NCBI RefSeq assembly: GCF_035920445.1
Contig: NZ_CP109162.1
Location: 6,014,001-6,078,000, forward strand
Length of the DNA stretch: 64,000 nucleotides
Direction: 5' to 3'
DNA from: Nocardia sp. NBC_01730
Lineage (GTDB): Bacteria; Actinomycetota; Actinomycetes; Mycobacteriales; Mycobacteriaceae
The notes beneath the pieces were generated by a model. It was not told the DNA's origin, made no database searches, and worked only from the letters and a program-made list of their open reading frames with translations. Position 1 is the first letter of the stretch. The number at the start of each line of letters is the position of its first letter. A program made the translations under genes and the position numbers. This document shows, in pieces, positions 1-64,000 of the stretch.

Positions 1-224
1 AGGTATTTGTAGCGGTCGTCGGTGGCGACCGAGCTCGCCAATACGGTGCCGCCCGCGGAGATCTGTCCGCGCTGGCGGGAATACTCGTCGAGCAGCACCC
101 GCGAGTTGCGCGGGTCGTTGCGGTAATCGTCGGCCTTGATCACCTGAACGTAGGTGGCGTTCAGCAGCAGACCGACGATCATCAGCATCACCGCGACCGC
201 GACTCGGCGTAGCGGAGTGTTCAT
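1..224 (-). CDS. pbpA: Penicillin-binding protein PbpA, N-terminal part (runs off the window)
   Basis: The first 74 codons are visible; the gene continues left of base 1. The product starts with a short basic cytoplasmic stretch, one hydrophobic anchor (about residues 8-22) and the start of the PBP dimerisation region, with the [10 protein letters not shown] segment typical of class B penicillin-binding proteins. Such proteins are membrane-anchored peptidoglycan transpeptidases. The ATG at 222-224 overlaps the rodA stop codon, so the two genes are translationally coupled. The order after pstP and rodA matches mycobacterial pbpA, which works with RodA and is followed by pknA and pknB. Confidence 0.9.
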
Positions 225-1705
225 GTCACGGGCCCCGCTTCCGGTCGTGCCGCGTCGCGGCGCAGCAGTTCGGTCTGCGCATCGGCGATCGGCGCTGGTT
301 CCTTCTTGCGCACCGGGGCGGGCGCCCGTGCGGCGTCCGAAACCTTGATGAGCAACGCGAGCAGCGCGTAATTGGCGAGCAGGGAGGAGCCGCCGTAGGA
401 CATGAACGGCGTGGTGAGACCGGTCAGCGGAATCAGCTTGGTGACGCCGCCGACCACTACGAACAGCTGGATCGCGATGGTGAACGACAGGCCGGCGGCG
501 AGCAGTTTGCCGAAGCTGTCGCGCACCGCGAGCGCCGTGCGCAGGCCGCGTACCACGAACACCAGGAACAGCACGAGCACCGCGGCTAGCCCGATCAGCC
601 CGAGCTCCTCACCGATCGTGGTGATGATGAAGTCGGTCTTGGCGAAAGGCACCTGGTTGGGCCTGCCGCTGCCGAGCCCTGTCCCCGCGAGGCCGCCGGT
701 GGCCAGGCCGAACAGTGACTGCGAGATCTGGTAGCCGGTGTTGTTGTAGTCGTCGAATGGGTGCAGCCAGGTTTCCACCCGGACCCGGACGTGACCGAAC
801 AGCTGGTAGGCGAAGAAAAAGCCGAGCGCGAGCAGCCCGCCTCCGATGATCAGCCAGCCGACACGCTCGGTGGCGATGTACAGCATTACCAGCACGGTGC
901 TGAAGATCAAGAGCGATGTACCGAGGTCCTTCTCGAACACCAGCACGCCGATGCAGACGAGCCAGACCACCAGGATCGGGCCGAGGTCGCGGGCGCGGGG
1001 GAACTCCATGCCGAGCACATGGCGCCCGGCGGCGGTGAACAGATCGCGCTTGGCGACCAGCACGGACGCGAAGAAGATGATCAGCAGGATCTTGGCGAAC
1101 TCACCCGGCTGCACGCTGAATCCGGGCAGGCGGATCCAGATCTTCGCGCCGTTGGTCTCCGAGAACTTGCTGGGCAGGATGGCCGGAATGGCCAGTGCGA
1201 CAAGTCCGATGAGGCCGAGTGTGTAGCTGTAGCGAGCCAGCGTGCGGTAATCGCGCAGCGCGATCAGCAGCACGATGAACACGGCCGTGCCCAACGCGGT
1301 CCATAGGATCTGCTGGTTGGCGTCGGGAGAGGGAACCGCCCATGAGTTGTACGCGGCGGTCTGCTCGTCGGCGAGGTCGAGCCGATGGATCAGCACCAGG
1401 CCGAGGCCGTTGAGCAGCGCGACGATCGGCAGCAGCAGCGGGTCGGCGAACGGCGCGAATCGCCGCACGGTCAGATGCGCGACACCGAACAACGCCAGAT
1501 ACGCCAGACCGTACTTGGCGATCTCCCAGGTGATCGACTGCTCCTGACTGGCCTCGACCAGAAACAGAGAGCCTGTGGTGATCACTGCCGCCCCGGCAAG
1601 CAGCAACAGTTCGACGTTGCGTCTGGTGCTCGGCGGGGGCGCGGGAGCGAATCCGCCCGGGGGACTGGGAAAGGCCCCCGCGGACGGCGGTGACGGTGCG
1701 GACAT
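221..1705 (-). CDS. rodA: FtsW/RodA/SpoVE-family peptidoglycan glycosyltransferase RodA
   Basis: A 494-residue polytopic membrane protein of the SEDS family, which polymerises lipid II into glycan strands together with a class B penicillin-binding protein. The sequence shows a proline-rich cytoplasmic N-terminus, many hydrophobic helices and the family's C-terminal PFMSYGGSS motif about 55 residues from the end, followed by a charged tail. Its partner PbpA follows immediately, with an ATGA overlap. The start codon overlaps the last base of the pstP stop, so transcription and translation are likely coupled across the operon. In mycobacteria the gene belongs to the pknAB-pstP-fha cluster controlling growth and division. 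Confidence 0.95.
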
Positions 1706-3198
1706 CAGTCCGTCACCCGGCAGTTCTCCCCCGCGGTCTGGGGGTTCGACGACGTGCTCGACGGCGGGGCAGGAGCCTCCGACTTCGTCGGTGTCTTGAT
1801 CTCGGTGCCCCTGATGTCACCCTCGCCGGGCGCGGGCGCGGGCGTGGTGGTCGGGGCAGGCGCCGCGCCGGCGGGTCCCGGCGGCGCGGGCTCGGTGGAC
1901 GGGATGACCCCCGGCTGCGGCACTGACCCCTTGGCCGGGCACGGCGGCAACAGTTCTCGCTGGGCGAGATAGGTCATCGAGTCCTTGGCCTTGTCCAGCG
2001 AACCCGGAGGCAACCCCTTGTCCACCTGATCGCGGCCGGTCTGCTTCAGATCGCCGACCGTCAGCGGCTTGCAGGAGGACGGCAGGTCGTCGCGATGCTC
2101 GGTCAGGGTGAGTTCACCGCCGCGGGTCACGCAGCCGACCAGGTTCACGTCGTGGATCGAGTAGCCGAGGATCGATCCGGGCAGCCCGCGCAGGATCACC
2201 ACCGAACCGTCATCGGCGCCGACGTAGTAGTTGCTGCGAATCATCTTGTAGCCGACCAGAAGTCCGATACAGACGGCAACGACCAGCGCCACCGCGAGCA
2301 CGATCCAGCGCAGCCGGTATGACTTCCCTTTCTCGGGAGGCTCCGGCGTGGCGGCGGATCTGCGCGGCGCGGCCCGTGGCGGACGCAGCGCTGAGGCGCG
2401 GCCCGCGGCCGTGTTCGGCGGCGGCGTGTCGTCGTCGACGCCGGACGCGGCGCCCGCCACGATCGGGTGGCTCTGCCCGTAGTCCAGATCTATGACGTCG
2501 GCCACGACCACGGTCACGTTGTCGGGACCACCGCTGCGCAACGCGAGTTCGATGAGCCGGTCGGCACATTCGTCGGTCGTGCCCTCGCGCATGGTGTTCG
2601 CGATGGTCTCGTCGCTGACCACGTCGGAGAGGCCGTCGGAGCACAGCAGATAGCGATCCCCGGCACGTGCCTCGCGCATGATCAGCGTCGGCTCGATCTC
2701 GTTGCCGGTGAGCGCGCGCATGATCAGCGAACGCTGCGGGTGCGTGTGCGCCTGCTCGGGTGTGATCCTGCCCTCGTCGACCAGGGACTGGACGAACGTG
2801 TCGTCCCTGGTGATCTGGGCGAGCTCACCGCCGCGCAGCATGTAGGCGCGCGAGTCGCCGATGTGCACGAGGCCGAGCTTCTTGCCCGCGAACAGGATTG
2901 CCGTGAGCGTGGTGCCCATGCCGTCGAGCTCGGGCTCTTCCTCGACCTGGTCGGCGATGGCCGCGTTGCCCTCTCGGGTCGCCGCGTCGAGTTTGCCGAG
3001 TAGATCGTCGCCCGGCTCGTCGTCGTCGAGGTGGGCGAGCGCGGCGATCATCAACTGAGAGGCGACTTCTCCCGCGGCGTGGCCGCCCATGCCGTCGGCG
3101 AGTGCGAGTAGTCGCGCGCCCGCATACACGGAGTCTTCGTTGTTGCCTCGGACGAGACCGCGGTCGCTGCGCGCTGCGTAGCGGAGAACAAGTGTCAC
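1705..3198 (-). CDS. pstP: PP2C-family Ser/Thr protein phosphatase PstP
   Basis: A 497-residue membrane-anchored phosphatase. Residues 1-235 form the PP2C domain, with the metal-binding NNED (about 19-22), DGMGG (35-39) and SDGLSD motifs. A linker, one transmembrane helix at about residues 300-325 and an extracytoplasmic domain ending in a Pro/Ala/Thr-rich tail follow. It removes phosphates placed by PknA/PknB on division and cell-wall proteins. Metal ligands all look intact. The GTG start lies inside the fhaB stop (GTGA overlap), and the gene ends one base into rodA, so it sits in the middle of a tightly packed operon. Confidence 0.95.
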
Positions 3199-3662
3199 GA
3201 TCGGAGCTCGATCACTGTTTTACCGACACGGATGGGCGTGCCGAGTGGAACTCGGACCGCGGTCGTGACTTTCGCGCGATCGAGATAGGTGCCGTTCGTC
3301 GAGCCGAGATCTTCGACGTACCAGTCGTCACCACGCGGAGAAAGTCGCGCATGTCTGGTCGAGGCGTAGTCATCAGTGAGTACCAGCGTGGAATCATCCG
3401 CACGTCCGATCAGCACCGGTTGGGTGCCGAGCGAGATGCGAGTGCCGGCGAGTGAACCTTGAGTCACCACAAGAAATTTGGCGCCCTTCTGGCCCCGGCT
3501 GAAGGAAGGCAGCACCGCGGAACCGCGTGCGGCCCTGGGCTGTATCCGAATGCCGGATGCCGCGTAGATGTCGCTGCGCAACGTGCGCAGCACAGCCCAC
3601 ACGAACAACCACAACAGCAGAAGGAACCCCGCACGGGTCAGTTGCAGGATCAGTCCCTGCAC
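3195..3662 (-). CDS. fhaB: FHA-domain protein FhaB (FipA-like)
   Basis: A 155-residue protein with an N-terminal transmembrane helix (about residues 8-28) and a C-terminal forkhead-associated domain. The FHA signature is complete: GRADDS, STRHARL and GSTNGTYLD, the residues that bind phosphothreonine. Mycobacterial FhaB links PknA/PknB signalling to cell division. The GTG at 3660-3662 is chosen because an AGGAGG lies nine bases upstream and the protein then begins VQGLILQLTRAGF, as in mycobacterial homologues. A longer in-frame extension upstream to 3725 looks non-coding. The stop overlaps the pstP start. Confidence 0.92.
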   Translation of the reverse strand: MQGLILQLTRAGFLLLLWLFVWAVLRTLRSDIYAASGIRIQPRAARGSAVLPSFSRGQKGAKFLVVTQGSLAGTRISLGTQPVLIGRADDSTLVLTDDYASTRHARLSPRGDDWYVEDLGSTNGTYLDRAKVTTAVRVPLGTPIRVGKTVIELRS

Positions 3663-3866
3663 GGCGCTCCACCTCCTGTTCGACCGTGTACGTCGGTGCC
3701 GTAGGTGCGGTTCGACCACCCCCACCAGCCTGCTGGTCTTGCCGGCCCCGGTATCGGTGCCGCGCGTGTGTTGGCAGCATCATAGGGCCGTCGGTCGATT
3801 TCGATCACGATACGACCGACGAATCCTCGAGAGCCATGTCGTGACCTGCACCGCGAGCTTACGGGA

Positions 3867-5258
3867 TCAGAGGATACGGATCAGGATCTCGGAATGCCCG
3901 GCGCGGATGACATCGCCGTCGGCGAGTTGCCAATCCTGCACGGGGGAACCGTTCACCAGGGTGCCGTTGGTGGAGCCGAGATCGGACAACATCGCGGTTT
4001 GGCCGTCCCAGCGCACCTCGATGTGCCTGCGCGAGACACCGGTGTCCGGCAGCCGGAAGTGCGCGTCCTGGCCGCGGCCGATGATGTTGCTGCCTTCCCG
4101 TAGCTGGTAAGTCCGACCACTGCCGTCGTCGAGCTGCAGGGTCGCGGAGTAGCCCGAACCGGCCGCGGCCGCGGCGCCGTAACCCTGGCCGCCGCCGTAG
4201 CCCTGCTGCGCGCCGTAGCCCTGCTGCTGCGAGTAGGCCTGGCCGTAGCCGCCCTGCTCATCCTGGCCGTAGCCGCCTTGATCGCCGTAGGTCTGGTCGC
4301 CGTAGCCGGGTTCAGCGTAGCCCGGCTGGCCGTAGCCCTGGCCTTGCTGGCTGTACCCGGGTTCGGCATAGCCCTGCTGCTGGCCGTAGCCGGGATCGCT
4401 GTAGCTTTGCTGGCCGTACCCGGAATCGGCATAGCCCTGCTGCTGGCCGTAGCCGGGATCGCTGTAGCCTTGCTGGCCGTACCCGGAATCGGCATAGCCC
4501 TGCTGCTGGCCGTAGCCGCGGTCGCCGTACCCCTGCTGGCCGTAACCTGGGTCACCGTACCCCTGCTGGCCGTAGCCGCGGTCGCCTTGCTGGTAGTCGT
4601 AGCCGTTCTGGTAGTCGCCGTACCCCTGCTGAGCGTCCGGCGCTTGGTAATCCGCTGCGTACGCGCCGCCGCCGCGGCCGTAGTCGTCGCGGTACGCGCC
4701 GTTCTGCGGACCGCCGCGACCAGCAGGCGGTGGGGCGTACCCGCGGTTGCGTGGATCGGACTCCGCGGGCTCACGGCTCGGGTCGTAGCCTGAGTTCTGC
4801 GTCATGGGGCCAGCTCCTGGTTGCGGGGTTGCAGGTCGTTGTGGCGGTGATTCGGGGCCGCGAGCCGCTGTGGCTCTGTGCCCGACGTCCGGATCGACGC
4901 GGCCACTTGCCCTGAACTGTCCGGTGTGCAGCGTAGGTGATGCCTCGAACGCCACGTGTACTTCGCCGTAGGTCTGCCAGCCTTGCTCGCGGATGTAATC
5001 CTGTAGATGTTTGGCGAACGCGCGGGTAGTGAGGTCGTGATCGGCATCCAGTTGCTGGTGATCCGAGGAGTTGATCGTGATCACATAACTGTTGGGCGCC
5101 AGGAGATGGCCGCCGCCGAGATCCTGGACGTGATCGGCAGCCTCACGTTGCAGCGCCGCTTCCACCTCCTGTGGCACGACATTGCCGCCGAACACTCTGG
5201 CGAAGACATCCCCGACGGCGCCCTGTAGGCGACGCTCGAACCGCGAAACGATGCCCAT
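3867..5258 (-). CDS. fhaA: FHA-domain protein FhaA with DUF3662 domain and repetitive linker
   Basis: A 463-residue protein in three parts: an N-terminal DUF3662 domain (about 1-120, starting [19 protein letters not shown]), a long Gly/Tyr/Gln/Pro-rich linker (about 155-360), and a C-terminal FHA domain with GRGQDA, SRRHIEV and [10 protein letters not shown]. In mycobacteria FhaA binds phosphorylated MviN and limits peptidoglycan synthesis. The ATG at 5256-5258 has a GAGGAGG upstream; earlier in-frame codons lack homology. The linker is made of near-identical DNA repeats (63-bp period at 4364-4552), so its length may vary between strains. It is first in the operon and is separated from fhaB by about 200 bp. 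Confidence 0.95.
4364..4552 (-). repeat. 63-bp tandem repeat inside fhaA linker
   Basis: Copies begin at 4364, 4427 and 4490. The first two are nearly identical; the third diverges after about 30 bases. Each unit encodes 21 residues of the [16 protein letters not shown] type. Shorter related units flank it on both sides. The period is a multiple of three, so copy-number changes would keep the frame. Confidence 0.9.
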
Positions 5259-5484
5259 CTCGGCCTCCTCTCGGTGAGCGTCTCTTTCCTGATTCGTAAC
5301 AACGACACGCGAGTATGGCGTGTCGCTTATCAACCACGTTCATTGCATGATATCCACGATCGTCCACACCTGTAACTATTGGCGGTGGCCCCAGGTTCCC
5401 GCACCTGTCGAGCCCCCATGTCAGGGCTCTGAAATGGGGATTTCATGTCCGGCGCAGGGGCGTGATACTGTCTCTCAGTCGCTC

Positions 5485-5567
5485 GGGCGAGTGGCGGAAT
5501 GGCAGACGCGCTGGCTTCAGGTGCCAGTGTCCTTCGGGACGTGGGGGTTCAAGTCCCCCTTCGCCCA
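5485..5567 (+). tRNA. leuT: tRNA-Leu (anticodon CAG)
   Basis: An 83-nt class II tRNA. The acceptor arms GGGCGAG and TTCGCCC pair with one G-U. The anticodon stem CTGGC/GCCAG encloses the loop TTCAGGT, giving anticodon CAG. There is a variable arm (GTCCTTCGGGAC) and a T-arm GGGGG-TTCAAGT-CCCCC. CCA is not encoded. A likely -10 element (GATACT, 5463-5468) lies just upstream. The same tRNA follows fhaA in M. tuberculosis. Confidence 0.95.
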
Positions 5568-5578
5568 CAGTGTAGTTC

Positions 5579-5624
5579 GAAATGGCCGCAGGTCAGAGAG
5601 CTTTCTCTGACCTGCGGCCATTTC
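5579..5624 (+). terminator. Perfect 21-bp hairpin after tRNA-Leu
   Basis: The left arm 5579-5599 and right arm 5604-5624 are perfectly complementary around a GCTT loop. It follows the tRNA by 11 bases and most likely ends its transcript. There is no clear T-run, as is usual in actinobacteria. Confidence 0.85.
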
Positions 5625-5789
5625 GGTCAGCGAAACTTGTTGATGTCGCGCCGCCGACAATCACCCGCCGATACCTGTCGTACAGTCGACAACCGCATGC
5701 AGGAGACGGGCTTCCCGCGTCGCGGCGACATCAGTTTCTCGCAGGCGGCGATGTGGCGGGCCAGGCGGTCACATCGAGAGAGATCTGCG

Positions 5790-6551
5790 TCGTTCTTGCT
5801 CATCGATCGTGGCGCGGCGCCCGGCTGGCCGGTGCTGCGAGCGCGTCGGGATCGACCTGTGCACACGGCGTGCCGACGTGATGGGCCGTGCGGATCGGCC
5901 GGGTCAGGGTGGCCATCTCCACTGGTGCCCGCGGGCATCCGCGCTGGAGCCAGTCGGTGGCCACGCCGATGAGCCCGCCGGCGATCTCGTGGTGGCGACC
6001 ATCCCGCTGAACGCTTACGACCGGCTTCCCGCCGCCGACCTGGCCGGCAAGACCGTCATCGACACGATGAACTACTACCCGCAGCGCGACGGGCGCGTCG
6101 CCGTGCTGGATTCCGCCGAGCTGACCTCGAGCGCCCTGGTGCAGCGCCACCTCTCCGGCTCTCGTGTAGTCAAGGCGTTCAACAACATCGACTTTCGTCG
6201 CCTGCTCACCAGTGCCCGGCCCTCGGGCGCCGCCGATCGCAGCGCCCTGCCTATCGCTGACGACGACGCAGCTGCCAAGGCCGAGGTGGCCGCGCTGCTG
6301 AACGCCCTCGGCTACGACGCGGTGGACATCGGCGCCTTTGCCGACAGTTGTGCAGTGAACCCGGCACACCGGTCTATGTGCAGCCGTACTTCCCTGCGCA
6401 ACGCCCGGAGGGAGTTGACCCAGGACGAGACGTACCGCTGGTTCCTCGAGACCCCTGGAGTTGCGGTGCTTCCGGCCGAGTGAAGGAGCTGACCGCCAGC
6501 GCAGTGCGGGGCCTCGCAGGCGGCATCTACCCGGCCTCTGCCGGTAAGTGA
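5790..6551 (+). pseudogene. Broken NADPH-dependent F420-reductase-like protein
   Basis: The segment at about 5970-6345 reads in one frame as the core of an NAD(P)-binding reductase of the NADPH-dependent F420 reductase type: GDLVVATIPLNAY, KTVIDTMNYYPQRDG, SRVVKAFNNIDF and DRSALPIADDDAAAKAEV. After about 6345 the homologous sequence continues in another frame (EPGTPVYVQPYFPAQRPE). It then returns to the first frame (LTQDETYRWFLETPGVAV) and shifts again near 6480 (VKELTASAVRG) to a stop at 6549-6551. The N-terminal Rossmann glycine motif (GxGxxG) is not recognisable; only GARLAGAAS-like traces remain near 5810. At least three frameshifts indicate a decayed gene rather than one error. Confidence 0.75.
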
Positions 6552-6592
6552 GGAATCCGATGTGGCGCGACTGCCACTTCGTGTTGCTATCG

Positions 6593-6853
6593 TCAGCGCC
6601 CTCCGGTGCAAACGCCCTCGGGGGTGTACTGACAGGGCCTTTCGTTGCGGCCTCTGTACGCGCCGTGATTGCTGCTCGTTCCGCGCTCTCCCACACCGTA
6701 GCCGCGCCGATCCGCAGGGTCGTGCGAATAACGGTCTGCGGTGACGGCCACGATAGGTTGGGGCGAGACGATTGCCGGTGTCACCATCGCGCCTCCGATC
6801 AGGATCGCGGCCACCGCTCGACGCACGGTCCCGAGCATCCTTGCGTTCGCCAT
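6593..6853 (-). CDS. Small secreted protein of unknown function
   Basis: An 86-residue product beginning MANARMLGTVRRAVAA, with a basic N-terminus and a hydrophobic core ending near TPAIVS, fitting a Sec signal peptide. The mature part is short, hydrophilic and rich in Arg/Gly/Tyr, with a single Cys pair region near the end (CQYTPEGVC). The ATG at 6851-6853 follows a GGGAAGG. I do not recognise a family. It lies between a decayed reductase and a hydrolase with no operon partner, so a fragment is possible. Confidence 0.5.
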   Translation of the reverse strand: MANARMLGTVRRAVAAILIGGAMVTPAIVSPQPIVAVTADRYSHDPADRRGYGVGERGTSSNHGAYRGRNERPCQYTPEGVCTGGR

Positions 6854-6913
6854 AGATACCTTCCCGTCATTTAACGTGCCATCAGATAGCGTTACGATAA
6901 TAATGGTTGTCAT

Positions 6914-7118
6914 CGGTGACGTGCGGGCGGGACTCGCGGCTGTATCGCCACCAAATGCCTTGGCGCGGAGCGGATCCTCCTGATGGGTGGCCGCAAGGAT
7001 CCGACCGACATCGCCCGCTTTGTTGCCGCCGACGTGGCCGCCGCACGGGGCGCGGAAGGCTTCGAGCGGTGGAACTACGGCTGGTTCGGATCGTCCGGGA
7101 ACCGAACGGGGGACCGGG
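6914..7118. other. Intergenic stretch without a convincing gene
   Basis: About 200 bases between two leftward genes. A short rightward frame beginning MGGRKDPTDIARFVAAD (from 6983) looks codon-like for about 40 residues but then runs into the 3' end of the DUF2235 gene. It may be the start of a decayed gene; nothing else is recognised. Confidence 0.4.
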
Positions 7119-8681
7119 TCACTCCTTCCTGGTCACCTCGAGCTGCACGCTGCCCCGGTTGTTCCCGTAGAAGCTCCACGCGTCGTTGGCGAACGCGTAC
7201 AGGTACCCGGAGCGGGATACCTGGTGGTTGGTGCCTGCGCCGATGGGGATGTTTTTGTACGGGGCCTCTGCACCCTCGGGCGGGATCGTGTTGGCGACAA
7301 CACCGATCAGCGACATCCACGGCATGCCTTCGTCCCGGCGGGTCAGGAAGTTCGCCCTCGGGCTTCTGGTCAGGCGCCGGATGATCCGCTCGCCCTGACC
7401 GATCAGTGTGCTGGCGAAGCGGAAAGCCTCGCCCAGGCGGACGCGCAGGCCGGTGGTGCCCGCGGGCCCGGACGGGATGTCGAGATCCAGCCACTGTCCC
7501 TTGGCGGAGAAGGTGTATTCGCCCGCTTCGAGGTAGAGGCCTGTCCAGTTCCACGGATCACGGGCAGACACGCTCGCCGTGCTGGATTCGCCCGGCGCGA
7601 GCGTCCGGGTGGGCCGGTAGGGTCCGCTGGTGATTGGTGGAGTCCGGTGACGCTCGTACACCGAACAGTGCAGCAATGGGTTGTTCCCGACCTTGTCGAT
7701 CATGGGGGTGGCGCGGGGACGCGGCTCGATAAACGACTCCAGTATCGGGCGCAACAGAGGCTCGTACAACGGCTCGAGCAAGCCGTAGACGCCTTGGTTG
7801 TCGTCGTGCAGCACACCGAGTGCGTCGGGTCGGATCTGATTCTCCACATCTTCGCGGAACTCGAGCCCGACCGCGGTGCGTGACTCGTCGATCATCCATT
7901 TCAGCGCGCCGTCGCTAAGACCTGTCTCCCAGCGCCCGCCGCCCACATCCATGTGGCTGCCGGGGAACCACACCTGCTTGATGTCTTGACCCGGCGCCGG
8001 GTTGGACCACAACGTCGGAGTGAACGGCCCCCGCTGCTCGTCGAGTGCGACCGCGTGGCGACCGTGGCGAACGGCCGGGTCGAGCTTCACGTCATGGAAG
8101 GCATACCTCCGGGCGGGGTCCAGGAGGTTGAGCCAGCCGAAGGTGTCCGGGATACCCAGCGCACCGACGGTGTCCCACACTCCGACGAAGTCCAACGGAA
8201 TCGGATTGTGCCGCCCCGGTTGATAGGTGAATCGGAGACCGTCGCTCCACCCGGGATCGGCGTCCTGCCCCAGACGGTACCGCTGGTACACACGCCGGAT
8301 CTGACGCCAGACCTCGTCTTCGTCCAGGCCGGTGGTCTGGATCAGCCCGCACGCCGCGATCAGCCCGGCGAGGCTGCGTGCGGTAAAAGCACCGCGACTG
8401 AAACCGAACAGCGCGATTCGGTCCCCAGGCCGGTGAGTGGTGGTCAGCCAGTGGTAGGCGTCCATCACGTTGCCGGACAACCCGGCTCCGGCGATTCCCC
8501 CCAGCAGCCAGCCGAACAGACCACCGCTCTCGGTTCCCACCCCCGACTGGTACCGCGTCAGCTGGTCCTGCCCGTCCTTCGTGGTGTCCGAGAGAGCGTT
8601 GTACAAGCGGCGCGCATTCGTCACCGCCATCTGGCCCAACGTGTTCCAAGTGCCGTCGCAGCACATGACGAGTCGACGCAT
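7119..8681 (-). CDS. DUF2235-domain alpha/beta hydrolase with C-terminal beta-rich domain
   Basis: A 520-residue protein. Residues 1 to about 290 carry the DUF2235 fold (the domain of Tle1-type phospholipases): the MCCDGTWN start motif, the nucleophile elbow GFSRGAFTARSL and a VWDTVGALGIP segment with the acidic residue. A separate C-terminal part of about 180 residues looks beta-rich (TGLYLEAGEYTFSAKGQWLD) and resembles a carbohydrate- or effector-binding sandwich. No signal peptide is visible. The ATG at 8679-8681 has AGGAGGT six bases upstream; a GTG 18 bases earlier would overlap that site. Substrate unknown. No type VI secretion genes are nearby, so an effector role is not supported. Confidence 0.85.
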   Translation of the reverse strand: MRRLVMCCDGTWNTLGQMAVTNARRLYNALSDTTKDGQDQLTRYQSGVGTESGGLFGWLLGGIAGAGLSGNVMDAYHWLTTTHRPGDRIALFGFSRGAFTARSLAGLIAACGLIQTTGLDEDEVWRQIRRVYQRYRLGQDADPGWSDGLRFTYQPGRHNPIPLDFVGVWDTVGALGIPDTFGWLNLLDPARRYAFHDVKLDPAVRHGRHAVALDEQRGPFTPTLWSNPAPGQDIKQVWFPGSHMDVGGGRWETGLSDGALKWMIDESRTAVGLEFREDVENQIRPDALGVLHDDNQGVYGLLEPLYEPLLRPILESFIEPRPRATPMIDKVGNNPLLHCSVYERHRTPPITSGPYRPTRTLAPGESSTASVSARDPWNWTGLYLEAGEYTFSAKGQWLDLDIPSGPAGTTGLRVRLGEAFRFASTLIGQGERIIRRLTRSPRANFLTRRDEGMPWMSLIGVVANTIPPEGAEAPYKNIPIGAGTNHQVSRSGYLYAFANDAWSFYGNNRGSVQLEVTRKE

Positions 8682-8907
8682 CGTTGCACCTCCTGGCACG
8701 CGAATGATTCCCGTGGAGTGGTGTGAAGCGTTGTGAATACCGGCCGTCGCCTATATCCCCCATCTGTGGCGACAACCCGAAAGGCAGATCCAGTTGATCC
8801 TGCTCCGACCGATGCGTGGTTGTCACTGGTCGTTAGGGCCTCGAAACAGCTTGCCGAAGGCCGTCTACCGAATCGCACCGGGTCCCGGCCGACCTGACGG
8901 AGGTGGC

Positions 8908-8942
8908 TTGACTCACAATGAGAACCTGTTCTAATTCTTGGC
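8908..8942 (+). promoter_or_regulatory. Promoter with KstR-like palindrome, leaderless start
   Basis: TTGACT (8908-8913) and TCTAAT (8930-8935) are spaced 16 bp apart and place transcription start at or next to the ATG at 8943, which has no Shine-Dalgarno sequence. The spacer holds the inverted repeat AGAACCTGTTCT (8921-8932). This fits the AACnnGTT core of the KstR operator of cholesterol and lipid catabolism genes; the outer T of the consensus is missing on one side. Confidence 0.6.
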
Positions 8943-9710
8943 ATGCGCAGATATGAAGGCCGCCGTGTGGTGGTGACGGGAGCGGGTTCCGGCATCGGGC
9001 AGGGCATCGCCCTGAGGCTGCTCGACGAGGGGGCACAGTTGGTCGCCGCCGATATCGACGCGACGGGCCTCGCGGCCACCGCGGCGAAGGCAGGCGATGC
9101 CACCGAACGATTGCGAACGGTCGAGGTGAACGTCGCCGACCCGGAGTCGGTGGGATCGGCCACCAGGCAGGCGCTGAAATTCCTCGGCGGCCTGGATGTG
9201 CTGGTGAACGGGGCGGGCATCCTGCGGCCTGCGCGCACTCACGAGATGCCGCTCGAGGTGTGGAACCAGGTGATCACGGTGAACCTCACCGGGACATTCC
9301 TGATGACCCAGGCGGCGCTGCCCGCGCTGCTGGACACCGGGCATGGGGTAGTGGTCAACATCTCCTCGACCGCGGCCTTCAGCGCAGCGCCCTACCTCGC
9401 GTCCTACGCGGCGTCGAAGGGCGGCGTGAACGCTTTCACCCATGCGATCGCGCTGGAGTACGCGAAGCAAGGGCTGCGCGCGGTGAACATCGTTCCCGCC
9501 GGTATCACGAGCGGCATCACCACGAAGTCCATCCGCGATCAGCCGGAGGGTTTCGATCCGCAGCTGTTCTCCAGGATGACCGGCTGGCTCAACGGCGGGG
9601 CGCTCGGCAGTCCGGAAGATATCGCCGGGGTGGTCGCCATGGTGGCCTCCGACGACGGACGCTATATGACCGGAACCGAGATCCGGGTCGACGGCGGCGC
9701 GCTGATGTAG
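8943..9710 (+). CDS. Short-chain dehydrogenase/reductase (FabG-like)
   Basis: A 255-residue classical SDR that oxidises or reduces a hydroxyl/keto group with NAD(P). It shows the cofactor motif TGAGSGIG (residues 12-19), NGAG, the catalytic Ser (ISSTAAF), YAASK active-site motif, and a C-terminal TGTEIRVDGG segment of the family. An Asp after the second strand (ADIDA) suggests NAD preference. The start is leaderless. The KstR-like palindrome in its promoter suggests lipid or steroid catabolism, but the substrate cannot be named. Its stop codon abuts the stop of the convergent methyltransferase gene. Confidence 0.9.
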   Translation: MRRYEGRRVVVTGAGSGIGQGIALRLLDEGAQLVAADIDATGLAATAAKAGDATERLRTVEVNVADPESVGSATRQALKFLGGLDVLVNGAGILRPARTHEMPLEVWNQVITVNLTGTFLMTQAALPALLDTGHGVVVNISSTAAFSAAPYLASYAASKGGVNAFTHAIALEYAKQGLRAVNIVPAGITSGITTKSIRDQPEGFDPQLFSRMTGWLNGGALGSPEDIAGVVAMVASDDGRYMTGTEIRVDGGALM

Positions 9711-10349
9711 CTACGTGGGTGTGGCGACGAGAAGATGGTGTGGGATCGGCGGATGCGCCAACTGTCGGTGCTCGACAACGCAGCCCGCCTGCTCCAGTGC
9801 GGCGATCACGTCCGACACCGGGCGAAGGGTGAAGCCGTAGGGCGTGAATGGCAGCTTCGCCATCGCGTCCGGATCACCAATCCCGATCACCAGACGGCCG
9901 CCCGGTCGGACCACCCTGGCGAGTTCGGCACAGGCCGCGGTCAGGTCCGCCACGAAGTAGATGGTGTTGACCGTGAGCGCGGCGTCGAGGCTGTCGTCCG
10001 CGAGCGGCAGCGCAGTGAGCGAACCTTCGTCGAGTCGTAGTCGGCCGGAGCCGATTTCGGCCGCGTGGCCGGAGCGGGCGCGGGCCAGCATGTCGTGCGA
10101 GATCTCGACGCCGTGCACCACACCCGTGTCGCCGACGCGCTTCAGCAAGAGCGAAAGCCCTGCGCCGCCACCGAATCCGATATCGGCGGCCGTTCCGCCT
10201 GTTGCGACGACGGCGGCCTCGACCGCGCCCGCGATGGCGCGCTTGTTGCCGCGGTTCAGCACGAACGCGACGCCCTTGCCGAGGACGCCATGCGGGTTAC
10301 CGAGCTGACCAGCGAGGCTGGACAGCAGGCAGGCCCGGACTCCATTCAT
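9711..10349 (-). CDS. Class I SAM-dependent methyltransferase
   Basis: A 212-residue protein with the Rossmann methyltransferase fold: motif I ADIGFGGGAG, an acidic residue in HGVEIS after strand 2, DDSLDAALTVNTIYF and VVRPGGRLVIG (motifs III-IV). These match the UbiE/Methyltransf_11 group. The first 45 residues form a hydrophobic and basic lead (LGKGVAFVLNRGNK) seen in small soluble methyltransferases. Substrate unknown. The gene ends exactly beside the stop of the convergent SDR, with no space for a terminator between them. Confidence 0.85.
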   Translation of the reverse strand: MNGVRACLLSSLAGQLGNPHGVLGKGVAFVLNRGNKRAIAGAVEAAVVATGGTAADIGFGGGAGLSLLLKRVGDTGVVHGVEISHDMLARARSGHAAEIGSGRLRLDEGSLTALPLADDSLDAALTVNTIYFVADLTAACAELARVVRPGGRLVIGIGDPDAMAKLPFTPYGFTLRPVSDVIAALEQAGCVVEHRQLAHPPIPHHLLVATPT

Positions 10350-11899
10350 GCCGCCATCGTATCGATTCGGCCGGTGCTACGCCGGATCGGTCGATTCGGA
10401 TGGATTTTCAGCGTGACAGCTCGGATGTCGTGAGCCGAAGGACGGCCACGATGCGCCTACCTTTGACCATCCTCGCCGCCTGCACGCACGCAGGCCAGGT
10501 CCTCTATGACACGGTCACCGGAATTCTGCGGGTCCGCTGAGATCGGCCGCCCGTGCTTTACGACGGGGCTGCCGATCTCGACGGTGATGCGGAGCCGGGT
10601 GTCGGAATCGATGCGGGACGAACTGATACCGGCAGGTTCACGCTGTGGATGACACTGTGAGCGCTTTCGGGATTGCCGGTCTTCGCCGATCGGTGAACGT
10701 GTCCGGGAAGCCGGCGGTGCAGTCTCGGCCGACGGGCGGTCAGGGCTGTGGATATCTCTGTGTGTGGCTTCGGGATTCAGTGCCGGGGGTCCGCAACAAC
10801 TCTGCGGGGGATTCGGAACTCCGGAGCCTGCTCGCGGCTCTGGTTCTGCGTGTGACCGGCGGGGGAAGTATTCACCGGCTTGGGGATGGGTGTGGATCAA
10901 AATTATTGATGCAACTACGGTTCCTGGGGATGGCCGGGGAGTTGGGGGCTGTGGATATCGCAGGGTCGATCGCGGCATCGTCGATTGATGCGCAAGTGCG
11001 GTGGTTCGTTGTACACAGCGGTGGAGTTCTGTACGTGCACAGCTGTGGACAGTGCCGGACCGGATGAGCGAACGCGTCTGCCGTCGGTCGCTCGAAGCGT
11101 AGGGCGGATGTGAGCGGGAGCACCCCGCCGACAGAGTTGATCGAGGGTTTGTCGGCAGGCCTCCAGCGCGTTGACGGGGTGTGACGTAGGTCTCGTGAAG
11201 CCGTGCTGCGGTGTCGATTTCGCGGGTTCGCCCAGGTTTGAAGGGGCGATGAGGCGAAGATCACACACCTGATTATGGTTGCGGTCGAGGTGCTGACACC
11301 TGCTGTTCAGATGGCTGCGTATGGACCCTTTCGCAGCCGGTTATTCTCGATCTTGACAAGACACAAGCATGGCAACGGCTCGTTTAGCCGAGTGTGCATC
11401 TTGTTTATTGAGCGTTAAACAAACCTTGGGTCGCTTTTATCTGTACGGCACTCAGCAATCGTCATCAACCACAGGTGAACGCGCAGGTGAGCGCGCACAA
11501 CTGCTACCATAGAGTGGTCTATTCCGCCGGTGTAGCTAATGCTCTGGAAAAAGACCGATTCACCCTCTTCGTGCTCGGGGGAGGGGTGTATCGACGGTTT
11601 CATCGGAGAGCCGTTTGCCTGCCCGGGCGGTGGTCGCGGCTAAAGCCTCGGGTTAGCTGGCTATGGGAATTGTGAGGTGCCGCCAGCGTTTGCTGGCCCG
11701 CTGCTTTATACGCTTGACCTCGGCGGGGAGGGTTGCGTAGGGATAACGGTTGTGTAGAGTTGACGGTAACGCTGGCCGCAGCTCGAGCACGACTCGCTGC
11801 GGCCAGCGGAACTCAACCGGGGGGCATCGAAACCGATCCGTGACCTTGTGCTGCTGCCGATTGGCCAACCATCTCCACTCGTGGTGTGCTGGTTGTTCG
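10350..11899. other. 1.5-kb region without a convincing gene, with DnaA-box-like motifs
   Basis: No reading frame here has both a ribosome site and a recognisable protein. Several DnaA-box-like words occur: TGTGGAT at 10747, 10891 and 10950, TTGTACACA at 11009-11017 and TGTGGAC at 11044. Base composition drops toward AT at about 11270-11620. A leftward frame over 11653-11900 contains codon-like sequence (NRYPYATLPAEVKRIK) that may be the tail of a decayed gene. The region may be a deletion scar or an old insertion site. Confidence 0.55.
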
Positions 11900-12895
11900 C
11901 TAGAGATTGCTCGTGGACAAGTGGCCCGGCTCGTCAGTAGGGCCGCCGACCTGTTCCAGGACCACGCTGCGCCCGACCCCGAACACATAGACCAGGAACA
12001 ACGCTTCGGCGGTGAAGCCGATCGCGATTCGGATCGGTGCAGGCAGCGGACTCGGCGTCACGAAACCCTCGATGAAGCCACACACCAGCAACACGCCAAC
12101 CAGCCCGAGCGCCACCGTCGCGGTCGCCCGGCCCTGCCGGGCCACCGCCTCCACCCGGCTCAGCCGACCCGGATCGATCAGTGTCCAACCGAGTTTCAGC
12201 CCGGCACCGCCTGCAACGAAGACCGCAGTCAGCTCCAGTGTGCCGTGCGGCAGGATGAAACCGAAGAACGAATCCAGCCGCCCCGCATCGGCCATCAACC
12301 CCGCGGAGACGCCCAGATTCAGTGCGTTCATGAACAGCAGGTAGGCGGCGGGAAGGATCAACACGCCCGTGAACAAGGCCATCGCCGTCACCCAGGCATT
12401 GTTCGTCCACACCTGTGCGGCGAACGCTCCATGGGGATGCTCCGAGTAGTACGTCTCGAACGCACCACCGGGCGCGGTGAGGTCCGCCGTGTCGTCCGAA
12501 ATGCCGAGAACCGTACGCGCAGAATCGAACCGGTCTACCCAGACGGCCAGGCTCGCCGACACGAGCAGGAACACCGCGGCCACGCCTACCCACCACGGCC
12601 ACGCCCGGTACAGGGCCGCAGGGAAGCGGTGGGTGAAGAAGCGGCCGATCCCCTGCCAGGTGTCCGCTCTCGTCCCGAGCACTCGGCCGCGCGCACGGGT
12701 CAGCAGCGCGCTCAGACCGGCGATCAGCTCCGGGTCAGGGCTGTGCGACTGCAAACGCGCCAGCTGCTGGGAGGTGCGCCGGTAGAGCATGACGAGTTCG
12801 TCTGCCTCCGCGCCGGTCAACTTGTTCCGCTTGGACAGGTAGTCGAGCCGCTCCCACGCCCGCCGGTGCGCCAAGCTGTACGCGTCCACGTCCAT
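11900..12895 (-). CDS. Stage II sporulation protein M (SpoIIM/DUF95) family membrane protein
   Basis: A 331-residue protein with a soluble helical N-terminus (about 100 residues) followed by several transmembrane helices, including the NNAWVTAMALFTGVLIL and FILPHGTLELTAVFVAG segments that mark the SpoIIM/DUF95 family. In mycobacteria (Rv3694c) it sits with RDD, DUF58 and MoxR genes, as here; the cluster is thought to act in envelope assembly. The ATG at 12893-12895 is preceded by GTGGGAGG. Longer frames upstream would run into the divergent RDD gene. The two genes share a 43-bp divergent promoter region. Confidence 0.88.
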   Translation of the reverse strand: MDVDAYSLAHRRAWERLDYLSKRNKLTGAEADELVMLYRRTSQQLARLQSHSPDPELIAGLSALLTRARGRVLGTRADTWQGIGRFFTHRFPAALYRAWPWWVGVAAVFLLVSASLAVWVDRFDSARTVLGISDDTADLTAPGGAFETYYSEHPHGAFAAQVWTNNAWVTAMALFTGVLILPAAYLLFMNALNLGVSAGLMADAGRLDSFFGFILPHGTLELTAVFVAGGAGLKLGWTLIDPGRLSRVEAVARQGRATATVALGLVGVLLVCGFIEGFVTPSPLPAPIRIAIGFTAEALFLVYVFGVGRSVVLEQVGGPTDEPGHLSTSNL

Positions 12896-12938
12896 TCGGT
12901 TGCCTCCCACTACCGCCGGTCGGAAGAATGCTATCGAG

Positions 12939-13724
12939 ATGGCTGAGTTCACAACCGGCGAAGCGGTGGCCTTGGAGCTGCCGATCGCGCGGATCCCCAC
13001 CAGGGCCACCGCGTTTCTGATCGACGTGGTTGTCCAGTTCGCACTCGGCTGCGCCCTCATGTTCCTGATCGCGACGGTACTGCTGCCCACAGGTGTGGAT
13101 TCGGCTTGGCTGGATGTGGCCGTACTGGTCACCATCGTCGGTGTCCTGGTCGGCTACCCGGTGGCCTGTGAGACCACTTCACGTGGGCGGACGCTGGGCA
13201 AGCTGCTGCTCGGACTGCGCGTGGTGCGAGCGGACGGCGGACCCATCGACTTCCGGCACGCGCTCACCCGCGGCCTCGCCGGAGCCGTCGTCGACTTCTG
13301 GATGCTCGGCGGGTTCGGCGCCATCGCGGTGCTCACCTCGATGTGCTCGCCCAACGCGCGGCGCGTCGGCGACGTGCTCGCCGGGACCGTCGTGGTACAC
13401 GCGCAGCGGGCGCTGCCGCCACCCGCGCTCGCGGTCGCGCCGCCGTGGCTGACGGGCTGGAGTGCACAGCTCGACCTGTCCGGGCTGCCGGAGGATCTGG
13501 CGTTGGCGGTGCGGCAGTATCTGACGCGGTTCCGCGCGCTGACCCCCGCCGCACAACACGACTTGGGCACAGCTCTCGTGGCAGAGGTGTGCAGGCGGGT
13601 ACGGGTCGCGCCGCCGCCCGGCTATCCGCCGCTGCAGATTCTCGGCGCGATCGTCGCCGAGCGACAGCGTCGTGTGCTGCCGCCGCCGATGTTCCCGCCG
13701 CCGTTCCCGGTGCGAGCGAGTTAG
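12939..13724 (+). CDS. RDD-family membrane protein
   Basis: A 261-residue protein with an N-terminal RDD domain: the RIPTRATAFLIDVVVQ start, three hydrophobic helices and the DVLAGTVVVH end of the domain. A soluble C-terminal part of about 110 residues follows, with a proline-rich tail. It corresponds to mycobacterial Rv3695, divergent from the SpoIIM-family gene. RDD proteins have been linked to ion exchange, but the role here is unproven. The start MAEFTTGEAVALELP matches relatives. The stop overlaps the end of a leftward reading frame (13721-13904). Confidence 0.85.
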   Translation: MAEFTTGEAVALELPIARIPTRATAFLIDVVVQFALGCALMFLIATVLLPTGVDSAWLDVAVLVTIVGVLVGYPVACETTSRGRTLGKLLLGLRVVRADGGPIDFRHALTRGLAGAVVDFWMLGGFGAIAVLTSMCSPNARRVGDVLAGTVVVHAQRALPPPALAVAPPWLTGWSAQLDLSGLPEDLALAVRQYLTRFRALTPAAQHDLGTALVAEVCRRVRVAPPPGYPPLQILGAIVAERQRRVLPPPMFPPPFPVRAS

Positions 13725-13904
13725 GTGTTCGCAGCGATGTGATCGTCGGTCTCGCGTAAGAATCCGTCCAGTCGTGCTGGCGTGATCCAGGAGGCCCGGA
13801 ACGGATTCCTAGCCAACTGCACCAGCTCATCGGCGCTCGCGCCGGGATGCCCTGGACTATGCCGTCGGAAGGCCGAGAGGGTGTGCGGGTCGACTACATG
13901 GCGC
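13721..13904 (-). pseudogene. Possible gene fragment downstream of the DUF58 gene
   Basis: A frame of about 60 codons reads DPHTLSAFRRHSPG ... SADELVQLARNPFRASW ... LRETDDHIAANT and ends at a TAA overlapping the RDD stop. It looks protein-like but has no ATG or GTG start. It overlaps the last bases of the DUF58 gene in another frame. It could be a truncated C-terminus or a short gene with a rare start. I do not recognise the family. Confidence 0.3.
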
Positions 13905-15189
13905 CGGACTGCTTGAGCTCCAGGTATTCGTCCGCGAGCGCCTCAGGCAGGCGCTCCGGGGGAGCGGCGACGACCGCGATCCCGCGGCGGCGTAGGGATT
14001 CCTGGACCAAGGCGCGTTCGGCGAGCACGGATTCGGCGGTGGCCGCGGCGTAGAGGTCGGCGAGGGTGTCGCGACGGGTCGCGGCCGCGGCGACATCCGG
14101 GTCGGTGACCGAGACGATGAGAACCCGATGACGTTGCGCGAGAACGGGCAATACCGGAAGCAGGTTCTCCTCGACCGCTGCACCGTCCAGAACGGTGAAC
14201 CACACGACCAGGCTGCGGCGGCACGTCCGCTGGATTGCGGCGCGCACCAGCCCGGAGCTGTCGGTATCGACGAGGGCAGGGATGATTCCCGCCATCGCGT
14301 GCATCAGCTTCAGCTGCAAGCCCTTTCCGCGGACACCGCGCACCTCGGCGCGCGGCTGCCGGTCGAAGGCCAGCAGGTCCACCGAGTCGCCCGCGGCGGC
14401 CGCGAGTCCGCCGAGCAGCAGGGCCGCCTCGATGCTCGCGTCCAGGCGGGTGCCCGCACCGACCCGGCCCGCGCTGATCCGCCCGGTATCCAGCAGCATC
14501 AGCATGTGCCGGTTGCGTTCCGGGCGCCAAGTACGAACCAGCACGTCGGTGGCGCGGGCGGTGGCCCGCCAGTCGATGGCCCGCACATCGTCGCCCGCGA
14601 CGTACTCGCGGAACGAGTCGAACTCGGTGCCCTGCCCGCGCAGGTCGGCCACGTTGCGACCTTCGAGATGCTGCAGCCGCTTGACTTTCGAACGAAGCAG
14701 CCGTTCGCTGCGGAACGCGGGCAGCGCGCGCACCCGGGCGGGCACGCTGTGCCTGGTCTGCCTGCCCGCCAGCCCGAACGGGCCGAGCAGCCGCACGGTG
14801 ACCTGGCCCGCGACCCGGTCGCCGCGGTAGGTCGGGCTGAGCGTGGTGCGGAACCGGACCTTGGTGCCCGGCGCAAGATTCACCCGGTGCGTCCGGTTCC
14901 GGGTGTGCACGCTGTCGGGCCAGTCGTCCCACAACGTTCCGCGCAGCACCCGCGCGCCCGTGTTCACCGCGACAATTTCCACCTCGACGGAGCGCCCGAG
15001 CCGCACCACGGTCAGCGGTTCCCTGGACAACGCCAGATCCCGCGCTCGGCCCACCGCGCCGAGATCGAGAAGCAGCGCCGCGGCCAGCGCGCAGGTCAGC
15101 ACGACCACGGACAGCCAGGTCGGCAGGACAAGGGTGACGAACATCGCCGCGACTCCTGCCGCGGCGGCCAGCCGACCGGTGACGACCAC
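13894..15189 (-). CDS. DUF58-domain protein
   Basis: A 431-residue protein with two N-terminal transmembrane helices (about residues 8-50), a beta-rich stretch and the DUF58 domain with a degenerate von Willebrand A fold. The diagnostic segment FDSFREYVAGDDVRAIDW and the MLMLLDTGR strand are present. DUF58 proteins accompany MoxR ATPases and are thought to be their partners in assembling membrane complexes. The GTG at 15187-15189 lies three bases after the moxR stop. Upstream frame extensions overlap moxR and are not used. Equivalent to Rv3693 in mycobacteria. Confidence 0.88.
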   Translation of the reverse strand: MVVTGRLAAAAGVAAMFVTLVLPTWLSVVVLTCALAAALLLDLGAVGRARDLALSREPLTVVRLGRSVEVEIVAVNTGARVLRGTLWDDWPDSVHTRNRTHRVNLAPGTKVRFRTTLSPTYRGDRVAGQVTVRLLGPFGLAGRQTRHSVPARVRALPAFRSERLLRSKVKRLQHLEGRNVADLRGQGTEFDSFREYVAGDDVRAIDWRATARATDVLVRTWRPERNRHMLMLLDTGRISAGRVGAGTRLDASIEAALLLGGLAAAAGDSVDLLAFDRQPRAEVRGVRGKGLQLKLMHAMAGIIPALVDTDSSGLVRAAIQRTCRRSLVVWFTVLDGAAVEENLLPVLPVLAQRHRVLIVSVTDPDVAAAATRRDTLADLYAAATAESVLAERALVQESLRRRGIAVVAAPPERLPEALADEYLELKQSGAM

Positions 15190-15191
15190 GG

Positions 15192-16175
<984 letters not shown>

Positions 16176-16242
16176 CCGACCTCCTGTGTTCTGCGGGTAT
16201 TCCCGCACCCCGTCGGTCGAATGAGCACTGCGCGAGTGTGTC

Positions 16243-17322
16243 TCATCCGACCTCCGATTCGATCCGTTCGAGTTGGGTGGCGACTATCCGCAGGGTTCCC
16301 GTATCCGGCACCGGGCCGAACAGGGCTGCGGCGATGTGGTTGGGGTCGGCCCCGGTGCGCGCGGCGATGACGCCGACGATTCGGTCCGGTGGGGTGTCAG
16401 CGGTGACACCGAGCGGTGTCCGGATGCGACGCAGGGTGGCCGCGCGCAGTTTCGCGGCGACGTGGTCATGGTCCTTCGATCGCCGATACAACGTGGCCTG
16501 CCCGGCGAGCAGCTCGTTTGCCGCGACCTCGACCGGGCGCGGTTCGCGTACCAGTACGCCCCGCCGACGTGCCCGCCACCACACCACCAATGCGGCGGCG
16601 ATGAGGAACTGCAAGCCGCCGAAGAAGACCGGTGCGGGCAGCCGCTCCCAGATCGGGTCGTCACCCACGCCGAAGCCGGGGCCGTCGTACGAGCCGTCCG
16701 GCGGAACGTCCGGCAGGTCCGGGGGACCCTTCGGTGGTGGCGGGGCCGTCGGCGCCTCACAGGACTGCAGCGCGCCGTAGAGCAGCAGCAGCAGTGCGGC
16801 CGTCGCGGCCAAGCCTGCCCAGAATCTGGGGTCGCGCAATAGATTCGGTAGCGGCGGCAGTCGGCGCTTGTTCCGCGGCGCATGTTTCACCGCGTCGATC
16901 TCGGGGGGTGCCGGTGCGGGCGGCGGCGCGGCCGCGGAGAACCGGTCAGCGTATTCGAGCCTGCGATACTCGTCTTCGGTGGCCCGGCGTCCGCCGTAGA
17001 CCACCTCGTCGAAACTGTATGCGGCGGGGTGTAATTCGGTGGCGACCGCGAGCGGCAGCGCGGTTGTCACGTCGTCGGCGGTCTCTCGCGCTGTTCGCGA
17101 GCGCCGCACTTCCAGCATGCCGCGCTGTTCGAGGCCGCGCAGCACCGCGCGGAAGCGTTCACGCAGCGCGCTGTCGAAATCGCGGCGCTGTGCTGCCGAT
17201 TCCGCGGCGGCCCGATGGTCGGCGGCGGCGCCGAGCCGAGGGGTGCCGGGTGCCTGGTCATTCGTGGCATCGGTGCCCTTGGTCAGCGCGACCTGCCGCT
17301 CCGCGTCCGCGCGTTCGCTCAT
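16243..17322 (-). CDS. DUF4129 N-terminus joined to DUF4350-protein C-terminus
   Basis: A 359-residue protein. Residues about 40-120 resemble DUF4129 (RERFRAVLRGLEQRGMLEVRRSRTARE). Two transmembrane helices follow (near LAATAALLLLLYGAL and FGGLQFLIAAALVVWW) around a short proline-rich loop. The last 110 residues (RRSKDHDHVAAKLRAATLRR) match the C-terminal part of DUF4350 proteins. The soluble GATase-like DUF4350 domain that normally sits between the helices is absent. Mycobacteria have two genes here (Rv3690, Rv3691), so this looks like a fusion with internal loss. The start at 17322 follows GAGGTGGAG. Role probably structural, in the MoxR cluster. Confidence 0.75.
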   Translation of the reverse strand: MSERADAERQVALTKGTDATNDQAPGTPRLGAAADHRAAAESAAQRRDFDSALRERFRAVLRGLEQRGMLEVRRSRTARETADDVTTALPLAVATELHPAAYSFDEVVYGGRRATEDEYRRLEYADRFSAAAPPPAPAPPEIDAVKHAPRNKRRLPPLPNLLRDPRFWAGLAATAALLLLLYGALQSCEAPTAPPPPKGPPDLPDVPPDGSYDGPGFGVGDDPIWERLPAPVFFGGLQFLIAAALVVWWRARRRGVLVREPRPVEVAANELLAGQATLYRRSKDHDHVAAKLRAATLRRIRTPLGVTADTPPDRIVGVIAARTGADPNHIAAALFGPVPDTGTLRIVATQLERIESEVG

Positions 17323-17406
17323 GACTCCACCTCGCTGGCGCTCGGCTCCGCCATGACCGAGCGATGCTCGGCTGCGCCTATGAGCGTTGCGCGATTGTCT
17401 CTCATC
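17323..17406 (-). repeat. Intercistronic repeat element, copy 1
   Basis: The segment 17330-17361 matches 37642-37673 at 29 of 32 bases; both lie just upstream of a leftward start codon and supply its ribosome-site region. A small hairpin (CCGAG/CTCGG) lies next to it in both copies. The adjoining part 17380-17406 resembles 16221-16247 (23 of 27); both contain the stop codon of the preceding gene. Confidence 0.6.
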
Positions 17407-18274
17407 GCGCCTCCTGACCGGGGATGCGGATGTCCAATCCTTCCCTGCGGCAGCGGCGATCGATGTAGCACACCACGCGCGAAGATGCCTCGACCACCTC
17501 GCCGAACGCGGTGAGCAGCAGCACGGCACCGGTGCTCAGCACGATCACCGGCCACTGATGGGTGCCGGAGAAGTCCGTGAGGAACCACGGGATGCCCAGC
17601 AGCGGAACCGCGAGCAGCCCGAACAAGGCACGCTGGGTTGTCCACAGTCCCGCCGTCGGCCAATCCGCTCCCTCGACAAGCAGCCTGGAACGAGCGACGG
17701 CCTCGCGGTGCGAGGTGCGCTCCACGAACAGCACCGGGACCGCGGCCCAGCGGCGCGCCCGCAGCCAGCCGAGCCAGAGCAACGCCAGCGGCAGCGTGAC
17801 GATCAGGACGCCGCACACCGCGATCACGCCGACACCCACCAGCGTGAACAGCACCTGGAACTTCAGAAGCGATCCGAACGCCGCACCGAACCGGCCCAGC
17901 GCGGTGCGCCAGCCGATCGGCCTCCCAGTCATGGTCGCCAGGCCGATCGCCACCGTTGTCCCGCGCAGCACGAACCGCAGCAGCCACGCACAGACAGCCG
18001 TCGACAGGATCGCCGCCCATGCGGTGCCCGCGTCCGAGCCGTCGGTCAGCGCCGAGCCACCCGCGGTCACCGCGACGACAACGGCCTCGGCGGCGAGCAG
18101 GCCCGCCACGCTCAACCCGGCCAGGGCGCGGATGTTCGCCTGGATCAGCGCGAACGGCACATCTAGCAGTTCGCGGAAGGTCAGCGGTCGGATCGGCACC
18201 GTCGTTTCAGAGGACCCTGGTACCGGATCTTTTCCCGCCCCGACGGCACCGGCCGGGTCGGCGGCTGGTCGCAC
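17402..18274 (-). CDS. Polytopic membrane protein of the MoxR/DUF58 cluster (Rv3689-like)
   Basis: A 290-residue protein starting with a short soluble N-terminus (MRPAADPAGAVGAGKD) and then about six hydrophobic helices. It ends with a short cytoplasmic tail. The segment RPLTFRELLDVPFALIQANI and the RLLVEGADWP region fit the glycerophosphoryl-diester-phosphodiesterase membrane-domain type found beside MoxR genes in actinobacteria; there is no catalytic GDPD domain. The GTG start at 18272-18274 has TTAGACT six bases upstream, suggesting a leaderless transcript. It is probably the first gene of the leftward cluster ending with the DUF58 gene. Confidence 0.75.
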   Translation of the reverse strand: MRPAADPAGAVGAGKDPVPGSSETTVPIRPLTFRELLDVPFALIQANIRALAGLSVAGLLAAEAVVVAVTAGGSALTDGSDAGTAWAAILSTAVCAWLLRFVLRGTTVAIGLATMTGRPIGWRTALGRFGAAFGSLLKFQVLFTLVGVGVIAVCGVLIVTLPLALLWLGWLRARRWAAVPVLFVERTSHREAVARSRLLVEGADWPTAGLWTTQRALFGLLAVPLLGIPWFLTDFSGTHQWPVIVLSTGAVLLLTAFGEVVEASSRVVCYIDRRCRREGLDIRIPGQEAR

Positions 18275-18290
18275 GGGCCGAGTCTAACCG

Positions 18291-18470
18291 TCAGCGCTCG
18301 AGCAGGCGGTCCACAACGTGCCGGTAGCGGGTCGGGTCGATCGGCGGCAGGCCGAGCAGCGCGCGCAGGTATACGCCGTCGCCGACCAGTTGGATGATGT
18401 CGGCCGGACCAGGTCGGTGACCTCGGCGTCCAGGCCGTCGGACCAGGAGTTCATCATCTCGACCCCTAAG
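18291..18470 (-). pseudogene. C-terminal relic of a TetR-family regulator
   Basis: Reading leftward, NSWSDGLDAEVTDLVR is followed, after a one-base shift, by ADIIQLVGDGVYLRALLG and PPIDPTRYRHVVDRLLER, ending at a TGA (18291-18293). This resembles the C-terminal helices of TetR regulators. No DNA-binding N-terminus is present, because the DUF4407 gene occupies the upstream position. It is a truncated and frameshifted remnant. Confidence 0.65.
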
Positions 18471-18476
18471 AGCGGG

Positions 18477-20180
18477 TCAGTGGCCGGGCGGCAGCGCGCG
18501 GCGGTTGTTGCCGGGCAGTTCGGGATTCCGCTGGCCGGCCAGTTCGTCCCTGCGGGCGGCGGTCGGCAGTCCATAGCCTGCCGCGCCGGTCGGCGGGAGA
18601 GAGGAATAGCGCGGAGGCTGGGGCGGGTAGTCCGCATCGACGACGGTGGAGGCGACGCGCTGAGCGTGCAAGACCTCGGGGGATCCCGGTGGCTGGAAGC
18701 CGACCGGAGCGCCAACGGGCTGACCGTGCGAGTCCTGTGCGTCGACGGTGACCTTGCGCGTGCGGCGCAGGGTGAAGGTGATCTCCTCGACCTCTTCGAA
18801 CGCCTGGCGCGCGGTGCGCAGCGGGTGCGTCGCGGTGTCGATCGCATTGGCGACGAACGAAGGAACAAGCGGCCGGATGAAGCGGGCCGCGGTGTCAGTG
18901 AACGGCACGGTGCCGATCAGCGGGAGCTCGAGACCCCCGCCGGTCGCGGGCACGGTGGGCACCGCCGCCGCGGTGGCAGGGATCGGTAGGTTCAGCGTCA
19001 CGACTCGCTCTTCAGACACGGAGCTGTCCTTTCGATCGTCAGCCGGTGCGGCTGGAAGTTCGGGGCGGCGCGGCGGTTCGGTGATACCGATCTCGATGCC
19101 GCCGATGGCCGCGACGATGCGGGTGCGCTGCCGTTCCCGGTCGATGGCCGTGTCCGCCTCGACGGCGAGCCGGGCGGCGGTGAGTTGCTGTTCCGCGCGC
19201 AGTGTCTCGGCCTCGGCGCGCACCTCGGCCATTCTGACCGCGATGGCCGCGTCGGCGTCGCGTTCGGCGCGGTCATGCACGGTGCGCGCCGCGTTGTGCC
19301 GGTCGAACGATGTCTCGCCGCGCCACCAGCGCAGCACCAGCGGCAGCAGGGCAAGCACCACCGCTGCCACGATGGTCAGGATGCGCAGCGGCAGTGCGTC
19401 ACGCACCGTGTACTCGTTCATCGCCTGCCAGCGCGCGCCGAGGCCGCGGTCGGCGCCATCGAAGGCGGCGGTACGTGCGCCGGCGACCGCGTTCGCGTCG
19501 TCGGCGATCCGCTGGTCGGCCGCGTCCACCCGGCCCTCGGCCGCGGCGAGCTGCTTGCGGGCGTCGTCGAGCATGTCGTTGGCGGTCTGCGCCTCGGGGC
19601 CGCGGCCGGGGACGCCGGTGATTTTGGTCTGCGGGCACTCCGGCGTCGGGTTGTACTCGCAGCGTGCGATCACCAGCGCACGGTCGATATCGGCCTGCGT
19701 CGTGGTGATCGATTGGTCCAGCGCGGCCCAGTCGGCCTTCGCCCGGTCCAGTTCGGTCTGCGCGGCGACGACCAGCGGCGCCGAATCGACCGATCGCTGG
19801 GCCTTCTCGTCCAGCAGCCGGTCGACGGTCGCGCCGAAGAGCACGACCGCGGCGATTTCAGCGATCAATCCGCCCGCCAGCACCGCGATCGCGATCCGCG
19901 CGATCAGCCCGAGCCGATCCGGTCCTCCGCTCGGCCGTGCGGTCGCGAGGGCCCGCGCGATCGCGCCCGTCAGCGCCGCGACCACCAGGGCCACCGCGAG
20001 GACGGCCCACAGCGGCCAGGTTTCGGTCGAGGCGAGGGTGAGGGCGGTAACCGCACCGGAAACCGTTGCGAACAACAGGACCACAGCGCCGGTGACGGCG
20101 TAACCGGCACGCTCGTGACGGCCGGTGATTTCGCTGCTCTGACCCCCGCCGAGCCAGGTGAACAAGCCGGTGACGGTCAT
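18477..20180 (-). CDS. DUF4407-domain membrane protein
   Basis: A 567-residue protein. The N-terminal half is DUF4407: MTVTGLFTWLGGGQSSEITG, three transmembrane helices, a helical extracytoplasmic loop rich in Ala/Asp/Gln (about residues 125-240, coiled-coil-like) with a Cys pair (RCEYNPTPECP), and a fourth helix near 265-285. A charged coiled coil then leads to a proline-rich C-terminus with no recognised domain. The function of the family is unknown. The second ATG (20180) is preferred because the first would overlap the GAGG ribosome site. It is divergent from the chorismate mutase gene. Confidence 0.8.
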   Translation of the reverse strand: MTVTGLFTWLGGGQSSEITGRHERAGYAVTGAVVLLFATVSGAVTALTLASTETWPLWAVLAVALVVAALTGAIARALATARPSGGPDRLGLIARIAIAVLAGGLIAEIAAVVLFGATVDRLLDEKAQRSVDSAPLVVAAQTELDRAKADWAALDQSITTTQADIDRALVIARCEYNPTPECPQTKITGVPGRGPEAQTANDMLDDARKQLAAAEGRVDAADQRIADDANAVAGARTAAFDGADRGLGARWQAMNEYTVRDALPLRILTIVAAVVLALLPLVLRWWRGETSFDRHNAARTVHDRAERDADAAIAVRMAEVRAEAETLRAEQQLTAARLAVEADTAIDRERQRTRIVAAIGGIEIGITEPPRRPELPAAPADDRKDSSVSEERVVTLNLPIPATAAAVPTVPATGGGLELPLIGTVPFTDTAARFIRPLVPSFVANAIDTATHPLRTARQAFEEVEEITFTLRRTRKVTVDAQDSHGQPVGAPVGFQPPGSPEVLHAQRVASTVVDADYPPQPPRYSSLPPTGAAGYGLPTAARRDELAGQRNPELPGNNRRALPPGH

Positions 20181-20230
20181 CGGAATGCACATCCTCTACG
20201 TCCCAGTCGCTTTCGCGGGCGCGGCGAAAT

Positions 20231-20259
20231 TGTCACGGATTCGTTGTGACAGCGTGACA
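20231..20259. promoter_or_regulatory. TGTCAC/GTGACA repeats in divergent promoter region
   Basis: TGTCAC at 20231-20236 pairs with GTGACA at 20246-20251, and a second GTGACA follows at 20254-20259. The cluster lies between the DUF4407 gene and the chorismate mutase gene. The direct repeat with 8-bp period resembles sites of response regulators such as MtrA; this is only a candidate. Confidence 0.35.
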
Positions 20260-20402
20260 GGCCGAGGTCCGACATACCGAGCAGGGGCGGCCGGATGTGT
20301 CCAGGCTCACAGGCCTGTGTGCGTCGCGGAGTGCGGTGGATGATTGCGCCTACTCTGACGCGGTGATTCGTTTCCGCGCGAGCGATCCCAGGAGGTCCCG
20401 AC

Positions 20403-20978
20403 ATGCGCAGAGTCGTGCTGACGATCCTCTCGGCGGCGCTGCTCGTGTGGCCCGCTAGCGCTAGCGCGTCCCCAGGCGACGAGCCGATGGACCGGTTGGT
20501 CGCGCTGGTGGTCGAGCGGCTGGATACCGCCGACGTGGTGGCGGCCGCGAAGTGGGCGGCGGCGAACGAACGCGGCATCGAGCCGACCATCGACGATCCT
20601 GCCCGCGAGGCCGAGGTCTACGACGCGATGGCCCGGTTCGGCAATAGCCGCGACTTGCCGGAGAACCGGGTGCGGCAGGTGTTCTTCGGGCAGATCGAAG
20701 CGAACAAGACGGTGCAGCGCGGGCTTATGGTGCGGTGGCGCTTCGACCCCGCCGCAGCGCCGAGTACCCCCGCCGACCTCGTGTCCGTCCGCCCGATCAT
20801 CGACCGGGTGAACATCGAGATCCTCGACGAGTTGGCCGCGCACCGGGCCGAGCTGACCGCACCGGATTGCGCGGAACGGTTGGCGCGCAGCGTCTTCGGA
20901 GTGTTCGCCGCGGGCAAGAGCGATGCGCTGCACCAGGCCGCGCTGGTGCGCGCCGCGGCTTCCCTCTGCCCGGCCTAG
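20403..20978 (+). CDS. Secreted chorismate mutase (AroQ gamma class)
   Basis: A 191-residue protein with a Sec signal peptide (RRVVLTILSAALLVWPASASA, cleavage near ASA|SPG) and an all-helical AroQ domain. Visible family residues include the helix RLVALVVERLDTADVVAAAKW, ENRVRQVFFGQIEANKTVQ and a Cys pair (C159-region/C189-region) that may form the disulfide known from the M. tuberculosis enzyme (Rv1885c). It converts chorismate to prephenate outside the cytoplasm; the biological reason is not known. The start has AGGAGG seven bases upstream. Cytoplasmic phenylalanine synthesis is represented by pheA at the other end of the window. Confidence 0.88.
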   Translation: MRRVVLTILSAALLVWPASASASPGDEPMDRLVALVVERLDTADVVAAAKWAAANERGIEPTIDDPAREAEVYDAMARFGNSRDLPENRVRQVFFGQIEANKTVQRGLMVRWRFDPAAAPSTPADLVSVRPIIDRVNIEILDELAAHRAELTAPDCAERLARSVFGVFAAGKSDALHQAALVRAAASLCPA

Positions 20979-21726
20979 GTGGTGTCCCGCCATGTGGCAC
21001 GGCGGGTCGGATCAGTGCTCGATCGGATGTGACCAACCCCACTCCATGGCATTTGCTAAGAGTGTGCCGAAAGGCATGGGCGGTAAAAGAGGCCGTACGG
21101 TCGGATCGCATTCCTGGCATGTCACACCCTGTCGGAAATATCTCATCCACCCGATCGTCGAGTTAGCCGCCGTCGAGTGGTTTGCCGCGCCCCGGGTCGG
21201 GGAAATCTTTTTCGATGCAGGTGAGGGTGGGTTCCTGACCTTCTTGCTTGGTTTCGGCCCGCTTTCGCGCGCCTGTTTCACCAGGCTGGCATCGAGTGCC
21301 ATGGTATCGATCAAGCGGTACTCGCTGCTTTACACTGGACGACGCGCACACGTGGAGGACCGCATTGAAGAAGCCCAGCTAGACCGGGTTATTAGCGCAA
21401 CCTAAGTTGGTTGGGCACCGGACCTGACTTATCGTTTGCTCTTACGCCGAACACAGAATGTCCGGCGACATCGCCCGCTCGGGCAGCCCTAGCCGGTGCT
21501 CAGCGTAGCGGGCGAGACCCCGCGCGGAGGTAAGGATCTTGTTATGGATCTGTAACCGACGAGCACCCACTACATCCCAGAAGCGGGTGGAACAACTGCA
21601 GACCTGACTGCACGCCGAAGACCATCAGCGCGGCTGGCTTCGGAACGTACGGGCGCAGTCTTGTACGGAGGCGTTCGACGAAAGGCCGTTTTTTCTTCGA
21701 AGGCCGACTTTCTTGAAGGCAGAGGC
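20979..21726. other. 750-bp intergenic region upstream of gltB
   Basis: No protein with homology is seen. A leftward frame near 21230-21314 (LDASLVKQARESGPKPSKK) looks a little transposase-like but has no further support. The part nearest gltB (21430-21700) contains GC-rich inverted segments and probably the gltB promoter and leader. I could not match it to a known riboswitch. Confidence 0.4.
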
Positions 21727-24700
21727 ATGACGCAACTTCCTGGCCACAGGTCCCCTGGACCCATCGGGCTCTACGACCCGGCGAACGAGCACGACGCCTG
21801 CGGCGTCGCATTCGTCGTCGACATGCACGGCCGACGCAGCCGCGACATCGTCGACAAGGCTATTACGGCTCTGTTGAACCTGGAGCATCGTGGTGCCGCG
21901 GGCGCCGAACCCAACAGTGGTGACGGTGCGGGCATCCTGCTCCAGATTCCGGACCGCTTCTTCCGCGCCATCGTGGACTTCGAGCTGCCGCAGGAGGGCT
22001 CCTACGCCTCCGGTATCGCCTTCCTTCCGCAGGCCCGTCGCGAAGCCGCGCGCGCCGCCTACGGTGTAGAGAAGATCGTCAAGGAAGAGGGCCTCGTGGT
22101 CCTCGGCTGGCGTGAGGTGCCGATCGACGACTCGTCGCTCGGCGCACTGTCGCGGGATGCCATGCCGACCTTCCGCCAGATCTTCATCGCCTCGCCGACC
22201 AGCGCTGCCGAGCAGTTGACGGGGATGGATCTGGAGCGTCGCGCCTACGTCGTGCGCAAGCGGGTCGAGCACGAGCTGGGATCGGCCGGTGCTGGTGAGG
22301 GCGCGGTCGGTAAGGAATCGGTCTACTTCCCGAGCCTGTCCGGGCAGACCTTCGTCTACAAGGGCATGTTCACCACGCCGCAGCTACGCGCGTTCTACCT
22401 GGACCTGCAGGACTCCCGGGTGGAGAGCGCCCTCGGCATCGTGCACTCCAGGTTCTCCACCAACACCTTCCCGTCCTGGCCGCTCGCACACCCGTTTCGC
22501 CGGGTTGCGCACAACGGTGAGATCAACACGGTCACCGGCAACGAGAACTGGATGCGCGCCCGTGAAGCGTTGCTGCGCAGCGACGTCTTCGGGATCGACT
22601 CCGCGGGCAAGAACCGGCTGGAGAAGGTCTTCCCCGTCTGTACCCCGGGGGCAAGCGACACCGCCCGGTTCGACGAGGTGCTGGAACTGCTGCATCTCGG
22701 CGGGCGCACCTTGCCCCATGCCGTGCTGATGATGATTCCCGAGGCATGGGAACGCAACGACACCATGGACCCGCAGCGGCGGGCCTTTTACGAGTACCAC
22801 TCGATGCTGATGGAGCCGTGGGACGGCCCCGCATCGGTGTGCTTCACCGACGGCACGGTCGTCGGCGCCGTGCTGGACCGCAACGGCCTGCGCCCCAGCC
22901 GCGTCTGGGTGACCGATGACGGTCTGGTCGTGATGGCCTCCGAGGTGGGCGTGCTCGACATCGACCCGTCGAAGGTGGTCAGGAAGGCTCGATTGCAGCC
23001 GGGCCGCATGTTCCTGGTCGATACCGCACAGGGCCGGATCGTCGGCGACGAGGAGATCAAGTCCCAGCTTGCCAGCGAGCACCCGTACCAGGAGTGGCTG
23101 GACGCGGGTGTATCCCGCCTCGCCGACCTGCCCGACCGCCCGCATGTGCACATGTCGCACGACCGCGTGCTGATTCGCCAGCAGATCTTCGGATACACCA
23201 CCGAGGAGCTGAACCTGCTGATCTCGCCGATGGCCAAGACCGGGCTCGAAGCGCTCGGCTCGATGGGCACCGACACCCCGATCGCGGTGCTCTCGTCCCG
23301 TCCACGCCTGCTGTTCGACTACTTCTCCCAGCTGTTCGCGCAGGTCACCAACCCACCGCTGGACGCGATCCGGGAAGAGGTCGTCACCAGCCTGAAGCGC
23401 AACATCGGCCCGGAGGCAGACCTGCTGCATCCGGGACCGGAGTCCTGCAACCAGATCGCCCTCGAGGGACCGATCCTGGACAACGACGAGCTGGCCAAGC
23501 TCGTGCACATCAACGACGACGGCTCGCACCCCGAGCTGCGCTCGGTGGTCGTCCGCGGCCTGTACCCGGTGCAGAAGGGTGGCAAGGGCCTGCGCAAGGC
23601 GCTCGAGGCGATCAACATCCAGGTGTCGGCCGCCATCGACGGCGGAGCACGGATCATCGTGCTGTCCGACCGCGAGTCCAACGAGAAGCTGGCGCCGATC
23701 CCGTCGCTGCTGCTGACCTCCTCGGTGCACCACCACCTGGTACGCGAACGCACGCGGACGATGGTCGGCCTTGTCGTGGAGGCCGGTGACGCCCGCGAGG
23801 TGCACCAGATGGCGACCCTGGTCGGCTTCGGCGCGGCCGCGATCAACCCGTACATGGCCTTCGAGACCATCGAGGACATGCTCGAACGCGGCGCGCTGGA
23901 GCTGCCGGGCAGCACCGGCGACCTCGCCGCCGACTACCGCAAGGCCGTTGCGAACTACAACAAGGCCGCGGGCAAGGGCGTGCTGAAGGTGATGTCCAAG
24001 ATGGGCATCTCCACCTTGGCCTCCTACAACGGCGCGCAGCTTTTCCAAGTGATCGGTCTGTCGCAGGAACTGGTGGACGAATACTTCACCGGCCTGCGCT
24101 CGCACCTGAACGGCGTCGACCTGGATGACCTCGCGGCCGACGTCGCCGAGCGGCACCGGGTCGCGTTCCTGGAGAACCGCAACGAGCGCGCGCATCGCGA
24201 GCTCGAGGTCGGTGGTGAATACCAGTGGCGGCGCGAGGGCGAATACCACCTGTTCAACCCGGACACGGTGTTCAAGCTGCAGCACGCGACCCGCTCCGGC
24301 CAGTATCCGATCTTCAAGGAGTACACCAAGCTGGTCGACGACCAGTCCGAGCGGCTCGCATCGCTGCGCGGTCTGTTCAAGTTCAAGGACAGGGCACGCA
24401 GCCCGATCCCGATCGATGAGGTCGAGTCCGCCGCCGAAATCGTGAAGCGGTTCTCGACCGGTGCGATGAGCTACGGTTCCATCTCGTCCGAGGCGCACGA
24501 GACCTTGGCGATCGCGATGAACCGCATGGGCGGACGATCGAACTCGGGTGAGGGCGGCGAGTCGCCGGCCCGCTACGAGCCGGAGGAGAACGGCGACTGG
24601 CGGCGCAGCGCGATCAAGCAGGTGGCCTCCGGTCGCTTCGGCGTGACCGCGCACTACCTGACCAACTGCACCGACATCCAGATCAAGATGGCGCAGGGCG

Positions 24701-26379
24701 CGAAGCCCGGTGAGGGCGGACAGCTTCCGGCGCACAAGGTGTACCCGTGGGTCGCCGAGGTGCGGCACTCCACGCCGGGCGTCGGCCTGATCTCGCCGCC
24801 GCCGCACCACGACATCTACTCGATCGAGGATCTGGCGCAGCTGATCCACGACCTGAAGAACGCGAACCCGCAGGCACGGATTCACGTGAAACTAGTCGCG
24901 GAGCCGGGTGTCGGCACCGTCGCCGCGGGCGTCTCCAAGGCGCACGCGGACGTCGTGCTGATCTCGGGCCACGACGGTGGCACCGGTGCGTCGCCGCTGA
25001 CCTCGCTCAAGCACGCGGGTGGTCCCTGGGAGCTCGGCCTGGCAGAGACCCAGCAGACGTTGCTGCTCAACGGACTTCGCGACCGGATCGTGGTGCAGGT
25101 CGACGGCCAGATGAAGACCGGCCGCGACGTGATGATCGCCGCGCTGCTCGGTGCCGAGGAGTACGGCTTCGCCACCGCGCCCCTGGTGGTTTCGGGCTGC
25201 ATCATGATGCGCGTCTGCCACCTGGACACCTGCCCCGTCGGTGTCGCGACGCAGAACCCGGTGCTGCGGGAACGCTTCACCGGTAAGCCGGAATTCGTCG
25301 AGAACTTCTTCCTGTTCATCGCCGAAGAGGTCCGCGAACTGCTGGCGAAGCTGGGCTTCCGCACGCTGGCCGAGGCCATCGGCCGGGTCGACCTGCTCGA
25401 CACCTCCAAGGCCAAGCAGCACTGGAAGGCCAGCAAGCTGGACCTGTCGCCGATCCTCGACGACGTCGAGACGGCGTTCATGTCCCAGGACCGCCGCTGC
25501 ACCAAGTCGCAGGACCACGGGCTGGACAAGGCGCTGGACCAGCAGCTGATCGCGCAGAGTCGGGACGCGCTGGAGCGGGGCCGGGCGGTGAAGTTCGAAA
25601 CCAAGATCACGAACGTGAACCGCACCGTCGGCACCATGCTCGGCCACGAGGTGACCAAGCTGTACGGTGGTGCGGGCCTGCCCGACGACACCATCGACAT
25701 CACTTTCACCGGATCGGCGGGCAACAGCTTCGGCGCCTTCGTGCCCGCGGGTATCACGTTGCGAGTGCAGGGTGACGCGAACGACTATGTCGGTAAGGGT
25801 CTTTCCGGCGGCCACCTCGTGGTGCGCCCGTCGCTGAACGCGCCCGCGGAGTTCATCGCGGAGCAGAACATCATCGCGGGCAATGTGATCCTGTTCGGCG
25901 CCACCAGTGGCCAGGCGTTCATCAACGGCGTGGTCGGCGAGCGGTTCGCCGTGCGCAACTCCGGCGCCACCGCAGTGGTCGAGGGCGTCGGAGACCACGG
26001 TTGTGAATACATGACCGGAGGTCGCGTAGTCATCCTCGGCGAGACCGGCCGCAACTTCGGCGCCGGTATGTCCGGCGGTGTCGCGTTCGTCTTCGACCCG
26101 AACGGCACTTTCGAGGCGAAGCTCAACCCCGAGCAGGCCGACGCGGTCGAGCAGCTGTCCGGTGACGATTTCACCTGGCTGCACGACATCATCACCCAGC
26201 ACCGTGACCAGACGGGTTCCGCTGCCGCCGACCGCATTCTGAGCGATTGGTCGCAGCAGGTGAACCATTTCATCAAGGTCATGCCGCGCGAATACAAGAA
26301 AGTTCTGCTCGCCATCTCCGAAGCTGAGAAGAGTGGCAAGGACGTGGACGAGGCGATTATGGAGGCGGCCCGTGGCTGA
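21727..26379 (+). CDS. gltB: Glutamate synthase (NADPH) large subunit GltB
   Basis: A 1550-residue enzyme of normal length. The N-terminal class II amidotransferase begins [16 protein letters not shown]; the Cys in DACG is the nucleophile that releases ammonia from glutamine. A central domain, the FMN-binding synthase domain (about residues 900-1270, with the 3Fe-4S cysteines in [13 protein letters not shown]) and the C-terminal beta-helix GXGXG domain follow. It makes two glutamates from glutamine and 2-oxoglutarate with GltD. The ATG at 21727 follows GGCAGAGG; an upstream frame extension lacks similarity. The distal end is involved in a 20-bp duplication with the gltD start. Confidence 0.97.
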
Positions 26380-26447
26380 CGCGAGACGCGTTCGAGAGCT
26401 GAGTTCGATGTTGAGAGGCGAGAGTACGGAGGCGGCCCGTGGCTGAC
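26361..26447 (+). repeat. 20-bp direct repeat at the gltB-gltD junction
   Basis: GGAGGCGGCCCGTGGCTGAC occurs at 26361-26380 (across the gltB stop) and at 26428-26447 (ribosome site and start of gltD), 67 bp apart. In the first copy GTGGCTGA would overlap the gltB stop, which suggests an ancestral overlapping start that was separated by a short duplication. Confidence 0.85.
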
Positions 26448-27908
26448 CCGCAGGGATTTTTGAAGCACACCTCCCGGGAGCTGCCCAAGCGGCGGCCGGT
26501 GCCGCTGCGTTTGATGGACTGGAAAGAGGTCTACGAGGAGAAATTCTCCCACCAGACCCTGCAGACCCAGGCCAGCCGTTGTATGGACTGCGGTATCCCG
26601 TTCTGTCATAACGGCTGTCCGCTGGGGAACCTGATCCCCGAGTGGAACGACCTGGTCCACAAGGGCCGCTGGCGAGAGGGCATCGACCGGCTGCATGCGA
26701 CCAACAACTTCCCGGAGTTCACCGGGCGGCTGTGCCCCGCGCCGTGCGAGGCGTCCTGCGTACTCGGCATCAACCAGGATCCGGTCACGATCAAACAGGT
26801 CGAGGTCGAGATCATCGAGAACGCCTTCGATGAAGGCTGGGTGACCCCGGTCTACCCGACCCGCCTCACCGGCAAAAAGGTCGCCGTCGTCGGTTCCGGT
26901 CCGGCCGGTCTGGCCGCCGCGCAGCAGCTGACCCGCGCCGGGCATACCGTGACCGTGTTCGAGCGAGCGGACCGCATCGGTGGTCTGCTGCGCTACGGCA
27001 TCCCGGAATTCAAGATGGAGAAGCGCTTCATCGACCGCCGTCTCGCACAGATGAAGGCGGAGGGCACCATCTTCAAGACCGGCGTGAACGTCGGGGTCGA
27101 CATCACCGCCGACCAGCTGCGCGAGCGGTTCGACGCGATTGTGCTGGCCGGTGGCGCCACCCTGGCGCGTGACCTGCCGATCCCCGGTCGCGACCTGGAC
27201 GGCATCCATCAGGCGATGGAGTTCCTGCCCTGGTCCAACCGGGTGCAACTCGGCGACGACGTCACCGATGCCGATGGCCTGCCGCCCATCCACGCGAAGG
27301 GTAAGAAGGTCGTCATCATCGGCGGTGGCGACACCGGTGCCGACTGCCTGGGCACCTCGCACCGGCAGGGCGCCGCGAGCGTGCACCAGTTCGAGATCAT
27401 GCCGCGTCCGCCCGAGGAGCGCGCCGACTCGACCCCGTGGCCGACCTACCCGCTCATATACCGGGTTTCGTCCGCGCACGAAGAGGGCGGCGAGCGGGTG
27501 TTCTCGGTGAACACGGAGCGTTTCGTCGGTGCGGACGGCAAGGTGACCGGCCTGGAGGCGCACGAGGTCACGATGGTCAACGGCCGCTTCGAGAAGGTCG
27601 AAGGCACCGACTTCACCCTCGAGGCCGACTTGGTCCTGCTCGCCATGGGGTTCGTCGGCCCAGAGAAGCCGGGCCTGCTCAATGATCTCGGCGTCGGCTA
27701 CGACCAGCGCGGCAATGTCCAGCGCGACAAGAACTGGGCGACCAACATCCCCGGCGTTTTCGTCGCGGGCGACATCGGCCGCGGCCAGTCCCTCATCGTC
27801 TGGGCCATCGCGGAAGGCCGCGCCGCGGCCGCAGGCGTCGACCGGTTCTTGGAAGGCGAAACCGCCCTTCCTGCTCCGATCACCCCCACCATGGTCGCCC
27901 AGCGCTAG
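26439..27908 (+). CDS. gltD: Glutamate synthase small subunit GltD
   Basis: A 489-residue FAD/4Fe-4S protein that passes electrons from NADPH to GltB. The N-terminus has the cluster cysteines CMDCGIPFCHNGCPLGN and CPAPCEASCVLG. The FAD motif GSGPAGLAAAQQL and the NADPH motif GGGDTGADC follow, then the C-terminal GDIGRGQSLIVWAI that closes the FAD site. The GTG at 26439 has GGAGG seven bases before it. It forms an operon with gltB; a strong hairpin follows the stop. Confidence 0.97.
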   Translation: MADPQGFLKHTSRELPKRRPVPLRLMDWKEVYEEKFSHQTLQTQASRCMDCGIPFCHNGCPLGNLIPEWNDLVHKGRWREGIDRLHATNNFPEFTGRLCPAPCEASCVLGINQDPVTIKQVEVEIIENAFDEGWVTPVYPTRLTGKKVAVVGSGPAGLAAAQQLTRAGHTVTVFERADRIGGLLRYGIPEFKMEKRFIDRRLAQMKAEGTIFKTGVNVGVDITADQLRERFDAIVLAGGATLARDLPIPGRDLDGIHQAMEFLPWSNRVQLGDDVTDADGLPPIHAKGKKVVIIGGGDTGADCLGTSHRQGAASVHQFEIMPRPPEERADSTPWPTYPLIYRVSSAHEEGGERVFSVNTERFVGADGKVTGLEAHEVTMVNGRFEKVEGTDFTLEADLVLLAMGFVGPEKPGLLNDLGVGYDQRGNVQRDKNWATNIPGVFVAGDIGRGQSLIVWAIAEGRAAAAGVDRFLEGETALPAPITPTMVAQR

Positions 27909-27929
27909 TTCCTCTCTTACCGGAGCGGA

Positions 27930-27972
27930 AACAAAGGCGCCTGCGGACAATTCGTCCACAGGCGCCTTTGTT
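27930..27972. terminator. Terminator after gltBD
   Basis: AACAAAGGCGCCTG and CAGGCGCCTTTGTT form a 14-bp stem with a further GGAC/GTCC pairing inside, 21 bases after the gltD stop, ending in TTTGTT. Confidence 0.88.
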
Positions 27973-28253
27973 CTCGGGCGACAAACGCGCTCGAAAGCTT
28001 CCGGCCGAAGGATGCCGCACGACGGAAATCGGACCATATCCGAGTGTCCGAATGGCGCTGGGGCGGTTGTGGCCTTATTGTTATCTGCGGCGTGCCGTCG
28101 ATCTCGGGATGCAGGTCGAGTCGTGCACGTCATAACGGTTGGGTGACTTGTGTTCACCTGGCGTGCACTGGAACGACACCCGTCGAGTTCAGCATGGAAC
28201 GCGGCAACTCGGCGGAGAAGTTCAACGAGGGCAAGGTTTTGGACTGGAGCAAT
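27973..28253. other. Intergenic region between gltD terminator and cutinase gene
   Basis: About 280 bases, lower in GC than the genes around it. It probably carries the cutinase promoter. An in-frame extension of the cutinase frame runs through it but has no signal peptide or homology. Confidence 0.4.
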
Positions 28254-29153
28254 ATGCAGTTGAAAAGGGTCGTCGCGGTTCTGGGTGCGTCCGCGGCAGT
28301 GATGTCCGGCTTGGTCTTCGGCAGCGGTTCGGCGAACGCGGACCCGGGATGCCCGAGCCTGTACGTGGTGGCGATCCCGGGCACTTGGGAGACCGGGCGC
28401 GACAAGACGCCGCAGCCCGGCATGCTGGCCGGCGTCACCAGAGGCCTCCCGTCCTCCACGGATGTCGACTATGTGACTTACGCCGCGACCGCCTTCCCCT
28501 GGGAGGGTGAGGTTTACGGCAACTCGAAGAAGGAAGCGGTCGACAGCGCGCGCGGCCTGATCGCGGGCATGGCGCAGCGGTGCGGCGCGACGAGGATCGC
28601 GCTCCTCGGCTACAGCCAGGGCGCGGACGCCGCCGGTGATCTCGCGGCGGAGATCGGCACCGGTCTCGGCGTCGTGTCGCCGGACCGGATGGCGGGGGTC
28701 GGCTTGATCTCCGACCCGCGTCGTTCGCCCACCGATATTCAGGTCGGCCCGGTCGCGCCCGGCGCGGGCGCAGGCGGCCCCCGGGTCGGCGGCTTCGGCT
28801 GGATCAGTGACCGCACGCGCACCATCTGCGCACTCGACGACCTCTACTGCTCGACCGCGACCGATGACTTCGTCACCCGGTTCGCTGGTTTCCTCGCCCA
28901 GGCGTCGGACGCCAACCCGGCCAACCTGTGGCGCTACCAGATCGAGGCGGGGAACATCATCGGCGACCTGATGGCCTTCGGTGGTGTTCCGGCCCTGCAG
29001 TCGCAGCTGACCGATTCGGCGAACGAGCAGCGGGCCAAGGATCTCGAGCGCTTCTACAAGTCGCATGCGCACACGCTGTACGGCAGCTACTCGGTGGGTG
29101 GCGGACAGAACGCCATCTCCTGGATGCACAACTGGATCGCAGGCATGGCCTGA
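28254..29153 (+). CDS. Secreted cutinase-family serine esterase
   Basis: A 299-residue exported esterase of the cutinase-like (Culp) family. It has a signal peptide (MQLKRVVAVLGASAAVMSGL, cleavage near ANA|DPG), the catalytic Ser in GYSQG, and a Cys-linked region around TICALDDLYCSTATDDF holding the catalytic Asp. The His is expected in the SHAHTLYGSY segment. These enzymes cleave ester bonds in cutin, lipids or cell-wall esters. A C-terminal helical extension of about 60 residues follows the catalytic core. The ATG at 28254 follows TGGAG. A strong hairpin follows the gene. Confidence 0.9.
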   Translation: MQLKRVVAVLGASAAVMSGLVFGSGSANADPGCPSLYVVAIPGTWETGRDKTPQPGMLAGVTRGLPSSTDVDYVTYAATAFPWEGEVYGNSKKEAVDSARGLIAGMAQRCGATRIALLGYSQGADAAGDLAAEIGTGLGVVSPDRMAGVGLISDPRRSPTDIQVGPVAPGAGAGGPRVGGFGWISDRTRTICALDDLYCSTATDDFVTRFAGFLAQASDANPANLWRYQIEAGNIIGDLMAFGGVPALQSQLTDSANEQRAKDLERFYKSHAHTLYGSYSVGGGQNAISWMHNWIAGMA

Positions 29154-29163
29154 TCCACGAACG

Positions 29164-29210
29164 AAACCGAAGGCCCACCTCCGTAGTACTCGGAGGTGGG
29201 CCTTCGGTTT
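29164..29210. terminator. Bidirectional terminator between convergent genes
   Basis: A 20-bp perfect stem (AAACCGAAGGCCCACCTCCG and its complement) with a 7-base TAGTACT loop and flanking A- and T-runs, between the cutinase gene and the small secreted-protein gene. Confidence 0.9.
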
Positions 29211-29225
29211 CTCGGCGGGAGAGGA

Positions 29226-29540
29226 CTAGCTCGACCCGGTCGACGGCAAGAATTGCTGGAACTGTTGCGGCGCCGGTGGGCCGCCCTGCCAGGGCTGGTT
29301 GCCCTGCCAGTCGTGGTCGTCCGGTCCGCGCCGGTCATGTCGGTGATGATGGATTCGACCGTCGATGTCGGCGCCCTGCTGTGGCGCGTCCACCAGCTGT
29401 ACCTGTACCACGTCGGGCGCGGGGTTGGGGGCTTCTGCGGAGGCGGTCGCCGCGAGGCCCGCGAGCGGGACGACGACCAGCGCGCCTGCCGCGGCCACCC
29501 GGGTGAGGCGCCGCAGCGTTGCGGTTTTGGAGAGCGACAC
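29226..29540 (-). CDS. Small secreted protein ending in LPSTG
   Basis: A 104-residue product with a clear signal peptide (basic MSLSKTATLRRLTR, hydrophobic core, cleavage near ASA|EAP). The mature part is about 70 residues, His/Asp/Arg-rich in the middle (RIHHHRHDRRGPDDHD) and Gln/Pro-rich after. It ends LPSTGSS. LPXTG is the sortase motif, but here no hydrophobic helix or charged tail follows it, so normal sortase anchoring is not expected. The His/Asp cluster could bind metal. The GTG start follows AAAGGA. No family is recognised. Confidence 0.65.
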   Translation of the reverse strand: MSLSKTATLRRLTRVAAAGALVVVPLAGLAATASAEAPNPAPDVVQVQLVDAPQQGADIDGRIHHHRHDRRGPDDHDWQGNQPWQGGPPAPQQFQQFLPSTGSS

Positions 29541-29658
29541 GGAATTCCTTTCTCTCGAACCGTGAGCCGCTGATTCAGTGGCTCACTGATCCCATCGAAG
29601 TTTCCGTCACTGGGACGCCGGTGCGACGCTACTGGCAGTCGACTGTGAAATACCGTGC

Positions 29659-30294
29659 TCAGGTTCGCGCCGCAAGGTTGCGCGGCAGAAGATCCCACAC
29701 GTGTCCGTTCTCGTTGACCGTGGCCGCGGTCCGGCGCCCGGTCCGGGAGAACAGGATTCGAGTGATCGAGCAGTAGTCGATCGGGAAGGTCAGCGGCCGC
29801 TCCAGCGCGAGCATGTCTTGCAGCAGCACGTTGATCACGCCGCCGTGCGCGAAGGCCAGCACGGTGTCGGCCGGGTCGGTGGTCGCGGCGATGTGGATGA
29901 CCGCATCGTGCACCCGGGCCTTGAACGCCTCGCCGTCGATCTGCAACGGCAAATGCCCGGACTTGATCCGCTCGTAGGCGTCCTGGAATTCGACCTTCGC
30001 GTCCTCGATCGGGATGTAGGCGGGTAGGTCACGATCGTATTCGGCGAGGTCGTCGATGATCTCGAGATCGAGCCCAAGCTTCGCGGCGGTCGGTGCCGCC
30101 GTTTCCCGAGCCCGGCGCTGGGGGCTGCTCACCACCCGGGAGATCCGATGGTGACCGAGCGCAGCAGGCACCCGCTCGGCCTGCTCCAGTCCCACCGGTG
30201 CCAGATCCGGATCGGCGGGGCCGTCCGAGTTCAGAATCCGGATCGGCTGGGCGTGGCGAACGAGGATCAACTGCACAGGCCCACTCTGCCGCAT
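29659..30294 (-). CDS. Histidine phosphatase family protein (phosphoglycerate-mutase-like)
   Basis: A 211-residue protein with the branch-1 histidine phosphatase fold. The phosphorylated His lies in LVRHAQP near the N-terminus, the Arg in SSPQRRARET, and the second His in FAHGGVINV. The motif RHAQ instead of RHGE is common in broad-specificity phosphatases. Substrate unknown. The ATG at 30292-30294 follows a GGAGG at 11 bases; an ATG 18 bases earlier overlaps that site and is less likely. The gene is divergent from a Uma2 nuclease gene, 68 bp apart. Confidence 0.85.
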   Translation of the reverse strand: MRQSGPVQLILVRHAQPIRILNSDGPADPDLAPVGLEQAERVPAALGHHRISRVVSSPQRRARETAAPTAAKLGLDLEIIDDLAEYDRDLPAYIPIEDAKVEFQDAYERIKSGHLPLQIDGEAFKARVHDAVIHIAATTDPADTVLAFAHGGVINVLLQDMLALERPLTFPIDYCSITRILFSRTGRRTAATVNENGHVWDLLPRNLAART

Positions 30295-30362
30295 GGCCGC
30301 TGCCGCCTCCATCCAGGTCTGTTGGGCCCCTGCATCAGGCCCTTGGTGGCATACTCGAAGAC

Positions 30363-30941
30363 ATGACCGTCGAGCCGTTTCCGCAGTGGCTGCGTCCGCC
30401 GCAGGGCGGATTCGTCGCCGAAGATCTCGATCGCCTGCCCGATCTTCCCCCGCACACCGAGCTGATCGACGGGAGTCTCGTTCTTGTGAGCCCGCAGGCG
30501 AAGTTCCACATGTTGGTAATCACGCTGCTTGACTCCTTACTTCGCCGCCTCGCCCCGGCACACCTGCGTGTGCGCCGGGAAATGAGCGTGACGCTCGGAC
30601 CGGACCAGCGTCCCGAACCGGACATCGTCGTGATCCACGCAGAACGCGACGGCGGGCCCGAACTGACGACCTATCAGGCCGATGACGTCATGCTGGCGGT
30701 GGAAGTGGTGTCCGCCGAATCTCGCACACGCGACCGGGAGCGCAAACCGCAGCTCTATGCCCGAGCGGGGATCGCCCACTTCTGGCGGGTCGAGAACGTC
30801 GACGGCCGCCCGGTGGTCTACGTGTACGAACTGGACCCGGCGACGAAGGCTTACGCACTCACCGGAATTCATCACGATCGTCTCCGGCTGACTGTGCCGT
30901 TCGACATCGACATCGATCTCACCGACATCGACCGGCTCTGA
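30363..30941 (+). CDS. Uma2-family (DUF820) endonuclease-like protein
   Basis: A 192-residue protein of the Uma2/DUF820 family with the restriction-endonuclease fold. The core is PEPDIVVIHAERD, then AVEVVSAESRTRDRERKPQLYARAGIAHFWRV, giving the D...ExV...K acidic pattern of the PD-(D/E)XK superfamily. The N-terminal FVAEDLDRLPDLPPHTELIDG is typical of the family. These proteins are common in Actinobacteria and Cyanobacteria and their role is uncertain. The start MTVEPFPQWLRPP is chosen because upstream frame overlaps the divergent gene. A CATACT box eight bases before the ATG suggests a leaderless transcript. Confidence 0.85.
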   Translation: MTVEPFPQWLRPPQGGFVAEDLDRLPDLPPHTELIDGSLVLVSPQAKFHMLVITLLDSLLRRLAPAHLRVRREMSVTLGPDQRPEPDIVVIHAERDGGPELTTYQADDVMLAVEVVSAESRTRDRERKPQLYARAGIAHFWRVENVDGRPVVYVYELDPATKAYALTGIHHDRLRLTVPFDIDIDLTDIDRL

Positions 30942-31179
30942 AGTGGGCTTCTACCGGTTCGTGAGTTCGCCGGAGACATTCATGGTTCCCATGGTGACCG
31001 TTCGCGCAGGGAGTGCTTGTCGAAGACGGCCGCGACGAGGCGAGGACGTCTGCATGGATGGCGGTGGGGCGATGCCGGTCGCGCCTGGGGTGACGGTGAG
31101 GGCGCCGTCGTCGACTACGGCGTGGAATTCGTCTATGCCGGAATCGGGCCCTAAGTAAAGGTCGAACTCGGCGCGTACG
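30942..31179. other. Region downstream of the transposase relic
   Basis: The shifted transposase frame continues to 30951 as AEFDLYLGPDSGIDEFHAVV ... LTVTPGATG, which is not part of the transposase family. It may be a fragment of a second, unrecognised gene. No start or ribosome site was found. Confidence 0.35.
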
Positions 31180-31420
31180 TGCTGGATGTATTGTCGCAGC
31201 ATCGAGATTGGTGCACCGCCGACAGAACCAGCGAAGTAGCAGCCGGACCAGAGTCTGTGCGCGCCAGTAGTGTCGGACCAGTTCGGGGAACTCCTGGCGC
31301 ATCCGCCGTGAGGACACGCCCTCGAGGGAATTCACCAGCCGCGACAGGGCGACTTTCGGCGCAAAGTTGACCAGTAGGTGCACGTGGCTCGCTTCGCCGT
31401 TGAACTCGACGGATGTCAAT
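31180..31420 (-). pseudogene. IS200/IS605-type transposase (TnpA, Y1) relic
   Basis: Reading leftward, VEFNGEASHVHLLVNF (HUH motif HVH) and SRLVNSLEGVSSRRMRQEF match the middle of Y1 transposases. After the YWRAQ segment the frame shifts and the C-terminus reads YFAGSVGGAPISMLRQYIQ, with the likely catalytic Tyr. The N-terminal quarter is missing. The relic starts at the stop codon of a small membrane-protein gene, so that gene's 3' end is probably the old insertion or deletion edge. No terminal hairpins were identified. Confidence 0.8.
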
Positions 31421-31631
31421 GGTTGTTCTTCTTGCGCTGGGCCAACAGATAGATGCCGCCGACGATCAGCGCGACGACGAGCAGGCAGCAGATCGCGCCG
31501 AAAATCAGCCCGCCGCCGCTCTTCTTCTTCTTTTTCGCGGCGTACTCGGTTGCCGAACTCAACACCACATCCGGGTTGGTCCACACGGTGTGATCCAGCA
31601 AGGTCGCGTTGGTCAGCAGGTCAAGGTACAT
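31416..31631 (-). CDS. Small C-terminally anchored membrane protein
   Basis: A 71-residue protein: about 38 soluble residues (MYLDLLTNATLLDHTVWTN), a KKKKK cluster, one transmembrane helix (GGGLIFGAICCLLVVALIVG) and a basic tail. The ATG follows AAGGGG. No family is recognised. Its stop lies exactly where similarity to the IS200 transposase begins, so the original C-terminus may have been longer. Confidence 0.6.
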   Translation of the reverse strand: MYLDLLTNATLLDHTVWTNPDVVLSSATEYAAKKKKKSGGGLIFGAICCLLVVALIVGGIYLLAQRKKNNH

Positions 31632-31733
31632 GTCCGAACCCCTTACGGTGTATCGGCCTCCTCCCGGAGCCGAATTTCCAAGCGTAGCTGTCCGATTCGT
31701 TCGATGTGCACTCTTCACCGGTGGTGACCCAGG

Positions 31734-34700
31734 TCAGCGCGGCTTCACCAGGGGGAACGGCAGCGTCTCGCGAATGCTGCGTCCGGTGATCAGCATGGCG
31801 ATCCGGTCGACACCCATCCCGAGGCCACCGGTGGGCGGCATCGCGTGTTCCAGTGCCAGCAGGAAGTCCTCGTCCAGCTCCATCGCCTCCGGGTCACCGT
31901 TGGCCGCGAGCAGCGACTGCTCGGTGAGCCTGCGCCGCTGCTCCACCGGATCGGTGAGCTCGCTGTACGCGGTGCCGAGCTCGACACCCCACGCGACCAG
32001 GTCCCATCGCTCGGTGACGCCTGGAATACTGCGATGCGCCCTGGTCAGCGGCGACACCGAGGTGGGGAAGTCGATGTAGAACGTCGGCTCCTCGGTATGG
32101 GATTCGACCAGATGCTCGTACATCTCCAGAACCACCTGGCCCGCGTCCCAGCCGTGCTGATAGGGCACGTCGGCCTTGTCGCACAGCTCGCGCAACTCCT
32201 CGACGCCGGTGTCCGGCGTGATCTCCGCGCCGATCGCCTCGGACACCGCCCCGTGCACCGTCTTCACCTGCCACTCGCCGGAGATGTCCACCTGCTCGAA
32301 CGTGCCATCGTCAGTGGGCCGCAATGCCACCATCGCACCGTTGGCCGCGAGCGCGGCATTCTGGATCAGCTGACGACAGGTATGCATCATGCGCTCGTAG
32401 TCGCTGTGCGCCTCATAGGCCTCGAGGATGGTGAACTCGGGATTGTGGCTGAAGTCGACGCCCTCGTTGCGGAAGGTCCGTCCGATCTCGAACACTTTCT
32501 CCATGCCGCCGACGCACAGCCGCTTCAGGTACAGCTCGGGCGCGATCCGCAGGTACAGATCCAGGTCGTAGGCATTGATGTGGGTGATGAATGGCGTCGC
32601 GTTGGCGCCGCCGTGCACTTGCTGCAGGATCGGGGTCTCCACCTCCAGGTATCCCCAGGAGTTCAGCGAGTCCCGCAGCGATCGCAACACCGCGCTGCGC
32701 TTGGCGAGCACCTCACGGATCTCGGTGTTGATCGCCATGTCGACATAGCGCTGGCGCACCCTGGCTTCGGGGTCGGACAGACCTTTCCACTTGTCCGGCA
32801 ACGGGTGCAGGCACTTGCCGAGCATCCGCCAGTCCGCCGCGAGCAGCGAAAGCTCGCCGCGACGGCTGCGCCCGATCTGACCACTCACCTCGATCAGGTC
32901 GCCGAGGTCGAAGAACTCACCGAATTCGGCGCTGCGTTCGGCGCCGACCCGGTCGCGATCGATGACCAGCTGGATATCGTCGGTCCAGTCGCGCACCACG
33001 GCGAAGATCACGCCGCCGTAGTCGCGGATCCGCAGCAGCCTGCCGCAGACCCGGACCGTGGTGCCCCGCGGGGAACGCCGCGCCTCGGCGACCGTGTGCG
33101 TCGGCGGGTAGGCGACCGGGTAGGCCTCGACACCGGAATCGGCAAGGCGCGCAAGCTTCTCCATACGCACGCGCACCTGCTCGGGCCTGCGGGAAGGCTG
33201 CTCCTCGCCCTCGACTACGGCGATGTCGGGTGGGCTGCCGTCGCCGTGCAGGCCCGTCATCGTCGCGGGTACCGCGCTGTGCACACCGGTGTGCGTCACG
33301 GTGTCCGGGTCCTTGCCGAACCGAGGAAGGAAGCCTTCGGCCAGCGCGCTGGCCACCGCGACCCGTGGCAGCTGCCTGCGCTCCTCGAACAGGAAGAACC
33401 GGGGCACCCAGTGCGGCTGATACTTCACGTTCGACCGATACAGCGCCTCCAGCTGCCACCAACGGGAGAAGAACAGCAGCACGCCGCGCCACAACCGCAG
33501 CACGGGACCCGCGCCGATCCGGCCGCCCTCCTCGAACACCGAGCGGAACACGGCGAAGTTCAACGACACCTTGGTGATGCCGTGCTGCTCGGAGGTCAGC
33601 GCGAGCTGCGAGATCATCAGCTCCATCACGCCGTTCGGGCTCTGCGGGTCGCGGCGCATCAACTCGAGCGAGGCGCCGGTGCGACCCCAGGGCACCAGCG
33701 ACAGCATGCCGAGCACCCGGTCCTGCGGGTTGACCGCCTCGACCAGCAGACAGTCGCCGTCCAGCGGATCGCCGAGCCTTCCGAGCGCCATGGAGAACCC
33801 ACGCTCGGTCTCGGTGTCGCGCCAGGTATCCGCGCGGGCGATGATCCCGGCGAACTCCTCGGCTGGGGTATCGCGATGCCTGCGGATACGGACTGTGATG
33901 CCGTGCTTGCGCAGCCGGTTCGCGGCCTGACGCACCGGCTTCATCTCGGGGCCCGCCAGCGAGAAGTTCCTGGTGTCCAGGATTGCCTCGTCGCCGAGGC
34001 GCAACGCGGAAAGGCCAGCGCGCCGATAGGCCGTCGCGCCGAGTTCGCTCGCCCCCATTACCGCGGGGGCCCAGCCGAATTGGTCGGCCAGACGCAGCCA
34101 GGCATCAATCGCCTGCGGCCAGGCCTCGCAGATACCGATCGGGTCGCCGCTGGCCAGACAGACGCCCAGCTCCACCCGGTAGGTCACCGCCGCCTTGCCG
34201 CTTGGCGCGAACACCACCGCCTTGTCGCGCCGGGTGGCGAAGTAACCGAGCGAATCCTCCACGTCCGAGCGCTCCAGAAGGCCGCGGATCGCGGACTCGT
34301 CGGTGCCGGTCATCGCGTTCGCCGCACGCTGCGAGCGCAGCAGGATGAGCACCGCCGCCAGCAGCGCGATGGCACCGAACAGACCGAGCAGGAAGTTGAC
34401 GAACGGGCGCGGATGGCCGTCGAAGTGCTCGTTGTCCACCAACACCGCCGCAGTCACCCGATAGACCGCCCAGCCGGCCCGCTGCACGCCCTGCGGCAGG
34501 CTGCCGGGGAACAACTCCACCAGGCCCCAACCGAGCAGACAGCCGATCGTCAGTCCGCCGACCAGCACACCGAGCGCCTTCCAACCCGCACCGCGGCGCA
34601 CCTTGGTGTAGAACTCCGGCCACGCCGCGATGAGCACGCCGATCACCGCGATGTGCAGCACCATGGCGACCAAGGCGTTGACATCGCCCTGTTCGGCGAA

Positions 34701-35057
34701 GTCGACGCCGTTGGCGAGCGCGTAGAGCGCGAGATAGCCGAGCAGCAACCACCAAGCGATTCGTTTCCGGCTGGCGATCGCGCCCGCCATCAGACCGACG
34801 ACCAACGCCCACATCAGGTTGGTGTCCGGCGCGTCGAAGTAATAGTTGTCGATGTAGCGGCGCGGCACCTGAGTCAGGAAGCGCAGCCCGGGCGAAAGGC
34901 TCCAAAGAAAGCACAGCACAGCGAACACACCGAGCGTCAATCCCGCGATGTGCGGCACCTCGGCGAGTCTTCCGTGTCCCCGATGCGGAACCGGCGGCGT
35001 AGGTCTGTCAGCGAGTGGTTCGATGTTCGGGTGTTGCTGGGCTTGCGTGGAGGTCAC
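31734..35057 (-). CDS. lysX: Bifunctional lysylphosphatidylglycerol synthase / lysyl-tRNA synthetase LysX
   Basis: An 1107-residue protein. About seven transmembrane helices in the first 250 residues are followed by an MprF-like aminoacyl-PG synthase (DUF2156) domain to about residue 580. Then come an OB-fold anticodon domain ([15 protein letters not shown]) and a class II lysyl-tRNA synthetase domain with [28 protein letters not shown] and the C-terminal [10 protein letters not shown]. It charges tRNA-Lys and transfers lysine to phosphatidylglycerol, lowering membrane negative charge and protecting against cationic peptides. LysX is typical of mycobacteria and nocardiae and is normally an extra synthetase beside housekeeping LysS. 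The GTG start has no clear ribosome site. Confidence 0.95.
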
Positions 35058-35079
35058 GGAACCAGTGTGTACGTTGCTG

Positions 35080-35262
35080 TGTTGAATTTGCCACGCCTGC
35101 GGCGCGTGTGTCTTTGGCCGCGCGGGCGCGGCGTGTTCGCGGCCCCTGGTGGCTCGCGTCCGAGCGACCGCCGCTGGCGACTTCGTCGCGGACGCGTCGG
35201 CCGCTCGGACGCGAGCCGGGCCGCGAACGGGGCAATGCTCGGTCTCGCTGCGCTCGGAAGTT
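35080..35262 (+). repeat. Large palindromic dispersed element, copy A
   Basis: Nearly identical, in opposite orientation, to 56455-56630. Nested inverted repeats are present: GTTCGCGGCCC (35135-35145) pairs with 35218-35228; GGCTCGCGTCCGAGCG (35151-35166) pairs with 35202-35217; and GCGACTTCGTCGC closes a small inner hairpin. A separate GCCGCG/CGCGGC hairpin lies just before. It codes for nothing recognised, and similar reading frames on both strands in the two copies are side effects of the palindrome. Lies directly upstream of lysX. Confidence 0.85.
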
Positions 35263-35768
35263 GGGCGATGCCGTGTGGTGCTGTCATGAGGTTCGGCGTG
35301 GTCAGAAGTGTGCTGTGATCGGGGTGATCAGGGGTCTTGGGAGTCCTGGGTGATCAGGATGTGCGATGGGGGACCAGGGTGATCAGGGCGGGCGGATCAT
35401 GGCGTCGGTGGTCGGTGGTCGGTGGTCGGTGGTCGGTGGTCGGTGGTCGGTGGTCGGTTGCGTGTGTTGGGCCAGTGCACTCGAGGCTTTAGAGGCCGAG
35501 TATCGGGGCGCGGCGTGGGTCCGGGGTGACCGGAGTGCGCTGCGGCGCAGCAGTGCGCTCGGCCATGTCGGCTTCGGCCGGCCCCTGTGTCTCGGCCGCC
35601 AGACGGCCCTGGTCGAATGCGCGGTTCCGGGTAACCACGGGCGTGCTGTGGGTTCGGGTGATTCGGGTGTGGGCCACGGATGCGGCCGCGGTTGAACGTT
35701 GCTCTCGGGTAGCCGGGGGCGCAGGGCGGTGTCTGGTGAGTCCAGGTGGGGGAGTAAGTATTTACCCC
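35263..35768. other. 500-bp repeat-rich region without a recognised gene
   Basis: It holds three copies of GGGTGATCAGG (near 35320, 35349 and 35377), a 7-bp minisatellite (35405-35460) and GC-rich sequence. The frames have no homology or ribosome sites. It lies between the palindromic element and the S4-domain gene. Confidence 0.6.
35405..35460 (+). repeat. 7-bp minisatellite (TCGGTGG)
   Basis: Seven perfect tandem copies of TCGGTGG followed by one imperfect copy (TCGGTTG). The array is short, spacerless and not CRISPR-like. Confidence 0.95.
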
Positions 35769-35987
35769 ATGTCAGAACCAGTCGATGTGCCGATCGATGA
35801 CGACGTTATTCGGCTCGGTCAGTTTCTGAAGCTGGCCAACCTGATCGAATCCGGTTCGGAGGCAAAGACGGTGATCGCCGCAGGGTTGGTGCGGGTGAAC
35901 GACGAGGTCGAACTACGTCGCGGCCGGCAGTTGCACGTCGGCGACGTTGTTGCCCTCGCTGGTCACAAGGCCAGGGTGTCGGGCTGA
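35769..35987 (+). CDS. S4-domain RNA-binding protein (YbcJ-like)
   Basis: A 72-residue protein made of one S4 domain: IRLGQFLKLANLIESGSEAK, VIAAGLVRVNDEVELRRGRQL and HVGDVVALAGHKARV. This matches small stand-alone S4 proteins of the YbcJ/YaaA type thought to bind structured RNA. The ATG at 35769 lacks a nearby ribosome site; an AT-rich TAAGTATTTA just upstream may act as a -10 for a leaderless transcript. The long in-frame extension upstream is not coding by composition. Confidence 0.85.
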   Translation: MSEPVDVPIDDDVIRLGQFLKLANLIESGSEAKTVIAAGLVRVNDEVELRRGRQLHVGDVVALAGHKARVSG

Positions 35988-36065
35988 CCGGCCGCGCGAG
36001 CGAGGGCCCCGGAGGCGGCAGCTCGCGTGACTGAGGCGGGACCCGGGAGGCCCGACGAAGGGGGC

Positions 36066-36554
36066 TCAATCCTCGGCGCGTACGACGACGCCGTCGTGGT
36101 CGCTGTAGAGCGTGTCACCTGGGACGAAGGTCACACCGCCGAATTCGACCGGCACGTCGCGGTCGCCGCTGCCGGTCTGGGTGCTCTTGCGCGGGTTGGT
36201 GCCCAGCGCCTTGATTCCGATGTCGAGGGTGCGCAGGATGGCGGAGTCGCGGACCGCGCCGTTGACGATGACGCCTGCCCAGCCGTTCTCGACGCCGCGC
36301 CCCGCGATGATGTCGCCGACCAGTGCGGTGTGCACGCTCGCGCCGCCATCGACCACAAGCACCTTGCCTTCGCCTTGTTCGCCGAGCGTCTGCTTGACCA
36401 GCAAGTTGTCTTGGAAGCAGCGAATGGTGGTGATGCGCCCGGAAAACGCTTCGCGTCCGCCGAACTCGACGAACTGCGTATCGCAGCTACGGATCTCCGG
36501 GCCGATCTCATCGGCCAAGTCGGCGGTGGCGACAATATTCTGCGATTCGGTCAC
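36066..36554 (-). CDS. rraA: RraA family protein (HMG aldolase / RNase E activity regulator)
   Basis: A 162-residue protein of the RraA family. It shows [55 protein letters not shown] and [16 protein letters not shown]; the G-x-x-G and RD residues are those of the aldolase site. Members cleave 4-hydroxy-4-methyl-2-oxoglutarate, inhibit RNase E in E. coli, or have unknown roles in actinobacteria. The GTG at 36552-36554 gives the usual family length; an upstream extension of 51 codons lacks similarity. Confidence 0.9.
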
Positions 36555-36835
36555 TGGGTTGATTCTGCCGTTCCTGCGGCACGGCGTGCTCGTGACCCCT
36601 ACGAACCGGGCCGCGAACGGGCTCTCGTAAAACTCGCGCCATTGGGGGTGCGTGGGGAAATGATGGTCCGAATCAGTTGAGCGACCGGCAGTTATGGGGC
36701 TCGGCAATTCCGGGGTTGCCGTCGTATGACGCGTAAAGGCACTGTGGTTTCAGTCGGTGCTCGAGATTGTCTGCGCAAGACCATCGCGCGTAGTGATTGC
36801 TCACCGTACGCGCGTTCCGGCTCGGCGATTTCGCC
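36555..36835. other. Intergenic region between rraA and DUF5313 genes
   Basis: About 280 bases, AT-richer than the flanks. Nothing recognisable was found in either strand; it may contain the rraA promoter. Confidence 0.4.
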
Positions 36836-37201
36836 CTATCGATGTCCGTAGCGCAGTTGGTAGAGGTCCCGATCGTGATCGGTGATCTTGCCGTGGTCCA
36901 CCAAATCCGCACTCAATCCGTGCTGGACCAGGCGGAAGCGGCGCCAGACGTAGCTGAGCGCGACCGTGAAGACGACCAGCGGGACGATCATCATCACGAT
37001 CAAGCCGATCTTCAGCGGCATCGGCCCTGGAAAAAGCAGTACCAGGGCAAAGAACGGAATAACCGGCCCGAGAAACCGGACGAGATATCGCTCCATGGCC
37101 CCGTGCCCGACGAGGTCGTGGATGACCCACTCGTGCAGCTCCTCCGGGAGCTCGCGGCCCAGATCGTAGGCGATCCGCTGCCTTATCGTGGGAGCTTTCA
37201 T
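36836..37201 (-). CDS. DUF5313 membrane protein (paralogue 1)
   Basis: A 121-residue protein: a soluble N-terminus (TIRQRIAYDLGRELPEELHEWVIHDL), two adjacent transmembrane helices, then RRFRLVQHGLSADLVDHG and a charged tail. This is the DUF5313 architecture found in Nocardia and mycobacteria; function unknown. It shares the pattern GRxLPxxxxEWVxHDLVG and the RLxxHGL motif with the next gene, so the pair arose by tandem duplication. The two are separated by about 58 bp and read in the same direction. Confidence 0.8.
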   Translation of the reverse strand: MKAPTIRQRIAYDLGRELPEELHEWVIHDLVGHGAMERYLVRFLGPVIPFFALVLLFPGPMPLKIGLIVMMIVPLVVFTVALSYVWRRFRLVQHGLSADLVDHGKITDHDRDLYQLRYGHR

Positions 37202-37259
37202 GCCTCTAGGCTATGCCTGTGATGTAAGACACCGCTAGGTTGCGGTGCTGCGCTCCCGC

Positions 37260-37634
37260 TCATCCGCGTCCGTGCCTGCGCTCGTAATCGAGGCGTTCGC
37301 GCTCGGCTCGACTGCGGGCGTCGGCATCCGCCAGCGCCGGGTCGAGGCCGTGCTTGATCAGCCGATGGCGCCGGTAGACATACAGCAGTGCCACGGTGAA
37401 ATAGATCAATGGCAGATACAACAGCGCCATCATCGCCAAGCCCATCCACAGTGGGCCCGGCAACAGCAGGAACAGCATGAGGACCGGGATGATCGGCACC
37501 AGGAACCGGAGCAGATAACGTCGCGTCGCGCCGGGTCCGACCAGGTCGTGACGCACCCACTCCGACATGGAGTCCGGCAGCGTGCGGCCACAGATGTAGC
37601 CGATTCGTTGGGTGAAGGAGGGGCTCTCGGTCAT
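37260..37634 (-). CDS. DUF5313 membrane protein (paralogue 2)
   Basis: A 124-residue protein with the same layout as its neighbour: TQRIGYICGRTLPDSMSEWV, two transmembrane helices (IPVLMLFLLLPGPLWM and ALLYLPLIYFTVALLYV), then RRHRLIKHGLDPALADADAR and an Arg-rich end. Function unknown. The start ATG lies directly after the second copy of an intercistronic repeat (37642-37673) that also precedes the gene at 17322. The longer upstream frame to 38204 is a shadow of the SRPBCC gene. Confidence 0.8.
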   Translation of the reverse strand: MTESPSFTQRIGYICGRTLPDSMSEWVRHDLVGPGATRRYLLRFLVPIIPVLMLFLLLPGPLWMGLAMMALLYLPLIYFTVALLYVYRRHRLIKHGLDPALADADARSRAERERLDYERRHGRG

Positions 37635-37641
37635 ACCTGCG

Positions 37642-37673
37642 CCTCGCTGACGCTCGACTCCGGCATGACCGAG
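37642..37673 (-). repeat. Intercistronic repeat element, copy 2
   Basis: Matches 17330-17361 at 29 of 32 bases and, as there, lies just upstream of a leftward start codon, with a CCGAG/CTCGG hairpin beside it. Confidence 0.6.
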
Positions 37674-37774
37674 AACTCGGCGGCGTCGATGGTCCGCGCG
37701 CTGCGCTCGTTCATGGTTCCAGCATCCCGGCCTGGTCGGCGCCCGCGCAACCGGCGCTGACAGGTACGCCAGCG

Positions 37775-38230
37775 CTACAGACGCAAGGCATGGAAGTCCT
37801 TGATCTTGGTGATCAGGTTGTGCGTTGTGTGTTGCACGGCGATCTTCACGAACGGCTCGATCGTCTTGCCGAGAGCACGGCCCGCCGGACCGCCGGGTAC
37901 CCGGAAGTCCACGATCGCGTCGACGGTGCACATGGCATCGACCTTGGCGTGAAACAGGAAGGTGGACTCGATCTCGAAGCCCTTGATCGACCGCACCGCG
38001 ATGGCGTAGTTCCGCTCCCAGCGGACCACCTCGATCCGCGACTTCAGCGCGGCGGGCCCGAGCTTCATGTGTCCGTCGAAGATCGCGCCGACCCCCTCGG
38101 TCTGCTCGCCGACCGGGGTGAAGGACTGGATGCCGTGCAGGAAGCGCGACAGATTCCGATAGTCGTTCACGAACGCGAACGCGGACTCCGCCGAGGCTGC
38201 GCAATCCTCGACGATCTTCACTTCGGTCAT
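37775..38230 (-). CDS. SRPBCC (START-like) family protein
   Basis: A 151-residue protein of the SRPBCC/polyketide-cyclase type: it starts TEVKIVEDCAASAESAFAFV, then RNLSRFLHGIQSFTPVG, and ends with a long amphipathic helix (GRALGKTIEPFVKIAVQHT). These form a deep hydrophobic pocket for lipids or aromatic compounds. The ligand is unknown. The ATG at 38228-38230 fits the family start; the frame further upstream overlaps the intergenic region. It stands upstream of the DUF5313 genes and may share their transcript. Confidence 0.85.
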   Translation of the reverse strand: MTEVKIVEDCAASAESAFAFVNDYRNLSRFLHGIQSFTPVGEQTEGVGAIFDGHMKLGPAALKSRIEVVRWERNYAIAVRSIKGFEIESTFLFHAKVDAMCTVDAIVDFRVPGGPAGRALGKTIEPFVKIAVQHTTHNLITKIKDFHALRL

Positions 38231-38267
38231 GCCGAAACAGTAACCGGCTTCGATAATGGTCATCCGA

Positions 38268-39230
38268 TCAGGCGGTGACCGCCAGCGTTGCGGCCAGCCC
38301 GAAGGCCAGCGCCATCACGACGGCCTCGACGACCGCGCGGTGCAGCGAAGCCTCCGCGTCCATCCGATGGGCGGCAGCCCGCGGCACCCAGGTGCGCCGC
38401 CACCACCAGCCGAGCGTGAGCAGCCCGATCAGGACTACGGTCTTCGCGAGCAAGATCCTGCCGTAGCCGGTCGTCACGAACGGCGTGATCCCGCCGACTC
38501 GAACCATCCCGTTCAGCAGGCCGGTCACTGCCACCGTCGCCACCAAGGGCAGCGCCACCGCCGAATACCTGGGTAGCGCGACCGCCCACTCTCCGCGCGT
38601 CCGTACGACCAGCGCCAGCGCGATCAACAACCCGAACCAGGCCGCCGCCGCGAGCGCGTGCACCGCGGCGAGCACCGAGCCGAACGCCTGCTGTGACATG
38701 TGTCCGGTGATCGGGCGCAGCGCCAGCGCGACCGCGGCGAACACCAGCACCAGGTCGGGCGATGCGGAGCCGGGGCGCCGGAAGGCAAGCGCGGATCCGC
38801 AGGCCACCACGCCGACTCCGACCAGGATCGCGATTCCGACCTGGCCGCCGCTGATATCGACGAGGTAGGTCCCGAACTCGCCTGTGCCGAGGTCTGTCGC
38901 CGGAACGCCGACCACCTCGGCCGCCTCGAAGACCAGCACGGCGAATTCGGCGCCCGCCCAGATCCCGACCAGCACCGCGAGCAGCCGCCACGGGATCCGC
39001 AGCCGGGGCTGCACCCTGGGCACCGCGGCCAGCCCGAGCACGGTCGCACCGACACCATCGGCGAACACCCGCACGACAGCCTCTGCGGGCAGCGTTTGCT
39101 GCGAGTTCAGTGCCCAGGCGAGCGCCACGCCGACCAGCCCGGACACGGCGACAAGCAGCGGCGAGGACCACGGTGCCCGGGCGGTCTCGCGTCGCGCACC
39201 ACCCGGGCCGCCGATCGCCATGCCGTTCAC
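38268..39230 (-). CDS. copD: CopD-family copper resistance membrane protein
   Basis: A 320-residue protein with about eight transmembrane helices. The CopD domain is in the C-terminal part (TGHMSQQAFGSVLAAVHALA, TTGYGRILLAKTVVLI), with the conserved His/Met residues expected for copper. It is likely to move copper across the membrane together with CopC. The GTG at 39228-39230 overlaps the copC stop (GTGA); an ATG nine bases later is an alternative start. It is the third gene of the YcnI-CopC-CopD cluster. Confidence 0.85.
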   Translation of the reverse strand: MNGMAIGGPGGARRETARAPWSSPLLVAVSGLVGVALAWALNSQQTLPAEAVVRVFADGVGATVLGLAAVPRVQPRLRIPWRLLAVLVGIWAGAEFAVLVFEAAEVVGVPATDLGTGEFGTYLVDISGGQVGIAILVGVGVVACGSALAFRRPGSASPDLVLVFAAVALALRPITGHMSQQAFGSVLAAVHALAAAAWFGLLIALALVVRTRGEWAVALPRYSAVALPLVATVAVTGLLNGMVRVGGITPFVTTGYGRILLAKTVVLIGLLTLGWWWRRTWVPRAAAHRMDAEASLHRAVVEAVVMALAFGLAATLAVTA

Positions 39231-39769
39231 CGTTCGGGGTTCCGGCTCCTGCCACCGAACAGCGCGAACGCCAGCCCACCGCCGAACAGCACGATCGCGC
39301 CGAGGATGAACACCCACAGCGGAATTCCGCCCGAGCCGTCCGCGTCGCCGTCGCCCGCCGTCGCGTTCGCCTTGGGACCCGGCGTCCCGCTTCCGGGTTT
39401 GCTGAGCGTGAAGTGCCGTTTGCCGCTGACCGGGTGGCCGTCGGCGGAGGTCACCCGATAGCCGATGGTGTACTCGCCGACCGGGCCCAGCTCGCCCACG
39501 GTGACGCTGACTGTCTTGCCTTCGACGACCGGATCGCCCTTGGACCACAGGTTGCCGTCCGGGCCGACCACGGTGAGCGACGGGAAGCTGGGTTGCAGCT
39601 CCTCGTTGAAGGTGATGCTGACCCGCGCCGGGCCGCTGTCGACGGTCGCGTTGTCGTCCGGCACGCTTGCGGTCGGCGTCGAATGCGCGGATGCGACTCC
39701 GGTCGCGGCGACACCGAATCCGAGCAGGAACAGGCCCGTCACGATGGCGGTGAGCAGACGGCGGGTCAC
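39227..39769 (-). CDS. copC: CopC-domain copper-binding protein, membrane-anchored
   Basis: A 180-residue exported protein. It has a signal peptide ending ASAHST, so the mature N-terminus carries the histidine that binds Cu(II) in CopC proteins. The beta-barrel domain follows (VSITFNEELQPSFPSLTVVG, YRVTSADGHPVSGKRHFTL, with DGHP and the second His). A linker, one C-terminal transmembrane helix and a short basic tail come last. It binds copper outside the membrane and passes it to CopD. GTG start overlapping the YcnI stop. Confidence 0.9.
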   Translation of the reverse strand: MTRRLLTAIVTGLFLLGFGVAATGVASAHSTPTASVPDDNATVDSGPARVSITFNEELQPSFPSLTVVGPDGNLWSKGDPVVEGKTVSVTVGELGPVGEYTIGYRVTSADGHPVSGKRHFTLSKPGSGTPGPKANATAGDGDADGSGGIPLWVFILGAIVLFGGGLAFALFGGRSRNPER

Positions 39770-40425
39770 GACCGCCGCCCGCGAATCACGTTGCCCAGAC
39801 CGAGTGCGACGCCGAGCAGGCCGAGCGCGAGGCCGACGCCGCCGAGCCAGCGGGCGGTGTCGTCGGTGTCGTGTTCGTCGGCGCGCGCGGCCGCACTGTC
39901 CGCCTGGTGTCCGTCTTCCGCGTTTTCTTTCGCCGCGGCCAAGGTGGCCGACGGCGCCGGGTGTTCGGGTTCGTCGCCGTCCGGGCCGACCGACTGATCC
40001 CAGCTGACCACCTTGCCGTCGGAATAGGTCTGCTTGGCGGGGAAGCTGACCGAATCCTGCTTGGGCAGTGGGCCGACGGACACCGTGAAACGCTGAAACT
40101 GACCTGGCGCGATGCCGGGAGCCCCTGGGTCCGCGGTCCAGGTGATCGCGGTGATCTCCGCCGCTGCGTTGCGTTCGACCTTGGCCGACCAACCCGGAAT
40201 CGATTCGGTCCGAGCGGATTTCAGGTTGGGAAGGGTGACGGTGAGTGCCGTGGTGCTCGCGGTGTCCGATTCGGTGGGGACCCGGAACGTGGCCACTGCG
40301 TACCCGCCCTGGGTTGCGCCGGGCACGTCCACCATGACGTGCGCGGCGGCGGTCCCGCAGGTGACCAGGACGAGACCTGCGGCGACCGCCGTTGTGCCGA
40401 CTGCGCGCGAAATCGAGCTGTGCAT
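39766..40425 (-). CDS. YcnI-family (DUF1775) copper-associated exported protein
   Basis: A 219-residue protein with a signal peptide (MHSSISRAVGTTAVAAG) ending TAAAHVMVDV; the His directly after cleavage is the copper ligand of YcnI proteins. A DUF1775 domain follows (GGYAVATFRVPTESD, TWTADPGAPGIAPGQFQ), then a His/Asp/Glu-rich linker and a C-terminal transmembrane helix. It acts outside the membrane in copper handling. AGAAGG precedes the ATG. It forms an operon with copC and copD through GTGA overlaps. Confidence 0.92.
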   Translation of the reverse strand: MHSSISRAVGTTAVAAGLVLVTCGTAAAHVMVDVPGATQGGYAVATFRVPTESDTASTTALTVTLPNLKSARTESIPGWSAKVERNAAAEITAITWTADPGAPGIAPGQFQRFTVSVGPLPKQDSVSFPAKQTYSDGKVVSWDQSVGPDGDEPEHPAPSATLAAAKENAEDGHQADSAAARADEHDTDDTARWLGGVGLALGLLGVALGLGNVIRGRRS

Positions 40426-40462
40426 GGAAAGCCTTCTGTCCGAGGGAAAGTGATGTCGGGTA

Positions 40463-40984
40463 TCAGACCGACACCGGTGGCGCGCGGGGGCCGATCGAGC
40501 CGTTCGGATGAAGGCGGTAAGCGGGGAGACCGGGATCGGACCAGTGTGGAGTGCCAACGATTCGCGCCCGTGGCGAAGCGAGCATTGCGCACAGCGCGGC
40601 GCTCGCGACCGCGTAGAGCGCCTCGGCGAGCACGATCAGTGCCGCACATCCCAGCGTCGCGATGGTGTGCGCGACAAGCATCCACCCGGTCGGCGGCGCG
40701 GATTCCGTGGTCCCGGCGTGGTTGTGCCCGAGCAGACCCGACAGCGCCGCGTGGCTCGCCAGCTGACCTGATCCGAGCAGAACGACCACGACGACCGGAT
40801 CCCGGCGCACCGGCACCGCGCCCGCCGCCGAACCCGCGGCCGCGGCGATCAGCAGAACAAGTGTCAGCTCGGTCGAGCCAGGGAAACCGCCGCCCGCGGC
40901 ACCATGCGCGGCCACGGCGAGCACGCCGACAAGTGCACCGACCAGACCACCGCGCAGGTGGCCGGTGATCGGTTGCGGTGGCAT
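40463..40984 (-). CDS. Four- or five-helix membrane protein beside the copper cluster
   Basis: A 173-residue protein of about five transmembrane helices with little else. A GLLGHNHAG loop and further His residues could bind metal. I do not recognise a named family, but similar small membrane proteins often precede ycnI-copCD in actinobacteria. It lies 38 bp upstream of the ycnI start and 11 bp downstream of the DUF6474 gene in the same direction, so it is probably co-transcribed with them. Confidence 0.65.
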   Translation of the reverse strand: MPPQPITGHLRGGLVGALVGVLAVAAHGAAGGGFPGSTELTLVLLIAAAAGSAAGAVPVRRDPVVVVVLLGSGQLASHAALSGLLGHNHAGTTESAPPTGWMLVAHTIATLGCAALIVLAEALYAVASAALCAMLASPRARIVGTPHWSDPGLPAYRLHPNGSIGPRAPPVSV

Positions 40985-40995
40985 CGCGACGGCGG

Positions 40996-41640
40996 TCAGC
41001 GCACGCCGAGGTGGGCCAGGACGTCGGCCTCGATCCCGGACAGCTCGTGGGCGATCGACGCATGCACGGCGCGGCGGCGTGCCGTGGGCAGCTGTTCGGT
41101 GGTGCGTACGGCGGCGGTCAGACTGCCTAGGCGGTCTCGAGTGGTGGCGACGAACTTGTGCGCCTCCCCTTCGTTCTTGCCGTTCCGCGCGGGGACCTTC
41201 TCCAGCGCCGCTTCGGCATTCGTGATCCTGGCCTGGAGCTTGGCGCCGTGCCCGGTGAAGTCGCCGAGCTGCTCGACACCGATTCCGAGCTGCTGGGCGC
41301 GGCGGGTGTCGAGCCTGCCGCGCAGGAACGTCGCACCACGATAGGCGAGCGGGGCGAGCACCGGGATGAGGACGCGAGCTACGCCGATGTACTTCTTGAC
41401 CTGGTTCGCGCTGAACGGATCACGCTCAGCCTTGGCGGCCACCTTCAGCGCGGCCTTCTCCTCCGCCTGGAACGTGGCGATCTGCGCTTTGGCGACTTTG
41501 CGCTGGGTGCGCGCCTCGGCGCGGCGGGCCTTGCGGTCGTTCTTCGCTGCGAGCCTGGCCTCGATCGCGGCCTTGTGTTTGAGGGCTTTCGCCTCGGCCC
41601 TGCGGCTCGGCCGCCGCTTGCGCTTCGTGAACAACCCCAT
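40996..41640 (-). CDS. DUF6474-type basic coiled-coil protein
   Basis: A 214-residue protein with a very basic N-terminal half (LFTKRKRRPSRRAEAKALKHK, then long Ala/Lys/Arg-rich helices) and a helical C-terminal half (RLDTRRAQQLGIGVEQLGDF ... HELSGIEADVLAHLGVR). One short hydrophobic stretch (VARVLIPVLAPLAYRG) may touch the membrane. It resembles the uncharacterised DUF6474 family of nocardiae and mycobacteria. The ATG follows GGAGGG. Function unknown. Confidence 0.7.
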   Translation of the reverse strand: MGLFTKRKRRPSRRAEAKALKHKAAIEARLAAKNDRKARRAEARTQRKVAKAQIATFQAEEKAALKVAAKAERDPFSANQVKKYIGVARVLIPVLAPLAYRGATFLRGRLDTRRAQQLGIGVEQLGDFTGHGAKLQARITNAEAALEKVPARNGKNEGEAHKFVATTRDRLGSLTAAVRTTEQLPTARRRAVHASIAHELSGIEADVLAHLGVR

Positions 41641-41816
41641 CGAAGGCCCTCCGTCATGCTGGTTTGCCATGGCGGTACGACGCCGGGGAAGGCCGTCCGC
41701 CCATGTCACACGGTTTGCCGACACCCTATCGGGTTCATGGTGACAGCCACGAGGGCAGTGCGGGCCGTGACCCTCGATTCGCGGAGTTGTCGGGGGGAGG
41801 GACCATACTGCTAAGC

Positions 41817-43577
41817 GTGGATTCGGACATCGGTGACCGACATGGTCGCAAGCGCAGCGGCACGGCCGTCGGTCGGCCTGCCGGCGCGCCGAACGCCTTC
41901 ATCGATGCCAGGGCGCTGATCGGCTGCCGACATCGGCTGCATCTGGACGCCGCCCATCCCGAGGCGCTGGTCGGGATTTCCGATGATCCGGGTGTACGCC
42001 AGCGCAGGGAAGCAGCCACCGCACACCGCACCAAGGTGCGCGACACACTGGTCGCGGCCGCGCCCGATGCCTGGGTGGTGATCGATCCCGGGCTGCGCGC
42101 CGCCGAGCGCGCCGAGGCGACGATGCGCGCGTGCGCGGCAGGGGCGCAACGGATCTGGGGTGGTCTGCTGCCGCAGGAGCTCGACACCGGCAGACGCGGT
42201 GGCTCCGAGATCCTGCTCCGCGATCCCGACCGCGGCGGGTACGTCCCGATCATCGTGGTGAACCACAAGGTGACCGACCCGCGTCAGCCCGAGCCTGCCG
42301 ACTTCCACCCGACCACGTCGGACCCATATCACTGGCATCCGCAACCAGATCCGCACCGCAAACTGCGCCCGCAACCCCGCGACCAGCAGCGCCTCGCCCA
42401 CCTCCACCGGATGCTGCAGCGCCACGGCCTGGCTAGCCCCGCGCTGGTCGGCGGCGTTATCGGCTACCACTTCGACCGCATCCTCGTGCACGACCTCGGC
42501 CCGCTGCTCGCCGACTACGACCAGCGCTATGCCGACCGGATCGCGGTGGTGCGCGGTGAGCTGCCGACCGCCCCGTCGAAGGTGCCCGAGTGCAGGCAGT
42601 GTCCGTGGTGGAAGCGCGGCATCGAGGGGCCGAGCTGCGAAGACCGGCTGATCGAACGCCGCGACGTCAGCCTGGTGGCGCCCGGTTCGCGCGCCGAGGT
42701 CCTTCGCGGGCACGGCGTCGAGACGATCGACGATCTCGCCTCCTGGGCCGGACCGGACCCCGAGGACTGGCAGCACGGCCCGTTCGACGAGGCGGTAGTC
42801 ACCGCGCGGGCGTGGATCACCGGCGCGCCGTTGGTCCGCAGGGTCGAGTCGGTGCGGGTGCGGCGAGCCGACGTCGAGGTGGATGTCGATCTGGAGAGCT
42901 TTCAGGAATACGGCGCCTACCTGTGGGGGACGCTGCTGGACGGGGTGTACCGCCCGTTCGTCACCTGGGACCCGCTGCCCACCGATGACGAGGGCCGTTC
43001 CTTCGGCGAGTTCTGGACCTGGCTGATGACGGTGCGTGCCGAGGCCGCAGCGGCCGGAAAAACCTTCGCCGCCTATTGCTATTCGCGCACCGCCGAGGAC
43101 AAATGGCTGTACGAGTCGGCGCGCAGGTTCGCGGGTCGCCCCGGCGTGCCCACGGTGGACCAGGTGCGCGCGTTCGTGGACGGGCCGCAGTGGGTGGACA
43201 TGTTCCAGGCCGTCTCGGACCAGTTCATCTGCCCGAACGGCAAGGGGCTCAAGAAGATCGCGCCGGTCGCCGGATTCGCCTGGCGCGACCCGGAGGCGGG
43301 CGGGGAGGCGTCGATGAGCTGGTATCGGCTGGCCGTCGGCTACGACGGCGCGCCCGATCTCACCCAGCGCACCCGGTTGCTGGAGTACAACGAGGACGAC
43401 GTCCGCGCCACCCAGGTGCTGCGCGAATGGATGACACGCAGAGCCGACGTGGAGGTTCCTGGCCTCGCCGATTTCGGGCAAGTGCCTGATCTGCGGCCTG
43501 ACGGGAGCCTCCGTGGTTACGCCGTGCTGCCTCCGCTGGCTCCGTCGCTCGGCCGCGGCGGTACCATCGCGACGTGA
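41817..43577 (+). CDS. TM0106-family RecB-like nuclease
   Basis: A 586-residue protein. The N-terminal part carries a RecB/PD-(D/E)XK-like nuclease (IIVVNHKVTDPRQPEP, with Cys residues VPECRQCPWWKRGIEGPSC that probably bind an iron-sulfur cluster as in Cas4). The C-terminal part carries an RNase H-like fold (DLESFQEYGAYLWGTLLDG, then YNEDDVRATQVLREWM). This is the TM0106/Rv2119 architecture. It probably acts in DNA or RNA processing; its substrate is unknown. The GTG at 41817 follows CATACT by eight bases and may be leaderless. It overlaps htpG by four bases. Confidence 0.85.
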   Translation: MDSDIGDRHGRKRSGTAVGRPAGAPNAFIDARALIGCRHRLHLDAAHPEALVGISDDPGVRQRREAATAHRTKVRDTLVAAAPDAWVVIDPGLRAAERAEATMRACAAGAQRIWGGLLPQELDTGRRGGSEILLRDPDRGGYVPIIVVNHKVTDPRQPEPADFHPTTSDPYHWHPQPDPHRKLRPQPRDQQRLAHLHRMLQRHGLASPALVGGVIGYHFDRILVHDLGPLLADYDQRYADRIAVVRGELPTAPSKVPECRQCPWWKRGIEGPSCEDRLIERRDVSLVAPGSRAEVLRGHGVETIDDLASWAGPDPEDWQHGPFDEAVVTARAWITGAPLVRRVESVRVRRADVEVDVDLESFQEYGAYLWGTLLDGVYRPFVTWDPLPTDDEGRSFGEFWTWLMTVRAEAAAAGKTFAAYCYSRTAEDKWLYESARRFAGRPGVPTVDQVRAFVDGPQWVDMFQAVSDQFICPNGKGLKKIAPVAGFAWRDPEAGGEASMSWYRLAVGYDGAPDLTQRTRLLEYNEDDVRATQVLREWMTRRADVEVPGLADFGQVPDLRPDGSLRGYAVLPPLAPSLGRGGTIAT

Positions 43578-45532
43578 CAGAGCACGTCGAACAACTCGAG
43601 TTCCAGGCAGAGACGCATCAGCTCCTCGAGCTGATGATCCATTCGGTCTACTCGAACAAGGACACTTTCCTGCGGGAGCTGATCTCGAACTCCTCCGACG
43701 CGCTGGACAAGCTGCGGCTGGAGTCCTTCAGGGACAAGGATCTGCACGTCGACACGTCGGACCTGCACATTGAGCTGGAGGTCGACAAGGACAACCGGAT
43801 CCTGACCGTGCGGGACAACGGCATCGGAATGTCGCGCGCCGAGGTGGTCGACCTGATCGGCACCCTCGCCAAGTCGGGCACCGCCGAGCTGCGTAAGAAG
43901 TTGAACGAGGCCAAATCCGAGGCCGCGGCCGAGGAGTTGATCGGCCAGTTCGGTATCGGCTTCTACTCGACCTTCATGGTTGCCGACACGGTTGTGCTGA
44001 CCACTCGGCGGGCGGGGGAGGCGGAGGGCACCCGCTGGGAGTCGGCCGCGGGCAGCTCGACCTACACCATCGAAACCCTGGACGAAGCACCGCAGGGCAC
44101 CGCCGTGTCGCTGCACCTGAAGCCTGCCGACGAGGATGACCACCTCTTCGACTACACCCAGGAGTGGAAGCTCCGGGAGATCATCAAGAAGTACTCCGAC
44201 TTCATCGCATGGCCGATCCGTATGCAGGTCGAGCGGACGGTCAAGGAGGGCGAAGGCGAGGATGCGAAAGAAACGACGATCCTCGAGGAGCAGACCCTCA
44301 ACTCCATGAAGGCGCTGTGGACCCGCCCGAAGAGCGAGGTCAGCGACGAGGAGTACAAGGAGTTCTACAAGCACGTCAGCCACGGCTGGGACGATCCGCT
44401 GGAGATCATCCCGCTGAAGGCCGAAGGCACCTTCGAGTATCAGGCCTTGTTGTTCATTCCGTCGCATGCTCCGTTCGACCTGTTCACCCGGGAGCACAAG
44501 CGTGGCGTGCAGCTCTACGTCAAGCGGGTGTTCATCATGGACAACTGTGAAGAGTTGATGCCGGAGTACCTGCGCTTCGTCAAAGGTGTGGTCGACGCGC
44601 AGGACCTGTCGCTGAACGTTTCTCGCGAGATCCTGCAGCAGGACCGCCAGATCCAGATGATCCGCAAGCGGCTGGTGAAGAAGGTGCTCGCCACGGTCAA
44701 GGATCTGCAGGGTGCCGAGGACCAGACGAACTACCAGACCTTCTGGAAGGAATTCGGCCGCGTCCTCAAGGAGGGACTGCTGTCGGACTTCGACAACCGA
44801 GACACCATCCTGCAGGTCTCCTCGTTCGCCTCGACCAACTCCGAGACCGAGCTGACCACGCTCGCGCAGTACCTGGAGCGGATGCCCGAGGGCCAGGACA
44901 CGATCTATTACATGACCGGCGAGTCCCGCCAGCAGATCGAGAGCTCCCCGCACCTCGAGGCATTCAAGGCCAAGGGCCGCGAGGTGCTGGTCCTCATCGA
45001 CCCGGTCGACGAGATGTGGGTCGGTTCGGTGCCCGAGTTCGAGGGCAAGGCCTTCCAGTCCATCGCCAAGGGCGAGGTCGACCTGGAGACCGAGGAGGAG
45101 AAGAAGGCCTCCGAAGCACTGCGCGAACAGCAGGACAAGGATTTCTCCGACGTGCTCACATGGCTGGGCAAGGCGCTGGAGGAGAATGTGAAGGAGGTCC
45201 GCCTGACCAACCGGCTCACCACCTCCCCCGCCTGCCTGGTCGGCGATGTCTTCGACTTCACGCCGATGTTGGAGCGGATGTACCGCGCCTCAGGCCAAGC
45301 GCTGCCGGAGTCCAAGCGGATTCTGGAGCTCAATCCGACCCACCCGCTGGTCACCGGCCTGCGAGATGCCTACTCGGGCAAGAAGGACGAGGCCGATGCC
45401 GGCACTGCGACCGATCTGGCCGAAACCGCCGAACTGCTTTACGGCACGGCGGTGCTGGCCGAGGGCGGCGAGCTGAAGGACCCGGCGCACTTCGCGCACA
45501 TCCTCACCGATCGGCTCACCCGCACGCTCTGA
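43574..45532 (+). CDS. htpG: Molecular chaperone HtpG (Hsp90)
   Basis: A 652-residue Hsp90 with an intact GHKL ATPase domain: ELISNSSDALDKLRLES, DNGIGM and GQFGIGFYS lid motifs. A middle domain and a C-terminal dimerisation domain follow; the extreme C-terminus lacks the eukaryotic MEEVD. It folds and remodels client proteins under stress. The GTG start overlaps the stop of the nuclease gene (GTGA), so translation is coupled. A hairpin follows the stop codon. Confidence 0.97.
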   Translation: MTEHVEQLEFQAETHQLLELMIHSVYSNKDTFLRELISNSSDALDKLRLESFRDKDLHVDTSDLHIELEVDKDNRILTVRDNGIGMSRAEVVDLIGTLAKSGTAELRKKLNEAKSEAAAEELIGQFGIGFYSTFMVADTVVLTTRRAGEAEGTRWESAAGSSTYTIETLDEAPQGTAVSLHLKPADEDDHLFDYTQEWKLREIIKKYSDFIAWPIRMQVERTVKEGEGEDAKETTILEEQTLNSMKALWTRPKSEVSDEEYKEFYKHVSHGWDDPLEIIPLKAEGTFEYQALLFIPSHAPFDLFTREHKRGVQLYVKRVFIMDNCEELMPEYLRFVKGVVDAQDLSLNVSREILQQDRQIQMIRKRLVKKVLATVKDLQGAEDQTNYQTFWKEFGRVLKEGLLSDFDNRDTILQVSSFASTNSETELTTLAQYLERMPEGQDTIYYMTGESRQQIESSPHLEAFKAKGREVLVLIDPVDEMWVGSVPEFEGKAFQSIAKGEVDLETEEEKKASEALREQQDKDFSDVLTWLGKALEENVKEVRLTNRLTTSPACLVGDVFDFTPMLERMYRASGQALPESKRILELNPTHPLVTGLRDAYSGKKDEADAGTATDLAETAELLYGTAVLAEGGELKDPAHFAHILTDRLTRTL

Positions 45533-45539
45533 GTCGCTT

Positions 45540-45574
45540 GCGACCGGAGGCCATCGACGATGTCCTCCGGTCGC
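45540..45574 (+). terminator. Hairpin after htpG
   Basis: GCGACCGGAGG (45540-45550) and CCTCCGGTCGC (45564-45574) form an 11-bp stem with a 13-base loop, seven bases after the stop. There is no T-run. The following 240 bases hold no recognised gene. Confidence 0.6.
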
Positions 45575-45811
45575 GGCCTGTCCGACGGAGCCACTCCGCA
45601 ACCACGCTGTCGTTGCGGCGGCATCGGTGTGTGCCAGTGGGCACGGGCGCTCATCCCGGTACTCCTTTGGCGGGATATCCGCTGGCCATTCGAAATGGCA
45701 CAGCCTGGGTTCGGTTGAACTCCCTTCGCGCACAGTGAAATTCATAGAACTGGGGCGCTGATACCGGTGTGGCGCGGTTAGGATTTGGACGATCGAAAGG
45801 ATCGTCAGAGC

Positions 45812-46630
45812 ATGTCCGCAAACCCGTTTGCCATCGCCGAGCCGTGGGATCTCGTCGCCGATGGATACGCCGAGTTCGCCCCCGCTGTCATGCAGCCGTT
45901 CTCCGCGCGTGCGCTCGGGTTCGCCTCGCTGTCGCCGGTTTCGGAGGTCGTGGATGTCGCCGCCGGACCGGGCACGCTCAGCCTGCTGGCAGCCGACCAG
46001 GTGGCGCGGGTCGAGGCCATCGATTTCTCCGAGTCGATGATCGCGCTGCTTGCGGAAAACGCGGCGGCCGCCGGGCTGACGAACATCGCGGCGCAGGTGG
46101 GGGACGGGCAGGCGCTGCCGTTCGACAGTGACCGGTTCGACGCCGGATTCTCGATGTTCGGGCTGATGTTCTTCCCGGAGCGTGCCAAAGGTTTCGCCGA
46201 GCTGTACCGGGTGCTGCGGCCGGGCGGAACGGCGGTGGTGTCGAGCTGGGCGCCGGTCGTGGAGTCGCCGCTGATGCGGATGATGTTCGGCGCCCTCGCT
46301 GCCGCCGATCCGAACATTCACGAGCCGCAGCCCAACTTCCTGAGCCTGGAGAACCCGCAGGTCTTCGAATCCGAGATGCGCGGCGCCGGGTTCGAAGCTG
46401 TCTCGATCCAGCGGCATTCGATCGCGCTCACCTTCGGCAGCCCCGAGGAGATGTGGGAGACCATGGTGCGCAGCAGCGCGCCGCTGGAACTCATGCGCCA
46501 CAGCGTCGGGCCGGAGGTGTGGGCCGAGCGCGCGACGTTGATGAAGGCCTTTCTCGTGGCGAATTACCGGCCGAACTGTCCGCTGTCCACCACCGCCTAT
46601 CTCGGCATCGGGCACAAGCCGGAGGGCTGA
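45812..46630 (+). CDS. Class I SAM-dependent methyltransferase
   Basis: A 272-residue methyltransferase of the UbiE/COQ5-like type: VVDVAAGPGTLSLLAA (motif I), the Asp in AIDFSES, FDAGFSMFGLMFFPERAKGF and VLRPGGTAVVSSWAP. The C-terminal part is typical of small-molecule O- or C-methyltransferases; the substrate is unknown. The start MSANPFAIAEPW is preferred; the earlier ATG lacks a ribosome site. Convergent with a dehydrogenase gene across a strong hairpin. Confidence 0.87.
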   Translation: MSANPFAIAEPWDLVADGYAEFAPAVMQPFSARALGFASLSPVSEVVDVAAGPGTLSLLAADQVARVEAIDFSESMIALLAENAAAAGLTNIAAQVGDGQALPFDSDRFDAGFSMFGLMFFPERAKGFAELYRVLRPGGTAVVSSWAPVVESPLMRMMFGALAAADPNIHEPQPNFLSLENPQVFESEMRGAGFEAVSIQRHSIALTFGSPEEMWETMVRSSAPLELMRHSVGPEVWAERATLMKAFLVANYRPNCPLSTTAYLGIGHKPEG

Positions 46631-46638
46631 AACGAGAA

Positions 46639-46673
46639 CTGCGCATGGTCCTCCGAGGAAGGACCATGCGCAG
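46639..46673. terminator. Bidirectional terminator between convergent genes
   Basis: CTGCGCATGGTCCT and AGGACCATGCGCAG form a perfect 14-bp stem with a 7-base loop, between the methyltransferase and dehydrogenase stop codons. Confidence 0.88.
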
Positions 46674-46692
46674 CCGCTGCGTCGGCGCGGAA

Positions 46693-47460
46693 TTACCGCG
46701 GGGCCATGCGCAGCGCGCCGTCCATGCGGATGGTCTCGCCGTTCAGGTAGTCGTGCTCGACGATGTATTGCGACAGCTGCGCGTACTCGTCCGGACGGCC
46801 GAGGCGGGACGGGAAGGGAACGCCGGCCTCGAGTCCCTTGCGATACTCCTCGGTGACGCCGGCCAGCATCGGGGTGTCGATGATGCCAGGGGCGATGGTG
46901 TTCACGCGGATGCCGAACTGGGCGAGGTCGCGCGCGGCGGGAACGGTCATGCCGTGCACGCCGCCCTTGGAGGCGGAGTACGCGATCTGGCCGATCTGGC
47001 CCTCGAACGCGGCGACCGATGCGGTGTTGATGATGACGCCGCGCTGGCCGTACTCGTCGACGGCGTCGGTCTTGGCGATCGCGTCGGCGGCCAGCCGCAT
47101 GACGTTGAAGGTGCCGAGCAGGTTCACGGTGATGACCGTGCGGAACAGTTCCAGGTCGTGCGGGCCGTTCTTGGACAGGATCCGGCCTGCCCAGCCGACA
47201 CCGGCGCAGTTGACCACGATGCGCAGCGGCGCGCCCGACTCGACGACCTTCGCGACCGCCGCGCCGACCTCGTCGTTGCTGGTCACATCGGCCGGGAGCA
47301 GGGTGACCCCGGCGGGCATGTTGTCGCCGGCGCGCTCGATCGACTGCGGCACATCAAGTCCGAAGACGGTGGCACCGAGCTCGGCGAAACGCTTGGCGGT
47401 GGCGGCGCCGAGGCCGGACGCACCTCCGGTGACAATAGCGGCGGAACCCGAAATCTCCAC
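46693..47460 (-). CDS. Short-chain dehydrogenase (3-hydroxyacyl-CoA dehydrogenase-like)
   Basis: A 255-residue SDR: TGGASGLG (cofactor), an Asp after strand 2 (GLDVPQS, NAD preference), NCAGVG, catalytic Ser (INTASVAAF), and YSASKGG. GQRGVIINTASVAAFEGQ and the APGIIDTPML end resemble type II 3-hydroxyacyl-CoA dehydrogenases (HSD10-like), which work in beta-oxidation; substrate not proven. The GTG at 47458-47460 follows GAGAGGACC; the frame upstream is not needed. Divergent from a TetR gene, which probably regulates it. Confidence 0.88.
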   Translation of the reverse strand: MEISGSAAIVTGGASGLGAATAKRFAELGATVFGLDVPQSIERAGDNMPAGVTLLPADVTSNDEVGAAVAKVVESGAPLRIVVNCAGVGWAGRILSKNGPHDLELFRTVITVNLLGTFNVMRLAADAIAKTDAVDEYGQRGVIINTASVAAFEGQIGQIAYSASKGGVHGMTVPAARDLAQFGIRVNTIAPGIIDTPMLAGVTEEYRKGLEAGVPFPSRLGRPDEYAQLSQYIVEHDYLNGETIRMDGALRMAPR

Positions 47461-47736
47461 GATGGTCCTCTCGTTCGTGACAGCCAGTTGGCCCTTTGTC
47501 AATTGCACCCTAACTGGTCTTATATGAGAGGCCCAGCATGGCTCCCTCGCGCCAGGACACCCTTGGCGAACTGTTTGCGAACGGGAATGTTCGGCGGCGG
47601 TGCCGTCGCCGCGTCAGTGGTCATGCCGGCGTTCGGGGTCGGCCCGATCCGACCGGCCACCTGTCGGAGGGCCAACCGACACGACCCCGCAGAATGGAAC
47701 GGTCAGCCAAGACCGACCGAACACCGGAGTTACCGA
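47461..47736. promoter_or_regulatory. Divergent promoter region between dehydrogenase and TetR genes
   Basis: A 276-bp region with AT-rich sequence near 47490-47530 (TTATATGAG). It probably carries both promoters and the TetR operator; no clear palindrome was identified by eye. Confidence 0.4.
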
Positions 47737-48408
47737 ATGACCGAATCGGCCACCAGCGCACGCCAACTCCCTCGTGGCAGGCACGGCCTGCCGCGGGAGC
47801 TGGTGATCGCTTCGCAGCGCGAGCGGATTCTGATCGCGACAGCGCAGGCGATGGCCGAAAATGGCTATGTCGGAACGTCGGTCGCGGCGATCCTGAAACG
47901 CGCGGGGGTGTCCAGAGAGACTTTCTACGAGCAATTCCGTTCCAAGGAGCACTGTTTCGACGCGGCATACGAGCGTGCCGTACAGATGCTGCTCGACCGC
48001 ATCGCCGACGCGACCGGGGGAGAAGAGGATTCCGCAGCGCCGGGGGAGCAGGATGCCATGGCGCGAATGGACCGGATCTTCCGCGCCTATCTCCAACATC
48101 TGATCGACGACCCGGCCAGCGCGCGGCTGTTCTTGGTCGAAGTCTTCGCGGTGGGGTCCGCGGCGATCTCGCGCCGGGCCCAGCTCCAGGAGCTGTTCGT
48201 CGGCTTGATCGCCGGGGTGCTCGACGCGCGGACCGAGCAGCAGCGCTTCGCCTGTCAGGCGCTTGCCGCCGCGATCGGCTCGATGGTCACCGCTCGGATC
48301 GCGGCTGGTGATCCGGACGGTCTGCTGGCGCTGCGGGAACCTCTGCTGAACCTGGTGCGTGGAGGTGGCGAGCTGTACGGGTGCGCAGTGGTCGATCATG
48401 CGCCCTGA
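47737..48408 (+). CDS. TetR/AcrR-family regulator
   Basis: A 223-residue regulator with an N-terminal helix-turn-helix: RERILIATAQAMAENGYVGT, VAAILKRAGVSRETFYEQF and KEHCFDAAYE, the classical TetR signature. The C-terminal ligand-binding helices (ARLFLVEVFAVGSAAISRR) follow. The ATG follows CCGGAG. The longer frame upstream to 46453 overlaps other genes and is not used. It is divergent from the SDR gene and is a likely regulator of it. Confidence 0.9.
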   Translation: MTESATSARQLPRGRHGLPRELVIASQRERILIATAQAMAENGYVGTSVAAILKRAGVSRETFYEQFRSKEHCFDAAYERAVQMLLDRIADATGGEEDSAAPGEQDAMARMDRIFRAYLQHLIDDPASARLFLVEVFAVGSAAISRRAQLQELFVGLIAGVLDARTEQQRFACQALAAAIGSMVTARIAAGDPDGLLALREPLLNLVRGGGELYGCAVVDHAP

Positions 48409-48437
48409 CGGAGTCCGTCCGGCCCCAGGGCGAGTGA

Positions 48438-48953
48438 TCAGGCAAGGGTCCTGGCAGCGACCGGACGGTCCGTGCGGGCGGCCGACAGCGACAGCGCGCG
48501 CAAGGCGCAGAGCCAGCCGATGCCGCCCAGAACCATGCGCGGGTAGTTCAACGCAGTCCACAACTCGACGAACGACTCGACGCGATCGGGTGTCCACTCG
48601 GCGCCGCCGGACTGGAACAGCAGCATCTGGGTCGCGAAGTAGCCGTAGGTTGTTGCGGAGTAGCAGGCCATGGTCGCGGCGCCCGCGATCCACCAGCGCC
48701 GGAAGGGGCCTGGCGTGCGCCACGCGAAGAACAGATTGATCAGCGACAGCAGCGTAACCACGGGCGAGACGAACGGCCAGAAGGCCCGCCCCGCCCGCTT
48801 GAAGCCGGATTCCGCCATCGCGGTGAGTACCTGGTCGGGCGGGGCATCCTCCCACAGCGGGATGATGCTGAGCTTCTCGTACCATCCGGCGCCGAACTGG
48901 ATACTGACGAAGATCACCAGCAGCCACAGCAGGATCGCGCGTCTTGGGGTCAT
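48438..48953 (-). CDS. Four-helix membrane protein (DUF1772-like)
   Basis: A 171-residue protein of four transmembrane helices: ILLWLLVIFVSIQFGAGWYEKL, then VSPVVTLLSLINLFFAW, an intermediate helix and the C-terminal LGGIGWLCALRAL. The GAGWYEKL segment and layout resemble DUF1772/anthrone-oxygenase-like proteins; the assignment is tentative. It is divergent from a MarR gene across palindromes, so MarR control is likely. Confidence 0.65.
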   Translation of the reverse strand: MTPRRAILLWLLVIFVSIQFGAGWYEKLSIIPLWEDAPPDQVLTAMAESGFKRAGRAFWPFVSPVVTLLSLINLFFAWRTPGPFRRWWIAGAATMACYSATTYGYFATQMLLFQSGGAEWTPDRVESFVELWTALNYPRMVLGGIGWLCALRALSLSAARTDRPVAARTLA

Positions 48954-48978
48954 GGGTCCGAACTCCTGACTTCACGTT

Positions 48979-49014
48979 TTCTCTATACAAGAGATTCTCT
49001 ATTTCAGAGAGAAT
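48979..49014. promoter_or_regulatory. Candidate MarR operator palindromes
   Basis: ATTCTCT (48994-49000) and AGAGAAT (49008-49014) form an inverted repeat. A second, overlapping repeat is TCTCT (48980-48984) with AGAGA (48990-48994). They lie between the divergent membrane-protein and MarR genes. Confidence 0.6.
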
Positions 49015-49032
49015 AGAAGGGAGTGCAGTGCG

Positions 49033-49509
49033 GTGACATCGGGGAAAACCCGGAGTGCGGCCCTGAATTCGTTGCAGAACGAGCTTCGGGTGCAGGCGAC
49101 CCGTACCGTCATGTTCCACTCGACGGTGGCGGCGCGGCTCGGCATCACGCTGACCGATCTCAGCTGTCTCAATATTCTCGGCGTCGATGGGCCGCAGACT
49201 CCGGGCAGATTGGCCGATCGCATCGGGATCACCCGAGGTGGCGCGGTAACCGCCCTGATCGACCGACTCGAACGCGCAGGTTACGTTCGGCGCGAACGCG
49301 ATCCTGACGACCGGCGTCGCGTTCTCGTCGCGCTCGACGAGGCCAGCGCCACGGTCGCGCCGCTGTTCTCTGGCCTGGGTACAGCGATCAGCGAACATCT
49401 CGACGGGTACGACACCGCCGAGATCGAGCTGCTGACACGGTTCGTCGCCGGGGTCAACGGCCGCGTTGCCCAGGCAACCGATCGGCTGCGATCTGCGCAA
49501 ACTCCGTGA
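49033..49509 (+). CDS. MarR-family transcriptional regulator
   Basis: A 158-residue winged-helix regulator: LTDLSCLNILGVDGPQTPG, RLADRIGITRGGAVTALIDR (recognition helix), LERAGYVRRERDPDDRRRV (wing). The last 56 bases overlap, on the opposite strand, the 3' end of the GDT1-type transporter gene. The GTG start is used. It probably represses itself and the divergent membrane-protein gene through the palindromes at 48979-49014. Confidence 0.88.
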   Translation: MTSGKTRSAALNSLQNELRVQATRTVMFHSTVAARLGITLTDLSCLNILGVDGPQTPGRLADRIGITRGGAVTALIDRLERAGYVRRERDPDDRRRVLVALDEASATVAPLFSGLGTAISEHLDGYDTAEIELLTRFVAGVNGRVAQATDRLRSAQTP

Positions 49510-50209
49510 TCGTCCCCAGTTCGCCGACTCGGGACTGTTGGCCTGCGATCGCCCTGCGAGTCAGTAGCACTCCGATGGCCACTGCTGGTACGGCAATGGC
49601 CACGGCTGCGACGATCAGCCCCTCCACGGCCGGTACTGCCGCTCCGAGCAGGGTTGTCGCGCCGAAGTAGAGGAACAGCAAGCCCGACCCGACGCCGATG
49701 GCACGCTCGGGAAGATGCTTGCCGACCAGGATGCCGACCGCGATGGCGAGCGCGTCGGCGGCGACCATACCGATGGTCGAGCCGAGCCACACGCCGACCC
49801 AGTCGTAGTCGGTGGCCAGCGCGGCGGTGGCGAACATGGTCCGGTCGCCCAACTCGGCGAGCAGGAACGCGGAGAGCACCACGAAGAACGGCGCGGTGCT
49901 GGTCCGCTGGGTCTTCGGCTCGGGTTCGTCGTCCGCGGCGGCGCCGAAGTGCTCGCGTAGCGTCCACAGGCCGACGGCAAGGAAGGTCATCGCGGCGATC
50001 AATGAGATCGCCCTCGTAGGCAGTGCTGCGCCGAGGAAGTAACCGACGCCGACCGAGATCAGGTGCACCGCGGCGGTGGCCGTCGCGATGCCGCCGAGCA
50101 CCACCCACCAGCGATAGCGCATTGCGAACGTCAGCGCCATCAGCTGGGATTTGTCGCCCAACTCGGCAAGAAAGACGATGCCGATACTCAGCAATACGGT
50201 GGCGATCAT
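49454..50209 (-). CDS. TMEM165/GDT1 (UPF0016) family manganese exporter
   Basis: A 251-residue membrane protein with six to seven helices and the two signature motifs ELGDKS (in the first half) and ELGDRT (in the second), which bind the ion. Bacterial members such as MneA/Mnx export Mn2+ (or move Ca2+). The ATG at 50207-50209 starts MIATVLLSIGIVFLAELGD. Frame upstream covers the riboswitch and is not coding. A yybP-ykoY riboswitch lies in its leader. The 3' end overlaps the convergent MarR gene by 56 bases. Confidence 0.92.
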   Translation of the reverse strand: MIATVLLSIGIVFLAELGDKSQLMALTFAMRYRWWVVLGGIATATAAVHLISVGVGYFLGAALPTRAISLIAAMTFLAVGLWTLREHFGAAADDEPEPKTQRTSTAPFFVVLSAFLLAELGDRTMFATAALATDYDWVGVWLGSTIGMVAADALAIAVGILVGKHLPERAIGVGSGLLFLYFGATTLLGAAVPAVEGLIVAAVAIAVPAVAIGVLLTRRAIAGQQSRVGELGTITEFAQIAADRLPGQRGR

Positions 50210-50225
50210 GTTGGCGGCTCCCGAG

Positions 50226-50395
50226 TCTTCGGCCTGTCGGTCGGAGTTCTCGGTCTTCCTCCGGCCGACAACGAAATGGTTGTCCAGGCCGAAGGTCTCG
50301 CCCACCGATCGAATGCCGGTTCACGCAACCGGACCCTGCCTAGGTGGGGCAGTGGGTCAGTATGTCGACTGCGTGATTGGGGGCTACTCCCCTTC
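50226..50395 (-). ncRNA. yybP-ykoY (Mn2+) riboswitch with expression platform
   Basis: In the leader of the GDT1-type gene, reading leftward, the hallmark GGGGAGTAGC (from 50392) is followed about 90 bases later by GGGCGAGACC (50303-50294), the two conserved ends of the Mn2+-sensing yybP-ykoY aptamer. Downstream, CAGGCCGAAG (50285-50294 in plus coordinates) can pair perfectly with CTTCGGCCTG (50227-50236). The competing hairpin GGCCGACAAC/GTTGTC-GGCC (50263-50290) shares 50285-50290, so two mutually exclusive folds are possible. This motif regulates Mn exporters, which fits the gene. Confidence 0.85.
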
Positions 50396-50502
50396 GCTGC
50401 TATCGACCCTACCCGGCCGGAGTGGCGTTGCCAAGTTGTTGTAATCGAAAGCGCAATGCGCGCAATAAGTTTGGCGATCCACGGCGAAAGTTTCGGTTAC
50501 CC

Positions 50503-51030
50503 TCATGCGGCGAGAAGCATAGCCAGAACCGCGGTGTCGGGATCACTGATCGGGTCGAGGCCGACCCGGCTGACCAGCGAGGTGACCGTGCCGTCGGATT
50601 CCGTCTCGGCCCAAGCGGCGCGGTGCTCCAGTCCGAGATGCGGGACGCCGGGCAGCAGGACGCAGCCGGATGCCACGCCCATGCACTCGGGCAGCGACGG
50701 GCGGGTTTCGGACGGTGGATGCAGCATCAGGAGGGCGGCCGGTACATGCTCGGCAAACCTCCCCGGCTCCAGGGCTTCCGCGCCGAGCACGGGACCTTCG
50801 GCCAGCACCAGTCCGACCGTGCCGGGTGCTGGATCGTCCGGCAGCTCCTCGCGCACCCCGAAGACCGTCGAGGTCGCCAGCAATCCTGGCAGCGTGGCCA
50901 CGCGCACGGCCAGTACGAGCACCTGCGCCCATTCCTTGGTGGTGTCCGGCCAGCGGCCGGAGATGACGAAACCCCGCAATGATCCGCGCGAGTGGAACGG
51001 CGTGATGCCGATCGGTTCGTTGGTGCGCAT
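50503..51030 (-). CDS. Conserved hypothetical protein
   Basis: A 175-residue soluble protein with no signal peptide or membrane helix. Visible features are an N-terminal RTNEPIGITPFHSRGSLRGF, a hydrophobic helix (WAQVLVLAVRVATLPGLLA) and a C-terminal VSRVGLDPISDPDTAVLAML. I do not recognise a family. The ATG at 51028-51030 has GGGAGG six bases upstream. It is alone on the minus strand between sodA and the riboswitch. Confidence 0.6.
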   Translation of the reverse strand: MRTNEPIGITPFHSRGSLRGFVISGRWPDTTKEWAQVLVLAVRVATLPGLLATSTVFGVREELPDDPAPGTVGLVLAEGPVLGAEALEPGRFAEHVPAALLMLHPPSETRPSLPECMGVASGCVLLPGVPHLGLEHRAAWAETESDGTVTSLVSRVGLDPISDPDTAVLAMLLAA

Positions 51031-51274
51031 TTCTGCCTCCCGTCGTGACACCGGGGGCGGCCTTGCCCGTCGTCTTTACTGTGGATCCCGAATATGAACC
51101 ACAAGTCACCTGGCACACAAGTACCAAAGAGTGCCAGTCGGACGGTAGGCGGCGGCGCCGAGGAGCGATCCTGCTGCACACCGGACGGATTCGACCCATG
51201 CCCGGCCGAACCCTAACGGTCGGAGGCCGGGCGTGTGCTCCGCAGACGCCGGTGCGGGCGCCGAACACAGAACA

Positions 51275-51319
51275 GGTCCGCGAACCCGAGCCGCGCGCGG
51301 CGCGGCGGATTCGCGGACC
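51275..51319 (-). terminator. Hairpin downstream of sodA
   Basis: GGTCCGCGAA (51275-51284) and TTCGCGGACC (51310-51319) pair around a GC-rich interior, 20 bases after the sodA stop. The rest of the 309-bp space between sodA and the hypothetical gene holds nothing recognised. Confidence 0.75.
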
Positions 51320-51339
51320 CGATGCCGGAGCCGAATGGC

Positions 51340-51963
51340 TCAGCCGAAGATGAGGCCCTTGGCCTGGGTGGTCGCCTTGGCGAAGCGATCCTGGACGTCG
51401 GCCCAGTTGACGACGTTCCAGAACGCGGTGACGTAGTCCGCCTTGACGTTCTTGTACTGCAGGTAGAAGGCGTGCTCCCACATGTCGACCTGCAGCAGAG
51501 GGATGATGCCGAGCGGGACGTTGGCCTGCTGGTCGTAGAGCTGGAAGGTCAGCAGCTTCTGGCCGAGGGTATCGAAGCCGAGCACGGCCCAGCCGGAGCC
51601 CTGCAGACCGTTGGCCGCGGCGGAGAACTGCGCGCGGAACCTGTCGAACGACCCGAACTGGTCGTCGATCGCCGCGGCGAGCTCGCCGACCGGCTTGTCA
51701 CCGCCGTTGGGGGAGAGGTTCTTCCACCAGATGGAGTGGTTGACATGCCCACCCAGGTGGAACGCGAGATTCTTCTCGTGCAGGAAGATCGCGCCGTGAT
51801 CGCCCGCCTCGCGGGCGGCTTCCAACTTCTCCAACGCGGTGTTCACACCCGCGACGTAAGCGGCGTGGTGCTTGGAATGATGAATCTCGTTGATCTGCCC
51901 GGAGATGTGGGGCTCCAGGGCGCTGTAGTCGTAATCCAGATCTGGCAGCGTGTACTCAGCCAC
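51340..51963 (-). CDS. sodA: Superoxide dismutase (Mn/Fe family), Mn-type active site
   Basis: A 207-residue superoxide dismutase converting superoxide to oxygen and hydrogen peroxide. Metal ligands are visible: His in [10 protein letters not shown], His in HLGGHVNHS, Asp in LLQVDMWEH and His in the same motif. At the position where the iron enzyme of M. tuberculosis has His145 (YDHQ), this protein has Gln ([10 protein letters not shown]), the residue found in Mn-using mycobacterial SODs. No signal peptide is present, but such enzymes can be exported. The GTG start follows GGAAGG. A GC-rich hairpin follows the stop. Confidence 0.95.
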
Positions 51964-52151
51964 GATGTCCCTTCCTAGTCGGGCTGGATGTGCACGGAGT
52001 TCCGAGCACACCCAGCCATCATTCGTACACCCGATCGGTTCCAACCTGGCCTGACGCCCCCGCATTCCGGTGACGCCACGCAGTAGGCGAGTCGCGCACC
52101 GTCACAGCACGAACATCGGCACCACAGGAACCGCACGCGTAGCATCGAACC

Positions 52152-52877
<726 letters not shown>

Positions 52878-52900
52878 CGTTCCGCAATCAGGAAAACGAA

Positions 52901-52933
52901 AACCGCCCTTGCGATCAGGCCGGATGGGCGGTT
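52901..52933. terminator. Hairpin between msrA and the convergent hypothetical gene
   Basis: AACCGCCC (52901-52908) and GGGCGGTT (52926-52933) form an 8-bp stem with a 17-base loop; A-rich sequence precedes it. Confidence 0.6.
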
Positions 52934-52945
52934 CGGCGTCGGCTG

Positions 52946-53557
52946 TTACAGCGGAGGAGCGATGCCGGGGCGGGTTGCCCGCGGGTCGCCCGCATCGTGC
53001 GCTTTCCACCAGCGCGCGCCGCCCTCGATGAAATCCGGCAGCGGGATTTCTTTGCCCCGCGAATCGTGAATGGCGATGTCGTCGAACCACACCCGCACGT
53101 CGAGCTCGCGCGGATCGATGCCCTCTTCCTGAGAGAACTCCAGCACATGGGTGGAGCTGTGGTCGTCGATCTCGGTATCGAAGCTGAGCAGCTCACTCCA
53201 CAGGGCCCAGCCACTGTCGTCGAGGTCGATGAACTCCCAGCCGTGCAGCCGCCCGCCGCCGAAGCTGCGGATTGCCTCGCCGAGGCCGTCCAGTTGCAGC
53301 GGCAGCACCCGTGGTTCCATATCGTCCCAGTGCTGCGCGCGCAGTGACGCGGCGACCCTGCTCACGCCGGTGAATACCACCCGGACCCGGTAATCGTCGG
53401 ATGCCGTTCCCTTCTCCGGAAGCGTCAGCACCTCGAGGTCGAGGTGTAGCTGATTGGTCGCCTCGTCTACCGCGAGGCCGAGGCACGCGGCCTCGGACAA
53501 CGCGACATTGAGGCCCGCTGTGTCCATTCCGCCGAGTAGCCCCCTGCTCACGTCCAT
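52946..53557 (-). CDS. Conserved hypothetical soluble protein
   Basis: A 203-residue acidic protein without signal peptide or membrane helix. It contains a repeated strand pattern (LHLDLEVLTLPEKG, YRVRVVFTGVSRVAASLR, HVLEFSQEEGIDPRELDVRVWF), consistent with a beta-sandwich. I do not recognise a family. It is convergent with msrA. No operon partner is seen. Confidence 0.6.
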   Translation of the reverse strand: MDVSRGLLGGMDTAGLNVALSEAACLGLAVDEATNQLHLDLEVLTLPEKGTASDDYRVRVVFTGVSRVAASLRAQHWDDMEPRVLPLQLDGLGEAIRSFGGGRLHGWEFIDLDDSGWALWSELLSFDTEIDDHSSTHVLEFSQEEGIDPRELDVRVWFDDIAIHDSRGKEIPLPDFIEGGARWWKAHDAGDPRATRPGIAPPL

Positions 53558-53566
53558 GTCTTCAGG

Positions 53567-53842
53567 CTACCGACCGCCACTGCCTGTGCCGGGTATTTCA
53601 TATTCTCGTCGGTTTCGCGTTCTGCATGGAACCGAAAGCGGCCCGGCGCCGTCCAAGTAAGTATCGGAGCCTCCATCGCTGCAGGTTCCGAGGTGGGTGA
53701 CGAATGGCCGCTCCGGGATGGATACGGAGGGGAGTCCCGGATCGGTCGTTCGGATCACTCGCTTCACCAGGGCACCCTGGTGCACCTGGAGCCGCAGCTC
53801 CGGGGCGGACGGTCGGTAACCGATCAGTTGCTTGATAGCCAC
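53567..53842 (-). CDS. Possible small hypothetical protein
   Basis: A 91-residue frame, MAIKQLIGYRPSAPELRLQV. It has no recognised domain and its codon pattern is only partly gene-like. The DnaA-box cluster lies directly upstream of its ATG. It could be a true small gene or chance; the DNA-box location does not decide it. Confidence 0.3.
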   Translation of the reverse strand: MAIKQLIGYRPSAPELRLQVHQGALVKRVIRTTDPGLPSVSIPERPFVTHLGTCSDGGSDTYLDGAGPLSVPCRTRNRREYEIPGTGSGGR

Positions 53843-53876
53843 AGACTGTCGGTGTGTTCTGCCCGATAGTTGGACC

Positions 53877-53906
53877 TGTGGATCAAGTTGTGGATTATGT
53901 GGATAA
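53877..53906. other. Cluster of DnaA-box-like sequences
   Basis: Three TGTGGAT words in 30 bases: 53877-53883, 53889-53895 and 53898-53906, the last being TGTGGATAA, the exact complement of the DnaA box TTATCCACA. The rest of the 500-bp intergenic stretch (53558-54057) has no convincing gene. No dnaA or dnaN is nearby, so this is not oriC. Confidence 0.6.
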
Positions 53907-54057
53907 CTTCGACCGACCTATGCACAACCAGCATCGCAGCGAGGGCGCGGTCACGTTCCGGAAGGCAAACCATACCTGATGTCGCGGGTCGCGGTCGAGT
54001 CTCCCGCCCCGCCCCGGAACTGCACGTCAGCCCGCCGCCCATGGCAGGATCGAAACT

Positions 54058-54429
54058 GTGACGAGCCCCCACGTTCTGTCGGTCGCGGTGGAGGACGTGC
54101 CCGCCGATTTCGACGGCAGCGTGCCCGCGTCGGCCGACACTCCGCGACCGATCCTGCTCGACGTCCGCGAGGATGACGAGTGGCAGCTCGGGCACGCGCC
54201 AGGCGCGATCCACATCCCGATGGTCGACGTGCCCGCCCGGCTCGACGAGCTGGAGTACGACGTCGATCTCTACGTTGTCTGCAGGCAAGGCGGCCGGTCG
54301 CTCCAGGTGGTCGAATACCTCACGCACGTCGGCTTCGACGCCATCCAGGTTTGCGGTGGCATGGTTGCGTGGCAGCACGCGGGACGCCCCCTGGTCGCGG
54401 ATGGCGACCACCAGGCGAAGATCTACTGA
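54058..54429 (+). CDS. Rhodanese-like domain protein
   Basis: A 123-residue single rhodanese domain: LLDVREDDEWQLGHAPGAI, VDLYVVCRQGGRSLQVVEY with catalytic Cys in CRQGGRS, and the C-terminal GGMVAWQHAGRPL. It transfers sulfane sulfur; the acceptor is unknown. GTG start at 54058, close to a possible -10 sequence, so perhaps leaderless. It is 19 bp upstream of the DUF4328 gene and probably in one operon with it and the GDPD gene. Confidence 0.9.
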   Translation: MTSPHVLSVAVEDVPADFDGSVPASADTPRPILLDVREDDEWQLGHAPGAIHIPMVDVPARLDELEYDVDLYVVCRQGGRSLQVVEYLTHVGFDAIQVCGGMVAWQHAGRPLVADGDHQAKIY

Positions 54430-54448
54430 CGAAAGAACGAGGTGCGCG

Positions 54449-55513
54449 GTGACTACGGTGGTGCAACCTTGTGCGCGCTGCGGCGCGCGCTGGGCCGTGC
54501 AAGGGGCGCCGATGCACTGGTGCCCGCGCTGCCGCGGCGTGCTGCTCTCGCCCGCGCCGATCGACGCTCCCACCGACCGGCGCAACTACCGATGGGTGGC
54601 GCGCAGACCCGACCAACGCGGGCGCAGGGCGCAACCCGGGCGCTCCGCAGCTCGGACGGAGACGCCCCGCTACACGCAGCCCCCGCGCTGGGGACTGATC
54701 GACCCGCCGGCGCAGGCCATTACCGCACCGTCGCGCCGGTTCGGCTTGCTGACGGACTCGGTGACCAAACTGCTTGTCGCGACCGCGGTCGTGTTCGCCG
54801 TCGGCACGGTGGCCGAGCTTGTGCGCTATCTGATCCTGCTGCGTAACCGGACCCGCCTGATTCATCCCGCCGTGCTGTTCTGCTCCGACGCGTTTGTCAT
54901 CGGCTCCGCCGTGCTCGCGCTGGTGCTCGCGCTGGTGACGGCGGTGGCCGTGCTCGGCTGGCTGATCGAAACCAGGCGGGCGGCCTACGCGGAGGCCGGT
55001 CGGCGCGACCCGCGCTCATGGCGAGCGCTCGCGCTCGGGTGCCTCGTTCCGGTGGTCAACCTGCTGTGGCCGGGGATCTTCCTCACCGAGGTCGTCGCGC
55101 GGCGCGGTGATCCGCGCGCCATCCGCGCGGTTCGGATCTGGTGGGTGACCTGGGTGTTCGGTGGTGTCGTCGCGATGGCCGCACTGCTGTGGCGAACTGC
55201 GGATTCGCTGCAGGCCAAGGCGGACGGGGTGATGTTCACCGCGTTCACCGACGCAGTCGCAGTCGCCGTCGCGTTGCTGACCCTGTGGGTGCTGCGCACA
55301 ATCGATGGGCATGATCTGCTCGGTCGCGGCCGGACCACGCGCCGATGGTTGATCGCGGTCGATCCCGCCGTGCCGGTGATCGAGCCGGTGCATCCCGGCG
55401 GCGTGGACCGCGAAGCCGACACCGCGCGAGCCGAGGCAACCGACGCGCCCGTGGAAGCGGACGAGGACAACGGTGCTGTGGACCGTGAGCAGGAGGAGGT
55501 TGTGTCCAAGTGA
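54449..55513 (+). CDS. DUF4328 membrane protein with N-terminal zinc ribbon
   Basis: A 354-residue protein. The N-terminus has a zinc-ribbon pattern (PCARCGARWAVQ ... HWCPRCRG, two CxxC pairs), then a basic proline-rich linker and four or more transmembrane helices with the DUF4328 layout (WRALALGCLVPVVNLLWPGIFL). The C-terminal tail is acidic. Function unknown. GTG start at 54449 with CGAGG upstream. It overlaps the GDPD gene by four bases (GTGA). Confidence 0.8.
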   Translation: MTTVVQPCARCGARWAVQGAPMHWCPRCRGVLLSPAPIDAPTDRRNYRWVARRPDQRGRRAQPGRSAARTETPRYTQPPRWGLIDPPAQAITAPSRRFGLLTDSVTKLLVATAVVFAVGTVAELVRYLILLRNRTRLIHPAVLFCSDAFVIGSAVLALVLALVTAVAVLGWLIETRRAAYAEAGRRDPRSWRALALGCLVPVVNLLWPGIFLTEVVARRGDPRAIRAVRIWWVTWVFGGVVAMAALLWRTADSLQAKADGVMFTAFTDAVAVAVALLTLWVLRTIDGHDLLGRGRTTRRWLIAVDPAVPVIEPVHPGGVDREADTARAEATDAPVEADEDNGAVDREQEEVVSK

Positions 55514-56277
55514 GCCAGGGCAATCGCGCGCCGTTCGTCGTCGCGCATCGAGGCGCCTCGGCGGCGCGCCCCGAGCACACGCTCGCGGCCTACGAGCTGG
55601 CGCTCCAGGAGGGCGCCGACGGCGTCGAATGCGACGTCCGGCTGACCCGTGACGGACATCTGGTGTGCGTGCACGACCGCACCGTGGACCGGACCTCCTC
55701 GGGCACTGGGCTGGTCAGCGATATGACCCTGGCCGAACTCCAGGCGCTCGACTTCGGCGGTGGCGGCGAGCGCGCCACGGTGCTGACCCTCAGCGAGCTG
55801 ATCGGCCTGGTGCTGGACTGGCGCAGCAGGCCGACGAAGTTGTTCATCGAGACCAAGCACCCGGTCCGTTACGGGGCGCTGGTGGAGAACAAGGTGCTCG
55901 CCGAACTTCAGCGATTCGGCATCGCCACTCCCGCCTCGGCCGCCCATTCCCGCGCCGTGGTCATGTCCTTCGCGGCCACCGCGGTCTGGCGGATCCGCCG
56001 CGCCGCGCCGCTGCTGCCCACCGTGCTGCTCGGCGAATCGTCGCGCTACCTGGGTGGATCGGCCGCCACGACGGTCGGCGCGACCGCCGTAGGCCCGTCG
56101 GTGAAGACGCTGCGCGAGCACCCCGACCTGGTCGACAAGGCCGCCGCCGCGGGACGCGCCACCTACTGCTGGACCGTCGACGCCCCCGTCGACGTCCAGC
56201 TGTGCGCCGACCTCGGCGTCAGCTGGATCGCCACCAACCACCCCAGACGCACCAAATCACTGCTCAGCGCCGCCTGA
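55510..56277 (+). CDS. glpQ1: Glycerophosphodiester phosphodiesterase
   Basis: A 255-residue TIM-barrel enzyme that hydrolyses glycerophosphodiesters to glycerol-3-phosphate and an alcohol. Catalytic residues are visible: AHRGASAARPEHTLAAY (His, Arg, Glu), ECDVRLTRDGHLVCVHD (Glu-Asp-His metal/catalytic set) and LFIETKHP. No signal peptide is seen. The GTG at 55510 overlaps the DUF4328 stop. In M. tuberculosis the homologue (glpQ1, Rv3842c) also neighbours the ferritin gene bfrB. Confidence 0.92.
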   Translation: MSQGNRAPFVVAHRGASAARPEHTLAAYELALQEGADGVECDVRLTRDGHLVCVHDRTVDRTSSGTGLVSDMTLAELQALDFGGGGERATVLTLSELIGLVLDWRSRPTKLFIETKHPVRYGALVENKVLAELQRFGIATPASAAHSRAVVMSFAATAVWRIRRAAPLLPTVLLGESSRYLGGSAATTVGATAVGPSVKTLREHPDLVDKAAAAGRATYCWTVDAPVDVQLCADLGVSWIATNHPRRTKSLLSAA

Positions 56278-56651
56278 ACTGGTTACACACCTGGACCGTC
56301 GCGCGTACTTCCAAAACCGACGGCTAGCGCCTCACACAATCACATCGGCGACACTCCCGTTCTGAGTGGAGCTTGTTCAGGGGCGCTGCGCCTGTCGCAA
56401 ACCGCTGGTGCCGCAGCCGCCCCCGACCGAACACACCAGATCGGCCCAACCCCCGCTTCCGAGCGCAGCGAGACCGAGCTTTGCCCCGTTCGCGGCCCGG
56501 CTCGCGTCCGAGCGGCCGACGCGTCCGCGACGAAGTCGCCAGCGTCGGTCGCTCGGACGCGAGCCATAAGGGGGCCGCGAACACGCCGCGCCCGCGCGGC
56601 CAAAAACACAGCGCTGCCAATTCAACATCTCACCCTGTAGGTTGACCCCTC
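56278..56651. other. 374-bp region holding the second palindromic element
   Basis: Between the GDPD and DUF5926 genes. It contains copy B of the dispersed palindromic element (56455-56630) and no gene. The outer parts show nothing recognised. Confidence 0.7.
56455..56630 (-). repeat. Large palindromic dispersed element, copy B
   Basis: Reverse complement of copy A at 35080-35262 with only scattered differences. The nested arms are GTTCGCGGCCC (56488-56498) with 56572-56582 and GGCTCGCGTCCGAGCG (56499-56514) with 56550-56565. The flank (GTTGAATT-like and GGCCGCGCGGGCGCGG) is also conserved. Confidence 0.85.
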
Positions 56652-57572
56652 GTGGGTAAGAGCAAGCGCAACAGTCCTAAGCCCGGCGGGAACCGGGCCC
56701 AGCGTCTCGCGGAGCGGCGGGCGGCGCTGGAGCAGGCGGCGCAGGCCGTCACGCGTCCGTTCGAGGGCCTGGCCGCGGAGTGTGATCTCGTCGCGCTGCG
56801 CGAGTTCGTTCCGTCGGCGACGGCGCAGCTGACGCTGGCGCCCGAGGTCGCGGCCGAGCGCACGGTCGTGCTCGCCACGGTGCTGCCTGGCGCGGTGGCC
56901 GCGCTGGTCCGGGCCGATGATCAGCCGAGTGGCTACGTCGGTGCGCAGGTGCAGTTCCAGGGTGCCGATCCGGCCGCTGATCTTGCCGCGGCGATCCTGT
57001 GGACGCAGTCGGCCGAGCCCGGCGACTCGCTGACCTCCGTGGAGAGCGTGGCGGGCGGCCCTAGGTTGGCCGACGTGATCGATCCCGGTGTGGCGCTGGA
57101 TCTCACTGTGCACCAGGACTTCGACTGGTGGGTGCCCGAGGGCGTCGATCCCGACCCGCAGGTCGCGGCGACTATAGAGCAGGCCAAGCAGGCGATCATG
57201 CCGTCGGCGAGACTCGGGCTGGACGCGGACGTGATCGGCGCGGCCTGGTGGGTGGACGCGGGCGAGAAGGCCCACATCCGCTGGGTCCGGCCGGAGGAGG
57301 AAGACAATCTGATGCAGGCCCTGGCCCGCCTGCACGCGTCCGGTGGTCTGCACCTCGGTGACGGTTCGCGGTTCGCGGGTTCGTTCCGCACGCACGGCCT
57401 GCTGGTGCCGGTGTTCGACCTGGATCGTGAGCGGCACGCCGACGAGTGGGTGAAGCCGGCCATCGAGTTCGGCGCCCGGCTGGCCGAGGCGTTGGCCACC
57501 GATGTTCCGCTGACGGCCGACGAGCGGCGTTCGCGGGACGGTCTGCGGTCTCGTCAGATCACCCTGCGCTGA
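56652..57572 (+). CDS. DUF5926-family protein
   Basis: A 306-residue soluble protein with a basic N-terminus (MGKSKRNSPKPGGNRAQR) followed by the DUF5926 domain (PFEGLAAECDLVALREFVPS, AAWWVDAGEKAHIRWVRPE, HTHGLLVPVFDLDRERHADEW). The family is found throughout actinobacteria, next to ferritin and GDPD genes, and has no known function. The GTG start has TAGGTT eight bases upstream and no ribosome site, so the transcript may be leaderless. The gene converges on the ferritin gene across a strong hairpin. Confidence 0.88.
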   Translation: MGKSKRNSPKPGGNRAQRLAERRAALEQAAQAVTRPFEGLAAECDLVALREFVPSATAQLTLAPEVAAERTVVLATVLPGAVAALVRADDQPSGYVGAQVQFQGADPAADLAAAILWTQSAEPGDSLTSVESVAGGPRLADVIDPGVALDLTVHQDFDWWVPEGVDPDPQVAATIEQAKQAIMPSARLGLDADVIGAAWWVDAGEKAHIRWVRPEEEDNLMQALARLHASGGLHLGDGSRFAGSFRTHGLLVPVFDLDRERHADEWVKPAIEFGARLAEALATDVPLTADERRSRDGLRSRQITLR

Positions 57573-57702
57573 GCCGGGAGATTGTCGCCGGGAATTTCGT
57601 GGGGTTCTCGATGCCACCGAACGTTGGTGGGAGGTAAGGGCAGTCCTCTGGCGAACCGATTCGGAAAGCGGAGAAGCTTTCAGTAAGGCATTCCTATAAC
57701 AC

Positions 57703-57744
57703 GGTGACAGGCCCAGCTCTTCGCGAGGAGCTGGGCCTGTCACC
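57703..57744. terminator. Bidirectional terminator between DUF5926 and ferritin genes
   Basis: GGTGACAGGCCCAGCTC and GAGCTGGGCCTGTCACC form a perfect 17-bp stem with an 8-base loop, followed by CTTTC. Confidence 0.92.
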
Positions 57745-57758
57745 TTTCGGAAACGCTG

Positions 57759-58307
57759 TCAGACGCTGCCGCCCGCTGTCGAAGGGGCACCGGATGTATC
57801 ACTGGGGCCGCTCATTTCCCTGGCGATGAATTCTTCGAGGTCGAACAGGTTCGACCCCGCGCGATCGGCGATCGTGAGCAGGGTTGTCATATTGGCGACT
57901 TCTTCGACCTGCTCCTTCAGGAACCACTGCATGAACTGCTCGCCGAGGTAGTCGCCCTCTTCCCGGGCTGTGCTCGCCAGCTGGATGATCTGGTCGGTGA
58001 CCGTCTTCTCCTGGGCGAGGGCCAGCGCGATCGGTTCGCGGGCAGTCTCGAAGTGGGATTTGGCGGCGTCGACGCCGGAAAGCTCGATACTGATATCCCG
58101 ATCGAGGAAGTACTGCACGATCATCATCGCGTGGTTGCGTTCTTCGACCGCCTGCGCGTAGAAGCGCTTGGCCAACTGGGGCAGATCCGCGTTATCGAAC
58201 CACACCGCTATCGCAATGTATTGATGTTCGGCATTGAATTCGTGCCGGATCTGGTCGTGCAGCAGGCCATGGAATTTGCTGCGGGGGGATTCCGGATGGC
58301 TGGACAT
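57759..58307 (-). CDS. bfrB: Ferritin BfrB with intact ferroxidase site
   Basis: A 182-residue four-helix-bundle ferritin that oxidises Fe(II) and stores iron in a 24-mer shell. All ferroxidase ligands are visible: Glu in RHEFNAEHQY (helix A), EERNH (helix B, Glu and His), AQEKTVTDQ (helix C Glu) and KEQVEEVAN (helix D). It resembles M. tuberculosis BfrB (Rv3841), which is controlled by IdeR. The start at 58305-58307 gives an N-terminus of the usual length; ATGs at 58331 and 58343 are alternatives. A candidate IdeR box lies at 58360-58378. Confidence 0.93.
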   Translation of the reverse strand: MSSHPESPRSKFHGLLHDQIRHEFNAEHQYIAIAVWFDNADLPQLAKRFYAQAVEERNHAMMIVQYFLDRDISIELSGVDAAKSHFETAREPIALALAQEKTVTDQIIQLASTAREEGDYLGEQFMQWFLKEQVEEVANMTTLLTIADRAGSNLFDLEEFIAREMSGPSDTSGAPSTAGGSV

Positions 58308-58359
58308 AGCAGCGACATTAGCGCTGGTCATGCCGCATGTCATCCAAGTGCAACCTTAT

Positions 58360-58378
58360 TGAGGCTAGTGTTGCCTAA
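58360..58378. promoter_or_regulatory. Candidate IdeR iron box upstream of bfrB
   Basis: TGAGGCTAGTGTTGCCTAA matches the IdeR consensus (TWAGGTWAGSCTWACCTWA) at about 14 of 19 positions. It lies directly before the stop codon of the upstream ferritin gene and about 50 bases before the chosen bfrB start. Its imperfect symmetry makes it a moderate candidate. Confidence 0.55.
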
Positions 58379-58927
58379 TTAATTCTTCGCTGCCCCTGCC
58401 ATTTTCGGCGCCGTGCCGTCGAAAGGTTGCGGTGCCTGAAGCTCGCGGGCGACGAACTCCTCGACGTCGAACAACTGGCCCGCGGCACGATCGATGACAG
58501 TCAGCAGCGTGGTCGTTCTGGCCACGTTCCGCACCTGTTCTTCGAGGAACCACTGGATGAATCGCTCGCCGAGATAGTCACCGGACACACGCGCCGCGCG
58601 GGCCAGGTCGCTGATCTGTGTGCTGCGGGTCTGTTCGAGCTCCAGCAGGAAAGCTATTGCGGCGCGAGGGTCTTCGAAGGTCGAGCAGATCTCGTCCAAC
58701 CCGCCGATCTGCACATAGAAGTCACGGTCGAGCAGGTACTGCACCATCCGCAGGGCGTGCGCGTACTGCTCGCGCGACCGGCCGTAGCCGTGTCCGGCCA
58801 ACTGCGGCAACCGGTTCGAGTCGAAGTACACGGCCGCGGCGAGATACTGCTGGGCGGCGGTGAACCCGTGACGGATCTGTGCGCGCAGCAAGTCGGGGAA
58901 GGACTCAGCGACATCGGTGTCCGGCAT
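58379..58927 (-). CDS. Ferritin paralogue with degenerate ferroxidase site
   Basis: A 182-residue ferritin, the same length as BfrB and collinear with it along the whole chain (for example QIRHGFTAAQQYLAAAVYFD and QWFLEEQVRNVARTTTLL). Three ferroxidase ligands are changed. The helix A Glu is Gly (RHGF instead of RHEF), the helix B Glu is Gln (EQYAH instead of EERNH) and the helix D pair EE is Arg-Asn (EQVRNVA). The helix B His and helix C Glu remain. It should fold and join a ferritin shell but not oxidise iron well. It is first of the two tandem genes and lies 10 bases after the LCP gene's stop. Confidence 0.88.
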   Translation of the reverse strand: MPDTDVAESFPDLLRAQIRHGFTAAQQYLAAAVYFDSNRLPQLAGHGYGRSREQYAHALRMVQYLLDRDFYVQIGGLDEICSTFEDPRAAIAFLLELEQTRSTQISDLARAARVSGDYLGERFIQWFLEEQVRNVARTTTLLTVIDRAAGQLFDVEEFVARELQAPQPFDGTAPKMAGAAKN

Positions 58928-58937
58928 GTCACTGACG

Positions 58938-60323
58938 CTACCTCGTCAGCAGATCCTCGGGGACGGCCTGGTCCTTGGCGAGCGCGTCGAAGAACCGGCT
59001 CGCCTTGTCCTTGTCCCACAGCAGCACGTTGCCGCTATCGGTGTCGGCGAATCCGCCGACCGGCACCGCCGTCGTGACCGTTTCGCCTTTCAGCGCCCAG
59101 CCGAGCCTCGCCAGGTCCCAGATGTGGTCGCCGTCGTCGACCTTCAGCGACTTTGCCGTATCGGTGGCCAGCGGCCAGAGCGTGAACGGGTTGGCCAGGG
59201 TGGCACCGCTGGTCGCCTTCTTCAGGAGGGCGGCCATGAAGATCCGCTGGTTGTTCATCCGGTCCAGGTCGGCGAGGGCGGTGGCGCGGCTGCGCACGAA
59301 GCCCAGTGCCTGGGGTCCGTTCAGCCGCTGGCAGCCCGCCTGCAGGTCGATGCCCGCGAGCGGGTCGTCGATGGGCTTCGGGACGCACACGTCGATGCCG
59401 CCGAGCGTGTCGACCACGCTGGCGAAACCGCCGAAGCCGATCTGCGCGTAATGGTCGACGCGCACGCCGGTGGCGATCTCCACGGTCTGCACGAGCAGCG
59501 CAGGGCCGCCGAGCGCGAACGCGGCGTTGAGCTTGTCCTTGCCCTGGCCGGGGATGCTCACGTAGGAGTCGCGCGGCAGGCTGACCAGGGTGGTCTTACC
59601 TGATTCGGAAACATGCACCAGCATGATCGTGTCGGTGCGCTCCGGCCCGACCTCACCGCCGGTGGCGAGCTCCTGCTCCTGCTCGGGGCTCAGGCCGCCG
59701 CGTCCGTCGGAGCCGACCAGCAGCCAGTTCGTTCCGGGTGTGTTGCCGACTCGGTCGGCGTAGTTCGCCAGGGCGGGGATCCGGTTCAGCGAGCCGTCCA
59801 GCTGGACGACGGCTCCGACCGCCGCGAGCACCAGCACCAGCAGGAACACCAGGAACCAGCGGAAGGGGCGGCGCTTGCGGCGAGGTCGCGGAGCTCTCGG
59901 CGGTCGCTCGCCGCGTGGCGGCGGTGGCGGTGGCGGAGGCGGACCTTCGCGGTACGGCCGAGGCTGCTGTGGCGGTGCGTGTGGCGGTCCTTCGCCGTAC
60001 CGGACCGGGCGCTGCGTGGGGGCGTGCGGTGGGCCTTCGTGGTGCGGGACCGGGCGCTGGGTCGGCGCATGCGTGCGTGCCTGCGAGGGTTTGCGTGGCG
60101 GCATTCGCGGCGGCACCGGCGCCGGCGGGACCTGCGAATAAGCGAGCGGTGGCGGATACGGACCCGATGTGCCGTCGCGGCGCAACACCTGGGTGGGCTC
60201 GATGCGCGGTGGTTGTGGATCACCCGCCGCCGGCGCGCCGCCCCGCGCCGGCGGCACACCGGGCCGGCCGGGCGGCGGCACCCGGCGCATCCGCGCGTTG
60301 CGCTGGGGGTCGTCGCCGTTCAT
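58938..60323 (-). CDS. LytR-CpsA-Psr (LCP) family cell-wall ligase
   Basis: A 461-residue membrane protein. A long proline/arginine-rich cytoplasmic N-terminus (about 165 residues with repeated HAPTQRPVP-type units) is followed by one transmembrane helix (FLVFLLVLVLAAVGAVV) and the extracytoplasmic LCP domain. RTDTIMLVHVSES, SLPRDSYV (catalytic Arg/Asp), GGIDVCVPKPI and FVRSR are the family motifs. LCP proteins join arabinogalactan or other polymers to peptidoglycan using lipid-linked donors. The ATG at 60321-60323 is chosen near a GTCTCAGTG; an earlier start is possible. It precedes the two ferritin genes on the same strand. Confidence 0.9.
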   Translation of the reverse strand: MNGDDPQRNARMRRVPPPGRPGVPPARGGAPAAGDPQPPRIEPTQVLRRDGTSGPYPPPLAYSQVPPAPVPPRMPPRKPSQARTHAPTQRPVPHHEGPPHAPTQRPVRYGEGPPHAPPQQPRPYREGPPPPPPPPPRGERPPRAPRPRRKRRPFRWFLVFLLVLVLAAVGAVVQLDGSLNRIPALANYADRVGNTPGTNWLLVGSDGRGGLSPEQEQELATGGEVGPERTDTIMLVHVSESGKTTLVSLPRDSYVSIPGQGKDKLNAAFALGGPALLVQTVEIATGVRVDHYAQIGFGGFASVVDTLGGIDVCVPKPIDDPLAGIDLQAGCQRLNGPQALGFVRSRATALADLDRMNNQRIFMAALLKKATSGATLANPFTLWPLATDTAKSLKVDDGDHIWDLARLGWALKGETVTTAVPVGGFADTDSGNVLLWDKDKASRFFDALAKDQAVPEDLLTR

Positions 60324-60445
60324 CACTGAGACTCTACTTATCGGGTGGGCTTCGGGTGCCGCGTGTGTCAGCACCGCGGTGAACGCTGTCCTCCGTAATT
60401 CGCGGGGGAAACCCAGCCGTTAGCGCGCCGGAGGGAACAGTTGCG

Positions 60446-61240
60446 TCACGGAAGCCACGAAACATGGCCGCGCAGAACGGTATAGCCGAGGTAGGCGATC
60501 GTGTCGATGGTCGCATGCGCCAGCACCAGCGGCCACAGCCGGTTCGTGCGCTGCCAGTAGCGCCCGAAGACGAATCCCATCACCACGTTCCCGAGCCCGC
60601 CGCCCAGACCCTGGTACAGGTGGTAGCTGCCACGCAGCAGGGCTGAGGCCAGCAACGCGGAGTTCGCCGACCAGCCGAGCTTGCGCAGCCGGGTGATCAG
60701 AAACGCCACCACGACGACCTCCTCGGCCACCGCGTTTGCGCAGGCCGACAGGATCAGCGCGGGCAAACGCCACCAGTAGTCGCCGAGCGAGGCAGGCACG
60801 ATCGTCACGCTGAAGCCCAAGGTGTGCGCGACGAGATAGAGCGCGAGCCCTGGCAACCCGATGATCGCGGCGAGCACCATGCCGGGCAGCACGTCCGCGC
60901 GCCACCGGATCCGGTTCGCCAGGCCGATCAGCCGCGGTCCCATGCCGCCACGCCACAGCAGATACAGGCCGAGCGCCGCCCACCCGGCCAGGCGCAGCAC
61001 ACTGAGCAGCTGGAAGAGCAGATCGATCGTGGATTGGGTGGATCGCGACGGATTCAGCGCGACGGTCCGTTCGCGGACGCCGCCTGGTGCGAGCGCACTG
61101 TCCACCAGTGAGAGGGCCGCATTCAGCCCACTCAGGCCGAATGTGACGAGCAACACCACGAGGATCTCGAGTTTGATCCCGAGCCGCTCCCGAGCCGTCG
61201 GCTCGGCCTCGTCCCACTCGGCACCGGACTTCGCACGCAT
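60446..61240 (-). CDS. CPBP-family intramembrane metalloprotease
   Basis: A 264-residue protein of about eight transmembrane helices with the CAAX/CPBP motifs: AVAEEVVVVAFLITRL (motif 1, EE), LRGSYHLYQG (motif 2 His) and VLAHATIDTIAYLGY (motif 4 His/Asp). Such proteases process small peptides or membrane proteins; the substrate is unknown. The ATG at 61238-61240 starts MRAKSGAEWDEAEPTARER. It lies 122 bases upstream of the LCP gene on the same strand and may be transcribed with it. Confidence 0.85.
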   Translation of the reverse strand: MRAKSGAEWDEAEPTARERLGIKLEILVVLLVTFGLSGLNAALSLVDSALAPGGVRERTVALNPSRSTQSTIDLLFQLLSVLRLAGWAALGLYLLWRGGMGPRLIGLANRIRWRADVLPGMVLAAIIGLPGLALYLVAHTLGFSVTIVPASLGDYWWRLPALILSACANAVAEEVVVVAFLITRLRKLGWSANSALLASALLRGSYHLYQGLGGGLGNVVMGFVFGRYWQRTNRLWPLVLAHATIDTIAYLGYTVLRGHVSWLP

Positions 61241-61403
61241 GGGTCGAATCTATTGCGCGCGGACCGCGGGGTGCGCGGCGCGTCAGTGTCGGACTTCCTC
61301 GGATCGGGATCGATGCGACCGCGAACCCGGATCCCGAGGGGCTGGTCGACGAAACCGCGGCCATGGTCGGGAGCTGGTTGCGGCCGGCTCCGTGAACCGC
61401 GAA

Positions 61404-62171
61404 TCAGATGCGGCGAAGGCCGTTGAGGAACGGGCAGCCGGCCAGGGTCCGCACGGCACGGCTGAGCGCCTCGATATCGTCGGCCGGTGCGCTGAACGGC
61501 AGGCGGAAGTCGTGGTCGCCGTCGAGTCCTTCGACGCGCAGGGTGAGGCCGTAGCGGTCGATGGCCAGCGGGTGCACGATGCCGCGCTGAAGGCTGGGCG
61601 GCAGGTGCCGGGCCAGCTGGGCGAGGACGTCGGCGTGGTCGGCGTCCATATGCTGCAGCCAGGCGGATTCCATGGCGCAGAACGGATCCGGTTGGGCCAG
61701 CCGTAGCTCGTCGCTGCTCACCGATTCCGCACCGGTCGAGTCGGCCACCACCGCGGAGCCGATTACCAGCCGCAGCAGGGTCGCGCCGTGGCCGATGTCG
61801 AGCAGGCCGGGATGCGGGTTCTCCTTGGCCACTTCGCCGGCCAAGGCGCGTTGCGCCCGGGCGGGTACCGCGCGTATCCAGCCGCGCAACCAGACCAGTG
61901 CGCGCACCGGTTCGCGTAGCGGCAGCGGTGCGTGGTCGGTCAGCTCGAGCACCGCGGGCGCTCCGCTGTCGCCCGAATTGCTCGCCAGAAACGCCGCGAC
62001 CGAGGTGGTCGGCACCGCGATCACCGTGTCACCGCACTGACGCACGTGGTGCACCGAGGTCGGCGTCGTGTCGATGCCCGGCATGGCCAACACCGCCTGC
62101 TCGGCATGCGCGCATGCGCTGCGTACCCGTTCGGCGGTGGAAGGTGCGACGGTCGGGGTCGGACGCGGCAT
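61404..62171 (-). CDS. DUF2470-domain protein (Rv3839-like)
   Basis: A 255-residue protein with a C-terminal DUF2470 domain of about 80 residues (ESAWLQHMDADHADVLAQLA ... IDRYGLTLRVEGLDG). This domain occurs in haem-binding and haem-degrading proteins of the pyridoxamine-oxidase split-barrel type. The N-terminal half looks like an incomplete split barrel. It matches Rv3839, which in M. tuberculosis is iron-regulated. A strong IdeR box lies 31 bases upstream of the start. Divergent from the 62336 gene. Confidence 0.85.
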   Translation of the reverse strand: MPRPTPTVAPSTAERVRSACAHAEQAVLAMPGIDTTPTSVHHVRQCGDTVIAVPTTSVAAFLASNSGDSGAPAVLELTDHAPLPLREPVRALVWLRGWIRAVPARAQRALAGEVAKENPHPGLLDIGHGATLLRLVIGSAVVADSTGAESVSSDELRLAQPDPFCAMESAWLQHMDADHADVLAQLARHLPPSLQRGIVHPLAIDRYGLTLRVEGLDGDHDFRLPFSAPADDIEALSRAVRTLAGCPFLNGLRRI

Positions 62172-62202
62172 ACAAACCTCCGGTAGTCGGGCGCCAGAAT
62201 GA

Positions 62203-62221
62203 TTAGGTTACCCTAAGCTAA
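62203..62221. promoter_or_regulatory. IdeR iron box
   Basis: TTAGGTTACCCTAAGCTAA fits the IdeR consensus at 17 of 19 positions and lies 31 bases upstream of the DUF2470 start. It is the best iron box in the window and predicts repression under iron-rich conditions. Confidence 0.85.
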
Positions 62222-62335
62222 GTGAGTGGGGTGGGATTTAGCAAGCGCTCCGATCGACCTGATCGGAGCGAGATTCCGCAGGCCCCGCGAATCGCCTGCG
62301 TTCGAGCCGCCTCGACGGGTTGTTACCGTGAAGAC

Positions 62336-62752
62336 GTGGCAGAGCGGACGGAAGCGGCCGGGGAACCGGTGCTGGTGACGTTGTCGGCGCCCGCCCGGCG
62401 CAGTCTGGTCGACGATTTGGTGCGCGGTGTCGGCGCAGGCGCGGCCGCGCCGATCCTCAGGCTGGATGCGCCGGACGCGGAGATCGCCGATTTCCTCGCA
62501 GGTGTGGCGCACGCCGACAGCGGTTTCGTAGCACGCACTTCGTCCGGCGAACGAGCGCTGGCCATTGTCGCCGCTACGGCCGCAGCGTTGTGCGGCGACG
62601 ACATCCGTGCCGCACTGAGTAACCCCGACGTCGCATTCCTCACCGCGCTGAAACCGCCCGCGGTCGAGGCCGTCCGATCGGTCCTGCTCGCGATCGAAAC
62701 CGAGGCCGCCGACCAGGTCACCAGTGCGCTGAGTGTGTTGACCGGCAGCTGA
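62336..62752 (+). CDS. Hypothetical helical protein upstream of pheA
   Basis: A 138-residue soluble protein, alanine- and valine-rich and mainly helical (SAPARRSLVDDLVRGVGAGAAA, EAVRSVLLAIETEAADQV). No recognised domain. The GTG at 62336-62338 has a TTACCGT six bases upstream, which would fit a leaderless transcript. It lies 94 bases before pheA in the same direction. Confidence 0.55.
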   Translation: MAERTEAAGEPVLVTLSAPARRSLVDDLVRGVGAGAAAPILRLDAPDAEIADFLAGVAHADSGFVARTSSGERALAIVAATAAALCGDDIRAALSNPDVAFLTALKPPAVEAVRSVLLAIETEAADQVTSALSVLTGS

Positions 62753-62846
62753 GCCGCACACTTACGGCCGCCGTACACCCGTCGCGTGTGGCATGCTCGG
62801 CGCAATACGCGAAGGGCCGGGCGAACACGCAAGTACTGTCGTAACC

Positions 62847-63761
62847 GTGCCGCGAATCGCGTACTTCGGGCCGTCCGGAACCTTCACCGAGATGGCCCTC
62901 GCCGAACTCGAATCCTCGGGGGCCTTCTACGGGCCCGTCGAGCGGGTCGCCGCGCCCAGCCAAGGCGCCGCGCTGGACCTGATCCGCTCCGGCGACGTCG
63001 AGGGGGCGGTGGTGCCTATCGAGAGCTCGGTCGAGGGCTCGATCTCGGCGACGCTCGACTCCCTGGCGATCGGCCCGCGCCTGCAGATCATCGCCGAAAC
63101 CGAGCTCGAGGTGAGTTTCACGATCCTCGGCAAGCCGGGGACGACCAAGCAGGACGTGCGCACGCTCGCCGCGTATCCCGTTGCCGCCGCCCAGGTGCGG
63201 TTGTGGGTTTCACGGCACCTGCCGCACGCCCGGTTGTACACGTCGGCGTCCAATGCCGCAGCCGCGGAAGACGTAGTGGCGGGCAATGCGGATGCCGCCG
63301 TCTCGACGGCGTTGGCGGGGGAACGGCTCGGGCTGGTCGCGCTGGCCTCCGGTGTCGCCGACCACGAGCAGGCGATCACACGTTTCGTGCTGTGCACCCG
63401 ACCCAGGGTGGCGCCGCCCGCCACCGGAACGGACCGCACCTCGATCGTGCTCGAGCTGCCGAACGAGTCCGGTTCGCTGATGCGCGCGTTCGCCGAGTTC
63501 GCCACGCGCGGTATCGATCTGACCAGGATCGAGTCCCGTCCGACCCGAACCGGCATGGGCACGTACCGTTTCTATCTCGACTGCGTCGGGCATATCGACG
63601 ACACGGCGGTGGCCGAGGCGCTGAAGGCGTTGCACCGCACCGCACGGATCCGCTTTCTCGGATCCTGGGCGGCGACCTCGGCGACCGGCACGCCGCCGCC
63701 ATCGGACGAAACGGCGGCGGAGTGGTTGGTTCAGCTGAGAAAGGGGGTGGCGGACCTGTGA
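62847..63761 (+). CDS. pheA: Prephenate dehydratase
   Basis: A 304-residue enzyme that turns prephenate into phenylpyruvate for phenylalanine synthesis. The catalytic domain starts PRIAYFGPSGTFTEMAL and contains VPIESSVEGSISATLD and DRTSIVLELPNESGSL at the junction to the C-terminal ACT domain (GSLMRAFAEFATRGIDLTRIESRP), which binds Phe for feedback inhibition. The GTG at 62847-62849 has TACTGT seven bases upstream and no ribosome site, so it is probably leaderless. It overlaps the phosphoglycerate-mutase gene (GTGA), as in M. tuberculosis (Rv3838c-Rv3837c). Confidence 0.95.
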   Translation: MPRIAYFGPSGTFTEMALAELESSGAFYGPVERVAAPSQGAALDLIRSGDVEGAVVPIESSVEGSISATLDSLAIGPRLQIIAETELEVSFTILGKPGTTKQDVRTLAAYPVAAAQVRLWVSRHLPHARLYTSASNAAAAEDVVAGNADAAVSTALAGERLGLVALASGVADHEQAITRFVLCTRPRVAPPATGTDRTSIVLELPNESGSLMRAFAEFATRGIDLTRIESRPTRTGMGTYRFYLDCVGHIDDTAVAEALKALHRTARIRFLGSWAATSATGTPPPSDETAAEWLVQLRKGVADL

Positions 63762-64000
63762 GTGGAAGGTTGATCCTGGTCCGGCACGGAGAGACCGAAG
63801 GGAACGTCGCCAAGCTGCTCGACACCAGGGTGCCGGGCTTCCCGCTCACCGAACGCGGTGCCGCACAGGCGAAGACGTTCGGCGAGGGGCTGCTCGATCC
63901 GCCGAAAGTTCTGCTCAGCTCGGCGGCGCTGCGTGCACGGCAGACGGCGAACTACATCGAGGCGGCCACCGGTGTGACCGCCACCGTGCTCGATGGTCTG
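63758..64000 (+). CDS. Histidine phosphatase / phosphoglycerate mutase family protein, N-terminal part
   Basis: Only the first 81 codons are inside the window. They show LILVRHGETEGNVAK (phosphohistidine), LDTRVPGFPLTERGAAQAK and VLLSSAALRARQTANY, the branch-1 histidine phosphatase signature. It matches M. tuberculosis Rv3837c, a phosphoglycerate-mutase-like enzyme that lies next to pheA. The GTG start overlaps the pheA stop. The rest of the gene lies outside. Confidence 0.9.
   Translation, partial: MSGRLILVRHGETEGNVAKLLDTRVPGFPLTERGAAQAKTFGEGLLDPPKVLLSSAALRARQTANYIEAATGVTATVLDGL

What the first reader, a model, noticed from the sequence alone, without database searches (positions are those of the whole stretch)
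58307..58927. Ferroxidase-dead ferritin in tandem with a normal one
The second ferritin has lost three metal ligands (helix A Glu to Gly, helix B Glu to Gln, helix D Glu pair to Arg-Asn) but keeps length and the rest of the sequence of BfrB, 182 residues each. This looks like an evolved non-oxidising subunit, the bacterial counterpart of an animal L chain. It may mix with BfrB, help mineral growth, or have another job. Adjacent genes and shared regulation support mixed shells.
Basis: partly seen in the sequence, partly recalled or inferred. Interest (0 to 1): 0.8.

Follow-up and report, generated by a model that had tools for sequence, protein, structure and literature searches.

The report
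Non-oxidising ferritin partner in Nocardia
Next to a normal iron-storage ferritin gene, Nocardia bacteria carry a second ferritin whose iron-oxidising centre has lost a key metal-binding residue in all 111 intact copies examined, yet its sequence is held by selection and it likely serves as a non-oxidising partner subunit in mixed storage cages, much like the light chain of animal ferritin.

Summary
F2 (58379-58927, minus strand, 182 aa) is a BfrB-type ferritin with Gly22, Gln55, Arg134 and Asn135 where M. tuberculosis BfrB and the neighbour F1 have Glu. It is not a local accident: of 150 Nocardia genomes, 138 have F1 and 113 of those have F2 directly upstream (111 intact, 2 frame-broken); none of the 12 without F1 has F2. 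All six di-iron ligands stand in 136/136 aligned F1 copies; bridging Glu55 is gone in 111/111 F2 copies (His, Gln, Lys, Asn, Ser or Arg). F2 is under purifying selection (omega 0.13; F1 0.05). A Lys/Arg now sits at one of four core positions in 110/111 F2 against 0/136 F1, so the pocket looks rebuilt, not just eroded. The tandem predates the loss: in 37 pairs from five other genera, among them Rhodococcus, Rhodococcoides and Antrihabitans, both copies keep all six ligands, and F2 lies next to their upstream copies in the tree. Mixed cages remain inferred. 'Shared regulation' is not supported: an IdeR-like box precedes F1 but not F2, which follows an LCP gene by 10 bp. Closest precedent: haem bacterioferritin Bfr1/Bfr2 of Magnetospirillum. 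New variant of a known kind.

The parts
58379..58927 (-). F2: ferritin subunit without a complete ferroxidase centre (G22, Q55, R134, N135 in BfrB numbering; H58, E99, Q132 kept), 182 aa
57759..58307 (-). F1: BfrB-type ferritin with all six di-iron ligands, 182 aa (alternative upstream start 58343)
58360..58378 (-). IdeR-like box TTAGGCAACACTAGCCTCA directly after the F2 stop codon, 71 bp before the F1 start; consensus recalled, binding not tested
   Evidence: similar boxes before the downstream copy in relatives
58938..60374 (-). LytR-CpsA-Psr (LCP) family gene ending 10 bp before the F2 start; likely read together with F2
   Evidence: PF03816, 153.4 bits; gap 9-10 bp in 94 of 111 genomes

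Best explanation
F2 is a BfrB-type ferritin subunit that has lost the bridging glutamate and other ligands of its ferroxidase centre, is therefore predicted not to oxidise iron itself, and likely co-assembles with the active neighbour F1 into mixed 24-subunit cages. Shown: the loss of Glu55 in every intact copy, complete ligand sets in the related upstream paralogue of other genera, purifying selection, a fold model matching BfrB, mostly kept interface residues, and a basic residue in the old metal pocket of 110 of 111 copies. Inferred: F1 does the oxidation; F2 dilutes the number of oxidising sites and stabilises or shapes the shell, so that cage composition tunes uptake speed against storage. 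Because an IdeR-like box precedes F1 only, F2 would be supplied at a steadier level with the LCP gene while F1 would rise with iron, so the F1:F2 ratio would follow iron status.
For: Conservation: 113 of 138 F1-bearing Nocardia genomes (150 searched) carry F2 upstream of F1; the 111 intact pairs are all on one strand, 67-162 bp apart; none of the 12 genomes without F1 shows F2. Ligands: F1 EEHEQE 136/136; F2 lacks E55 111/111 and E22 84/111, but keeps E99 110/111, Q132 109/111, Y29 109/111. Targeted loss: of 50 sites invariant in F1, c1 and c2, F2 keeps 29 in at least 90% of copies and loses 9 in most; 5 of those 9 are among the 9 invariant sites that PMC3072985 names for the ferroxidase centre, 4 among the other 41 (Fisher p = 0.005; with my wider list, which adds neighbours of E99, 7 of 11 against 2 of 39, p = 1e-4); of 6 invariant interface sites 5 are kept, none lost. 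Rebuilt core: Lys/Arg at 51, 55, 98 or 102 in 110/111 F2, 0/136 F1, 0/38 c2, 2/39 c1; mean net charge of 11 core positions -4.0 in F1, -0.21 in F2; 51 and 55 both basic in 1 of 111. Selection: omega F1 0.050, F2 0.130 (65 genomes each), c1 0.072, c2 0.057 (37 each). Ancestry. In this genome PF00210 finds F1, F2 and one protein that I read by eye as a Dps, so F1 is the only complete cage ferritin seen. Fold.
Against: No assembly data. D40, which in BfrB bonds R144, R148 and T141 of a neighbour (PMC3072985 Table 3), is Arg in 105/111 F2 while R148 is kept 111/111: one known contact is altered. F2 loss is tolerated: 25 of 138 F1-bearing genomes lack it and 2 have broken copies; 7 changes on the F1 tree. 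Likely control signals differ from F1. F2 is less constrained than F1: omega 2.6 times higher, median pairwise dN/dS 0.23 (26 pairs) against 0.07 (384 pairs). Twenty copies keep five of the six ligands (only E55 changed), so deadness there rests mainly on one substitution. Absence of F2 without F1 is weak support, since one deletion can remove both neighbours.
Confidence: 0.6

Rival explanations
1. F2 assembles on its own (cage or smaller oligomer) and has a separate non-oxidising task, for example holding iron or another ligand, or a role tied to the LCP gene.
For: F2 follows the LCP gene by 9-10 bp in 94 of 111 genomes and lacks the IdeR-like box. F2-specific residues are nearly fixed: M61R 111/111, D40R 105/111, A95L 104/111.
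Against: Pure F2 cages would place R40 near R148 at every such contact, if the BfrB contact geometry holds. The LCP neighbour is shared with the active upstream copies of relatives, so it is not specific to F2. Not found in the 12 genomes without F1.
Confidence: 0.22
2. The pocket was remodelled into a different metal site, for instance one metal held by His55, His58, Glu99 and Asp/Glu135.
For: H55 in 52/111, with H58 and E99 kept in many of them (patterns GHHEQD 12, GHHEQE 12).
Against: No ligand set is common to all: position 55 is H/Q/K/N/S/R, H58 is Asn in 21, 135 is N, S, G, A or K in 30 of 111; of the A/B-site acid or His ligands this window has only H58 and E99. A basic residue lies in the pocket in 110/111.
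Confidence: 0.1
3. F2 is a slowly decaying duplicate with no function.
For: Broken in 2 and absent in 25 of 138 F1-bearing genomes; omega above that of F1. In Rhodococcus sp. JCM 9791 an upstream ferritin stretch with Lys at 55 is fragmented, so a decay path exists.
Against: Omega 0.13, 111 intact frames across a genus, losses concentrated in one pocket, M61R in all copies, a basic core residue in 110/111, mostly kept interface residues.
Confidence: 0.06

Closest known systems
Magnetospirillum gryphiswaldense Bfr1/Bfr2 (PMC6529640; abstract and passages seen)
   Same: Two adjacent genes; one subunit has mutated ferroxidase residues; there the two were shown by experiment to form a mixed 24-subunit cage.
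   Different: Haem bacterioferritin subfamily; the non-oxidising Bfr2 is the subunit that contributes to haem binding. F2 is BfrB/Ftn-type with no Met at position 56 (equivalence to Met52 recalled), and its co-assembly is unproven.
Animal ferritin L chain (PMC7762939 and PMC7557750, passages seen; residue detail recalled)
   Same: Same fold, lost ferroxidase centre beside an active paralogue, B-site Glu kept; in 20 F2 copies the bridging Glu is Lys (Arg in one more), as recalled for E62K of the L chain. A light-chain salt bridge is the subject of Santambrogio 1992 (title seen in reference lists only).
   Different: Independent origin; the acidic nucleation cluster of L chains is not consistently present in F2; mixing not shown.
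Mycobacterium abscessus complex tandem ferritins mycma_0076/0077 (PMC5992710; abstract, outline and passages seen)
   Same: Neighbouring BfrB-type ferritin genes in a related genus.
   Different: Both keep all six ligands and both oxidise iron according to that paper.
Pseudomonas aeruginosa FtnA/BfrB mixed Bfr (PMC8945002; abstract and outline seen)
   Same: Bacterial mixed 24-mer whose composition follows oxygen supply.
   Different: Recombinant 24-mers of either subunit form a mineral core; the genes (PA4235, PA3531) are far apart; BfrB dimers bind haem.
Mycobacterium tuberculosis BfrB (PMC3072985; sections 9 and 12 and passages seen)
   Different: Complete ferroxidase centre; no second BfrB-type copy recalled.

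Membership tests
BfrB/Ftn-type non-haem ferritin | PF00210 above cut-off, four-helix bundle plus short E helix | tested here: met
BfrB/Ftn-type non-haem ferritin | complete di-iron ferroxidase ligands | tested here: not met
   E22, E55, E135 replaced in this F2; E55 absent in 111/111. F2 is thus filed as a fold member that lacks the enzyme site
BfrB/Ftn-type non-haem ferritin | assembly into 24-subunit cages | not testable with these tools
   only interface residue conservation seen: 5 of 6 invariant interface sites kept, D40 changed to Arg in 105/111
Animal L chain (works like) | ferroxidase centre lost beside an active paralogue | tested here: met
Animal L chain (works like) | basic residue in the old pocket while the B-site Glu stays | tested here: met
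   K/R at 51, 55, 98 or 102 in 110/111, E99 in 110/111; that they form a salt bridge is inferred
Animal L chain (works like) | acidic nucleation cluster on helix B (positions 50, 53, 54, 57 by recalled mapping) | tested here: not met
   57 is G or A in 94/111, 50 is G, A or R in 80/111, E53 in 43/111, E/D54 in 73/111; no consistent cluster
Animal L chain (works like) | mixes with the active chain | not testable with these tools
   no complex modelling available
Ferroxidase-less haem bacterioferritin subunit (Bfr2 type) | axial haem Met in helix B | tested here: not met
   equivalent position 56 is R, Y or H in 111/111 (equivalence recalled from the E-x-x-H motif)

The most novel reading that the evidence does not exclude
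Nocardia evolved its own H/L-type non-haem ferritin: after an ancient tandem duplication of two active BfrB genes, the upstream copy traded its di-iron centre for a charge-neutral, salt-bridged core and an altered contact (D40R), becoming an L-like subunit that assembles only together with the active chain, with the ratio set by iron through the box in front of F1 alone.
Probability: 0.45. Interest if true: 0.8.

Novelty: new variant of a known kind. Interest (0 to 1): 0.62.

Why it matters
[quoted passage not shown] A genus-wide, selected, non-oxidising subunit of the non-haem type would be an exception, and a convergent bacterial case of the H/L division of labour whose active/active counterpart still exists in sister genera. 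That makes the order of events (duplicate, lose the bridging Glu, neutralise the pocket, keep the shell) directly testable.

Tried and rejected
Sequencing error or one-off mutation: rejected, E55 is lost in 111/111 intact copies. Recent copy of Nocardia F1: rejected, F2 lies next to the upstream copies of Antrihabitans and away from F1 plus the downstream copies. Tree limits: one search is a careful tree whose bootstrap had not settled (33 of the 65 thinned genomes plus all 25 F1-only ones); one search is a quick tree (23 of 65; F2 one side of a branch, support 99) with several long F2 branches and a midpoint root for drawing only; the upstream label needed 3 changes there, one because the single ferritin of L202, labelled c1, falls with the downstream copies. 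F2 confined to Nocardia: nearly so, within capped lists. Among the 120 listed of 227 homologues every copy without E55 that bears a name is from Nocardia; P0100, P0109, P0112, P0115 and P0117-P0120 keep E55. In 80 of 237 named loci, 89 of 93 ferritin hits keep all six ligands; the other four are a 31-residue alignment artefact (L316), a Nocardia F2 (L261), and two Rhodococcus upstream copies with Lys at 55: strain SMB37 (intact frame) and strain JCM 9791 (fragmented). The SMB37 copy itself was found in one of 401 family genomes; the next best match there is 55% identical. Promoter and terminator scan: none found, little informative in actinobacteria. Rfam: only a tRNA in the window. The IdeR consensus search has a real background: 24 of 333 base shuffles of the F1 upstream stretch reach 12 of 19.

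Limits of counts: the 40 non-Nocardia loci were chosen by me from rows with printed coordinates (401 genomes, 344 with a match), so 37/37 active pairs is not a random sample; 13 of the 37 are from a genus (g23) for which no name was found. Codon models used 65 of 111 F2-bearing genomes, thinned at 88% identity. The wider ferroxidase list of 14 positions includes 95, 98 and 102, picked by me as neighbours of E99 after seeing the F1/F2 alignment; one search repeats the test with literature-named sites only and is weaker (p = 0.005). Searches for print: (open-licence papers only, judged by titles and abstract starts); none listed a study of a Nocardia ferritin. That enterobacterial FtnB lacks some ferroxidase residues is recalled; passages of PMC8264917 call it a canonical ferritin.

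Full report
Observation. The gene at 58379-58927 on the minus strand (F2) encodes a 182-residue ferritin; the next gene on the same strand, 57759-58307 (F1), encodes another of 182 residues. Both match the Pfam ferritin family and their nearest solved relative is BfrB of M. tuberculosis. With the ligand list of PMC3072985 (section 9) plus Gln132 (PMC5992710 Table 3), F1 keeps E22, E55, H58, E99, Q132 and E135, while F2 has G22, Q55, H58, E99, Q132 and N135, with R134 in place of a C-site Glu; the C-site E54 and E131 are kept.

Conservation. The window lies in an 8.68-Mb single-contig genome whose closest named F2 relatives are Nocardia. Of 150 genomes of the genus, 138 hold F1; five more show only weak ferritin-like matches and seven none. 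I fetched 137 of the 138 loci and used the window for the last. 113 have F2 upstream of F1: 111 intact, all on the same strand with a 67-162 bp gap, and 2 broken in frame. 25 have F1 alone (one, L161, near a contig edge; a genome-wide search also gave it a single match). The 12 genomes without F1 show no F2. On a quick tree of 138 F1 genes, presence of an intact F2 needs 7 changes, which I read as repeated losses.

What changed. In 136 aligned F1 proteins the six ligands are invariant. In 111 F2 proteins E55, the bridging ligand, is always gone: His 52, Gln 22, Lys 20, Asn 15, Ser 1, Arg 1. E22 is gone in 84 (Gly in 81), H58 in 23, E135 in 75; E99 stays in 110 and Q132 in 109. Twenty F2 copies differ from the full ligand set only at 55; all 21 copies with Lys or Arg there keep E22.

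Not simple decay. Omega under a codon model is 0.130 for F2 and 0.050 for F1 (65 genomes each), with 0.072 and 0.057 for the active upstream and downstream copies of relatives (37 each); pairwise medians are 0.23 (26 pairs) and 0.07 (384 pairs) for F2 and F1. F2 is thus constrained, though less than F1. Of 50 sites invariant in all three active groups (F1, upstream copy c1, downstream copy c2), F2 keeps 29 in at least 90% of copies. Nine are lost in most copies: E22, F48, Q51, E54, E55, M61, A95, V102, E135. Five of the nine are among the nine invariant sites that PMC3072985 names for the ferroxidase centre, four among the other 41 (p = 0.005); with my wider list, which adds neighbours of E99, it is 7 of 11 against 2 of 39 (p = 1e-4). 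Of six invariant positions named as inter-subunit contacts in PMC3072985 Table 3, five are kept and none is lost.

A rebuilt pocket. In 110 of 111 F2 copies a Lys or Arg stands at 51, 55, 98 or 102; this holds for 0 of 136 F1, 0 of 38 c2 and 2 of 39 c1. The mean net charge of 11 core positions is -4.0 in F1 and -0.21 in F2. Position 51 is basic in 85 copies where 55 is not, 55 in 20 where 51 is not, both in 1, neither in 5, four of which have R98. I infer that the retained E99 pairs with the new basic residue. A95 became Leu in 104 and M61 became Arg in all 111. The equivalent of M61 in the human H chain, K68, is described as lying on the internal cavity wall (PMC3072985 passage).

Ancestry. 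In 40 loci that I chose from other genera of the family, 37 carry a tandem pair on the strand of an upstream LCP gene, mostly adjacent, in genus g23 sometimes up to about 5 kb apart, and all 77 ferritins in the 40 loci keep the six ligands. By matching contig lengths the set includes Antrihabitans, Rhodococcus and Rhodococcoides fascians; g23 (13 of the pairs) was not named. In the tree F2 lies next to the upstream copies of Antrihabitans, and F1 falls among the downstream copies. F2 of this window is 56% identical to its best c1 and 49% to its own F1. The simplest reading is that an active/active pair came first and the upstream copy was inactivated in the Nocardia line. Two Antrihabitans upstream copies lack two C-site acids while keeping the six ligands, a possible intermediate. 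In Rhodococcus, strain SMB37 lost E22, E55 (to Lys) and H58 in an intact upstream copy, and strain JCM 9791 has a fragmented one with Lys at 55: a separate inactivation that may lead to loss.

Regulation. A box resembling the IdeR consensus (recalled) lies immediately behind the F2 stop codon, 71 bp before F1. Matches of 12 or more of 19 occur before 98 of 111 F1 genes, 0 of 111 F2 genes, and in 24 of 333 shuffled controls; before 34 of 38 downstream and 0 of 39 upstream copies of relatives. F2 starts 9-10 bp behind the LCP gene in 94 of 111; in 15 the gap is 50-919 bp and in 2 no LCP gene was matched. Shared regulation is therefore not supported; separate control of the two subunits is the better guess.

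Function. The genome shows three PF00210 matches: F1, F2 and a protein that I read by eye as a Dps, so F1 is the only complete cage ferritin seen for F2 to join. I commit to a non-oxidising co-subunit, at 0.6; that F2 lacks a working ferroxidase centre of its own I hold at about 0.95.

Novelty. Mixed bacterial cages with a ferroxidase-less subunit are known for the haem bacterioferritin of Magnetospirillum (PMC6529640, passages), which also cites proposals for Neisseria and Synechocystis. For ferritins at large, a 2020 review states that every prokaryotic subunit has the centre (PMC7762939, passages). My literature searches found no description of F2 (open-licence papers only). Hence a new variant of a known kind.

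Noticed in passing
L086 (G012) about 3639-4174 and L089 (G089) about 3663-4104: F2 is broken in frame in two of 113 Nocardia genomes while F1 is intact.
   Followed up: partly
L267:2254-2865; L258 about 983-1475: Rhodococcus sp. SMB37 has its own upstream ferritin lacking E22, E55 (Lys) and H58; in Rhodococcus sp. JCM 9791 the corresponding copy is fragmented.
   Followed up: partly
L218 and L219 (Antrihabitans), upstream ferritin copy: C-site acids 131 and 134 are replaced while the six di-iron ligands stay: a possible half-way state.
   Followed up: no
all 111 F2, BfrB position 61; window F2 residue 60: Met to Arg in every F2 copy against Met in all 213 active copies aligned (136 F1, 39 c1, 38 c2); role unknown, possibly cavity wall.
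   Followed up: no
G000:C1:29640-30047 (L171): The genome's only other PF00210 match looks like a Dps by eye; no haem bacterioferritin appeared in that search.
   Followed up: partly
G007, G008, G016, G022, G069, G073, G077, G102, G107, G110, G111, G138: Twelve Nocardia genomes lack both F1 and F2 (G107 and G110 are under 90% complete); five show only a weak ferritin-like match to F1.
   Followed up: no
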